From Micromonospora pallida (GTDB taxonomy: Bacteria; Actinomycetota; Actinomycetes; Mycobacteriales; Micromonosporaceae): a DNA stretch of 64,000 nucleotides. Made by a program: the position numbers and the translations under genes. Where the stretch lies: NCBI RefSeq assembly GCF_900090325.1, contig NZ_FMHW01000002.1:2604001-2668000 (forward strand), read 5' to 3'. The notes beneath the pieces are model-generated. The model saw only the letters and a list, made by a program, of their open reading frames with translations. It was not told the DNA's origin and ran no database searches. Positions 1 to 64,000 of this stretch are shown one piece after another. Each line of letters begins with the position of its first letter. Positions within the stretch are counted from its first letter, which is position 1.

Positions 1-3000
1 CCGTGACCGCCAGCGCCTGCGCCACCGTCAGCGCCTCGACCACGCCCGCGCCGGCCAACGACATCAGCGAGATCAGCCCGGCAACCGGTCCCCCGGTCTC
101 CAACGCGCCGGCCAGCCGGCGCGCGACCTCGTCGCGGTCCAGAACGTCCAGCACCACCGGGACCACATCGGCGCCCCGCTCCGCCAGCCCGGCCAGCAAC
201 GGGTGGTCCTCCTGGCCGGGGAGCATCAGCACCAACCAGGAGCCGGTCAGGCTCTCACTCCCGGTCACGGCCTGGCGTCGCCACACGACCCGGTACCGCC
301 AGGAATCCACAGTCGACCGCTGCTGGGCGGCCCGCCGCCACTGCGCGAGCTTCGGCAGGACCGCGCTGAACGGTTCGTCCGCGCCGACGCCCAGCTCGCC
401 GCCGACGAGGTCCGGGTCGCCGGACTCCACGGCCGCCCAGAACCGCCCGTCGAGAGCCTCGCCGTGCGCGTCACGGCGGGCCGAGGGCAGCGCCTCGGGC
501 CAGTACCAGGTGTGGTCGAAGGCGTAGGTGGGCAGGTCGAGAACGCGCGGCCGGGCGCCGGCCTGACCGAGGTACGCCGCCCAGTCGACCGGCACACCCA
601 CGACCCACAACTGCCCCACAGCCGAGGTCAGCGCGACGATTTCCGTCTGGTCCCGCCGCGACACCGGGATCCGCCGCACCGCACCATCCGCGACGATCTC
701 CGCCACCATCGCCGTCAACGTCGCGTCCGGGCCGACCTCCAGGAACGTGTCCACACCCTGCTCCCGCAGCGCCACCACCCCGTCGGCGAACCGCACCGGC
801 TGCCGCACATGCCGCACCCAGTACTCCGGATCCACCAACTCCAACGGATCCGCCACCGCACCGCTCACATTCGACACGATCGGAACCCGCGGCACCCGCC
901 AATCAAGCCCCGCCACCACCGACCGGAACTCAACCAACATCGGATCCATCAACCGCGAATGGAACGCGTGACTGACCGACAACTCCTTAACCCGCCAACC
1001 CCGCCCACAAGCAGCCGCCACCACCACGGCCACCTCACCCGCAGCACCCGACACCACCACCGACGCCGGACCATTCACCGCCGCCACATCCACCGCCGCA
1101 CCCGACGCCTCGACGACCTCCCGCACGTCGACCTCACCGGCACCGATCGCCGCCATCACACCGCCGGCCGGCAACGCCTGCATCAACCTGCCCCGCGCCG
1201 CCACCAACACACACGCATCCGCCAGGGACAACATCCCCGCCACATACGCAGCCGTCACCTCACCAATCGAGTGACCCGCCAGGAAGTCCGCCCGCACACC
1301 CCACGACGCGAGCAACTCCCACAACGCCACCTCCACCGCGAACAACCCCGCCTGCGCGAAAACGGTCTGATCCAACAGGCCGGCGTCGACGGAATCCGCC
1401 TCCGCAAACACCACCTCACGCAACGAACGCGGCAGATGCGGATCGATCTCCGCACACACCGCGTCGAAAGACGCCGCGAACACCGGGAACACGCCATACA
1501 ACTCACGGCCCATGCCGGCGCGCTGCGAACCCTGACCCGTGAACAACACCGCCCGACGACCCGCCGACACCACACCCGACAACCGGCCCTCGGCCACCAC
1601 CGACAAACCCGCCGTCAACTCCTCGACCGAGCCACCCCACACCACCGCCCGATGCTCAAGCGCGGCCCGGGTCGTCACCAACGACCACGACACATCCAAC
1701 GGCGACACGTCCGAACGACCACGCGCGAACGACGCCAACCGCGCCGCCTGACCCACCAGACCCCGCTCCGAACGCCCCGACACCACCCACGGCACCGGCA
1801 CCACCGCAGCGTCCGCCGACCCGATCCGGTCGGCCTCGCCCTGCGACTCCGCAACCGACGCGACCACGGACTCCACCACCGCAGCCCCGGACCCCACCGC
1901 CGCCACCATCGGCTCGCCCGCCGATGTCGCCGCAAGCGCCTGCGCCGGTTCCGGCTGCTCGATGATCACATGCGCGTTCGTCCCCGAGATGCCGAACGAC
2001 GACACACCCGCACGCCGGGGACGTTCCACAGCCGGCCACGCCCGCGACTCCGTCACCAACTCCACCGCACCCGACGCCCAATCCACATGCGACGACGGCG
2101 CATCGACGTGCAACGACGCCGGCACCACACCATGCCGCATCGCCAAGATCATCTTGATGATCCCCGCCACCCCCGCAGCAGCCTGCGTGTGACCGATATT
2201 CGACTTCACCGACCCCAACAACAGCGCGTCACGGTCGTCGCGGTCCTGCCCGTACGTGGCCAGCAGCGCCTGCGCCTCGATCGGATCACCCAACGTCGTG
2301 CCCGTACCGTGCGCCTCCACGACATCGACGTCCCCGACGCCCAGCCGGGCGTTCGCGAGGGCCTGACGGATCACCCGCTGCTGCGACGGACCATTCGGCG
2401 CCGTCAACCCATTCGACGCACCGTCCTGGTTCACCGCCGAACCCCGCACCACCGCCAACACCCGACGCCCATCACGCCGCGCGTCCGACAACCGCTGCAC
2501 CACCAACACCCCGACGCCCTCGCCCCACGCGGTGCCGTCCGCCGAATCGGCGAAGGCCTTGCAACGGCCGTCCGCCGACAGCCCGCCCTGGCGGGAGAAC
2601 TCGATGAAGGCACCCGGGGTGGCCATCACGGTGACACCACCGGCCAGGGCGAGGTCGCACTCCCCGGACCGCAACGCCTGCACCGCCAGGTGCAACGCCA
2701 CCAACGACGACGAACACGCCGTGTCCACCGTCACCGCCGGCCCCTCGAAGCCGAACGAGTACGCCACCCGACCCGACAACACGCTCGCCGAGGCGCCGGT
2801 CGCGCCGAACCCGGCGAGCGACTCCCCGGCCTGACGCACGACGGTTTCGTAGTCCTGCCCGTTCGTGCCGGCGAACACCCCGACCCGGCTGCCGCGCAGC
2901 GCGAAGGGCTCGATCCGGGCGTCCTCGAACGCCTCCCAGGCGACCTCCAGCAGCAACCGCTGCTGCGGGTCCATCGCGAGGGCCTCGCGCGGCGAGATGC

Positions 3001-3215
3001 CGAAGAACTCCGCGTCGAATCCACCCGCGTCGGCCAGGAACGCCCCTCGCGAGACGTAGGAGTCGGTGCCGGCCAACGAGTCCAGGTCCCAGTGCCGGTT
3101 GGTCGGGAAGTCCGACATCGCGTCGACACCGGCCGTCAGCAGCTCCCAGAGACCCTCCGGAGACTCGGCTCCGGAGGGGAAACGGCAGCCCATGCCGACG
3201 ATGACGATCGGGTCG
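1..3215 (-). other. PKS module 6 (partial): KS-AT(malonyl)-KR structural half
   Basis: The KS and AT are complete; the AT has GHSIGE and HAFH (malonyl). The sequence leaving the window (aa from YAFDHTWYW onward) matches the inactive structural half of a KR, with no DH between. Whether the catalytic KR half and an ER are present cannot be seen. Much of the KS-AT DNA is nearly identical to module 5, displaced by 4683 bp. Confidence 0.82.
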
Positions 3216-6200
3216 TCGCCCACGACGGGGCCGGTGACGGCGGCGGGGACGGGAAGGGCCTGCCCGCCGAGCAGCTCGGCGTGGATGTGGCCCGCCAGGG
3301 CCGCCGAGTTCGGGTAGTCGAAGGCAAGCGTGCTCGGCAACGCGAGGCCGGTCGCCGCGTCGAGCCGGTTGCGCAGCTCGACCGCCGCCAGCGACGTGAA
3401 ACCGAGGTCCTGGAACGCCCGGTCCGGTGCCACCCGCTCGGCGGACTCGTGGCCCAGCACGGCGGCGACCTCGGCACGCACGAGCTCGCCGAGGACGCGC
3501 AGCTGCTCCGTACCAGACATTCCCGACAGACGGAGGCGCAGTTCGGTCGCCGGCACGGGGCCGTCGGTGGTCGCCGTCGCGCCGGCCTCGGCCAGCAGGT
3601 CCCGGACCAGCGGGTGAGGGCGCCGACCGCCGGCGGCGGCCACCCGGGCCCAGTCGATGTCGGCCACCACGAGGTACGTCTCGTCGCGGTCCAGCGCCCG
3701 GGTGAGGGCGCGCACGGCCGTTTCCGGCGCCATCGCGCCGAAGCCGGTGCGGCTCAGCCGCTGCTCGAACTCACCGGCGCTCACCCCGCCGTCGGCCCAC
3801 AGGCCCCAGGCGAGCGAGGTCCCGGGCAACCCCTCCGCGCGACGCCGCTGCGCCAGGGCGTCGAGGAAGGCGTTGCCCGGCGCGTAGGTGGCCTGCCCGG
3901 CGGCGCCCATGAGGCCGGCGAGGGAGGAGAAGAGCACGAAGGCCGACAGGTCCGCCCCCCGGGTCAACTCGTCCAGGTTGCGCGCGGCGTCGACCTTCGC
4001 GCGCAGGGCGGTGGCCAACTGGTCGACGCTTACCGCGTCGACGACGTTGTCGTCGAGGGCGGCAGCGGTGTGCACGACCGCGCTCAGCGGAAGCTCGTCG
4101 GGGATCGAATCGAGCAGCGCCGCGAGCGCGGCCCGGTCGGCCACGTCGCAGGACGCGAGGGTGACCCGGCTGCCGAACCCGGCGAGTTCCTCGGCGAGGG
4201 CGGTCGCTCCCGGCGCCTCGCCACCCCGCCGGCTGACCAGCAGGAGGTGTTCGGCGCCTTCGGCGGCCAACGCACGGGCGACGTGCCCACCGAGGGCCCC
4301 TGTGCCGCCGGTGATCAGCACCGTGCCGCGAGGCGTCCAGGAACGGCGCGGACCGGTGTCCCCGTACGTCGCACGAACGAGCCTGCGGGCGTGGCCGCCG
4401 TTCTGACGCAGGACGACCTCGTCCTCCGGACCGTTGCCGGCGAGCAGCGTCCGGAGCATGCGCACGGCGCTCTGGTCGGGCTGCTCGGGGACGTCGACGA
4501 GCCCGCCCCAACGGTGCGGGTGCTCGGCGCGCAGCACGCTCCCGAAGCCCCACGCCATCGCCTGCACGGGGTCGACGTGCCGGTCCCGGGACCCGACGGA
4601 GACGGCGCCACGGGTGGCGATCCAGAGCCGGGCGGTGATTCCGGCGTCCCCGAGCGCCTGCGCGAGCGCGACCGTGCCGGCGAGGCCCGTCGGCACGGAG
4701 GGGGCCCCGGCGTACGGCCGGGTGTCGAGCGCGAGCAGGGAGAGCACGGGCAGCACGTCCCCGTCGCGGCCGGCCGACGCCTCGGCGAGGTCGTGGGCGA
4801 GCCGCTTGCGGTCGCACGCGGCGTCGACCTCGACGATCCGCCCGCCTACGGCGCCGAGGGCAGTTGCCCAGTCCGTCACGGCCGCGTCGGCGTCCGCCGG
4901 CACGACGAGCAGGAAATCGGTCGCCTCGGCGCGGGCGGGGTCGTCCGTGAGCGGCTGCCAGGCCACCCGGTAGCGCCAGGAGTCGAGGGCCGCCTCGGCA
5001 TCCCGGCGGCGTCGCCAGGTGGACAGCGCCGGCAGCACGTCCGCGAACGGGGCGTCGGCGTCGACGGCCAGGCTCTCGGCGAGGGTCGTCAGGTCCTCCG
5101 CTTCGATCGCCCGCCAGAAGTCCTCGTCGGCGACGGTACGCCGGGCGGCCGGCGGACGGTAGGAGCGCGTCGCGGCATTGATCCAGTAACGTCGATGATC
5201 GAAGGCGTAGGTGGGCAGGTCGACCACGCGCGGCCGGGCGCCGGCCTGACCGAGGTACGCCGCCCAGTCGACCGGCACACCCACGACCCACAACTGCCCC
5301 ACAGCCGAGGTCAGCGCGACGATTTCCGTCTGGTCCCGCCGCGACACCGGGATCCGCCGCACCGCACCATCCGCGACGATCTCCGCCACCATCGCCGTCA
5401 ACGTCGCGTCCGGGCCGACCTCCAGGAACGTGTCCACACCCTGCTCCCGCAGCGCCACCACCCCGTCGGCGAACCGCACCGGCTGCCGCACATGCCGCAC
5501 CCAGTACTCCGGATCCACCAACTCCAACGGATCCGCCACCGCACCGCTCACATTCGACACGATCGGAACCCGCGGCACCCGCCAATCAAGCCCCGCCACC
5601 ACCGACCGGAACTCAACCAACATCGGATCCATCAACCGCGAATGGAACGCGTGACTGACCGACAACTCCTTGACCCGCCAACCCCGCTCACGGCAGACCG
5701 CCACCACCGCGGCGACCTCACCCGCAGCGCCCGACACCACCACCGACGCCGGACCATTCACCGCCGCCACATCCACCGCCGCACCCGTGAGATCGATCAG
5801 CTCAGCGACAAGCTCCTCCGACGCACCCACCGCCGCCATCACCCCACCAGCCGGCAACGCCTGCATCAACCGACCCCGCGCCGCCACCAACACACACGCA
5901 TCCGCCAGCGACAACATCCCCGCCACATACGCAGCGGTCACCTCACCAATCGAGTGACCCGCCAGGAAGTCCGCCCGCACACCCCACGACGCGAGCAACT
6001 CCCACAACGCCACCTCCACCGCGAACAAACCGGCCTGCGCGAAGACGGTCTGGTCCAACAAAGCGGCGTCGGCCGAACCCTGCTCGGCGAACGCCACCTC
6101 ACGCAGCGCACGCGGCAACAAGCCATCGAACTGGGCGCACACCTCGTCGAAGGAAGCCGCGAACACCGGGAACGTGTCGTACAACTCACGGCCCATACCG

Positions 6201-9200
6201 GCGCGCTGCGAACCCTGACCCGTGAACAACACCGCCCGACGACCCGCCGACACCACACCCGACAACCGGCCCTCGGCCACCGCCGACAGACCCGCCGTCA
6301 ACTCCTCGACCGAGCCACCCCACACCACCGCCCGATGCTCAAGCGCGGCCCGGGTCGTCACCAACGACCACGACACATCCAACGGCGACACGTCCGAACG
6401 ACCCCGCGCGAACGACGCCAACCGCGCCGCCTGACCCACCAAACCCCGCCCCGAACGCCCCGACACCACCCACGGCACCGGCAACCCCACGAGCGCGCCC
6501 CCGGCGGACGCCGGCTCCGGCTCCCCCTGCTCGATGATGACGTGCGCGTTCGTCCCCGAGATGCCGAACGACGACACGCCCGCGCGCCGGGGACGTTCCA
6601 CAGCCGGCCACGCCCGCGACTCCGTCACCAACTCCACCGCACCCGACGACCAGTCCACATGCGACGACGGCGCGTCGACGTGCAACGACGCCGGCACCAC
6701 ACCATGCCGCATCGCCAAGATCATCTTGATGATCCCCGCCACCCCCGCAGCAGCCTGCGTGTGACCGATATTCGACTTCACCGACCCCAACAACAGCGCG
6801 TCACGGTCGTCGCGGTCCTGCCCGTACGTGGCCAGCAGCGCCTGCGCCTCGATCGGGTCACCCAACGTCGTGCCCGTACCGTGCGCCTCCACGACATCGA
6901 CGTCCCCGACGCCCAGCCGGGCGTTCGCGAGGGCCTGACGGATCACCCGCTGCTGCGACGGACCATTCGGCGCCGTCAACCCATTCGACGCACCGTCCTG
7001 GTTCACCGCCGTGCCCCGCACCACCGCCAACACCCGACGCCCATCACGCCGCGCGTCCGACAACCGCTGCACCACCAGCACCCCGACGCCCTCGGACCAG
7101 CCGGTGCCGTCCGCCGCGTCCGAGAACGACTTGCACCGGCCGTCGGGGGCCATGCCCCGCTGGCGGGAGAAGTCGATGAACGTCTCGGGCGTCGCCATCA
7201 CGGTGACGCCACCGGCCAGCGCCAGGTCGCACTCACCGGACCGCAACGCCTGCACCGCCAGGTGCAACGCCACCAACGACGACGAACACGCCGTGTCCAC
7301 CGTCACCGCCGGCCCCTCGAAACCGAACGAGTACGCCACCCGACCCGACAACACGCTGCTGGCCGTGCCGACGCCCAGGTAGCCGTCGAGAGCCTCCGGA
7401 ACGTCGGCCAGCCCGGCGGCGTGGTTGTGGTACATCATGCCGGCGAACACGCCGACCGGGCGGCCCCGGAGTGCGAGCGGGTCGATCCGGGCGTCCTCGA
7501 TCGCCTCCCACGAGGTCTCCAGCAGCAGCCGCTGCTGCGGGTCCATCGCGAGCGCCTCGTGCGGCGAGATCTTGAACAGGGTGGCATCGAAGTCGCCGGC
7601 ATCGGCCAGGAAGCCGCCCTCACGGGCGTAGCTGCTGCCCCTGCGCCCACCGGACGGGTCGTACAGGTCGTCGACGTCCCACCCCCGGTCGGCGGGGAAG
7701 CCGGTGATGCCGTCCCCACCGGACACGAGCAGGTCCCACAACTGTTCCGGGGAGCGTACGCCGCCGGGGTAGCGGCAGCTCATGCCGACGATCGCGATCG
7801 GCTCGTCGAGCGCCGCGACGGCAGCGACCGGGGCCGGCAGCGGACCGGCGTCGGTCCCGGTCTCGGCGTCCAGGTGGTCGGCCAGGCTGAGCGGGGTCGG
7901 GTGGTCGAAGACCAGGGTCGCCGGCAGTCGCAGGCCGGTCACCGCGCCCAGCCGGTTGCGCAGCTCGACGGCGGTCAGCGAATCGAAGCCCAGCTCGGTG
8001 AACGGGCGTCCGGCCTCGACGGCGGCGGCGTCGGCGTACCCGAGCACCGCCGCGACCTGCTCGAGGACGAGCCGCAGCAGGGCCGCGGCGCGCTCCTCGC
8101 GGGCGAGCCCGGCCAGCCGTTCGGTCAGGGCGACGGTCTCCGCCGGGCCGGACCGCGCGGCGCGGCGCCGGGGCGCGCGGACCAGACCACGCAGGACCGA
8201 CGGCAAGGTGCCCGCCTCGGCCTGGGCGCGCAGCGCCGGGCCGTCCAGCGCCATCGGCACCAGCGCGGGCAGGCCGGTGAGCAGGGCGGCGTCGAAGAGC
8301 GCGAGGCCGTCCGCCTGGGGGATCGACCGGACGCCCGCACGGGCCAGCCGGTCGGTGTCGGCCCGGTCGAGGCCGGCGGTCATGCCGCCGCCCGACTCGA
8401 CCCACGGCCCCCAGGCCAGGGAGAGCGCCGGAAGGCCCGCGGCCCGCCGCCGATGGGCGAAAGCGTCCAGGAAGGCGTTCGCCGCCGCGTAGTTGGCCTG
8501 GCCGGGGCTGCCCGTCACGCCCGCCGCCGAGGAGTAGGTGACGAACAGCGCGAGGCCCCTGCCGGCGGTCAGCTCGTGCAGGTGCGCGACGGCGTCCACC
8601 TTCGGCCGGAGCACCTCGCCGAGGGACTCGGCGGTGAGCGAGGTCAGGGTGCGGTCGGCCAGCACGCCGGCGGTGTGCACCACGCCGGTCAGCGGGTGCG
8701 CCGGGTCGATCCGGTCCAGCAGCGCGGCGAGTGCGTCGGAGTCGGCGGCGTCGCACGCCTCGACCGTCGCGGTGGCGCCCAGGTCGGCGAGGTCGGCGAG
8801 CAGGTCGGCGGCGCCGTGCGCGTCGGCCCCGCGCCTGTTGGTCAGCACCAGGTGGCGGACCCCGTGCCGGGTGACCAGGTGGCGGGCGAGGAACGCGCCC
8901 AGGGCGCCGGTGCCGCCGGTGACCAGCACCGTGCCGTCCGGCTCCAGCGACGGCGCCGGTGCGTCGCGTTCCGGGGCGGCGACGAGCCGGGGCACCCGGA
9001 CCACGCCGTCGCGCACCGCCGCCTGCGGCTCGTCGGTGGAGAGCAAGCCGGCGAGGGCGGACGCGGAACTCTCCTGGTCGTCGACGTCGACGACCAGGAA
9101 CCGGCCGGGGTGTTCGGCCTGCGCCGATCGGAGCAGACCCCACACGGCGGCGCCGGCCAGGTCGGCGACGTCCGCGTCGTCGTCCACGGCGACGGCGCCG

Positions 9201-12200
9201 CTGGTGAGGACCACCAGCCGGGACCCGCCGGTGTGCCGCTCGGCGGCGAGCCAGCCCTGGAGTACGGCGAGGACCTCGGCGAGCAGGTCGTGCACCGGGC
9301 CGGGATCGGTCGCCGCGGCACCGGCCACCGGGAACAGCACGACGTCGGGCACCCCGGCGTCGAACAGCGCGTCGAGGCCGGCGTGCCGGACGGCGGCCAG
9401 GCCGGACGGCAGCGGCGCGGGACGGTCGCCGAGCACCGCGCAGGTCGTGCCATCGGCGGTGCCGGCGCCGCCGACGTGCCGGGTCCAGTCGAGGCGGAAC
9501 AGCGAGCGACGCCACGGGGACCCACCGGAGGTGAGTTCCCCGGCCGGCAGGGGCCGCAGCACCAGGGTCCCGACCCGGGCGACCGGCTCGCCGGCGGCGT
9601 CCGCGACCAGCATGGTCACCGTGTCCGGGCCGGTGGGGGTCAGCCGTACCCGCAGCGTGTCGGCGCCGTGGGCGGACAGCGTCACGTCCGACCAGGAGAA
9701 CGGTAGCCGGGCCTGGCCGGGGTCGACGATGCCCAGCCCGACCGCCTGCACGGCGGCGTCGAGCAACGCCGGGTGCAACCAGTACCCGCCGGCCTCGTCG
9801 GCCGCCGGCTCGGGCAGCGCCACCTCGGCGTACACGTCGGTGCCGACCCGCCACGCGGCCCGCAGCCCCTGGAAGGCCGGGCCGTAGGCGAACCCGGCCT
9901 GCGCCGCCCGCCCGGTCAGTTCCGACACGTCCGCGGCGGTGGCGCCGGTCGGCGGCCAGTCCGCCAGCGTGGCCCCGCTGTCTCCCGGCTCCGGGGCGAG
10001 CAGGCCGGTGGCGTGCCGGACCCACAGGTCGTCGGTGCCGGACCGGCGGGCGTGGACCGTCAGCTGCCACGCCCCGCCGCCGGTGCGTTCGGCGGCGACC
10101 TGCACGTCGACGCCGCCGGACTCCGGCAGCACCAGCGGCGCCTCCAGGGTCAGCTCGGCGAGCCGGTCGGCGCCGACCTCCGCGCCGGCCCGCAACGCCA
10201 GTTCCACGAACCCGGTTCCGGGGAAGAGCACCACGTCGCGTACCGCGTGCTCGGCCAGCCAGGGCTGGCTCTCCACCGACAGCCGGCCGGTCAGCGTCAC
10301 CTCGTCGCCGTCGGCCGAGCGGAACACCGCGCCGAGCAGCGGGTGGCCGGTCGGGGTCAGCCCGGCGGCGGTCACGTCGGCGGCGTGCGGCAGGGGCAGC
10401 AGCCAGTAGCGCTGACGCTGGAACGCGTACGTCGGCAGGTCGACCGGCACGGGCGGGCCCTCGAACAGGGCCGTCCATTTCACCGGCACGCCCCGGGCCC
10501 AGACGGTGGCCGCGGCGGCCAGCGCGCTCGCCGCCTCGTCCTGGTCGGCACGCAGCATCGGGGCGCACACCGCCTGGTCCGAGCCGACGATCTCCTGGGT
10601 CAGCGCGGAGAGCACCCCACCCGGACCCACCTCGACGTACGCGCCCACCCCGAGCTCACGCAGGGTGGCCACGGCCGCGTCGAAGCGGACCGTGTCGCGG
10701 ACGTTGCGCAGCCAGTACGCCGGGGAGCGCACCTCGTCGGGGTCGAGCACCGCACCGGTCACGGTGGAGACCACGGGGATCCGGGGCGCCGCGAAGGTCA
10801 ACTGCCCGAGCACGTCGCCGAACGCGTCGAGCATCGGGTCCATCCGGGCGGAGTGGAACGCGTGGCTGACCCGCAGCCGCCTGGTGTTCCGGCCGAGGGC
10901 CGCGAAGTGCCCGGCGACCGCCAGCACCGCGTCCTCGTCACCGGAGACGACGACGGACTCCGGGCCGTTGACGGCGGCCAGCCCGGCACCGGCCGCCTCG
11001 CCGGCGGTGGTCAGGTGGTGGCGGACCTCCGCCTCGGTGGCGCGGATGGACACCATCGCGCCGCCGGTGGGCAGCGCCTGCATGAGGGTGCCCCGGGCGG
11101 CGACCAGACGGGCGGCGTCCGGCAGCGACAGCACACCGGCGACGTGCGCGGCGGCCACCTCGCCGACCGAGTGTCCGGTCACGAAGTCCGGCACGACGCC
11201 CCAGGACTCGACGAGCCGGTAGGTCGCCACCTCGACCGCGAACAGCGCCGCCTGGGCGTACCCGGTGCGGTCGAGCACCTCGGCGGGACCGTCGAGCACG
11301 CCGCGCACGGGCCGGTCGAGGTGCCGGTCCAGTTCCACGCAGACGGCGTCGAAGGCCGCGGCGAAGACCGGGAACGCAACGTACAGTTGCCGGCCCATCC
11401 CGATGCGCTGGGCGCCCTGCCCGGTGCAGAGCACGGCGACCCGGGTGGGGCTGGCGACCCCGCGCCGCACGGACGCCGCCGGGACGCCGTCGGCGATCGC
11501 GCCGAGCCCGGCGGCCAACTCGTCCCGGTCGGCCCCGAGCACCACCGCCCGGTATTCCAGGACCGATCGTCCGGCGGCGAGGGCCCGACCCACCGCGGCC
11601 GGCGCGACGTCGGGGTGGTCGGCCAACCAGGAGCGCAGCCGGTCGGCCTGGGCGCCGAGCGCGACGGCGCTGCGCGCGGAGACGACCCACGGCAGCGGAT
11701 CGGGTCCGGCGACGGCGTCGGTGTCGGCGGCCGGCTGCGGCGCGGGCGGAGCGGCCTCGACGACGACGTGGGCGTTGGTGCCGCTGACGCCGAAGGAGGA
11801 GATGCCGGCCCGCATGGGTCGGGACCCGCGCGGCCACGGGCGCGGCTGGCGGAGCAGGCTCACCGCGCCAGCCGACCAGTCGACGTGCGGGGACGGCTCG
11901 TCGACGTGCAGGGTCCGCGGCAGAACGCCGTGGCGCATCGCCATGACCATCTTGATCACGCCGGCGACGCCGGCCGCGGCCTGGGTGTGCCCGAGGTTGG
12001 ACTTGATCGAGCCGAGCCAGAGGGGCCGGTCGTCGGTCCGGCCCCGGCCGTAGGTGGCGAGCAACGCCTGCGCCTCGATGGGGTCACCGAGGCGGGTGCC
12101 GGTGCCGTGGGCCTCCACCGCGTCCACGTCGGCCGGGGAGAGCCGGGCGTTCGCGAGGGCCTGGCGGATCACCCGCTGCTGCGACGGGCCGTGCGGCGCG

Positions 12201-13129
12201 GTGAGGCCGTTCGAGGCGCCGTCCTGGTTGACGGCGGTGCCGCGCACCACGGCGAGCACCGGGTGGCCGTTGCGCTGGGCGTCGGAGAGCCGTTCCAGCA
12301 GCAGCAGCCCGGCGCCCTCGCTCCAGCCGGTGCCGTCGGCGGCGGCGGCGAAGGACTTGCACCGTCCGTCCGGGGACAGGCCGCGCTGGCGGCTGAAGCC
12401 GATGAACGTGTCGGGGCTGGACATGACGGTGACGCCGCCGGCCAGCGCGAGCGTGCACTCGCCGGAGCGCAGGGCCTGCGCGGCGAGGTGCAGCGCCACC
12501 AGCGAGGACGAGCAGGCCGTGTCGACGGTCACCGCCGGGCCCTCGAACCCGAAGGTGTACGCGATCCGGCCGGAGACGACACTGCCGTGGTTGCCGGTGC
12601 CGACGAACGCCTCGACCTCCTCCGGCACGCCGTTGAGCCGGGAGACGTAGTCGTGGTACATGACGCCGGTGAAGACGCCCGTCCGGCTGCCCTTGAGGGA
12701 GTCGGCGGCAATGCCGGCCCGTTCGACCGCCTCCCAGGCGACCTCCAGCAGCAGCCGCTGCTGCGGGTCCATCGCCAGCGCCTCGCGGGGGGAGATGCCG
12801 AAGAACCCGCCATCGAACTCGCCGGCGTCGTGCAGGAAGCCACCCTCCCGGGTGTACGACTTGCCGTGCGCGTCCGGGTCGGGGTCGTAGAGGTTCTCCA
12901 CGTCCCAGCCCCGGTCCGCCGGGAACGGCGTGACGGCGTCGACGCCGGACTCGACCAGCCGCCACAGCGCCTCGGGGGTCCGCACCCCGCCCGGGTAGCG
13001 GCAGCCCATCCCCACGATCGCGATCGGCTCGTGATTCTGCTCGTCGACGGCCCTCAGGCGTTCGCTGGTCTCGTGCAGGTCAGCGGTGACGCGCTTGAGG
13101 TACTCGCGGAGCTTGGCTTCGTTCGCCAT
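1..13129 (-). CDS. Type I modular PKS3: modules 4, 5 and start of module 6 (partial, C-terminus outside window)
   Basis: This gene extends the AHBA-primed chain with malonyl-CoA units in the cytoplasm. It starts at ATG 13129 behind AGGTGA, 44 bp after PKS2, and is open for about 4376 codons to the window edge. An N-terminal coiled coil ([18 protein letters not shown]) is a docking domain like that of PKS2. Domain order: KS (aa 33-460), AT, DH, KR, ACP; KS (from about aa 1780), AT, KR, ACP; KS (from about aa 3305), AT, and the beginning of a KR structural subdomain. Every KS has TACSSS, HGTGT and KSN(L/I)GH. All three ATs have GHS(V/I)GE and HAFH, the malonyl signature. No thioesterase is visible. 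It acts after PKS2, as the matching acidic tail of PKS2 ([10 protein letters not shown]) suggests. The true reading frame is the minus strand; a long plus-strand frame over it is a GC-bias shadow. Confidence 0.96.
520..2530. repeat. Homogenised KS-AT DNA, copy in module 6
   Basis: Long stretches here match the module 5 copy (5203-7213, constant offset 4683 bp) and the module 3 copy (16375-18190) base for base, interrupted by short divergent patches (for example about 990-1040 and 1105-1195). Modules 1, 2 and 4 lack this DNA signature although their protein sequences are homologous. The shared blocks have an unusual run of A-containing Pro/Thr/His-looking plus-strand codons (cac, acc) unlike the rest of the PKS genes, which indicates recent duplication or gene conversion. 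Confidence 0.85.
3290..7810 (-). other. PKS module 5: KS-AT(malonyl)-KR-ACP
   Basis: The KS has TACSSS. The AT has GHSIGE and HAFH (malonyl). The linker after the AT runs straight into the KR structural half (DEDFWRAIE), so there is no DH. The KR carries GGTGALG, an ALDD motif (B-type) and a catalytic region with Tyr ([14 protein letters not shown]). The ACP reads [10 protein letters not shown], with Thr in place of the usual Asp before the phosphopantetheine Ser. Inferred outcome is a beta-hydroxy group. Confidence 0.87.
5203..7213. repeat. Homogenised KS-AT DNA, copy in module 5
   Basis: This is the partner of 520-2530 at a constant offset of 4683 bp (1561 codons), with identity broken only by short patches in the AT substrate-lid region and the KS-AT linker. 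Because the offset is a whole number of codons within one gene, unequal crossing-over here would delete or add exactly one in-frame module. Confidence 0.85.
7870..13030 (-). other. PKS module 4: KS-AT(malonyl)-DH-KR-ACP
   Basis: The KS is complete. The AT carries GHSVGE and HAFH, which indicates malonyl-CoA. The DH first motif reads [10 protein letters not shown], so the usual glycine of HxxxGxxxxP is Asp; the second motif HPALLDAAV keeps its Asp. The KR has TGGTGALG and the catalytic Ser and Tyr ([20 protein letters not shown]). The stereochemical motif is LAD rather than LDD, which still keeps the key Asp of B-type KRs. The ACP has GFDSL. Inferred outcome is an alkene if the DH works, otherwise a hydroxyl. 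Confidence 0.85.
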
Positions 13130-13147
13130 CGGGTTGATCACCTGTCG

Positions 13148-13155
13148 CTAAGGGG
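13148..13155. promoter_or_regulatory. Single CTAAGGGG motif between PKS2 and PKS3
   Basis: The 44-bp gap holds one CTAAGGGG, the complement of the CCCCTTAG element in the AHBA promoter array, just downstream of the PKS2 stop. On its own it may be chance; it is listed because the same word recurs in the cluster's other intergenic regions. Confidence 0.25.
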
Positions 13156-13173
13156 CAAGCGGCGGACTCGTGG

Positions 13174-16100
13174 TCAGGATCGGCCGAACTTCTGGTCGAT
13201 GAAGTCGAACAGCTCGTCGTCCGAGGCATCGTCGAGGGCCTGGCTGACGTCGGCCGGCCGGTCGGTGGCGTCGCTCCACCTGGTGACCAGCGCCCGGAGG
13301 CGGACCGCCACGGCGGTCCGCGTCTCGTCGTCGCCGACCAGTCGTTCCAGCTCTTCCGGCCCGGTCGCGGCGAACGCGGCCTCCAGCCGGTCCAGCTCGG
13401 CCAGCAGGCCCGCTTCGGACGCCGGCGGGGCGGCGTCGACCAGCAGGAAATCGGCAAGGGCGGCGGGCGTGGGGCAGTCGAAGATCAGGCTCGCCGGCAG
13501 CCGGATCCCGGTGAGGGCGGCCAGCCGGTTGCGCAGCTCCACCGCGGTCAGCGAGTCGAAGCCGAGGCCCGTGAACGTCTGCCCGGAGGGCACGACGGTG
13601 GCCGGTGGGTAGCCGAGCACCTCGATGACCTGCGCCTTGACCAGGTCCTCCACCAGCCGGCCACGCTCGGCCTCGGGCGTGCCGGCCAGGCGTTGCGCGA
13701 AGGACGGCCCGCCGCCGTCGCCGCCGCCGTCGACGACGCGCCGCCGGGCCCGGACCAGGCCGCGCAGCGGCGCCGGGAGCTGGCCGGCGTCGGACTGGCG
13801 GCGCAACGCGGCGGGGTCGAGCAGCGCCGGCACCAGGTGGGGACGGCCGCCGCGCAGGCTGGCGTCGAAGAGGTGCAGCGCCTGGTCGGCGCCGAGCGGG
13901 CTAAGGCCGTTGCGGCTCATCCGCTGCCGCTGGGTGGCGTCGAGGGCACCGGTCATCCCGCTGTCCGCGGCCCAGAGACCCCAGGCCAGGGAGGTCGCGG
14001 CGAGGCCCGAGGCACGCCGGTGGTGGGCGAGGCCGTCCAGGAACGCGTTCGCTGCGGCGTAGTTACCCTGCCCGGGGCCGCCGAGAACGCCGGCGACCGA
14101 CGAGAAGAGGACGAACATCGGCAGGTCCTGCCCTCGGGTGAGCTCGTGCAGGTGCCAGGCGGCATCGGCCTTGGCGGACAGCACGGCGGACACCCGCTCG
14201 GGAGTCAGCGCCGAGATCACCGCGTCGTCGAGGACACCGGCGGCGTGGACCACGCCGGTGAGCGGGTGCTCGGCGGGGACGCCGGCCAGCAGCGCGGCGA
14301 GGGAGTCCCGGTCGGCCACGTCCCCGGCCACCAACCGGACCTGCGCGCCCAGCGCGGTCAGCCCGGTCAGCAGCTCCGCCGCCCCGGGGGCGTCCGCCCC
14401 CCGCCGGCTGACGAGCAGCAGACGTCGCACCTTGTGCGCGCTGACCAGGTGCCGGGCCAGCAGGCCGCCGAGGGCGCCGGTGGCACCGGTGACCAGGACC
14501 GTCCCGTCGGGGTCGAGTTCGGCGCCCAGCGCGGGATCGAGCGCGGCGGGCGTGAGCCGGGGTGCCAGCACCCGGTCGTCCCGGACCGCCAGTTGGGGTT
14601 CGCCGGTGGCGACCGCGCGGGCCACCAGGTCCACCGTGCCGGCAGCCCCGTCGGGTTCCGGCCGCCGCGCCTCGTCGAGGTCCACCAGCACGAAGCGGTC
14701 GGGGTGCTCCGCCTGGGCCGAGCGCAGCAGGCCCCAGACCGCGGCGCCGGGCAGGTCGGTCGCCCGGTCGGTATCGCCGGCGGGGACGGCCCCCCGGGTC
14801 AGTACGACCAGCCGCCGCTCCGCCAGCCGGTCGTCGGCGAGCCAGCCCTGGACGGCGGCCAGCACGGCAGCGAGCCGGGTCCGGGTCGCGGCGGGGACCG
14901 GGGCGCGCTCGTCGTCGGCGTACGCCGCGAGCAGCACCAGCTCCGGGTCGAGCAGGCCGGCGTCGACCGCCTCGGCCAGCTCGGTGAGCCCGTACCTGGC
15001 GAGTCCGGACAGGCCGGACGGGCCGTCGCCGAGGAGCACCGCGCGGGCGGTCGCCGGGACGCCCAGCGGCACGGCCTGCCAGGCGACGTCGAACAGCGAG
15101 TCGACGCCCGCGCCGGGGCCGCGTACCTGGTCGGCGGTCACCGGGCGGGAGACCAGTGAGGCGATCCGGGCGACGGGGGCGCCGGCCGGGTCGGCCAGGG
15201 TGAGGGTGACGCCGCCGCCGCTGCGCCAGGCGCGTACCCGCAGCGCGGTCGCGCCGACCGCAGAGAGGGTGACGCCGGTCCAGGCGAAGGGCAGGCGTAC
15301 GCCGGACGCCTCCCCGTCGTCGTCGAGCAGGCCGACGACGTGCAGCGCCGCATCCAGCAGTGCGGGGTGGATGCCGAAGCCGTTGACCTCGGTGCCGTCG
15401 GGCACCGCCACCTCGGCGCACACCTCATCATCGGTACGCCAGACGGCGCGCAGGCCCCGGAAGAGCGGGCCGTACTCGACGCCCAGGCGGGACAGCTCGG
15501 TGTAGACCTCGTCGACCGCGACGACGGAGGCGGCCGTGGGCGGCCAGGGCGACGGTTCGGACCCGTCGGGCTGCGGTGCGGCGGGTGAGAGAACGCCCGC
15601 CGCGTGGCGGCTCCACTCCCCGTTCGGGTCGGCCGCAGCCTGGGAGTGGATGGTGACCGTCCGGCGTCCCTCCTCGTCCGCCGTGCCCAGCTTCACCTGC
15701 ACCGCCCGGACGCCCTGCTCGGTGAGCGCCAGTGGGGCATCCAGGGTCAGCTCGTCCAGCGTCTCGCAGCCGACCTGCGCGCCCGCGTGCAGAACCATCT
15801 CGACCAGGGCGGCGCCGGGCACCACCACCGAGTCCCAGACGACGTGTTCGGCGAGCCACGGATGGGTCTTCGCGGATAGCTCGGTGCCGAAGACCCGTAC
15901 GTCGTCGTCGGCCACGCGCACGGCGGCGCCGAGCAGCGCATGGTCGACGGGGCGGACGTCGAGCCCGGGCGCCCCCGCGCCGCCGGTGGCGGTGTTGAGC
16001 CAGTAGCGCTGGTGGTCGAAGGCGTAGGTGGGCAGGGCGACCGTGCGGGGCCGGGCCCCGCCGCCGGTGAGGTATCCGGCCCAGTCGACGTGGCCGCCGG

Positions 16101-18747
16101 TGACGTACCGCTCGGCCAGGGCGGTGCGCAGCGTGGCGGCCTCGGAGTGGCCGGCACGCAGGGTGGCGGTGAACCGGACGTCGCCGGTCGCCTCGACGCA
16201 GTCCTGCGCCATCGCGGTCAGTACGGCGTCGGGGCCGACCTCCAGGAAGTGCGTCACGTCCTGCTGGTGCAGGGTACGTACCGCGTCGGCGAACCGCACC
16301 GGCTGCCGCACGTGCCGCACCCAGTAGCCCGGATCGGTGATCTCCCCCGCGTCCACCACCCCACCGGTCACGTTCGACACGATCGGAACCCTCGGCACCC
16401 GCCAATCAAGCCCCGCCACCACCGACCGGAACTCAACCAACATCGGATCCATCAACCGCGAATGGAACGCGTGACTGACCGACAACTCCTTGACCCGCCA
16501 ACCCCGCCCACAAGCAGCCGCCACCACCACGGCCACCTCACCCGCAGCACCCGACACCACCACCGACGCCGGACCATTCACCGCCGCGACGTCAGCCGCC
16601 GCACCCGCAGCGTCAATGACCTCCCGCACCGCAGCCTCGGGCGCACCGACCGCCGCCATCACCCCACCAGCCGGCAACCCCTGCATCAACCGACCCCGCG
16701 CCGCCACCAACACACACGCATCAGCAAGCGACAACATCCCCGCCACATACGCAGCGGTCACCTCACCAATCGAATGACCAGCCAGGAAATCCGCCCGCAC
16801 ACCCCACGACGCGAGCAACTCCCACAACGCCACCTCCACCGCGAACAACCCCGCCTGCGCGAAGGCGGTCTGGTCCAACAAAGCGGCGTCGGTCGAACCC
16901 CGCTCGGCGAACGCCACCTCACGCAACGAACGCGGCAGATGCGGATCGATCTCCGCGCACACCGCGTCGAAAGACGCCGCGAAGACCGGGAACACGTCGT
17001 ACAGCTCACGACCCATACCCGCACGCTGCGAACCCTGACCCGTGAACAACACCGCCCGACGACCCGCCGACACCACACCCGACAACCGGCCCTCGGCCAC
17101 CGCCGACAAACCCACCACCAGCTCGTCAACGCCCGAGCCCCACACCACCGCCCGATGCTCCAACGCAGCCCGAGTCGTCACCAACGACCACGACACATCC
17201 AACGGCGACACGTCCGAACGACCCCGCGCGAACGACGCCAACCGCGCCGCCTGACCCACCAAACCCCGCTCCGAACGCCCCGACACCACCCACGGCACCG
17301 GCACCACCGCCGGCGCGACGGGCGCCGGAACGGACTCCGGCTCCGCTGGGGCCTCGGGATCGACCTCGGGCTCCGGCTGCTCCAGGATCACGTGCGCGTT
17401 CGTCCCGGAGATACCGAACGACGACACACCCGCCCGACGCGCACGCCCCACACCCGGCCACGCCCGCGACTCCGTCACCAACTCCACCGCACCCGACGAC
17501 CAGTCCACATGCGACGACGGCGCATCGACGTGCAACGACGCCGGCACCACACCATGCCGCATCGCCAAGATCATCTTGATGATCCCCGCCACCCCCGCAG
17601 CAGCCTGCGTGTGACCGATATTCGACTTCACCGACCCCAACAACAACGGCACATCCCGACCCTGCCCATACGTCGCCAACAACGCCTGCGCCTCGATCGG
17701 ATCACCCAACGTCGTGCCCGTACCGTGCGCCTCCACCACATCCACATCAGCCGCCGACAAACCCGCAGACGCCAACGCCTGCCGAATCACCCGCTGCTGC
17801 GACGGACCATTCGGCGCCGTCAACCCATTCGACGCACCGTCCTGGTTCACCGCCGTGCCACGCACCACCGCCAACACCCGACGCCCATCACGCCGCGCGT
17901 CCGACAACCGCTGCACCACCAACACCCCGACGCCCTCGGCGAGCGCCGTGCCGTCCGCCGAATCGGCGAACGCCCGGCACCGGGCCACCGGGGACAGGTT
18001 GCCCTGCCGGGTGAAGTCGACGAACACCGCCGGGGTGGGCATCACCGTCACACCACCGGCCAGGGCGAGGTCGCACTCGCCGGACCGCAACGCCTGCACC
18101 GCCAGGTGCAACGCCACCAACGACGACGAACACGCCGTGTCCACCGTCACCGCCGGCCCCTCGAAACCGAACGAGTACGCCACCCGACCCGAGGCGATGC
18201 TGCCCGCGTTCCCGAGACCCAGGTAGTCCTCCACACCCGCCGGCGGGGTCTCCGGCGGATGGGCGTACCCGCTGTGGGTCATACCGGCGAAGACCCCGAC
18301 CCGGGCGCCCTTCAGGCTGGTGGGGTCGATGCCCGCCGACTCGACCGCCTCCCACGACGTCTCCAGCAGCAGCCGCTGCTGCGGGTCCATCGCGAGCGCC
18401 TCGCGCGGCGAGACCCCGAAGAGCCGGGGGTCGAACTCGGCGGCGTCGGACACGAAGCCGCCCTCGCGGACGGAGGAGGTGCCGGGCCGGGACCGCTCGG
18501 GGTCGTAGAGGGTGTCCAGGTCCCAGCCACGGTCGGCGGGGAAGGAGGCGATGGCGTCGCCGCCGGCTGCGACGAGGTCCCACAGCTCCTCGGCCGTCCG
18601 CACCCCGCCGGGGAACCGGCAGCCGGTGCCGACGATCGCGACCGGCTGCTGCGCGTCGGCCTCGACGTCACGGAGCCGTTGCCGGGTCCGCCGCAGGTCG
18701 GCGGTGACTTTCTTCAGGTACTCCCGGAGCTTGTCTTCGGTGTCCAT
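13174..18747 (-). CDS. Type I modular PKS2: single module 3 (KS-AT-DH-KR-ACP)
   Basis: This 1857-aa PKS carries out one extension with malonyl-CoA. An N-terminal docking coiled coil ([18 protein letters not shown]) is followed by KS (aa 35-460, TACSSS), AT (GHSIGE near aa 660, HAFH near aa 760: malonyl), DH (aa 930-1205), KR (aa 1410-1595, [10 protein letters not shown]-type [18 protein letters not shown]) and ACP (GFDSL near aa 1730). The tail [13 protein letters not shown] is an acidic docking helix. The DH first motif is [10 protein letters not shown], with Asp for Gly; HPALLDAAL keeps its Asp. ATG 18747 is chosen; a TTG one codon upstream is possible, and no strong ribosome site is seen. 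It lies 44 bp upstream of PKS3 and shares a divergent intergenic region with the thioesterase. Confidence 0.96.
16375..18190. repeat. Homogenised KS-AT DNA, copy in module 3 (PKS2)
   Basis: This copy in a different gene shares the same blocks as modules 5 and 6 (for example the tracts around 16381-16560, 16790-16850, 17040-17270 and 17480-17940). It is slightly more diverged than the module 5/6 pair. Confidence 0.8.
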
Positions 18748-19033
18748 CAACCCAGCCCATCGCGATGCACGGCGGAGACTCGACGTAAGCGACGGTACGA
18801 ATGGCAGAAGTCTCAGGCGACACCTGTATCTGTCGTTCGGCTCGCTCGGCCGAAAGCCACGAGAATCCCTATCTGCGGGGAGAAGTTATTGGGTGTGCGC
18901 GAGCGCGGACAACCCCTAACCAGGCAACGGGCCAGCTAGGGGTGTCCGCCCCCGACCCGCCGCACTAGCGTCGCCTCGACCGGGTCTGACACGATCCGGT
19001 CGGTAATCGCAGTCGCCGGAGGGACCGCCAGGG
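18748..19033. promoter_or_regulatory. Divergent promoter region, PKS2 / type II thioesterase, with inverted CCCCTAAC motif pair
   Basis: This 286-bp region separates two divergent genes. At 18912-18920 it reads ACCCCTAAC and at 18935-18944 GCTAGGGGTG, so the motif ACCCCTA(A/G)C occurs as an inverted pair. The pair lies about 90-120 bp before the thioesterase and 165-195 bp before PKS2. The same motif occurs before PKS1 and before the AHBA synthase gene. No clear -35/-10 could be assigned by eye. Confidence 0.5.
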
Positions 19034-19795
19034 ATGACCACGCCAGATACCGACAACGGCTTGTGGGTGCGACGCTTCCACCCGGCTCCGGGTGGCGCCA
19101 GGCGGTTGGTGTGCCTGCCTCACGCCGGCGGGTCGGCCAGCTTCTACTTTCCTGTCTCCCGCAGCCTCTCCCCCGCCGTGGAGGTGCTGTCGATCCAGTA
19201 CCCGGGCCGGCAGGACCGGCGCCACGAGAAGTGCGTCGGTGACGTCCACCGACTCGCGCGGGAGGTCTTCACCGTGCTGCGGCCCTGGCTGGACGAGCCG
19301 GTAGCCATCTTCGGCCACAGCATGGGGGCCAGCGTCGGTTTCGAGCTCGCCCGGCTGATCGAGCAGGACGGCGGTACGGCGGCGCACCTGTTCGCGTCCG
19401 GACGCCGTGCACCGTCGCAGCCCCGGCACGAGACGGTGCACCTACTCGACGACGAGGGCCTGCTGGCCGACGTGAGGAAGCTGAGCGGCACCAACTCCGC
19501 CGTCCTCGGGGACCCGGAGATGCTGCGGGCCGCGCTGCCGGCGATCCGCAGTGACTACCGGGCCGCGGAGACCTACACCTATCGGCCGGGTCCACCGCTG
19601 AGCTGCCCGATCACCGTCTTCACCGGCGACGACGACCCGAAGACGACGGTCGAGGAGGCCCGGGCCTGGTCGACCCACACCACCGGACCGTTCGACCTCA
19701 AGGTCTACCCGGGCGGGCACTTTTTCCTGGCCGAGCACCAGCTGGCGGTCCTGCGGGCCATCTCGACCGCCCTGAGCGCGGCGCCGGCCATCTGA
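19034..19795 (+). CDS. Type II (editing) thioesterase
   Basis: This 253-aa alpha/beta hydrolase removes stalled or wrongly loaded acyl groups from PKS carrier proteins. The nucleophile motif GHSMG places Ser at residue 96; Asp lies in FTGDDDP (about 200) and the catalytic His in YPGGHFF (229), which is the full triad. The N-terminal LVCLPHAGGSASFY oxyanion motif is typical of RifR/GrsT-type enzymes. ATG 19034 follows GGAGGGACC. It is the only plus-strand gene among the PKS genes, is divergent from PKS2 and converges on the methyltransferase with a hairpin between. It is not a macrolactam-releasing enzyme; that role in ansamycins belongs to an arylamine N-acetyltransferase-like amide synthase. 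Confidence 0.93.
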   Translation: MTTPDTDNGLWVRRFHPAPGGARRLVCLPHAGGSASFYFPVSRSLSPAVEVLSIQYPGRQDRRHEKCVGDVHRLAREVFTVLRPWLDEPVAIFGHSMGASVGFELARLIEQDGGTAAHLFASGRRAPSQPRHETVHLLDDEGLLADVRKLSGTNSAVLGDPEMLRAALPAIRSDYRAAETYTYRPGPPLSCPITVFTGDDDPKTTVEEARAWSTHTTGPFDLKVYPGGHFFLAEHQLAVLRAISTALSAAPAI

Positions 19796-19806
19796 TCCCA
19801 CCGGCC

Positions 19807-19850
19807 GAGGGGCCCGTCCACCGGTGTCACGACCGGTCGGCGGGCCCCTC
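19807..19850. terminator. Bidirectional hairpin between thioesterase and methyltransferase
   Basis: GAGGGGCCCG (19807-19816) pairs with CGGGCCCCTC (19841-19850), and an inner CCACCGGT/ACCGGTCGG pair extends the stem. It sits in the 69 bp between two converging stop codons. Confidence 0.75.
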
Positions 19851-19864
19851 GTCCGTGCGGGGCG

Positions 19865-20752
19865 TCATCGCTTGTGGCCGACCGCGATCACGTAGTCGAG
19901 CTGCGCCAGCTCGCGCTTCATGAGGTCCTGGTTCTTCCAGTGCGCGGCCATGCTCTTGCGCACGGCGGGCTTGACGACAGCGCGGAACTCGGGGTCGTCG
20001 GTCCGGCCGGCCATGTACGCCCGCCAGCCCTCCCAGGTGCGGTCCTTGATCGAGTGCACCTCCGGGTTGGCGAAGCCGGCCTCGACGAGCTCCTGCCGGT
20101 ACGTGTCCCGGTCGTGCCAGTTCTCCTTCGGGATGCTGAACTTGACGAAGCTCAGCGGTCCCGACTGGATGGCCGCCCGCACGACGTTGGCGCTGACCGG
20201 GATGATGTCGGCCGTGGCCAGCACGCCACCCGGACGGAGCACCCGCAGCGCCTCGGCGAAGAACGCGCTGCGCGGGTAGAAGTGGAAGGCGGACTCCAGG
20301 GCGACGACCCGGTCGAAGGTGTTGTCATCGAAGGGCAGTTCGGTGGCACTGCCCAGCCGGAAGTCCGTCCGGTCCGCGAAGCCCTCCTCCTGCGCCCGGC
20401 GCTGTGCCGACTCGACGTGGTGCGGGGTGATGTTGAGTCCGTAGATCTTGCCGACCTGGCGCTCGCGCAGCCACTTGAAGTCCTGGTCGGCGTAGCCGAA
20501 GCCGACGTCGAGGACGGTCTCGTCGGGCTTGATCCCGGCGGCGTCGGCCAGCTTGTCGGCCAGCGCCTCGGCCGCCGTATCGAGGTCGGTGACCCCGTCC
20601 TCCCAGTAGCCGACGTTCATGTAGTGGGTACGGCGCGCCGCGAACTCCACGTCGGGTGACTGGATCTCGTAGAAGCGCCGGACCCGGGTGATGGGGTCGG
20701 CCGTGAAGACCGTGCGGATCGCCCGGCCGGCGATCTTCAGGTTCTCGAACAT
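19865..20752 (-). CDS. Class I SAM-dependent methyltransferase
   Basis: A 295-aa methyltransferase with motif I VLDVGFGYAD (about aa 90), a following acidic turn and a VVALESAFHFYPR segment as in the UbiE/Rif-Orf14-like O-methyltransferases of natural product clusters. ATG 20752 follows GGAAGGAA at good spacing. The next gene upstream in the operon, the monooxygenase, ends 31 bp before it. The likely role is methylation of a hydroxyl on the ansa chain or of a ring hydroxyl after the monooxygenase has acted. Target and regiochemistry cannot be read from sequence, and C- or N-methylation is not excluded. Confidence 0.85.
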   Translation of the reverse strand: MFENLKIAGRAIRTVFTADPITRVRRFYEIQSPDVEFAARRTHYMNVGYWEDGVTDLDTAAEALADKLADAAGIKPDETVLDVGFGYADQDFKWLRERQVGKIYGLNITPHHVESAQRRAQEEGFADRTDFRLGSATELPFDDNTFDRVVALESAFHFYPRSAFFAEALRVLRPGGVLATADIIPVSANVVRAAIQSGPLSFVKFSIPKENWHDRDTYRQELVEAGFANPEVHSIKDRTWEGWRAYMAGRTDDPEFRAVVKPAVRKSMAAHWKNQDLMKRELAQLDYVIAVGHKR

Positions 20753-20783
20753 GTGGAGTTCCTTCCGGTGGGTGGGATGCTGG

Positions 20784-22358
20784 TCAACCGCGCCGGACCT
20801 GCTCGCGCAGGTCCTCGACGAGCGCGGGCACACCGGCCGGGTCGGCGGCCGTGCCGAAGACGTAGAAGTCGGGCCGGATGAGCACCGCCACGGCGTCATA
20901 CCGCTTGAGGTGGGACAGGTACACGTCGTCGAGGTCGAAGGCGGTCGGCGCGGCGCCGGGTCCGGGGGCGGGCGCGCCGGCGGGAACGACCCGGACGACC
21001 CGGGCATCGAGCGAATCCAGGAAGGCCCGGGCGTCCGCGTCGAGCAGGCCGTCGGGCTCCTCGGCGCAGACCAGGGCGAAGCCGGTGCCGACGACCTCGT
21101 CGAAGAGCCCGGCGCGACCGTCGACCTCGACGCGCCCCTGCGGCATCGGCACGCCCGCGCCGGCAGCGGGGGCTACGGCCGTACCGTGCAGGACCCCTCC
21201 GGCCAGGGGCTCCAACAGGGAACGGGTGCGCGGCCGGGAGGTGCGCCGGCGCAGTTCGGCGAGCATGACGGCGTCCCGGCCGGCCGCGGCGGTGCGGTCG
21301 GTCTCGCAGATGACCGTGCCCGAGTCCATGGACATCCGGATGGCGTGCTGCACGTGCGCGCAGCGCTCCTCCTGGTAGGTGTCCAGCAGGGCCTCGTCGG
21401 CCAGGCCGCGGTGCACCAGGTCGAGCTTCCAGGCGAGGTTGAGGGCGTCCCGAAAACCCGAGCTCATGCCCTGCCCCATGAACGGCGGCATCACGTGCGC
21501 CGCGTCACCGGCGATCAGGATCCGGCCGGACCGCCAGCGGTCGGCCGAGCACGCCTGGGTGGTGTAGACGCCGTACCGCTCCAGGGTCGCGTTCCCGGGT
21601 GTGATGTCGAAGAGGCCGAGCAGCCGCCACACGCTCTCGACGCTCTCGAACTCCTCCCAGCTCTCCCCCGGCACCCGCATGAACTCCCACCGCCGGTGCC
21701 CCGGGCCGGCCGACACGGCCGTGCGCGGGCGCGCCGGGTCGCAGACCTGGAGGTTGTTCGGCTTGAACTCGCGGGCTTCGTGCGGTACCACGTCGCAGAC
21801 CAGCCAGTCGTACGTGAAGCCGAGGTCGGTGACGCCGCTGCCCAGATGCTCCCGGACGAAGCTGTTGGCCCCGTCGCAGCCGACGACCCAGCGGGCCGCG
21901 CGGACCTCCTCGCCCTCCGGCCCGGCGATGGTGACCTCGACCCGGTCGTCGTGCTCGACCAGGCCGGTCACCTGGTACGGGCGCAGCACCGTGACGCCCG
22001 GCAGTTCCGCTCCCCGCTCGGCGAGCAGCGCCTCCAGGCCGGGCTGGTAGAAGGAGACCGAGTCGGGCCAGCCCATGGGGCCGTCGCCGGTCACCTTGAC
22101 GTGCAGCAGGGTCCGGCCGAAGCCGTTCTTGAAGGTGTACTCGCCCGACGACTCCACCACCGGGCCGAGCCGGTCGGCGACGCCGGCGGCGGCCAGGATG
22201 CGGCTCGCCTCCCCGTCGTACGACACGGCACGCGGGAAGTTGTACGGGGTGGCCCAGCGCTCGACCGCCGTGACGGTGAGCCCTCGCTGCGCCAGCAGGA
22301 TCGTGAGCATCTCACCGACGGGGCCGTAGCCCACGATCAGGACGTCGGTCATCAGCAT
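20784..22358 (-). CDS. FAD-dependent aromatic-ring monooxygenase (MhpA/PheA family, Rif-Orf19-like)
   Basis: This 524-aa class A flavoprotein hydroxylase has the GxGxxG dinucleotide fold at its start (VLIVGYGPVGEM), the GCDGANSFVRE motif (about aa 155) and the second FAD motif GDAAHVMPPFMGQGM (about aa 290), plus a thioredoxin-like C-terminal domain typical of 3-(3-hydroxyphenyl)propionate and phenol hydroxylases. ATG 22358 is chosen because GAGGAAA lies 8 bases upstream; ATG 22352 is an alternative. It lies 79 bp after PKS1 in the same operon. In ansamycin clusters such enzymes hydroxylate the AHBA-derived ring on the way to (naphtho)quinone systems; this assignment rests on family and context. 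Confidence 0.88.
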   Translation of the reverse strand: MLMTDVLIVGYGPVGEMLTILLAQRGLTVTAVERWATPYNFPRAVSYDGEASRILAAAGVADRLGPVVESSGEYTFKNGFGRTLLHVKVTGDGPMGWPDSVSFYQPGLEALLAERGAELPGVTVLRPYQVTGLVEHDDRVEVTIAGPEGEEVRAARWVVGCDGANSFVREHLGSGVTDLGFTYDWLVCDVVPHEAREFKPNNLQVCDPARPRTAVSAGPGHRRWEFMRVPGESWEEFESVESVWRLLGLFDITPGNATLERYGVYTTQACSADRWRSGRILIAGDAAHVMPPFMGQGMSSGFRDALNLAWKLDLVHRGLADEALLDTYQEERCAHVQHAIRMSMDSGTVICETDRTAAAGRDAVMLAELRRRTSRPRTRSLLEPLAGGVLHGTAVAPAAGAGVPMPQGRVEVDGRAGLFDEVVGTGFALVCAEEPDGLLDADARAFLDSLDARVVRVVPAGAPAPGPGAAPTAFDLDDVYLSHLKRYDAVAVLIRPDFYVFGTAADPAGVPALVEDLREQVRRG

Positions 22359-22437
22359 CGGTATCGTTTCCTCGCTGGGTCGGTCGGACACGGTGTCGGA
22401 GGGACGGCTCGCGCCGTGCGGGGCGCCCGGACGGCCA

Positions 22438-37320
<14,883 letters not shown>

Positions 37321-37533
37321 GTCGTCACCACATCCGTCCCTCGCCGTAACGGCCCAAGTCTTCCCAGCGACCTCCCGGTGACCTACCCCTGTCACCCCCT
37401 AAGTGCTCCCCAGATCCACCCGCCGAGCCGGTGACCAGGCGCGCCGGCGGCTGATGATGGGGTGGCCCGAGGACCGTCGCACCCGTGCCCGCCCCGCCCA
37501 CCAGTCGAGGTGCCGTCGTTGGAACGCTCCTGG
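37321..37533. promoter_or_regulatory. Divergent promoter region PKS1 / 37534 gene with 10-bp spaced CCCCT motifs
   Basis: The 213-bp region contains CCCCTGTC at 37386-37393 and CCCCTAAG at 37396-37403, starting exactly 10 bp apart. They lie 66-83 bp upstream of the PKS1 start codon. The word matches the array before the AHBA synthase gene. Confidence 0.5.
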
Positions 37534-38367
37534 ATGTCCACCCACCTCGCCGTGCCCGGCGGGGGGTGTCCCGACGCCCGCGCGGCCGAGTTGGTCGGCA
37601 CCGTCGTGGCGGGGACCGTCGCGGCCGTACGCGCCGTGGACCCGCGGTCGCGCTGGTTCTACGACCGGCGCGACTCCCGCACCGGGCCGCGACTACGCCT
37701 CGGCCTATACGCGACTCCGGCCGCCCTCGACACGGCACGGTGCCGACTGGCCGGCGACTCGGCGACACCGCTCGCCCCCGACCCGTACGCCGTCCGCGAC
37801 GCCGCGCGCGGCGGGCCGTTGGCGCAGGCCGGCAGCGAGCTGGCCCTGCCCCTGCTGGGTGGCGAGGTGCCCTGGCTGGCCGGCCTGGAGCTGCCCCTGG
37901 CCGTGGCCCACCTGCGGCACCTGTGCGACCTCATGCCGGTCACCGACCGGCCGGCCTTCCTCTTCCTGCACTGGCAGGACCGCAGCCGGTCACTGACCGC
38001 CGCACACCGTCGCGAACTCGCCGCCCAGGCGGGCACGGAGGCCGAGAAGATCGTCCTGGCCGCCGGGGACCTGCCGTCGACCGGGACTGTGGCGGCGGCC
38101 TGGCGGCACTATCTGGACCGGGTGACCGAGGTGATGGGCGAGGACCACGCGGCCACGCCGCGCGGTTTCCTGCTGGCCGAGCACGCCCAGCTCACCCACG
38201 CCCGGTGGGGCATCGACGCCGCCGTCGACTCGCTGGCCGCGCTGGTGCTGCGCCTGTCCCCGCGGCCGGACGCGCCCCCATCCGTGCCGCGCTCGGGGAA
38301 AAAGCCCCCACCGCCGGCACCGACCACCCCACCCGCCGCGCCGACGAGGAGACCCGAACCCGCATGA
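37534..38367 (+). CDS. Protein distantly like the SpaB C-terminal / thiopeptide-type bacteriocin domain
   Basis: This 277-aa protein starts at ATG 37534 (MSTHLAVPGGG), with GGAA about 10 bases upstream. The N-terminal part has WFYDRRDSRTGPRLRLGLY, which recalls the W(F/Y)xxRYxDPxxHLRLRF signature of lantibiotic dehydratase C-terminal domains (SpaB_C/TIGR03891). The C-terminal helix EHAQLTHARWGID recalls the MHCNRLxGID segment of that family. The last 35 residues are a Pro/Lys-rich tail. Its stop overlaps the start of the aminodehydroquinate synthase (ATGA), so the two are translationally coupled. No lantibiotic dehydratase N-terminal domain or precursor peptide is nearby. Function unknown; the family link is by eye and could be wrong. 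Confidence 0.5.
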   Translation: MSTHLAVPGGGCPDARAAELVGTVVAGTVAAVRAVDPRSRWFYDRRDSRTGPRLRLGLYATPAALDTARCRLAGDSATPLAPDPYAVRDAARGGPLAQAGSELALPLLGGEVPWLAGLELPLAVAHLRHLCDLMPVTDRPAFLFLHWQDRSRSLTAAHRRELAAQAGTEAEKIVLAAGDLPSTGTVAAAWRHYLDRVTEVMGEDHAATPRGFLLAEHAQLTHARWGIDAAVDSLAALVLRLSPRPDAPPSVPRSGKKPPPPAPTTPPAAPTRRPEPA

Positions 38368-39425
38368 CCAGCACCCGTGCCGCCGGGCCTGACACGGCCA
38401 GCGCTTCCCCGGGTCCGGCCGAGCCGGCCCGCGTCGACGTCCCCCTCGGCGACCGGGCGTACCCGGTGCTCGTCGGGCCCGGGGTCCGGCACCGGCTGCC
38501 GGAGGAGGTGGCGCGGATCGGCGCACGCCGGGTCGTGGTGGTCTCGACCCGGCCTCCGGAGTGGACCCCGGACCCGGGGGTGCCGCACCGGGTCGTGCCA
38601 GCCCGCGACGGCGAGCACGACAAGACACTGGCCACGGTGGAGCAGCTCTGCCGGGCGTTCGCCGACTTCGGGCTGACCCGCGCCGACGCGGTCGTCTCCT
38701 GCGGCGGCGGCACCACGACGGACGTGGTCGGCCTGGCCGCCGGCCTCTACCACCGGGGGATCGCGGTGATCCACCTGCCGACCTCGCTGCTGGCCCAGGT
38801 GGACGCCAGTGTCGGCGGCAAGACCGCGGTGAACCTTCCGGAGGGCAAGAACCTCGTCGGCGTGTACTGGCAGCCCCGGGCGGTGCTCTGCGACACCGAG
38901 CAGCTCGACACCCTGCCCGCCGTGGAGTGGCGCAACGGCTACGGGGAGATCGCCCGGGCGCACTTCATCGGGGCCGAGGAGCTGCGGGGTCGACCGCTGA
39001 CCGAGCAGATCACCAAGTGCGTGGCGCTCAAGGCGAGGGTGGTCGCCGCCGACGAGCGCGACGCCGGCTTACGGCACATCCTGAACTACGGCCACACCCT
39101 GGGGCACGCGCTGGAACGAGCCACCGACTTCCGGCTGCGCCATGGCGAGGCGGTCGGCGTCGGGACGGTGTTCGCCGGTCGGTTGGCCGGACTGCTGGGT
39201 CGGATCCCCGCCGACCGGGTCGACGAGCACCACGACGTGGTCGCCGGCTACGGCCTCGACACGCTCCTGCCCGACGGGGTGGACCACGACGACCTGCTGG
39301 CGTTCATGCGCCGGGACAAGAAGTCCACCTCGGGGCTGTCCTTCGTCCTCGACGGACCGACCGGCCCGGAACTGGTCGCCGACGTCGACGAGGCCGCCGT
39401 CCGGGCCGCCCTCGCCGACATGTGA
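38364..39425 (+). CDS. Aminodehydroquinate synthase (AHBA pathway, RifG-like)
   Basis: This 353-aa member of the dehydroquinate synthase family cyclises aminoDAHP to 5-deoxy-5-amino-3-dehydroquinate in the aminoshikimate route. Family marks are the NAD-binding loop SCGGGTTTDVVGLAAG (about aa 112), LPTSLLAQVDASVGGKTAVN, and metal-binding residues in the GYGEIARAHF and NYGHTLGHALE segments with a later RHGEAVGVG. The Lys-Lys pair in MRRDKKSTSG is also typical. ATG 38364 overlaps the preceding stop. It converges on the phosphatase gene with a strong hairpin between. It could be a housekeeping AroB, but its place in an AHBA gene set argues against that. Confidence 0.92.
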   Translation: MTSTRAAGPDTASASPGPAEPARVDVPLGDRAYPVLVGPGVRHRLPEEVARIGARRVVVVSTRPPEWTPDPGVPHRVVPARDGEHDKTLATVEQLCRAFADFGLTRADAVVSCGGGTTTDVVGLAAGLYHRGIAVIHLPTSLLAQVDASVGGKTAVNLPEGKNLVGVYWQPRAVLCDTEQLDTLPAVEWRNGYGEIARAHFIGAEELRGRPLTEQITKCVALKARVVAADERDAGLRHILNYGHTLGHALERATDFRLRHGEAVGVGTVFAGRLAGLLGRIPADRVDEHHDVVAGYGLDTLLPDGVDHDDLLAFMRRDKKSTSGLSFVLDGPTGPELVADVDEAAVRAALADM

Positions 39426-39440
39426 CCGCCCACGCCCTGG

Positions 39441-39511
39441 GGTTGCTTGGTAGCAGGGGTCCCCTGTTACCGCTTTTCGATGAGCAGGGGACCCCTGCTA
39501 CCACCGCAACC
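39441..39511. terminator. Large bidirectional hairpin
   Basis: GGTAGCAGGGGTCCCCTG (39449-39466) is exactly complementary to CAGGGGACCCCTGCTACC (39485-39502). Flanking ggttgc/gcaacc (39441, 39511) extend the stem across an 18-base loop. It lies between the converging stops at 39425 and 39566. Each arm is itself palindromic (AGGGGTCCCCT), which resembles repeated intergenic palindromes of actinomycete genomes. Confidence 0.8.
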
Positions 39512-39565
39512 ACCCAGCCGTTCAGCCGTTCAGCCGCCCACGGCAGCAGCGGGCGGCGGGATCAG

Positions 39566-40261
39566 TCAGGCGACGGACCCGGCCGGGCAGTGGGCGAGCA
39601 GTTCCTCCGGCTTGTGCGCGACCAGGTCAGGAGCGGCGGCGAGCAGAGCCTCGACGTCCCCGCCGTGCCAGGTGGTGGCGACCGTAGTCACCCCGGCGTC
39701 CCGTCCGCTGGTCAGGTCGGTGATCGCGTCACCGACCATCATCGCCTGGTACGGGGGCACGCCGAGCAGGTCCAGCGCCCGCAGCACGATGTCCGGCGCC
39801 GGCTTCGGACGGGGCACCTCGTCGGAGCCGATGACGTGGTCGAACAGGTGGAGCACGCCGAGCAGGTCGAGCAGCGAGCGGGCCCGGGGGCCGCTCTTGC
39901 CGGTGGCGATCGCCATCCGGATGCCCCGTTCGCGCAACTCCTCCAGCGTCTCGCGGACCCCCGGGAACAGGGGCACCTGGTGGGCGAGTCGGTAGCTCTC
40001 CCGGACGAAGGGCTCCTCCATCTCCAGGGGCAGGCCCATCAGCCGCATGATGTCCGGGAAGTACCGGCCCATGTGCTTGTTGTACTCCTCGAACGGCGCC
40101 GGCCCCGGCCCGACCGCCTCGGCGTAGGCGACGCTGAACGCCGCACGCATCACGGCCGAACTGTCGACCACGACCCCGTCGAGGTCGAAGACGACCGCCC
40201 GGATCGGGCCCGGCCGCGCGGGGACTGTGTCGACCTCGAGGGTGGACGGCGGATGGCTCAT
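39566..40261 (-). CDS. HAD-family phosphatase (AHBA pathway, RifM-like)
   Basis: This 231-aa HAD hydrolase has motif I DLDGVVVDS (nucleophile and acid Asp), motif II IATGKSG, Lys in RPKPAPD and motif IV MMVGDAITDL. In AHBA clusters the RifM-type phosphatase works with the RifL-type oxidoreductase and AHBA synthase in forming kanosamine from a nucleotide sugar (literature knowledge of the rifamycin system). It is the last of three genes read leftward from the AHBA synthase promoter, 31 bp after the oxidoreductase gene. Substrate cannot be read from sequence alone; the phosphoglycolate phosphatase-like fold is generic. Confidence 0.9.
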   Translation of the reverse strand: MSHPPSTLEVDTVPARPGPIRAVVFDLDGVVVDSSAVMRAAFSVAYAEAVGPGPAPFEEYNKHMGRYFPDIMRLMGLPLEMEEPFVRESYRLAHQVPLFPGVRETLEELRERGIRMAIATGKSGPRARSLLDLLGVLHLFDHVIGSDEVPRPKPAPDIVLRALDLLGVPPYQAMMVGDAITDLTSGRDAGVTTVATTWHGGDVEALLAAAPDLVAHKPEELLAHCPAGSVA

Positions 40262-40292
40262 GGCTGCTCCCGAGTGGGTTCGCCGGTGGTTC

Positions 40293-41417
40293 TCACCGGT
40301 CGAGGGTTCCCGCCAGCGCGTACGTCGGCGCGGTGGGCCGGGCGCAGCGGTAGATTCGTTCGATGACGTCGATGGTCCGGCGGGCCTCGGCCGCCGCCAC
40401 GCCCCGGCTGGTCGGCGCGGCGAGCAGCTCGGGCAGGGCGTCGAGCTGACGGTCGTACTCGGTGCCGACGGGTTCGACGGGCAGCGGCAGGTGGACGGTC
40501 TGTCCGTCGCGCGTCCGGGTCAGCACCGGTGTCGGCGCCCGGTTGGGGCTGAACCCGAACGTGCAGTTCAGGGTCGCCTGGCCGGCGGTGCCGTGCACGG
40601 TGATGGTGGTCCGGTCGAGTGCCTCGTGCGACGCCCAGCAGGCATGCAGGCCGGCGGAGGCGCCGTCGGCGGTGAGCAGGAACGCGCGGGCGGTGTCCTC
40701 GACGTCGCCACGGGCCCGGTCGGCGTCGGTGGCCGTGCCGCGCCACGCCGCCGCGGCGGCGTCGTCGTTGACGAAGTCGTCGGAGACGCTGCCCACGGCG
40801 TGGACCACCGGGGACGGGCCGAGCAGCGGCAACACGGTGTCGAGCAGGTGCCAGCCGAGGTCGACCAGCGCGCCGCCGCCGGAGAGCTCACGGCGGGTGA
40901 ACCACCCGCCGGCGTCGGGCACCCCACGCGCCCGTACCCAGGCCACGTCGACGTGCCGGACGGCACCGAGGTCGTCGGTCGCCCCGACCAGCGCGCGGAC
41001 ATCCGCCCGGTAGCGGGCGGCGCTGCCGGCGAGCAGCACCGCCCCGCCGGTCCGTTCGGCCTCGGCCAACTGCTCGGCCTCGGCGGAGGTCAGGCAGACC
41101 GGCTTCTCCAGGAACACCGGTACGCCCCGGCGCAGCAGCCGGGCCGCCACGTCTGCGTGCAGGTGGTTGGGCACGGCGACGACCACCAGGTCGACCGCCC
41201 CGGCGGGGATGTCGTCGACGTCGGCGTACCCGGTCGGGACCTGGTGGGCGGCGCGGGCCCGCTCCCGCGCGGCCGGGTCGGGGTCGATCACGGCGGCCAC
41301 CGAGAACCGCGGGTGCCCGGCGAGCCGGGGCAGCCAGATCTCCCGTCCCGCCCAGCCCAGGCCGGCCACGGCGACCCGGACCCGCCCCGGTGTGGCGGGC
41401 GACGGCGACGCGGTCAT
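40293..41417 (-). CDS. Gfo/Idh/MocA-family NAD(P)-dependent oxidoreductase (RifL-like)
   Basis: This 374-aa protein has the N-terminal Rossmann fold (VAVAGLGWAGREIWLPRL), the conserved EKPVCLTSAEAE segment with the family Lys, and ALVDLGWHLLDTVLPLLG with the conserved Asp and His. In the rifamycin pathway RifL is thought to oxidise C3 of UDP-glucose for transamination by RifK. Its ATG (41417) overlaps the AHBA synthase stop (ATGA), so expression is coupled one-to-one with that enzyme, which fits a shared step. The ORF is open further upstream but the overlap start is the natural choice. Confidence 0.92.
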   Translation of the reverse strand: MTASPSPATPGRVRVAVAGLGWAGREIWLPRLAGHPRFSVAAVIDPDPAARERARAAHQVPTGYADVDDIPAGAVDLVVVAVPNHLHADVAARLLRRGVPVFLEKPVCLTSAEAEQLAEAERTGGAVLLAGSAARYRADVRALVGATDDLGAVRHVDVAWVRARGVPDAGGWFTRRELSGGGALVDLGWHLLDTVLPLLGPSPVVHAVGSVSDDFVNDDAAAAAWRGTATDADRARGDVEDTARAFLLTADGASAGLHACWASHEALDRTTITVHGTAGQATLNCTFGFSPNRAPTPVLTRTRDGQTVHLPLPVEPVGTEYDRQLDALPELLAAPTSRGVAAAEARRTIDVIERIYRCARPTAPTYALAGTLDR

Positions 41418-42577
41418 TCGCCGAGGACGTCGGCGAGCACGGCGGCGATCTGGTGCATCTGCTCCTCGGTGCCGAGCAGCGTGCGGTGGTGCAGCCAGAT
41501 GCAGTCGGCGTGGATCTGCTCGACGTTCGGGCAGCGGGCGGCGATCTGGTCGACCGTCTCGTCCGGGGCGCCGGCCAGCCAGAAGCCCTCGCACCGGTAG
41601 ATCGCGCGGAAGGCGACGAAGGCGGGGATGCCCCGGGCGATCAGCTCGTCCACCACGACCCGGCGGCGCTGCTCCCCGATGCCGGGCACCCGGAACATGG
41701 CCATGTAGTGCGGGTTGCGGTCGCCCCGGTCGTCGCGGCCCTGCGGCACCACGCCGGGGATCTGGGCGAGCAGGTTCGCCAGCAGCGGCCAACGCTGCTC
41801 ACGCAGTTCGATCTGGCTGTCGAGCCGGGACAGCTGGGCCCGCAGGACGGCGGCGCTGAACTCGTTCATCCGGTAGTTCGAGCCGGTGGTGCGGTGGAGG
41901 TAGTCGCGGTCGGTGCGCGGACGGCCGCAGCTGTGCACGAGGAACGCCCGCTCGTACAGCTCCTGGTCGGGGAAGAGCACCGCGCCGCCCTCACCAGCGG
42001 TCATCAGCTTGCCGTTCTGGAAGCTGAACGCGGCCACCGACCCCAGCTCGCCGACGCGCCGGCCCTGCCACTGCGCGCCGTGGGCGTGCGCGGCGTCCTG
42101 GAGGATCGCGACCCCGGCGTCGGCGGCGATCTTGTCGAGGGCGTCCATGTCGGCCATCTGCCCGGCCATGTGGACCGGCATGATCACCCGGGTCCGGTCG
42201 GTGATCGCGGCGGCGACGGCCTCCGGCTGGATGCAGTACGTGTCGAGGTCGACGTCGACCGGTACGGCCACCGCGCCGAGCCGCTGCGCGGCCAGCGACG
42301 ACGAGATGAACGTGAACGCCGGCACGATCACCTCGGTGCCCGGCCCGACGCCGAGCACCTCCAGGGCCACCTCGAGGGCGTGGGTGCCGTTGGTGACGGC
42401 GAGCGCGTGGGGCGTGCCGTGGTACGCCCCGAACTCCGCCTCGAAGGTGTCGACCTCGCTTCCACCGACCCGCCACCACTGGCCCTGCTCCAGGGCGCGG
42501 ACCAGGCCGGCCCGCTCCTCGTCACCGAACTGCGGCCACTCGGGGAACTCCGGCACGCTCGCCGACAGACCACTCAT
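41414..42577 (-). CDS. 3-amino-5-hydroxybenzoic acid (AHBA) synthase
   Basis: This 387-aa PLP enzyme of the DegT/DnrJ/EryC1 family dehydrates and aromatises aminodehydroshikimate to AHBA, the ansamycin starter unit; the same enzyme class also acts as a transaminase early in the pathway. The PLP lysine is Lys190 in SFQNGKLMTAGEGG. Conserved cofactor residues are seen in TNGTHALEVAL, FTFISSS and LQDAAHAHGA. Length matches RifK (388 aa). ATG 42577 (MSGLSASVPEFPEWP) has GGGAAGTGGGA upstream. It heads the leftward operon with the oxidoreductase and phosphatase genes and is the best marker that this is an ansamycin-type (or AHBA-derived) cluster. Confidence 0.97.
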   Translation of the reverse strand: MSGLSASVPEFPEWPQFGDEERAGLVRALEQGQWWRVGGSEVDTFEAEFGAYHGTPHALAVTNGTHALEVALEVLGVGPGTEVIVPAFTFISSSLAAQRLGAVAVPVDVDLDTYCIQPEAVAAAITDRTRVIMPVHMAGQMADMDALDKIAADAGVAILQDAAHAHGAQWQGRRVGELGSVAAFSFQNGKLMTAGEGGAVLFPDQELYERAFLVHSCGRPRTDRDYLHRTTGSNYRMNEFSAAVLRAQLSRLDSQIELREQRWPLLANLLAQIPGVVPQGRDDRGDRNPHYMAMFRVPGIGEQRRRVVVDELIARGIPAFVAFRAIYRCEGFWLAGAPDETVDQIAARCPNVEQIHADCIWLHHRTLLGTEEQMHQIAAVLADVLGE

Positions 42578-42912
42578 TGATGTCCCACTTCCCAATCCAG
42601 ATGGAACGGCGGTTCGCTGGCCGTTCGCCCGACGGGCGGCGGACCACCCCGCGACCAGGACACCGGGCACGACCCGTACCGCCCGGTCGGTTCTCGGGGC
42701 GGACGCCACCGGCGATCGCGGCGACGCACCTTGGCTCGCGGTGGACGCTAACCGACCTGACCGGCGGCTCAACTCCCCTAACGGCCCCTAACCGCCCCTA
42801 CCCACCCCTTAGTTCGCGCGGGCGGTGCCGGCCACCACCGTCGGGCGAGGCGATACTGCCGGGGACCCGTCGTCGAACCCGTCGGGACGCCGACCGCTCC
42901 GCGAGGTGAACC
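42578..42912. promoter_or_regulatory. Divergent promoter region of the two AHBA operons
   Basis: This 335-bp non-coding region lies between the AHBA synthase start (minus) and the aminodehydroquinate dehydratase start (plus). The only structure seen is the phased CCCCTAAC array at 42775-42814. No riboswitch-like fold or small ORF stands out. Confidence 0.75.
42775..42814. promoter_or_regulatory. Four direct repeats CCCCTAAC-type at exact 10-bp spacing (putative operator)
   Basis: CCCCTAAC (42775), CCCCTAAC (42785), CCCCTACC (42795) and CCCCTTAG (42805) start exactly 10 bp apart, one helical turn, so a regulator could bind side by side on one DNA face. The array is about 100 bp before the plus-strand operon and about 200 bp before the AHBA synthase gene. 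Related motifs occur at 37386-37403 and 18912-18944. Regulator family is unknown; SARP or LAL-type activators are candidates. Confidence 0.6.
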
Positions 42913-43344
42913 GTGTCCAACGTGCTCCTGCTCAACGGCCCCAACCTGGGCATTCTCGGTCGGCGGGAACCGGAGATCTACGGCACGGACACCCTGGCCG
43001 ACATCGAGCGGGCGGTCGCCGAGGAGATCGCGCCACGCGGCTGGCAGGTGACGGCGCAGCAGCACGACTGTGAGGGCGCCCTGATCCGCGCCATCCAGGA
43101 CAGCTACGACACGGTCGGCGCGATCGTCAATCCCGGCGCGCTGATGATCGCCGGCTGGAGCCTGCGGGACGCCCTGGCCAACTACCCACGCCCGTGGCTG
43201 GAGGTCCACCTGTCCAACGTGTGGGCCCGGGAGACCTTCCGGCACGACTCGGTGCTCGCCCCGCTCGCCAGTGGAGTGATCGTCGGGCTCGGGTCGCTGG
43301 GCTACCGGCTGGCCGCCCGCGCCCTCGTCGCCACCGTTTCCTGA
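42913..43344 (+). CDS. Aminodehydroquinate dehydratase (type II DHQase fold, RifJ-like)
   Basis: This 143-aa protein removes water from aminodehydroquinate to give aminodehydroshikimate. GTG 42913 follows GCGAGGTGA. Type II dehydroquinase marks: NGPNLGILGRREPEIYG (catalytic Arg/Tyr loop), INPGA→VNPGA, and EVHLSNVWARETFRHDS with the catalytic His. The substrate segment usually reading HTSVALRDA is here MIAGWSLRDA, and the NxHAREEFRHHS segment has Trp and Asp in place of two His. These changes may fit the amino substrate. It is first gene of a rightward operon, followed after 66 bp by the DoxX-like gene. Confidence 0.9.
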   Translation: MSNVLLLNGPNLGILGRREPEIYGTDTLADIERAVAEEIAPRGWQVTAQQHDCEGALIRAIQDSYDTVGAIVNPGALMIAGWSLRDALANYPRPWLEVHLSNVWARETFRHDSVLAPLASGVIVGLGSLGYRLAARALVATVS

Positions 43345-43410
43345 CCGTCCACATCGACGGCCGGCACAGCGTAATCGTCCGTCCCTTCCGCCCGACCCGA
43401 GGACAGCCCC

Positions 43411-43764
43411 GTGCGTATCCCCATCGTCGCCCTGACCGTCATCATCTCCTCCATCCTGATCTCCGTGGCCCTGCCGAAGCTCCTCGGCCAGGGACAGATG
43501 CGGGACCGGATGACCCATCTCGGCGTCTCGGCCGGCCTCACCCGGGTGATCGGCGCCCTGGAGCTCGCCGGGATCGCCGGGCTGCTGGTCGGCCTGTTCT
43601 GGTGGCCGCTGGGCGTCGCGGCGGCCGTCGGGCTGACCCTGCTGCTGATCGGCGCGGCCGGCTACCACCTCCGCGCCAAGGATCCCGTACCGATGGCGGT
43701 GGTGCCGGTGGTGTTCGCCGTGTCGGCGGCCGCGCTCGCCGTCCTTCACGTCCTCGCCAACTGA
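43411..43764 (+). CDS. DoxX-like small integral membrane protein
   Basis: This 117-aa protein starts at GTG 43411 and has four hydrophobic segments (about aa 4-22, 45-66, 68-86 and 95-115), the pattern of the DoxX/DoxX-like family. A GVSAGLTRVIGALELAG segment after the first helix is typical of DoxX-like proteins. It lies within the AHBA operon between the dehydratase and the ROK kinase, with 8 bp to the latter. No role in AHBA formation is known to me; redox or membrane stress functions have been suggested for the family. Confidence 0.75.
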   Translation: MRIPIVALTVIISSILISVALPKLLGQGQMRDRMTHLGVSAGLTRVIGALELAGIAGLLVGLFWWPLGVAAAVGLTLLLIGAAGYHLRAKDPVPMAVVPVVFAVSAAALAVLHVLAN

Positions 43765-43772
43765 CCACCGAC

Positions 43773-44738
43773 GTGACGGGCGGGCCGGACCTCTTCGCGC
43801 TGGGCGTCGGTGGGCCGGACGTCGACGTGCTGGGCGTCGACGTCGGGGGCACCAAGGTGGCGCTGCGCGCCGAGGCGACCGGCCGTCCCGCGTACGAACG
43901 GACCTTCGCGTGGCCGGCCGGCGGCGACCCGGCCGACGATCTGGCCGCGCTCGACGCGGAGGTGGTCGCGCTGCGGGCAGCCTGGGGGCCGGTCGGCGCG
44001 GTCGGGGTGGCGATGCCGGCCATCACCGACCCCGACGGCAGGGTCCTGACCTGGCCGGGTCGGCCGAGCTGGACCGGACTCGACCTCGCCGGCGCGCTGC
44101 GGCGGCTCTTCCCTGACAGCCCCACCGCGTACGCCGACGACGGCGACCTCGCCGCGCTGGCCGAGGCCCGGCACGCCGGCCACGACGACCTGGTGTATCT
44201 CGGGGTGGGCACCGGAGTCGGCGGCGGGATCGTGCTGGCCGGCCGACCCGTGCCGGCCGGGGCGTCCGCCGAGGTCGGGCACATGGTCGTCGACCTGCAC
44301 GGCGAGCGGTGCGACTGCGGTCGTACCGGCTGCCTCCAGGCGGTCGCCGCCGGCCCGGCCACCCTGCGACGGGCGGCCCGCGAACGCGGCGGCGAGGTCA
44401 CCTTCGACCAGCTGCGCGACGGGCTGCGCGACCAGCGGCCCTGGGCGGTCGACGCCGTCCACGCCAGCTGCGCGGCCCTCGCCGCGGCGGTGGTGAGCCT
44501 CGGTGAACTGCTGGCCGTCCCGGTGGCGGTCGTGGGCGGCGGCTTCGCCGACGGCCTGCCCGGCTTCGTCCCGCTCGTCGCGGACCTCGCCCGGCACGCA
44601 GGACGCCCCGGACGACCGGCCCCGACGGTGCGGGCCGCCGCCCTCGGCGGCCTCTCCTCCCTGCACGGCGCGCTCTGGCTGGCCCGCCACCTCAGGGAGC
44701 GACCTACCGCAACCGCCCGGAAGGAACCCGTTCGATGA
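43773..44738 (+). CDS. ROK-family sugar kinase (kanosamine kinase, RifN-like)
   Basis: This 321-aa kinase would phosphorylate kanosamine at O6 before entry into the aminoshikimate path. Seen: phosphate loop DVDVGGTK (about aa 25), a second phosphate motif GVGTGVGGGIVLAG, a YADDGDLAALAEA segment at the catalytic Asp position, and the ROK zinc motif CDCGRTGCLQ. GTG 43773 is taken because it follows the DoxX-like gene by 8 bp; GTG codons slightly downstream are possible. Its stop overlaps the next start (ATGA). General glucokinase activity cannot be excluded from sequence. Confidence 0.9.
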   Translation: MTGGPDLFALGVGGPDVDVLGVDVGGTKVALRAEATGRPAYERTFAWPAGGDPADDLAALDAEVVALRAAWGPVGAVGVAMPAITDPDGRVLTWPGRPSWTGLDLAGALRRLFPDSPTAYADDGDLAALAEARHAGHDDLVYLGVGTGVGGGIVLAGRPVPAGASAEVGHMVVDLHGERCDCGRTGCLQAVAAGPATLRRAARERGGEVTFDQLRDGLRDQRPWAVDAVHASCAALAAAVVSLGELLAVPVAVVGGGFADGLPGFVPLVADLARHAGRPGRPAPTVRAAALGGLSSLHGALWLARHLRERPTATARKEPVR

Positions 44739-45559
44739 CATCCGGCGTGATCGCCCCCGCCACCGCCGTGTCGGGGATCAGCGGCACGACCCGCCTGTAC
44801 GCCCTGCTCGGTGACCCGATCGCGCAGGTACGCGCACCCGCCCTGCTCAACCCGGTGCTCGCCCGACGCGCCACCGACGCCGTGCTGGTCCCGGTGCAGG
44901 TGGCGGCGTCCGACCTCGACCGGGTGGTACAGACGCTGCGGCAGGTGGCGAACCTGGACGGGCTGCTCGTCACCGTGCCACACAAGGCGGCCGTGCTCTC
45001 CCTGGCCGACCGGGTCACCGACCGCGCCCGCCTGGCCGGCAGCGCGAACGCGTTGCGCCGCGAACCGGACGGCACCTGGACGGCCGACACCTTCGACGGC
45101 GACGGCTTCGTCCGTGGTCTGGTCGAGGCCGGCCACCACCCGCGCGGACGGCGGGTGTGCGTGGTGGGGGCGGGCGGCGCGGGCAGCGCCATCGCGGTCG
45201 CGTTGCTCGACGCCGGGACGGCCGAGCTGCGTCTGGTCGACACCGATCCCGACCGGCTCGACACGCTGTACCGACGGTTGTCCCCGGTCTACCCGGGACG
45301 GATCAGCACCTCGGCCTGCCCGCTCCTGGCCGACGTCGACCTCGCGGTCAACGCCACTCCCCTGGGCCTGCGCCCCGACGACCCGCTGCCGTTCCCGGTG
45401 ACCGGTCTGCCGGCGCACGCCGTGGTCGCCGACATCATCATGACCCCGGCGGAGACGGCCCTGCTGCGCGCGGCGTACGTCCGTGGCCTGCCGACGCAAC
45501 CCGGCCTGCCCATGCTCAGCCACCAGATCGACGCCTACCTGGAGTTCTTCGGCCTGTGA
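44735..45559 (+). CDS. Shikimate/aminoquinate dehydrogenase family protein (RifI-like)
   Basis: This 274-aa protein of the AroE/YdiB family has LLGDPIAQVRAP at the substrate site, VTVPHK with the catalytic Lys, NALRRE, and the Rossmann loop VVGAGGAGSAIAVALLDAG, ending with MLSHQIDAYLEFFG. In rifamycin producers RifI acts as an aminoquinate dehydrogenase and is not essential for AHBA formation. ATG 44735 overlaps the kinase stop by 4 bases. The usual SxSxS start motif for shikimate is replaced by AQVRAP, which supports a non-shikimate substrate. It is the last gene of the AHBA operon; no terminator is obvious before the regulator remnant. Confidence 0.9.
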   Translation: MTSGVIAPATAVSGISGTTRLYALLGDPIAQVRAPALLNPVLARRATDAVLVPVQVAASDLDRVVQTLRQVANLDGLLVTVPHKAAVLSLADRVTDRARLAGSANALRREPDGTWTADTFDGDGFVRGLVEAGHHPRGRRVCVVGAGGAGSAIAVALLDAGTAELRLVDTDPDRLDTLYRRLSPVYPGRISTSACPLLADVDLAVNATPLGLRPDDPLPFPVTGLPAHAVVADIIMTPAETALLRAAYVRGLPTQPGLPMLSHQIDAYLEFFGL

Positions 45560-45589
45560 GCCGAACTCCCCACTCGACACTCGACCGGG

Positions 45590-46144
45590 TCAGGCCGACG
45601 GTGGTGGCGAGGCGGCGAGATCGGCCGGGGTGGGGCCGGCACGGAGGACGGCAGCCAGGGCGGAACGGGCCGCAGGGCGGAGCCGGACCTCGGCGGGCGC
45701 GATGCGGTCGGCGGTCACCAGGGCACGGCCGGCGGACTGGTGGTCACCGACGTCGAGGTGGGCTCGGGCGATGTCGATCAGGTGGGCGGCGCGGTGTTCG
45801 GCGGGGAGCCGCTGCCAGGCGTCACCGCAGGCGGTGTGCTGGTGCAGGGCGACGGCGAGGTGGTTGTCGCCGAGGCGCGCGGCGGCCAGCGCGCGGGCCA
45901 GGTCGACCACGACCGGCCCGAACCCGCTGCTGTCGTCGGGATGCTCGGCACAGCTCGCCGCAAGGCGGGCGGCGCGGTCGATCAGGTCGTCCGTGGCAAC
46001 GGTGTCCACGCAGGTGGCGGCGGCGAGAGCGGCCTCAGTGAGCAGGGTCGCGGCCAGGGCGAGGTCGTCTGGTACGGGTTCGCGGGTCGGTGCCGGGTCG
46101 AGCGGCCGTACGGCGGTGGTGGCGGCGGCCATCGGCGCAACCAC
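45590..46144 (-). pseudogene. C-terminal remnant of an XRE-type (TPR-like) transcriptional regulator
   Basis: The frame encodes about 184 aa resembling only the C-terminal helical repeat part of actinobacterial XRE-family regulators (NHLAVALHQHTACGDAW, HLIDIARAHLDVGDH, VRLRPAARSALAAVL). The N-terminal helix-turn-helix is absent. The frame begins a few bases from the IS110 element, so the gene was probably cut by that insertion or an associated deletion. No matching N-terminal piece is seen on the far side of the element. Confidence 0.65.
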
Positions 46145-46146
46145 TG

Positions 46147-47530
46147 AGATGCTTCTATAACTGTCAAGGGGTGGTTCCTGCCGTGTGGGCGGCGGTCAGG
46201 GTCCGGAAGAGCTGCCTGCTGATGTAGCGCTTGAGGTTGCGCATGACCTCGCGTTTGGTGCGGCCTTCGGCGGTGCGGCGGGTGACGTAGGCGCGGGTGC
46301 GGGGGTCGTGGCCCATGCGGACCAGTGCGACGGTGTAGAGGGCTCGGTTGAGGCGTCGGTCGCCGCCGCGGTTGAGCCGGTGTCGGGTGGTGTTGCCTGA
46401 CGAGGCCGGTAGTGGTGATGCGCCGGCCAGGGCGGCGAACGCGGCCTCGGAGCGGATGCGTCCGGGGTGTGACCAGGCCAGTAGGACGGTCGCGGCGACG
46501 ACGGCGCCGACGCCGGGCAGGTCGAGCAGTTGCGGCGCCTGCATGGTGACGGCTTTGTGCAGGGTGGTGTGGTTGGCGGCGAGTTCGGCGTCGAGGGCCC
46601 GGATGCGCTGGGCCAGGCGGATGGCCTCGGCTCGGCAGACGGCCAGGGTCGGATTCTCGTCTTGGGTGCGCCAGGCCGCGATGGTGGTGATGGTCGTGGT
46701 GGTCAAGGCGCGGCGGGCGTCGATGCCGAGGTTGACGGTGCGCAGCAGGGCGGTCAACGCGTTGACGGCTCGGGTGCGTTCGCCGCTCATCTGTTCGCGG
46801 GCGACGGTCAGGACCCGCAGGGCGGTGCGGGTGCCGGTCGCGCGGGGCCAGCGCAGCTCGTTGATGTTCAGGCCGCGGGTTGCTTGGGCCATCGCGATGG
46901 CGTCCAGGGCGTCGCTCTTGCCGTGGCGGCGCCTGCTGATGGCCGGGACGTCGGGTGCTTCGGCAACGGTCAAACCGGTTGCGGTGAGCTGTTCGGTGAA
47001 GGTGGCGCCGTAGGATCCGGCACCGTCGATGACGATCAGCGTTGTGGTGTCCTGGGTGTGACGCTGGATCCAGGCGGTGGCGCGGCGTAGCCCGGCCGGG
47101 CTGGTCGGGAACTGGGCCTGCTGCTGGACCGCGCCGGTGCTCGCGGTGATCAGCGCGAGGGTGTGTGAGGCGGCGTGGGTGTCCACGCCGATGACGAAGT
47201 CGTAGTGGTCTGCGACGATGGCCATGGCGGCGTCCTGCCTTTCCGGGGAGACGTCGTGGCGGCGCCGGCCCGGGATGTGCTCTCGCGGCAGGACTGTGAT
47301 GGGCCACGACCCGCGGCCACGGGTCGGGCAAGCTTCTGATCAAGCCACCGAGAGGGGCAGGGCCGGCGCCCCGACCTCGAGCCGGGTGGGCAGATCTCAC
47401 TGAGAGCACCCTGCGGGGGCCACCATTTTCATGAGCCACACCCAGGCCCGCGATCATGACGCCGACCCTGCCAGCCAGCCCCAGGCCAGCCAAGAGCAAC
47501 CTTCACAGCCAGTTTCATGCTGCTAGCAGA
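46147..47530 (-). mobile_element. IS110-family insertion sequence (ends approximate)
   Basis: The transposase gene plus about 300 bp of non-coding DNA upstream of it, as expected for IS110 elements, which lack clear terminal inverted repeats. The left limit is placed where the regulator remnant stops; the right limit is uncertain and set before the palindrome at 47545. Confidence 0.7.
46164..47225 (-). CDS. IS110-family transposase (DEDD recombinase)
   Basis: This 353-aa transposase has the N-terminal DEDD RuvC-like domain: GVDTHAASH (Asp15), VIDGAGSYG (Asp67) and KSDALDA (Asp105, Asp108). The C-terminal Tnp_20 domain has LLDLPGVGAVVAATVLLAW and SGNTTRHRLNRGGDRRLNRAL with the expected conserved Ser. 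The length is that of intact family members, and no frameshift is seen, so it may be active. Confidence 0.95.
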   Translation of the reverse strand: MAIVADHYDFVIGVDTHAASHTLALITASTGAVQQQAQFPTSPAGLRRATAWIQRHTQDTTTLIVIDGAGSYGATFTEQLTATGLTVAEAPDVPAISRRRHGKSDALDAIAMAQATRGLNINELRWPRATGTRTALRVLTVAREQMSGERTRAVNALTALLRTVNLGIDARRALTTTTITTIAAWRTQDENPTLAVCRAEAIRLAQRIRALDAELAANHTTLHKAVTMQAPQLLDLPGVGAVVAATVLLAWSHPGRIRSEAAFAALAGASPLPASSGNTTRHRLNRGGDRRLNRALYTVALVRMGHDPRTRAYVTRRTAEGRTKREVMRNLKRYISRQLFRTLTAAHTAGTTP

Positions 47531-47788
47531 TTGCCGTCCACCTCGTCGATCATGGAGTTGTGGCGCCACGATTAGCGGCTTTTGCAGAGGTCTGGCTGGT
47601 GCCCAAACTCCGTGATCGACGGTGTGATGCGATGCGTCGGAGTGTTGGGGCGGTCAGGTCGGATCTATGGGAGCAATAGGTTGAAGGGCGCGGTGCCGAG
47701 GCCCTTGGCCGATGGCCGCACCGACGGGTTACCCAGAACCGACAGTGCGTGTCCACCAACTCCTTGCAACCAAGGGGGGTCAGGGCTA
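47226..47788. other. Non-coding stretch right of the IS110 transposase
   Basis: This 563-bp stretch contains the presumed IS110 non-coding end and one inverted repeat (47545-47620). The part from 47621 to 47788 shows no convincing gene, remnant or hairpin beyond a small CCTTGCAACCAAGG palindrome near 47762-47775. Confidence 0.6.
47545..47620. repeat. 76-bp inverted repeat (REP-like palindrome)
   Basis: GTCGATCATGGAGTTGTGGC (47545-47564, arm to 47567) is complementary, with a few mismatches, to the arm 47598-47620 ending CTCCGTGATCGAC. Arms are 23 bp with a 30-base loop. It lies just outside the IS110 element. Confidence 0.7.
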
Positions 47789-48259
47789 CTACAGAGATCC
47801 CAGCACCGTGCCGGGGTCCGCGTCCAGTTCCAGGGTCTTCAACACGGTGAGGAGTTGGCGTTCCTCGTAGCGGAAGTGCGACTCCATGATCGCCGCCAAG
47901 CCCTCGAGATGGCGATTCAGCTCTGCGGGCGGAGCCGCCCGCGTCACGGCGTCCTGCAACCCGGCCAGTAGGTGAGCCATCATCGAGTGGTCCTGTTGCA
48001 GGTAACGTAGCGCCTCGCGCAGTTCGGGGTGCTGCTCGGCGATCGCCGGAAACATCTCGCGGTCCTCACCCTCGTGGTGAGCGGTCAGAGCGGCGCAGAA
48101 CCCGTGACAGAACAGCAGCAGGTCTCTGGTCGCCGGTTCCGCCGGCTCACCGGCGGCCAGGGCCTCCCGGGTCACAGCCAACGCGTCGCGAAGCCTGTCG
48201 TGAACGCCGTGCAGCTCTCGATGCCAGGCCACCAGCCTGCTCTTCTCGCCCTCACGCAT
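47789..48259 (-). CDS. Hemerythrin HHE-domain protein
   Basis: This 156-aa four-helix protein has the histidine and glutamate spacing of a diiron hemerythrin domain: WHRELHGVHD, HHEGEDREMFP, QQDHSMMAHLL and MESHFRYEERQL. ATG 48259 (MREGEKSRLV) is chosen; a non-ATG start seven codons upstream is possible. Likely a cytoplasmic oxygen, iron or stress-related protein. It has no visible link to the ansamycin genes. Confidence 0.88.
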   Translation of the reverse strand: MREGEKSRLVAWHRELHGVHDRLRDALAVTREALAAGEPAEPATRDLLLFCHGFCAALTAHHEGEDREMFPAIAEQHPELREALRYLQQDHSMMAHLLAGLQDAVTRAAPPAELNRHLEGLAAIMESHFRYEERQLLTVLKTLELDADPGTVLGSL

Positions 48260-48483
48260 AGGTCGAAGGCGAAGGGACAACGATCATCGTCGTCGTATTC
48301 CCTTCGATCCGACGCCTCCATGCCTGACACGGTCTGCCACCGGCACGCGACGCTGGGGCTGAGGCTACCACGCGCTTCGCGGAACCCTGCTCGGGCTGCG
48401 AAGCTACGGCCGGACCACAATCAGGGGCGACGACGGAGGGCTTCCTGGACGGGCGACGAACGGCGGGGCGCGGCGGCAACGAC

Positions 48484-49803
48484 GTGCGGAGGATCATCGC
48501 GGTGGCGGCTCCGCTGTACCTGTCGATGGTCGCCGCGTCGGCCGGTTCGCTGGTGGTGACGGCGACGCTGGGGCGGTTCGGCACGGCCGCGCTCGCCGCG
48601 TTCGCCCTGGCCGGTGCCGTCTACTTTCCCGCCACGGCGGCGGTGGCCGGCGCGGTGCGCGGCATCATGCCTTTCGTGTCGTCGGCCGCCGGTGACCGCG
48701 AGGCCGTACTCCGGCTGGTCCGCGACGGTAGTTGGCTGGCGGTCGCGGTCGGTGCGCTCGGTGCTGTCGCCGTGGCTGGCGTACCGCTGCTGGCCCGTGC
48801 CGGCGGCGTGCCGACCAAGACCGTCGCCGCGCTCGGCGTGTTCCCGCTGTTGCTGGCAGGGTCCGTACTGCTGGGCTCGATCGGGGCGATGGCCTCGTCC
48901 AGCCTGGTGGGGCTGGGCCGCACCAAGGTCGTGATGTGGGCCGGTCTGGTCGCCGCCACATGTACCGCCGGCCTGTCGTTGCTGCTGGTCAATGGGTTCG
49001 GGCCGGTGCCTCCGCTCGGCCTGGTCGGTGCCGGCGGCGCCACGGTCGTCGCCAACCTGGCCGCCTGCGCCGTGAACCTCCACGGTCTGCGGTCGACGCT
49101 CGGGGTCCCGCTGGTCAGTCTGGTGATGGCCCGCCCCGACCTGCGTCGGGTCCGGGACCTGGCGATGGTCGGCATTCCCATGGCGGGCACCGTCCTGGTC
49201 AAGTTCGGCGTGCTCGGCGTCCTCGCCTTCGCCGCCGCCCGAATCAGCACGCCCGCTGCGGCAACGCACGGCGTCGCCACCTCGCTGGTCGGTCTGACCT
49301 TCACTGCCGCGGTCGCGGTCGGCCAGGCCGGGGTGCCACTCGTCAGCAGCCGCGCCACGGCGGGCGACGTCCCGGGCGTGCGGCGCGTCGTACGGGCCGG
49401 GCTGCTGGTCACCGCCGCCTCCGTCGGCTCCCTGGGCGTCCTCCTGCTGGTCCTGCGGCCGGCCCTCCTCCCCGTATTCACCGACGACCCCGACGTCCGT
49501 TCGCTCCTGACCGGTCTGCTGCCGGTCGTGGCGCTGGCGGTCCTCGGCGACGGGTTGCAGGCCGTCCTCGGATTCGGCCTGACCGGGCTGCGGCGCACCA
49601 TACCGAGCTTCGTGGTGTTTTCTGCGCTCTACGGCGTCCTCGCCCTGGTCGCGCTGCCGGTCGCGGCGGCCACGGGCATCGTCGGGCTCTGGACCGCTCT
49701 GGTCGTGACCAACGCACTGGTCGCCCTCGGGCAGGGCACCGCGTTCCTACGGGTCAGCGGTCGGCTCAGGGAACCAGCACAGGATCGGAGCCACGAGGCA
49801 TGA
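48484..49803 (+). CDS. MATE-family multidrug/metabolite exporter
   Basis: This 439-aa protein has about 12 hydrophobic segments and the two-bundle MATE layout: first-helix APLYLSMVAASAGSLV, a TATLGRFGTAALAAFAL segment and, in the second half, GIPMAGTVLVKFGVLG and THGVATSLVGLTFTAAVAVGQ. It exports cationic or organic compounds using an ion gradient. GTG 48484 is used. It could export a product of either flanking cluster, but nothing in the sequence ties it to one. Confidence 0.88.
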   Translation: MRRIIAVAAPLYLSMVAASAGSLVVTATLGRFGTAALAAFALAGAVYFPATAAVAGAVRGIMPFVSSAAGDREAVLRLVRDGSWLAVAVGALGAVAVAGVPLLARAGGVPTKTVAALGVFPLLLAGSVLLGSIGAMASSSLVGLGRTKVVMWAGLVAATCTAGLSLLLVNGFGPVPPLGLVGAGGATVVANLAACAVNLHGLRSTLGVPLVSLVMARPDLRRVRDLAMVGIPMAGTVLVKFGVLGVLAFAAARISTPAAATHGVATSLVGLTFTAAVAVGQAGVPLVSSRATAGDVPGVRRVVRAGLLVTAASVGSLGVLLLVLRPALLPVFTDDPDVRSLLTGLLPVVALAVLGDGLQAVLGFGLTGLRRTIPSFVVFSALYGVLALVALPVAAATGIVGLWTALVVTNALVALGQGTAFLRVSGRLREPAQDRSHEA

Positions 49804-49916
49804 AGGTGTGGCTGGCCGAGGATGCCGAGGAACTGATCGCCAGTACCTGACTGGCAGTCCGGGTTGAGGAGGCCTCAACGACGAACCGGAGCAGCTTGGC
49901 CGGTAATCTGATGATC

Positions 49917-50375
49917 ATGGCGGACTGGCGGATTCGGCCAGCTTCGGCGGGGGACGTCGAGGCGGTGGCCGAGTTGCGGGCCGTGGTGCTGCGGGCGGAT
50001 CTGGAGCGACTCGGACGGTACGACGAACAGCGGGTCCGGCAGCGACTGCGGGACGGGTTCGCCCCGGCGCACACGTGGGTGATCGAGGTGGACGGCGCGT
50101 TCGCCGGCTGCGTGGCGCTGCGGCCGGCCGAGGACGCCCACTGGCTGGAGCACTTCTACCTGGCCTCGCACCTGCAAGGCAGCGGCATCGGTACGGCCGT
50201 GCTCCGCAGGCTGCTCGAACAGTGCGACCGCGAGGGCACCCTGGTCCGGCTGAACGTGCTACAGGGCAGTTCGGCCCGGCGGCTCTACGAACGGCACGGG
50301 TTCACACTTGAGCGCGAGGATCCGGTGGACGTGTTCATGGTGCGGGAACCGACCTCGACCGTACGCGAAGAATGA
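49917..50375 (+). CDS. GNAT-family N-acetyltransferase
   Basis: This 152-aa protein has the acetyl-CoA loop LQGSGIGTAVLRRLLEQ (about aa 86-102), the beta4 segment HWLEHFYLASHL and the C-terminal SSARRLYERHGFTLER. ATG 49917 (MADWRIRPA) is preferred; ATG 49911 is possible. Substrate unknown. It stands alone between the MATE gene and a convergent DUF4240 gene. Confidence 0.88.
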   Translation: MADWRIRPASAGDVEAVAELRAVVLRADLERLGRYDEQRVRQRLRDGFAPAHTWVIEVDGAFAGCVALRPAEDAHWLEHFYLASHLQGSGIGTAVLRRLLEQCDREGTLVRLNVLQGSSARRLYERHGFTLEREDPVDVFMVREPTSTVREE

Positions 50376-50430
50376 TCATCCGGTTGGTCAGCGGTCGGCT
50401 CCGGGAACCGGCAGGAGCTGCGGTGATAGG

Positions 50431-50991
50431 TCAAAGGAAGAGGGCCGAGAGGCGGGGCAGACGGCGACGCGTCTCGTCGGGGTCCTCCTCCGGATTCCAC
50501 TGCTCCCCCAGCGCCGGCTCCTCGGGCCGGACAGCGGCGAGCGCCGCCTCGTACGAGTCGGTCTCGCCGACCCGCCGCTGGTAGGCATTTCCGGTGGCGT
50601 ACTGCATCGCCTCGCAGCCGAGCCAACCGCGCCCCTCGTTCGCCATCCGGCGCACCACGGGGTGATCCGCGAGCGAGTCCGGGTCAGCGACCGCGCGCTC
50701 GAAGGTGCGCCGCCCCTGGAGGACAAGGCCGGCCCGGAAGTCCATGAAGCCGTCGTCGCCACAGCCGCCCTCGATCAGGTACGCCGCCACCCAGAGCGGC
50801 CACCGGTAGGCCGACCACCACACGTCGGCGTAGCGCTGCCCGAAGGCGATGATCCCCGCCGGTTCGAGGGCGACGAGGAGGTCCACCACGGCGGGCACGA
50901 GCGGGTCGTCCGGCGAGTCCCGGTCGTCGGCGCGGTCGCCGACGGCCGCTCGGGCCCGTTCGATGAGGCCCCAGAAGGTGTCGAGGTCCAT
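50431..50991 (-). CDS. DUF4240 domain protein
   Basis: This 186-aa protein starts MDLDTFWGLIERAR, and has the WGL(I/V)E... and LWVAAYLIEGGCGDDGFMDFRAGLVLQG segments characteristic of DUF4240 (first aa 1-125), with an acidic C-terminal tail. Function is unknown. It reads toward the acetyltransferase gene. Confidence 0.85.
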   Translation of the reverse strand: MDLDTFWGLIERARAAVGDRADDRDSPDDPLVPAVVDLLVALEPAGIIAFGQRYADVWWSAYRWPLWVAAYLIEGGCGDDGFMDFRAGLVLQGRRTFERAVADPDSLADHPVVRRMANEGRGWLGCEAMQYATGNAYQRRVGETDSYEAALAAVRPEEPALGEQWNPEEDPDETRRRLPRLSALFL

Positions 50992-51060
50992 GAGGTCGGT
51001 ACGCCTCCGGTCGGGGGATGCGAATGCCCGCCGAGCTTATTCGGGAGGACCGACAAAACT

Positions 51061-51086
51061 GGTCCCGGCGTGGGCACGCCGGGACC
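51061..51086. terminator. Hairpin downstream of secreted VWREA-repeat gene
   Basis: GGTCCCGGCGTG (51061-51072) pairs perfectly with CACGCCGGGACC (51075-51086) around a 2-base loop, about 108 bp past the stop codon at 51194 on the minus strand and before the DUF4240 gene. Confidence 0.7.
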
Positions 51087-51193
51087 GGTGACCGATCACA
51101 TCAGGGCAACCGCCGCATGGACCGCTTGGCGAGTGCACCAGCGTGCGGGACGGCCGCCCTCGACGGCGCCCTGCCCGCTCCGCCCCCTCTGGG

Positions 51194-51889
51194 TCAGCCG
51201 CAGCGGCGGAAGGCTTCCGTGGTGCCGGCGGTGGTGACCACGCCGGAGCCCTGGTCGAGGACGACGATGATGGCCGGCTCGGTCTGTCCGGAGCGGCAGC
51301 GGATGTCCGCGACGTACTGCCAGCCGGGGATCGCGCCGCTGCTGTTCGCGGTCAGCGACCCGAGTGAATACGGGCCGACCGTGTTGATCCGCACCGCGTA
51401 GAAGCGCACCGGCCGGTTGGGGGAGAGCCCGCTGCCGGTGGCGTACAGGTAGCCGCCGAGTAGGTGGTACGTGGTGCTGACGGAGACTCCGCCGCGTGGC
51501 GTCGCACCCGGGTCGACCAGCCGCCAGGGCGCGTTGGCGTTGTCGCTGTACGCCCGGTCGCGGCTGGACGGGAACACGCAGACGAGGTCCGAGGGACGCG
51601 TCTCACGCCACACGAAGCCCACCTTGCAGAAGCCGTTGGACTCTTTACGCGACGGCCCCAGGGCGTTCTCGGTCTGGGTGTCGGAGCGGGTCTGCGGGGT
51701 CACGCAGACCTGGTCACCCGGCACCGCCTCCCGCCAGACATAGCCGGTCGCGCAACTGTACGGCCCCCAGGGCAGGTCCACCGCCTGCGCCGGTGCGGCA
51801 ACGGTCAACAGACCGGCCAGCAGCGCCACCGCAGCGAGCGCCCCCGCCAGCCAACGCCGTCTGGTGCCGCGACCGACGTCCGCCGCCAT
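51194..51889 (-). CDS. Secreted protein with two Cys-VWRE repeats
   Basis: This 231-aa protein has an Arg-rich N-terminus, a hydrophobic stretch (about aa 13-33) and an AQA cleavage site, a Sec or Tat-type signal peptide. The mature part opens with two tandem units of about 37 residues: CATGYVWREAVPGDQVCV and CKVGFVWRETRPSDLVCV, each followed by xTRxxxxxxN. The second half is a beta-rich domain with a Cys pair near the end. Such VWREA repeats occur in many secreted actinobacterial proteins of unknown function. The cysteines could form one disulfide per repeat. Confidence 0.82.
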   Translation of the reverse strand: MAADVGRGTRRRWLAGALAAVALLAGLLTVAAPAQAVDLPWGPYSCATGYVWREAVPGDQVCVTPQTRSDTQTENALGPSRKESNGFCKVGFVWRETRPSDLVCVFPSSRDRAYSDNANAPWRLVDPGATPRGGVSVSTTYHLLGGYLYATGSGLSPNRPVRFYAVRINTVGPYSLGSLTANSSGAIPGWQYVADIRCRSGQTEPAIIVVLDQGSGVVTTAGTTEAFRRCG

Positions 51890-52103
51890 TCTTCCGATGC
51901 CGTGCGTCTGCCCTCCACTGTGGTTGACTGGTCAACCGGCCCCGTACGTGCCGACCGGGACATTCGACCGTGGCCACCGGCTTCGGGAGGGCGCTCCGGT
52001 TGGTTTCCGACACTGCCGGGAATTGAAGTGCAGGAATTATTGATTACGGTTGCCGCTCGCGCGCCCGAAACCGGCCGCCGACGGTCCACACCAGCCCGTT
52101 CGC

Positions 52104-52985
52104 TTACACACCAGAAGACGGATTAGCTTCGGTAGCTACAAGCGTGGGCCCACCGCCCTTGGGCGACGCAGAGCGAGTGCGGTCCGGCGAAGAGCGGGCT
52201 GACAACAATGACGTGCGAGGCGTCACCGTGGGGGTTTGGCGGAGCCACCAGGCGACGGCGGCGGCGCGGCTGGGGACGTCGGCTTTGACGAAGACGCCTT
52301 CGAGGTGTTTGCGGATGGTTCGTGGGCTGATACCGAGTTTGCGAGCGGCCTGGTCGTTGGTGTGTCCGGTGGCGATGAGCGCGAGCACCTGGTTCTCGCG
52401 TTCGGTGAGGGTGCAGTGGCGTGGTGGCGCTACGGGCAGGCTTGCGCCGATCTTGCCTTGAATCGCGGTGATCTGGGCTTGGTAGTCCAACGCCGTGGCG
52501 ATGACGTCGCGAACGGGGTGAAGCGCGCGGGTCTCACGATCGGAGAAGTCGTGAAGCCTGCGGGTCAGGCCAATGAGCACCAGGTCCTCGTCGGTGATGC
52601 GTGGTGCCATCACCAGCAGGTGGCGCATGCCGTACTGGGCGAACACTTCCCGGTAGATGGATGTCTGCCGGAAGCGGTTGAAGGTCATGAAGTCACTCGT
52701 GCGGTACGGCCGCGCGTCGCCGGTGGCGAGAAGGTTGCCGACGTACGGGTCGTCAACGGACAGCGTCATCCATTGGTCGATCTCGCCTGCGGACAAGGCG
52801 TCGGGTTCCCCGGCCATGGTCACCGATGGCGCCTGGGTCCGCCAAGCGCGGCAAATGTCGATACATACACAGTCCGCGCCAACGGCCTGGAGTAGCCCTG
52901 CGGCCAGGTCATCCACGAACGGCTCGTTGTTGATGATGGCGTGCGCGGCGATGAGCGCGGCACGCAACAGACCTGCCTCGTTCAC
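52104..52985 (-). CDS. LuxR-family transcriptional regulator
   Basis: This 293-aa regulator has an N-terminal GAF/PAS-like sensor part (aa 1-190) and a C-terminal LuxR helix-turn-helix (LTERENQVLALIATGHTNDQAARKLGISPRTIRKHL, about aa 205-240; only key residues matter: E-x-E, G-x-T/S-N, S-x-R-T-V/I). GTG 52985 follows AGGGGAACC and is favoured over an opening at 53018. It is divergent from the secreted protein at 53224. It lacks the large ATPase part of LAL regulators. Whether it controls either biosynthetic locus is unknown. Confidence 0.87.
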   Translation of the reverse strand: MNEAGLLRAALIAAHAIINNEPFVDDLAAGLLQAVGADCVCIDICRAWRTQAPSVTMAGEPDALSAGEIDQWMTLSVDDPYVGNLLATGDARPYRTSDFMTFNRFRQTSIYREVFAQYGMRHLLVMAPRITDEDLVLIGLTRRLHDFSDRETRALHPVRDVIATALDYQAQITAIQGKIGASLPVAPPRHCTLTERENQVLALIATGHTNDQAARKLGISPRTIRKHLEGVFVKADVPSRAAAVAWWLRQTPTVTPRTSLLSARSSPDRTRSASPKGGGPTLVATEANPSSGV

Positions 52986-53223
52986 GGCGGTTCCCCTTGA
53001 GGCTGCCCCCTGTGGCAAGTATGAGCGGAGGGTGATGTCGTGTAAAGCGCCGCGTTTGCCCAGTAGTCAAGGTGGCGGAACAGGCACTTTCCTCCACCGA
53101 GCTGCCCCTTCACGATGGGCGCAGAAGGGCGAGATGCCCCCGGAAACAGTGGATTCCTGGTGGGCGCTTCAACGGACCAAAGCCACCGTACCGATCCCGG
53201 AAAACGTCGAATTGGAGGTAGAA

Positions 53224-53856
53224 ATGCACATCAAAGCATCGCGGAAGCTGGGAATCCTCAGCGGCATCATGAGTATCGGGCTGATCGCCGCCGCCCTGGC
53301 TGCCGCCCCGGCAAGCGCCGCCGAGCCAACATCGCCGGCCAGCACGGACGCAACCGACGGACCCCGCCACTGCATCGCGAATGTGACCACCCCCATCGCC
53401 AAGGTCGAGTGCTTCGACAGCTTCACCGTGGCCGTCTCCAAGGCGACCGGCGGCCGGATCACCGACGCTCCGCAAGACGCCGGGAAAGCGGCTTATGACG
53501 CGGCCTTCGAGGCCAAGCTGAGGGGGCTCTCCAAGCTGGCCGGCCAGCCCGGTGTCCAGGCACAGAACATCATCGAGATCGACTACGACTACGGCTTCTG
53601 GGGCACCGACACGTTCACCTGGTGGGTCGAAAACGGCGGCTGCGAGAGCAATTCGCTGGGAAACGTCAAGTACTCGGTGTGGAACCTCGCCGACTACGGC
53701 TGGAACGACCGGATCAACGCATTCACCAATGATCATCTCTGCTTCTCGAAGCACTTCGAGCATGCCGGATTCCAGGGTCTGGCGATCGGGTGGGACTACG
53801 GGCGCAGCAGCCTTGGTCCCCTTGATGGACAGATCAGTTCGATCCAATGGTCCTAG
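53224..53856 (+). CDS. Secreted protein with beta/gamma-crystallin or peptidase-inhibitor I36-like C-terminus
   Basis: This 210-aa protein starts at ATG 53224 behind TTGGAGG. It has a signal peptide (KASRKLGILSG, hydrophobic to about aa 33, ASA cleavage). The C-terminal half is Trp/Tyr/Gly-rich with conserved-looking Cys residues (NGGCESNSLGNVKYSVWNL, NDHLCFSKHFEHAGF, ending ISSIQW), as in small crystallin-like or I36 inhibitor proteins secreted by actinomycetes. Family link is by pattern only. Divergent from the LuxR gene. Confidence 0.75.
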   Translation: MHIKASRKLGILSGIMSIGLIAAALAAAPASAAEPTSPASTDATDGPRHCIANVTTPIAKVECFDSFTVAVSKATGGRITDAPQDAGKAAYDAAFEAKLRGLSKLAGQPGVQAQNIIEIDYDYGFWGTDTFTWWVENGGCESNSLGNVKYSVWNLADYGWNDRINAFTNDHLCFSKHFEHAGFQGLAIGWDYGRSSLGPLDGQISSIQWS

Positions 53857-54000
53857 ACGAGGAAATCCTGCCGACGCGCCGGGGGTGCTGAGCCCCACCT
53901 CAGCGCCTCGGATCGCCCTGCTCCCCCACTGCTCTGGCGACGCTGGATGCTCAGCCGACGCGGAAACTGACACCACGCCACCGCCAGATCCACCGACAAC

Positions 54001-54030
54001 GGCGGGCCACCCCTCAAGGGGTGGCCCGCC
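54001..54030. terminator. Perfect 14-bp hairpin
   Basis: GGCGGGCCACCCCT (54001-54014) pairs perfectly with AGGGGTGGCCCGCC (54017-54030), loop of 2. It lies between the secreted gene (stop 53856) and the convergent SRPBCC gene (stop 54124), so it can end both transcripts. Confidence 0.8.
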
Positions 54031-54123
54031 GCGCGTCACGACGACCAGCGGTACCGTCGGCAGGGGCGCGTCAGGGCAGACGGCGACACCACCCGGTTGC
54101 GGGCGTGAGCGACAGAGCATCGG

Positions 54124-54621
54124 TCAGGAGCGCAGCCCTTCGTAGTACGGCTTCATTGCCGGGTAGTAGTCGTCGAAGTTGGGCAGGACCGCCGCACCCT
54201 CGCGGGCGGCGACCAGCAGGTCGAGGTAGTACTCCCAGCCGGGGCCGACCTCACCGATCGCCTCCTCGGTGGCGAGGTGGTGGACGAACCGCAGCTCGGT
54301 CACGCCGTCGGCCTCGGCCAGCAGCATCTCCAGGTGCCAGGAGCCGTGCTCGTCGAGCGTCGCGACGGCCAGCCGGCGGGGCGGCTCACACGCCTCGATC
54401 AGCAGGTCGTACCAGGGCTTTCCCTCCTCGTACGCCAACTGCACCCGGACGGTGCGGCCGGTCCCCGGCTCGCCCTCCCACGGGCCGAACCAGCGCGCGG
54501 TGCGCTCCGGCTCGGTGAGACTCACCCAGACGTCCTCGATCGGGGCGCGGAAGGTGCGGGTCAGCACCAGGTCACTGCCGGCGTCCGTACGGAACAACCG
54601 GCCGACGGGTCCACGGTTCAT
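54124..54621 (-). CDS. SRPBCC / AHSA1-like protein
   Basis: This 165-aa START-like fold protein has LTRTFRAPIEDVWVSLTEPERTARWFG near the N-terminus and a C-terminal GWEYYLDLLVAAREG helix, typical of AHSA1 proteins. Its start overlaps the ArsR stop by four bases (ATGA), the common pairing of an ArsR repressor with an AHSA1 partner. Ligand unknown. Confidence 0.88.
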   Translation of the reverse strand: MNRGPVGRLFRTDAGSDLVLTRTFRAPIEDVWVSLTEPERTARWFGPWEGEPGTGRTVRVQLAYEEGKPWYDLLIEACEPPRRLAVATLDEHGSWHLEMLLAEADGVTELRFVHHLATEEAIGEVGPGWEYYLDLLVAAREGAAVLPNFDDYYPAMKPYYEGLRS

Positions 54622-54971
54622 GCCGTCCTCTTTTCCTCAACGGGGTCGACGCGACGTTCCCGGCGGGCGCGGTACACCTCGGTCTCCAGCGCGTCGAGGC
54701 GGTGCTCCCAGCCGCGCGGCCGGGTGAAGAGGGCGAGCCACCCAGCGAGTTCGGCGAACCGGTCCGCGTCCAGCCGGTAGAGCCGCTGCCGGCCGACCAG
54801 CTCGTCGCGGACCAGGCCGCTCTCCCGCAGCACCCGCAGGTGCCGGCTGACCGCCGGACGGCTGACCGGGAACCGGGCGGCGATCTCCCCGGCCGGCAGC
54901 GGCCCGTCGCGCAGCATCTCGAGGATGGCGCGTCGGGTCGGATCCGCGATCGCCGCGGCCACCTCGTCCAC
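54618..54971 (-). CDS. ArsR-family winged-helix repressor
   Basis: This 117-aa regulator has IADPTRRAILEMLRDGPLP and the recognition helix RFPVSRPAVSRHLRVLRESGLV, with a WLALFTRPRGWEHRLDALE tail seen in the AHSA1-linked subgroup; it has no metal-binding CxC motif. GTG 54971 is the start. A perfect palindrome eight bases upstream is the probable operator for autorepression. Confidence 0.9.
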   Translation of the reverse strand: MDEVAAAIADPTRRAILEMLRDGPLPAGEIAARFPVSRPAVSRHLRVLRESGLVRDELVGRQRLYRLDADRFAELAGWLALFTRPRGWEHRLDALETEVYRARRERRVDPVEEKRTA

Positions 54972-54978
54972 GGCAGAA

Positions 54979-54998
54979 GCGTAACCTATAGGTTACGC
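54979..54998. promoter_or_regulatory. Operator palindrome of the ArsR gene
   Basis: GCGTAACCTATAGGTTACGC is a perfect 20-bp palindrome ending 8 bases from the ArsR start codon. Similar GTAACC(N)GGTTAC-type sites are typical for ArsR/AHSA1 operons. It overlaps where the promoter or transcription start must lie, which fits repression. Confidence 0.8.
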
Positions 54999-55020
54999 GT
55001 CAGGCGCCCAGGTACGCGAA

Positions 55021-55086
55021 TGCCCGTGGCTCCTGGTGGTCACCTTGCTTCGAGGCAAGCTGGTCACCACAGAAGAGCCACGGGCA
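55021..55086. repeat. 66-bp imperfect inverted repeat, possible IS relic or MITE
   Basis: TGCCCGTGGCTC..GGTGGTCACC (55021-55043) pairs with GGTCACCACAGAAGAGCCACGG.. (55062-55086) and an inner GCTT/AAGC continues the stem. Ends TGCCCGTGGCTC look like insertion sequence termini, with no transposase between. Confidence 0.6.
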
Positions 55087-55150
55087 CGGTCGAGGATGCG
55101 ACCCGGTTGTTCGGTACTGTTCCGCCGCTGCGCCTACGCCGACCTGTCGG

Positions 55151-55849
55151 TCACCACCCCATGATCTCGTGGTCCCCGCGAAGGAAGCTGCCGGTGGGAC
55201 CGTCGTCGGGCAGCGTCGCGGCCCACACGATGCCCTCGGCCGCCTCCTCGGGCGACCGCTGCGCGGTCGGCTGCATGCGCGTACGCACCCGGCCGGGGTT
55301 GACCGCGTTCACCAGCACCCCGGAGTCCTTGGTGGACTCGGCCAGCATCACGGTGAGCGCGTTGAGCGCGACCTTGGACAGCGAGTACGCGGGCGCGCCG
55401 CCGAACAGCCCGTGGGTGAAGGAGGCGGTGCCGCTGGAGATGTTCACGATCCGGCCCCATCGCCGTTCGAGCATCCCGGGCAGGAACGCCTGCGACACCC
55501 GCCAGGTGCCGATCGTGTTCACCGTGAGCGACTGCTCCACCAACTCCATCGGTATGGTCTTCGCGTTCTGCCCGGGGTCCACCAGCACTCCGGCGCTGTT
55601 GACCAGGATGTCCACCGCGCCGACGGCGTCCCGCGCGGCGTCCACCGACGCGGGGTCGGTGACGTCGAGTCCGATCCAGTCGGTCGTCGCGCCCGTCCGC
55701 TCGGCGAGGTCCTTGGCGATGGCCGCTGCGGCGTCGGCGTCCCGGCCCGCCAGCACGACCCGGTGGCCCAGTTCGCCCAGCCGCGCGGCGACGGCGGCGC
55801 CCAGCCCGCCGGTGGCCCCGGTGATCAGGGCGGTACGTCGATCGGTCAT
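55151..55849 (-). CDS. Short-chain dehydrogenase/reductase
   Basis: This 232-aa classical SDR has the NAD(P) loop TGATGGLG, NSAG, the catalytic Ser in NISSGTASF and the Tyr/Lys pair in PAYSLSKVAL. ATG 55849 overlaps the stop of the upstream oxidoreductase (ATGA), so the two form an operon. Substrate unknown. Confidence 0.92.
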   Translation of the reverse strand: MTDRRTALITGATGGLGAAVAARLGELGHRVVLAGRDADAAAAIAKDLAERTGATTDWIGLDVTDPASVDAARDAVGAVDILVNSAGVLVDPGQNAKTIPMELVEQSLTVNTIGTWRVSQAFLPGMLERRWGRIVNISSGTASFTHGLFGGAPAYSLSKVALNALTVMLAESTKDSGVLVNAVNPGRVRTRMQPTAQRSPEEAAEGIVWAATLPDDGPTGSFLRGDHEIMGW

Positions 55850-56712
55850 GCGGCACCTCGCACCTTGGCCAGCAGGTCCACCTGCTCCGGATCGGGATTG
55901 CACGGGATGAGGATCAGCTCGTCGCAGCCCGCCGCCGCGTAGCGCTCGATCGTGCCGGCGACCTCGGCCTCGGTCTTCAGCGCGCCCCCCGCGATCTTCC
56001 CGGCGAACTGCGGCCCGAGGTAGGAGTAGTAGTCCTGCAGGAACCGGCCGGCGTGTGCCTCGGCGTCGTCGCCGAGCGCGTAGTAGTGGATGGCCAGTTT
56101 GCGCGGCTCGGTGGTCACGCCCTGCTCGGCCCAGGTTTCCCGAGCGAACTCCAGCAGGCGATCCAGGCCCGCCGGCGAGGAGCCGCTCGCGACCCAGCCC
56201 CAACCCCAGCGGCCCGCGCGGCGCACCGCGTACTTGGAGTGGCCGCCGAAGGCCAGCCGGGGACCGCTCTGCGGCGTCGGGCCGATCGGGCGGTCGAGCC
56301 CGTCGTGCTCGCCCGCCCAGATGGCGCGCATCCGCTCCACCATGGCGTCCAGCGCGCGACCGCGGCGGCCGAACTCGGTGCCGGTGGCCTCGAAGTCGTC
56401 CTCGCGGCCGCCGGCCGACATGCCCAGCACCAGCCGCCCGCCGGAGAGCTTGTCGATGGAGGCGACCTGCTTGGCCAGCACCGCCACGTCGGCCCGGTAC
56501 GGGGCGATCAGAATGGTGGTCGCGAGCTTGATCCGCTTGGTGACCGCAGCCGCGGCGGCGAGGGCGACCAGCGGATCGTAGTTGCCGTACACGAGCCGGT
56601 CGAGCACACCGAGGGTGGAGAAGCCGAGTTCGTCGGCCCTTCTGGCCCACTCCACGACCTGGCTCCCGGTCGCGTCCGGAATCGTCGACGGAAGTCCAAC
56701 ACCTACGTCCAT
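55846..56712 (-). CDS. LLM-class flavin/F420-dependent oxidoreductase
   Basis: This 288-aa TIM-barrel protein of the luciferase-like monooxygenase group has VGVGLPSTIPDATG, VEWARRADELGFSTLGVLDR, IKLATTILIAPYR and LSGGRLVLGMSAGGREDDF. Cofactor (FMN or F420) cannot be told apart with certainty. It is first gene of a two-gene operon with the SDR and is divergent from the glycosyltransferase (138 bp between). Confidence 0.9.
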   Translation of the reverse strand: MDVGVGLPSTIPDATGSQVVEWARRADELGFSTLGVLDRLVYGNYDPLVALAAAAAVTKRIKLATTILIAPYRADVAVLAKQVASIDKLSGGRLVLGMSAGGREDDFEATGTEFGRRGRALDAMVERMRAIWAGEHDGLDRPIGPTPQSGPRLAFGGHSKYAVRRAGRWGWGWVASGSSPAGLDRLLEFARETWAEQGVTTEPRKLAIHYYALGDDAEAHAGRFLQDYYSYLGPQFAGKIAGGALKTEAEVAGTIERYAAAGCDELILIPCNPDPEQVDLLAKVRGAA

Positions 56713-56850
56713 ATCCGCTCAGGCCCCTATCTGTGGCTCGCGTACTCGTCCGACAGATGCAACCCAGGGCGACTAGAACGCGGCTCGAAGATGCGTGAAT
56801 GGACGCGGGTTCGAGCCGCCCACCACCGCGCCTGCCTAGCGTCCCCGGAC

Positions 56851-58050
56851 ATGCGAGTGCTCATCACAAGCTGGGCGTGGCCCACGCACTACTACCCGCT
56901 GGTTCCGCTCGCCTGGGCGCTCCGCTCCGCCGGGCACGAGGTGCGGGTGGCCGGTCAGCCGGGGTTGGCCAACGCGGTCACCGGCTCCGGAATGCCGTTC
57001 GTCCCGGTCGGCCGCGACCTGGACATGGAGGGGGCCTTCCGCCGCCTCATCAGCACTCCGCCCCCGGCTCCCGGCGCCCAGGGCCAACCAGCCCCCGGCC
57101 AGCCCGCCCCGGGTGGTGCGCGCAAGGTCCCGCGCGCGATCGGGATGTTCGCCGACCTGGCCGACGTGATGGCCGAGGACACCATCGCGCTGGCCCGCGA
57201 CTGGCGGCCGAACCTGGTGATCAGCGATCCCACCGCGTTGGTCGGCGCGCTGGCCGCCAAGGCCGTGGACGCGCCGCTGGTGCGCTTCCCCTGGGGCGCG
57301 GACATCATGTCCGAGGTGAACGCCATGCCGGGCATGTCCGACGTGGATGTCGAGGCGATGGCGCCCATCGCCGAGCGCTTCGGTCTGCGCGACGTCCGCC
57401 CTCGGGAGGGCCTGACGCTGGACCACTGCCCGACGGGCATGCAGGTCGCCAAGCCGGCGCCGCACCGCCAGGACATCCGCTACCTGCCCTACAACGCCTA
57501 CAACGTCCTGCCGCCCGCCCTTCCCGCGCCCACGCGACCGAGGGTCTGCGTCAGCTGGGGCACCACGATCGGCCGCCTCGACCCGACCCGTTCCCTGATG
57601 AGCCAGGTCATCACCAGGATCGTCAACACCGGCGTCGAAGTCGTCGCCGTGGTCGCCGCCCACCAGCGGGGCGACCTGCTGGCGTCGGTGCCCGAGGGCG
57701 TGATCGTCGCCGAGTCGGCGCCGATCCAGCATGTGCTGGCCGGCTGCTCCGCGGTGATCTCCCACGGCGGTGTGAGCACCATCCTCAACGGCCTGCTGCA
57801 CGGCCTGCCGCAGTTGGCGGTGGCCCCGGTGCTCCCGGACCACCGCTTCAACTCCCGCCACCTGGCCGCCTCCGGCGCGGGCCGGGTGCTGACCGCCGAG
57901 GAGGTCGCCGACGGCACCGTCGTCGCGGCGTTGCAGGACGTGTTGGACACGCCCGGGTACCGCACCGCCGCCGAGAAGCTGCGCGGCCAGATCGAGGAGA
58001 AGCCGCTGCCCGCCGAGGTCGTGCCGATCCTGGAGCAGCACGCTTCCTGA
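56851..58050 (+). CDS. GT1-family (GT-B fold) glycosyltransferase
   Basis: This 399-aa enzyme resembles antibiotic glycosyltransferases (EryCIII/DesVII type). N-terminal MRVLITSWAWPTHYYPLVPL with the catalytic His, and C-terminal donor site VLAGCSAVISHGGVSTIL with LPQLAVAPVLPDH; the usual final Gln after Asp is His. A Pro/Gly/Gln-rich insertion (about aa 68-92) is unusual and probably a surface loop. ATG 56851 is used; an upstream open frame has no good start. No deoxysugar synthesis gene or DesVIII-like partner is in the window. Confidence 0.9.
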   Translation: MRVLITSWAWPTHYYPLVPLAWALRSAGHEVRVAGQPGLANAVTGSGMPFVPVGRDLDMEGAFRRLISTPPPAPGAQGQPAPGQPAPGGARKVPRAIGMFADLADVMAEDTIALARDWRPNLVISDPTALVGALAAKAVDAPLVRFPWGADIMSEVNAMPGMSDVDVEAMAPIAERFGLRDVRPREGLTLDHCPTGMQVAKPAPHRQDIRYLPYNAYNVLPPALPAPTRPRVCVSWGTTIGRLDPTRSLMSQVITRIVNTGVEVVAVVAAHQRGDLLASVPEGVIVAESAPIQHVLAGCSAVISHGGVSTILNGLLHGLPQLAVAPVLPDHRFNSRHLAASGAGRVLTAEEVADGTVVAALQDVLDTPGYRTAAEKLRGQIEEKPLPAEVVPILEQHAS

Positions 58051-58139
58051 CTCTCCGGTCCGGCCGGCGCGCACCAGCCGGGCACACGCCCGCCACGCAG
58101 CCCGATGCGCGCCCGCCACACCAACCGGTGCCAACCGGC

Positions 58140-58178
58140 CCGGTCCCGGGGTGGGGACGACCCTCACCCCGGGGCCGG
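58140..58178. terminator. Bidirectional hairpin between glycosyltransferase and condensation-like gene
   Basis: CCGGTCCCGGGGTGGGG (58140-58156) pairs with CCCTCACCCCGGGGCCGG (58161-58178) with two mismatches and a 4-base loop, between converging stops at 58050 and 58195. Confidence 0.75.
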
Positions 58179-58194
58179 ATCAGGCCAACCGCGC

Positions 58195-59565
58195 TCACCG
58201 TCCGGACAGGGCCGCCTCGACCAGCCGGTCCTCGATCGCCCGCAGTAGCCGTTCCGCCTGCTCCGCCGGCAGGTACGCGGTGTCGGCGGTGACCACCAAC
58301 TCGACCGCGCCGGGGGCGTCGACCACCTGGATCCGGCACCGCCAGGCGAACCGCTCCAGGTCCTCCACCCAGCGGAAGCCACCGGCTGGGGCCGCGCGCA
58401 GCGCTCCGACCGTGCTGGTCGACACGTCGTGCGGCAGCCGGATGTCGTTGAGGTAGCAGAACGGCGCGAACCCGGTGCCGTGGTCGTAGCCGTGCTCGGC
58501 GAAGGCCCGTGCCATCGCGATCGGGTCGTAGTAGGCGTGCCGGTACGCGTCCAACGACGCCTGCCGGGTGCGCCGCAGCAGTGCGGCGAAGTCCGGCCGT
58601 CCGGTGAGGTCGACTCGGCAGAGCCCGATCTGGTTCAGCTTGCTGATCGCGGTGTCGTACGCGGGTTGGAAGCGGTTGTTGGCCATGGTGACGATGCCGC
58701 AGACCTCCGGACCGTCGGCGCTGAGCGCGGCGGCGGTGGCCGCGAGCAACACCGTGGAGCTGCTCACCCCGTGGCGGGCGGCGAGCACCCGGACGGCGTG
58801 GTGGATCGCGGCGGAGGTCAACGCGCCCTGCCGGTAGCGGGGGGTGGGCGCGGGCACGGCCCGGGCGGCGAAGCGACCCGCGCCGAGCGCCGGGAACTGG
58901 CGGAGCCAGTACGCCACCGCCCGGTCCGAACGCCGTCGTTCGGCCTGCCGTTCGCGCTCGGCCACATCCAGCGACTGGAGGCCGGGCGGGGTGGGCACCA
59001 CCCCGCGCAACAGCAGCATCCGCAGGTCCCGCAGCACCGTCTCGGTCGCGTGGAAGTCGACGGTGGAGTGGCTGAAGACCACCACGATCTGCCGGACCAG
59101 CCCGTCGACCACCACCAGGGCGGCCCGTAGCGGCCATTCGACGGCGTGGTCGAACCGGGGGGCACCGAGTCGCGCCGCGAGCGTCCCGGCCGTCTCCTGG
59201 CCGTCCGGATCGGCCCCGGGTGCCGTGTGCACCAGCACCGGCAGCCGTCCCTCGGCGGCGGCCACCTGGCGCAGGTCACCGTCGGTCGGGTGGACCCGGG
59301 TGCGCAGTGACTCGTGCCGGCCGACCAGCGCGGCGAGCGCGCCCACCGCCCGCGCCGGATCCACCCCGGCCCGCGCCGAGACGGCCAGCACGCGGCGCAG
59401 GTTGAGAAAGCTGTGCTGGACGGACGCGAACTCCGCCACCGTCCGCCACATCGCGCGCTGCCCCCAGGTCAGCGGCCCGGTCGCGGCCCGGCCACCGTGG
59501 AAGTCCGCGTACGTGACCTCCTCGCTCGACGCGCCGATCTGCCTGACGGACTGGGAGATGAGCAC
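58195..59565 (-). CDS. Stand-alone condensation-domain-like protein (copy 1)
   Basis: This 456-aa protein has the fold marks of NRPS condensation domains but no carrier or adenylation domain: PLTWGQRAMWR (C1-like) at aa 32, RHESLRTRV (C2-like), and FSHSTVDFHATE at the active site. The canonical HHxxxDG is SHSTVDF: the catalytic second His and the Asp remain, the first His and the Gly do not. FCYLNDIRLP and AYRHAYYDP are shared with its neighbour. GTG 59565 lies 8 bp after the previous gene. It may be an acyltransferase acting in trans; substrate unknown. Confidence 0.8.
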   Translation of the reverse strand: MLISQSVRQIGASSEEVTYADFHGGRAATGPLTWGQRAMWRTVAEFASVQHSFLNLRRVLAVSARAGVDPARAVGALAALVGRHESLRTRVHPTDGDLRQVAAAEGRLPVLVHTAPGADPDGQETAGTLAARLGAPRFDHAVEWPLRAALVVVDGLVRQIVVVFSHSTVDFHATETVLRDLRMLLLRGVVPTPPGLQSLDVAERERQAERRRSDRAVAYWLRQFPALGAGRFAARAVPAPTPRYRQGALTSAAIHHAVRVLAARHGVSSSTVLLAATAAALSADGPEVCGIVTMANNRFQPAYDTAISKLNQIGLCRVDLTGRPDFAALLRRTRQASLDAYRHAYYDPIAMARAFAEHGYDHGTGFAPFCYLNDIRLPHDVSTSTVGALRAAPAGGFRWVEDLERFAWRCRIQVVDAPGAVELVVTADTAYLPAEQAERLLRAIEDRLVEAALSGR

Positions 59566-59573
59566 CGCTCAGG

Positions 59574-61019
59574 TTACCCCGCCGTCGGACCGGGCGGGAC
59601 GCGCCAGGAGGGCGTCCAGGGCCAGGCCACCTCCCGGAAGGCCGCGGTGACCAGCAGTTCCTCCAGGTCGCGCAGGAACGGCTCGACCGACTCGACGGGT
59701 ACGAACCGGGTGTCGACGCTGACCGTGACACCGACCGCCCCCGGCTCGTCCACGACGTGGGTCAGCCGGTGCCAGGCCGCCTGCGCCAGGCCGTCGACCC
59801 AGTGGAAGGCGCTCTCCGCCATGGCGGCCCGCAGCTCGCCCTCGGTCACCGTCGGGATCGTCTCACCGCCACTGCCGGCAAGTCTGACGTCGTTGAAATA
59901 CTGGTACGGCAGGAATGCGGTCTCGAAATCGTGACCTTCCGTCAGGAAACGCTGCCGCAGCGCCAGCGGATCGTAATAGGCGTGCCGGTAGGCGCCGAGT
60001 GCGCCGCGCCAGAACCGGGGCAACAACTCGGTAAATCCGGGCCGACCGGTCAGATCCACCACACCCATTCCAATCTGCCCGAGATTTGCCACCGCGTCCG
60101 CGTACTCGGCGCGGAATCGGTTGTGCGCCATGCTGAACAGCGCGACCACCTCCGGTCCCCGCTGACCGACCGCCAGGGCGGTGGTGGCGGCCAGCAGCAC
60201 CGCGGAGGCGCTGACCCGGTGGCGGGCGGCGAGCAGCCGGGCCGCCCGGTCGAGTGCGGACGAGACCAGCGTCCCCCGGTGCAGCCGTGGGGTCAGTTCC
60301 GGCCCGGTCGGGGTCATGGCCGGCGGGGACAGCCGGGTGAACTCGCGGGCCCAGTGCTCCACCGCGCGGGCCGAGCGTTCCTGGTCAGGGCCGTGCTGGT
60401 CCCGCGCCACCTGCGTCGACTGGGGACCGGGTGGGGTGGCGACCGACCCGCGCAGCAGGATCAGCCGCAGGTCGCGCAGCACCACCTCGGCCGCGTAGGC
60501 GTCCACGGTGGAGTGGCTGAAGACGACCACGATCTGGCGTACCCGATCGTCGACGGTGACCAGGGCGACGCGCAGCGGCCACTCGTTCGCGTGGTCGAAC
60601 GCGACGTCGGCGAGCCGGGCCGCCGCCCCCCGGGCCGCCGCCGCGCCGTCGGCCTCGCCGGGCACCACCAGCAGGGGCAACTGGCCGGCCGCCGCGGTCT
60701 CCTGCTGTGCCTCGCCGCCGACCGACCGGATCCGGGTCCGCAGCGCCCCGTGTCGGCTCACCAGCGCCCCGACCGCCCGGGTCACCGTGGCCAGGTCGTC
60801 GCGGACCCGGCCGGACACCGGCACGGTACGGCGGAGGTTCATGAACCGGTGGTTCGACCCGAACCGGACGGCGGACCGCCACATGATTCCCTGCGCCCAG
60901 GTCAGCGGGGCGGTCTCGGTGCGCCCACCACCGAACTCGGCCAGGACCACCGTCTGCGTGGCCCACTCGTCCGGCACTACGGCATCCGCGATTCGCATTC
61001 CTGACCGTAAAACGGCCAC
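59574..61019 (-). CDS. Stand-alone condensation-domain-like protein (copy 2)
   Basis: This 481-aa paralogue of the next gene shares PLTWAQGIMWR, SRHGALRTRI, FSHSTVDAYAAE (SHSTVDA for HHxxxDG), AYRHAYYDPLALRQRF and YQYFNDVRLAG. The start may be GTG 61019 or ATG 60998 (MRIADAVV); spacing to a ribosome site is poor for both. It reads away from the NRPS gene, with a 161-bp shared intergenic region, and is tightly coupled to copy 1. Roles could be acyl transfer, condensation in trans or an inactive partner; not assignable. Confidence 0.8.
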   Translation of the reverse strand: MAVLRSGMRIADAVVPDEWATQTVVLAEFGGGRTETAPLTWAQGIMWRSAVRFGSNHRFMNLRRTVPVSGRVRDDLATVTRAVGALVSRHGALRTRIRSVGGEAQQETAAAGQLPLLVVPGEADGAAAARGAAARLADVAFDHANEWPLRVALVTVDDRVRQIVVVFSHSTVDAYAAEVVLRDLRLILLRGSVATPPGPQSTQVARDQHGPDQERSARAVEHWAREFTRLSPPAMTPTGPELTPRLHRGTLVSSALDRAARLLAARHRVSASAVLLAATTALAVGQRGPEVVALFSMAHNRFRAEYADAVANLGQIGMGVVDLTGRPGFTELLPRFWRGALGAYRHAYYDPLALRQRFLTEGHDFETAFLPYQYFNDVRLAGSGGETIPTVTEGELRAAMAESAFHWVDGLAQAAWHRLTHVVDEPGAVGVTVSVDTRFVPVESVEPFLRDLEELLVTAAFREVAWPWTPSWRVPPGPTAG

Positions 61020-61180
61020 CGGTCACCCGGATCGCTCGTTCGGGCTTTCCACAGTGCACCGGCAGGACTCTTTCCCACGCCGGACAGGTGTCCGCCGGTG
61101 CGCCGTTCAGTTGATTACCTGGGCCGTTCGCATTCGGGACACTGCTTTTCTCGCCCGCTATCGACGTGAGGCCCCACCGC
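61020..61180. promoter_or_regulatory. Divergent intergenic region, condensation-like operon / NRPS
   Basis: Short region between divergent genes, with relatively AT-rich patches (TACCTGGGCCGTTCGCATTC, ACTGCTTTTC). No repeat or CCCCTAA motif is seen, unlike the ansamycin promoters. Confidence 0.4.
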
Positions 61181-64000
61181 GTGACCAATGTAGACCTTCC
61201 GGCCCGGGTTGTCCGTCCCTCCACCAATGGGATCTCCGCCACCACCGGCACGAAACCGTCGTTGTCGTTCGGACAGGAACGCATCTGGTTCACCGAACAA
61301 CTGACGCCCGGTACGGCCGGATATCTCGTCCACACCACGCTGCGGCTGATCGGCCCGCTCGATCCGGACCTGCTGGCCACCGCCATCGACGCCAGCGCCC
61401 GCCGGCACGACAGTCTGCGGATGCGGTTCACCGAGAACGACCTCGGCGAACCGGTGGTCGAGGTCATGGCGGCGGTGCGGGTCCCGGTCACCGTCGTCGG
61501 GGTGACGGACGAGGCGGCGGCGCGTGCCCTGGTGGCCGAGTCGGCGCGTACCCCGTTCGACCTGGCCGCCGCTCCCCTGCTCCGGGCGCTGGTGATCCGG
61601 CTGGCCGACGACGACCACGTGCTGCACCTGGCCATGCACCACATCGTCAGCGACGGCTGGTCGCTGGACCTGCTGCTCACCGAGATCGCCACGTGCTACG
61701 GCGCGCTGCGCGACGGCGGTCCCGTCCCCGCGCCGCCGGCCGTCTCGTACGTCGACTACGCCGCCTGGCAGCGCGCCCGCGCGGACGGACCGGACGCCGG
61801 CGCGGAGCTGGCCTGGTGGACCGAGGCGTTGGCCGGCGTGCCGGCGTTGGAACTGCCCACCGACCGGCCCCGCCCGGCGGTGCAGACGTACGCCGGGGCC
61901 ACCCGCCGGTTCCGGATCGACGCCGAACTGACCGACGGGCTACGCCGGCTGGCGCGCGGCCAGCGGGCCACGCTCTACATGACGCTGCTCGCCGGCCTAC
62001 AGGCGCTGCTGTTCCGGCACACCGGCCAGCGCGACTTCGCCATCGGCTCCCCGGTCGCCGGCCGCGTGGTGCCCGAGTTGGAGAACCTGATCGGGCTCTT
62101 CGTCAACACGCTCGCGTTGCGCGCCGACCTCTCCACCACCGGCGGAACCGCCGACTCCCCCGGCGAGGAGCCCAGCTTCGCGACGCTGCTGCGGCGGACC
62201 CGCACCGGCGTCGTCAAGGCGCTGGCTCGTCAGGAGGTGCCGTTCGAGCGGCTGGTCAAGGACCTGAACGTCACCCGGGACGTGAGCCGCTCGCCGGTGT
62301 TCCAGGTGCTGTTCACCCTGCAGAACTACGCCCGCAGCGGCGGCCGGTGGCCGGACGGGCTGGTCACCGAGGGCTTCGGTGCCGACGGCGACGCGGCCCG
62401 GTTCGACCTGTCGCTGTACCTGGGCGAGGTCGACGACGAACTGCGCGGCATGTTCGTCTACAACACCGACCTGTTCGACGCGGCCACGGTGGCCCGGCTG
62501 AGTGAGCGGTTCACCACCCTGCTCCGCGCGGCGGTGGCCCGGCCGGACCTGCCGATCGTCGACCTGGACCTGCTCGACGCGGACGAACGGGACCGGGTGC
62601 TGGCGTTCGGCACGCCGGACGAACCGACGACACGGGTCACCCCGGTGACCGGTACCGCGACCAACCTCGCCGACCTGGTCGGACCGCACGCGGTCGCCAC
62701 CCCGGACGCGCCGGCAGTGGTCTGCGGGCCGGACGCGGTGACCTATCGGGAGCTGGACCGGCGGGCCGACCGGCTGGCGCACTGGCTGCGGTCGGCGGGC
62801 GTCGGCCCGGACGCGCTGGTCGGCGTGCTGCTGGAACAGTCGACGGAGTTGGCCGTGGCGTTGCTCGGCGTGCTGCGGGCCGGTGGGGCGTACCTGCCGC
62901 TGGATCCGGAGCAGCCACCGAACCGGCTGGCCGCCATGCTCGCCGACGCCCGGCCGGTGGTGGTGCTGACCAGCAGCGACCTGCGCGACCGACTCACCCC
63001 GACCGACCCGGCGGTACCGGTGCCGATCGCGCCGACGTGTCTGGACGAGATCGCCGACGAGTTGGCCGCCGGCCCGGACACCGACCTGGGCGTCGCCGTG
63101 CACGGCGGCAACCTGGCCTACGTCATCTACACCTCCGGGTCCACCGGCACCCCGAAGGGGGTGGCCGTGGCGCACCGGCAGGTCCTGCGCTACCTCGACG
63201 GGGTGGCCGACCGGTTCGACGTCGTACCGGCCGGCCGGTACGCGCTGCTCCAGTCGATGTCGTTCGACTTCAGCGTCACGATCTTCTGGCTGGCCCTGGC
63301 CACCGGCGGGGTGGTGCACCTGCTGCCCCGCCGGGGCACCGGCGCCGAACTGGCCGAACAGTTGCGCGCTGAGCACATCGACTACCTGAAGATCACCCCG
63401 TCGCACCTGGCGGCGTTGACCGCCGACGCCGAGCCGGCCGACCTCCTGCCGGCTCGGGCCCTGATCCTCGGTGGCGAGGCCGCCGATCTGGACCGGATCG
63501 CGCCGCTGGCCGCCGCCGGGCCGGCCCGGGTGTTCAACCACTACGGCCCGACCGAGGCGACGGTCGGCGTCGCCACCCACGAGGTCACCGCCGACGCGGC
63601 CCCGACCGGGCCGGTGCCCACCGGCCGTCCGCTGCCGTACGCCCGGGTGTACGTCCTCGACGACCGGATGCGGCCGGTGCCGGTCGGGGTGCCCGGCGAG
63701 GTCTACCTTGGCGGGGACCGGCTGGCCCGGGGCTACCTGAACCGTCCCGCGCTGACCGCCGAACGCTTCGTGCCCGACCCGTACGGACCGCCCGGCGCCC
63801 GCCTCTACCGCACCGGTGACCGGGGCCGGTGGCGGGCCGACGGGCAGCTGATGTTCCTCGGCCGGACCGACCACCAGGTCAAGATCCGGGGTTACCGGGT
63901 GGAGCTGGGCGAGGTGGAGGCCGGGTTGCGCGACTGTCCGCCGGTGCGGCAGGCCGTGGTGCTGCTGCGCGACGACCGGCTGGTCGCCTACCTGGAGCCG
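61181..64000 (+). CDS. Nonribosomal peptide synthetase: C-A (partial, runs past window end)
   Basis: The open frame from GTG 61181 (behind GTGAGG) is 940 codons to the window edge. The N-terminal condensation domain (aa 25-450) has LSFGQERIWF and HHIVSDG at aa 153-159, an intact LCL-type active site. The adenylation domain (from about aa 488) has TSGSTGTPKG, NHYGPTEATVG, YRTGDRGRWRADG and KIRGYRVELGEVE. Specificity residues read by eye are D-F-T-K-I-G-H-V-G, close to the published Asp code (DLTKVGHIGK). A leading C domain means this protein does not start the peptide unless it adds an acyl group, or another protein precedes it. Confidence 0.93.
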   Translation, partial: MTNVDLPARVVRPSTNGISATTGTKPSLSFGQERIWFTEQLTPGTAGYLVHTTLRLIGPLDPDLLATAIDASARRHDSLRMRFTENDLGEPVVEVMAAVRVPVTVVGVTDEAAARALVAESARTPFDLAAAPLLRALVIRLADDDHVLHLAMHHIVSDGWSLDLLLTEIATCYGALRDGGPVPAPPAVSYVDYAAWQRARADGPDAGAELAWWTEALAGVPALELPTDRPRPAVQTYAGATRRFRIDAELTDGLRRLARGQRATLYMTLLAGLQALLFRHTGQRDFAIGSPVAGRVVPELENLIGLFVNTLALRADLSTTGGTADSPGEEPSFATLLRRTRTGVVKALARQEVPFERLVKDLNVTRDVSRSPVFQVLFTLQNYARSGGRWPDGLVTEGFGADGDAARFDLSLYLGEVDDELRGMFVYNTDLFDAATVARLSERFTTLLRAAVARPDLPIVDLDLLDADERDRVLAFGTPDEPTTRVTPVTGTATNLADLVGPHAVATPDAPAVVCGPDAVTYRELDRRADRLAHWLRSAGVGPDALVGVLLEQSTELAVALLGVLRAGGAYLPLDPEQPPNRLAAMLADARPVVVLTSSDLRDRLTPTDPAVPVPIAPTCLDEIADELAAGPDTDLGVAVHGGNLAYVIYTSGSTGTPKGVAVAHRQVLRYLDGVADRFDVVPAGRYALLQSMSFDFSVTIFWLALATGGVVHLLPRRGTGAELAEQLRAEHIDYLKITPSHLAALTADAEPADLLPARALILGGEAADLDRIAPLAAAGPARVFNHYGPTEATVGVATHEVTADAAPTGPVPTGRPLPYARVYVLDDRMRPVPVGVPGEVYLGGDRLARGYLNRPALTAERFVPDPYGPPGARLYRTGDRGRWRADGQLMFLGRTDHQVKIRGYRVELGEVEAGLRDCPPVRQAVVLLRDDRLVAYLEP

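Follow-up and report, generated by a model that had tools for sequence, protein, structure and literature searches.

Phased AGGGG boxes upstream of rifK as candidate sites for a cluster-encoded LAL regulator in Micromonospora pallida

The gap between the divergent AHBA operons of Micromonospora pallida holds four short direct repeats, which raises the question of whether they are regulator sites and, if so, which promoter and which regulator they serve. We addressed this in a stretch of 64,000 nucleotides (hereafter, the window; contig positions 2604001-2668000), in the surrounding cluster and in related genomes. By inspection of the sequence, CCCCT occurs four times at exact 10-bp steps, starting at 42775, 42785, 42795 and 42805, between rifK (start codon 42577, minus strand) and rifJ (start 42913, plus strand). 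The first-pass annotation had reported four octamers with this periodicity on one face of the helix, and both observations hold, the steps in the window being one helical turn apart. The units and the adjacent genes are as follows.

42775-42782, unit 1, CCCCTAAC
42785-42792, unit 2, CCCCTAAC
42795-42802, unit 3, CCCCTACC
42805-42812, unit 4, CCCCTTAG
42775..42812, minus strand, four putative activator boxes in tandem, reading AGGGG on the strand of rifK (sequence, genome uniqueness, genus conservation)
41414..42577, minus strand, rifK homologue encoding AHBA synthase, at the head of the minus operon (Pfam DegT_DnrJ_EryC1; relatives)
40293..41400, minus strand, GFO/IDH/MocA oxidoreductase, rifL-like (Pfam; 5' limit approximate, inside ORF 40293-41792)
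39566..40261, minus strand, HAD phosphatase, rifM-like, AHBA synthesis associated protein (TIGR01454 above cut-off)
42913..43344, plus strand, type II dehydroquinase, rifJ-like, divergent operon (Pfam)

Pfam searches around the array identified a DegT aminotransferase, an oxidoreductase, a HAD phosphatase, a dehydroquinase II, a ROK kinase, a shikimate dehydrogenase and a DHQ synthase, confirming AHBA-pathway-type genes on both sides of it. Long minus-strand ORFs extend from contig position ~2463941 to 2641395, based on crude gene calls and joined stretches. The two that were scanned are both PKS genes by Pfam, the first with an AMP-binding loading domain, and the remaining ones are presumably PKS genes as well. 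The ~195-kb cluster is likely of the quinolidomicin type, to judge from its size, its loading domain and the genus to which the relatives belong; quinolidomicin is built with AHBA. Passages of one report describe a quinolidomicin-type cluster of >200 kb, widespread in Micromonospora, with a CoL/ACP loading module (PMC8698034). An IS110-family transposase gene (DEDD_Tnp_IS110, Transposase_20; window 46164-47225) adjoins the AHBA genes near the cluster end, and a gene for a LuxR-type regulator of 304 aa (window 52104-53018) lies beyond them. The latter was set aside as the regulator of the array, being taken as outside the cluster and having a different recognition helix.

Searching the window for CCCCT-N5-CCCCT-N5-CCCCT with up to two mismatches gave four matches, three from the array and its flank and the fourth at 37386, where a pair of boxes is present; shuffled sequences gave a mean of 0.43, and 0 of 100 shuffles reached four. 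With up to one mismatch, this triple had only two matches in the whole genome of 7,762,826 bases, both within the array (reversed control, 1). The triple is thus unique to the array, and the random recurrence through the genome that the first-pass annotation had named as speaking against a site was not seen. The shorter pattern CCCCTA-N4-6-CCCCT had eight paired matches in the whole genome, seven of them (at four places) inside the quinolidomicin-type cluster, and its reversed form had 13. The eighth pair (contig 1053231; L093 7231) lies outside the cluster, before a subtilase gene and beside a third LAL gene with another helix, and may be due to chance. Across the class (296 genomes), the triple at 10- or 11-bp steps was detected in 10 genomes and its reversed control in 17, with no enrichment; the array as a genome-wide marker pattern was therefore rejected, and the triple is informative by position alone.

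A rifK match at E <= 1e-120 was found in 22 of the 121 Micromonospora genomes. Nineteen genomes carry a close copy (at least 84% identity), and six more copies have 71-73% identity, three of them in genomes that also hold a close copy. The triple (10- or 11-bp steps) was present in 23 of the 121 genomes, comprising all 19 with a close rifK and 4 of the 102 others (Fisher 1.3e-18), and in all 19 it lies <300 bp upstream of rifK; one of them (G313) has a second match elsewhere in the genome. The reversed triple gave 7 matches in 4 of the 121 genomes, and no paired CCCCT was found in the ~4-kb loci of the six ~72% rifK paralogues. In most arrays of the genus, three or four units follow each other at 10-bp steps; an 11-bp step occurs between units 1 and 2 in two loci (L014, L129) and precedes the fourth unit in three (L008, L010, L012). 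In L125 (G394), the third unit is degenerate and an intact second array lies close by. Some Micromonospora strains carry an additional CCCCTA array before rifK, oriented like the first (L009 9424-9434, L122 3045, L125 2907). Alignment of 29 sequences (22 unique rows) showed that the conserved parts are the boxes and a GGACG(C/G)TAAC block holding the -10.

Beyond the genus, we profiled the rifK loci of relatives from several actinomycete genera (the best 80 of 97) for at least two CCCCT spaced by 10 or 11 bp in the 350 bp preceding rifK (hereafter, the array test). The test was passed by 52 of these 80 best-matching AHBA loci, all 52 with CCCCT antisense to rifK, in one orientation, and by 41 of the 69 loci outside the 11 close Micromonospora loci. 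The controls passed in 21 of 4000 shuffles and in 26 of 3772 other windows of the same loci (Fisher 3e-77 for 52/80 versus 26/3772, with related loci counted apart). Chance or GC richness as the origin of the array was rejected by the shuffles, the windows elsewhere and the position. The comparison with related AHBA clusters that the first-pass annotation had proposed thus returned a conserved array, and its suggestion that the AHBA promoter region contains an activator-type site is supported by conservation and position; judged from sequence, the array is very probably genuine, a conserved set of activator sites at the promoter of rifK.

The remaining 28 of the 80 loci failed the array test, and degenerate arrays could be recognized by eye among them in L044, L057, L073 and L079. 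No array was found in seven Frankia rifK loci (L019, L020, L023, L024, L026, L030, L035; 76-78% identity); three Frankia loci compared side by side have a similar upstream region of their own. Upstream of rifK, AGGGG-AGGGG distances of 10, 11 and 12 were represented by 43, 31 and 34 pairs, and those of 20-23 by 57 pairs, compared with 1, 1, 4 and 15 pairs on the reversed sequences. Given this spread over 10-12, exact 10-bp phasing is a lineage feature, mainly of Micromonospora.

The putative promoter elements in the gap are listed below.

42767..42772, minus strand, candidate -35 element of the rifK operon: TTGAGC, on the downstream side of the proximal box and 2 nt from it (sequence)
42745..42750, minus strand, candidate -10 element of the rifK operon: TAGCGT, 24 nt past the proximal AGGGG (retained across the alignment as TAGCGT/TACCGT)
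42852..42857, plus strand, possible -10 on the rifJ side, GATACT (sequence; AAGACT/GATACT alike in relatives by eye)

On the rifK strand, the window reads AGGGG-AG-TTGAGC-16 nt-TAGCGT, so the proximal box abuts the putative -35, where a class II activator would sit. A TANNNT starts 23-26 nt past the rifK-proximal AGGGG in 51 of 56 array loci (the 52 that passed plus L027, L055, L060 and L070, added by hand for 9- or 12-bp steps or TAGGGG), the exceptions being L027, L029, L036, L037 and L052, and two additional TANNNT occur at other offsets within 0-54. Orientation and distance tie the array to the rifK promoter, one half of the divergent promoter named in the first-pass annotation; any role on the rifJ side is hypothetical. 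Scanning 42560-42930 for consensus promoters gave no sigma-70-like site, which fits an activator-dependent promoter, yet is no evidence for one by itself.

The repeats could also be read as a DNA structure, as the minus strand with its four G-tracts fits the canonical four-tract formula of a G-quadruplex in the window. Four tracts, however, occur in only 10 of the 56 array loci, and an A, which a quadruplex does not need, precedes all 165 runs of at least four G in the arrays (two per locus by the choice of loci, and all 53 others also). Single boxes elsewhere in the cluster also argue against it. The G-quadruplex was mostly rejected on the tract count and the constant A, and we consider it or another structure highly improbable.

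If the array is a protein-binding site, the cluster offers two candidates, and no regulators other than these two LALs were found among the cluster proteins scanned (part of the ORFs).

contig 2453816-2456653, LAL1, cluster-encoded LAL gene (AAA_16 and GerE)
contig 2456961-2460014, start codon uncertain, LAL2, 1017-aa ORF (AAA_16 and GerE above cut-off)

LAL2 has the N-terminal AAA/ATPase and C-terminal LuxR HTH of a LAL and is of the ~900-1000 aa class; its gene lies ~187 kb from the array in the same cluster. It was detected in all 10 relatives fetched, with 70-88% identity. The match begins only at residue 50-76 in eight of the ten, and at residue 1 in the other two, so the called start, under which the site at 2457076 counts as coding, is perhaps too early. 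Upstream of LAL2, GCAACCCCTA is found in this genome as well as in nine of the ten relatives, the tenth being cut by the stretch end.

The recognition helix of LAL2 is STVEQHLT. Outside Micromonospora, an LAL is present in 12 of 45 array loci within the DNA fetched, and 10 of these 12 have a LAL2-like STVEQHLT helix, with another helix in L038 and L058. L079, counted as array-less, also encodes an LAL with a LAL2-type helix. Matches to the triple pattern led to ten neighbourhoods, of which L114 is a relative's rifK locus; in the other nine (one only 4.3 kb), a TVEQHL-type LAL was found in L113 and L117 and none in seven. We consider it likely that the array serves as a set of boxes for the cluster LAL with the TVEQHL helix, most likely LAL2. 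Alternatively, LAL1 or a host-wide regulator may bind the boxes, with LAL2 acting elsewhere. LAL1 is encoded beside LAL2 in 8 of the 10 relatives (the best matches in the other two are LAL2 itself at the stretch edge) and has a helix related to that of LAL2, but this is the variant AIEQRL, and the LALs beside arrays in other genera mostly match LAL2, so the alternative appears unlikely.

The same geometry was reached starting from the LAL helix. A degenerate pattern of the TVEQHLT helix matched 55 places in 42 of the 296 genomes (reversed control, none), and 40 of them were retrieved with at most 20 kb per place, for a total of 752,770 bases; two neighbourhoods (L222, L247) are without a TVEQHLT-helix ORF, and two pairs look like near-duplicates (L257/L260, L233/L236). 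TAGGGG-to-TANNNT distances within 0-59 nt numbered 43, with 14 at 23, 10 at 24 and 1 at 25 nt; the reversed sequences also gave 43 distances, 4 of them at 23-25 nt. In 21 of 24 unique matches, TAGGGG is followed by T. One or two boxes with the -10 geometry were found in 16 of the 40 helix-selected neighbourhoods and in none of the other 24. The geometry occurred in 5 of 40 reversed controls (Fisher 0.005) and in 0 of 20 other LuxR/LAL loci of the own genome (Fisher 4e-4), the latter being supportive rather than final since these controls come from one genome and have fewer TAGGGG per base.

These results also bear on the SARP-like pattern suggested in the first-pass annotation. Tandem sites of 10-11 bp are also bound by SARPs and by response regulators of the OmpR/PhoB type; either would suit the layout of direct repeats, and array and SARP heptamer repeats are alike in being phased on the helix. 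SARP heptamers differ in sequence from the AGGGG box and repeat at 11 or 22 bp, whereas the array has 10 bp here and 10-12-bp steps overall. For the OmpR/PhoB type, passages of two papers describe PhoP boxes in Streptomyces as 11-nt direct repeats (PMC6784220) and the response regulator CrsR as binding the promoters of asm43-44 and asm45-47, in which no motif was recognised (PMC12623338). However, the regulators found among the scanned cluster ORFs are LALs, with no SARP domain detected; boxes also stand singly at this distance from a -10, a search starting from the LAL helix finds this geometry too, and the spacing outside Micromonospora is 10, 11 or 12 bp. The SARP-like description was thus not upheld, and a regulator of either family is improbable.

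According to passages of PMC7105598, polyketide clusters commonly have LAL proteins as their pathway-specific activators. The available passages on ansamycin clusters describe comparable LAL activators: GdmRI and GdmRII are required for geldanamycin PKS expression (PMC6784220), and Asm8, a LuxR family member (LAL-type in a cited title), activates AHBA formation (PMC12623338). Those passages give no LAL binding sequence, whereas one is proposed here. In open-access text, we found neither a consensus for LAL sites nor a printed description of a CCCCTA/TAGGGG site for an LAL or AHBA regulator, in agreement with the first-pass annotation, which knew of no ansamycin regulator site of this form; in two Streptomyces papers with these letters, they belong to primers, e.g., the sole CCCCTA of PMC7480387. 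An earlier description is conceivable in the subscription literature on SlnR, NemR, MilR, AveR, RifZ or Asm8.

Passages of two papers report RifZ, a LuxR-family regulator (PMC5787919), and GlnR as direct activators at the rifK promoter of Amycolatopsis mediterranei (PMC7062684), comparable to the role proposed here. The array test failed in five Amycolatopsis loci (L063, L071, L083, L084, L087) and passed in L077. RifZ is small and not an LAL, and its motif is CTACC-N8-CATGG. This motif was found in 0 of 24 loci searched, all without the array.

Known LAL sites are of more than one kind: passages of PMC9628970 give the MalT box as GGA(T/G)GA, short and asymmetric, and report that SCO6993 binds palindromes for which a consensus could not be predicted, a kind of site other than the AGGGG array. 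MalT, of the E. coli maltose regulon, resembles the case here in being an LAL protein with a short asymmetric box, but the box sequence differs, nothing here suggests a sugar signal, and this is an actinomycete biosynthetic cluster. The tandem boxes of MalT adjoin the -35, and in the usual model MalT protomers occupy them side by side; of such an arrangement, spacing alone, mostly 10-12 bp, is seen here. We infer that LAL2, rather than LAL1, binds the array and activates the promoter cooperatively. It would recognize tandem TAGGGG-like boxes, read on the rifK strand, the proximal one abutting the -35, 23-26 nt before the -10, in a class-II-like arrangement. Further boxes one helical turn apart may place more protomers side by side and raise occupancy.

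Boxes also occur across the cluster. Of its 19 TAGGGG sites, 7 have a TANNNT at 23 or 24 nt, the chance of a TANNNT at 23-26 nt being 0.07% per position over the whole, mostly coding cluster. The box and -10 geometry is seen at rifK and six other cluster promoters, listed here with the box pair of the loading-module PKS gene.

contig 2452282, box and TANNNT before the gene, AMP-binding
contig 2543503, box and TANNNT before the gene
contig 2596324, box and TANNNT before the gene
contig 2597651, box and TANNNT before the gene, phosphoesterase, site just inside the called ORF
18913..18918, minus strand, single box TAGGGG for the PKS gene (by Pfam) starting near 18750 (contig 2622750)
18883-18888, TAACTT of this PKS gene, downstream of its single box
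18937..18942, plus strand, single box TAGGGG for the thioesterase gene (by Pfam; 19034, contig 2623034)
18966-18971, TAGCGT of the thioesterase gene, downstream of its single box
37386..37400, minus strand, pair of boxes with a 10-bp step preceding the loading-module PKS gene (Pfam: PKS and AMP-binding domain)

The loading-module PKS promoter has AAGACT, not TANNNT, at 37357-37362, 23 nt past the proximal AGGGG. Scanning nine relatives' loci showed its box pair in five; of the remaining four, L009 and L075 probably end before its position, and L015 and L017 have no pair in the scanned stretch. In front of LAL2 and by the transporter locus, the boxes are in the opposite orientation, without TANNNT at 23-26 nt, which counts against the proposed reading. 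Boxes of this geometry, one to three in number before PKS and tailoring genes, could act as a cluster-wide switch. The sequence and fixed -10 distance, tied to one helix, provide a testable code for AHBA and other clusters. Whether TAGGGGT(T/G), ~21-22 nt and TANNNT form the code of the TVEQHL LAL subclass in actinomycete clusters, with box number setting the strength, is evenly balanced in our view; if true, the regulons of silent clusters would become readable from sequence. Three CCCCT boxes at L094 12096-12121 (contig 2462096-2462121), with no TANNNT at 21-28 nt, lie upstream of a 352-aa minus-strand ORF (10984-12042) that adjoins an ABC-2 permease gene, and point towards this ORF.
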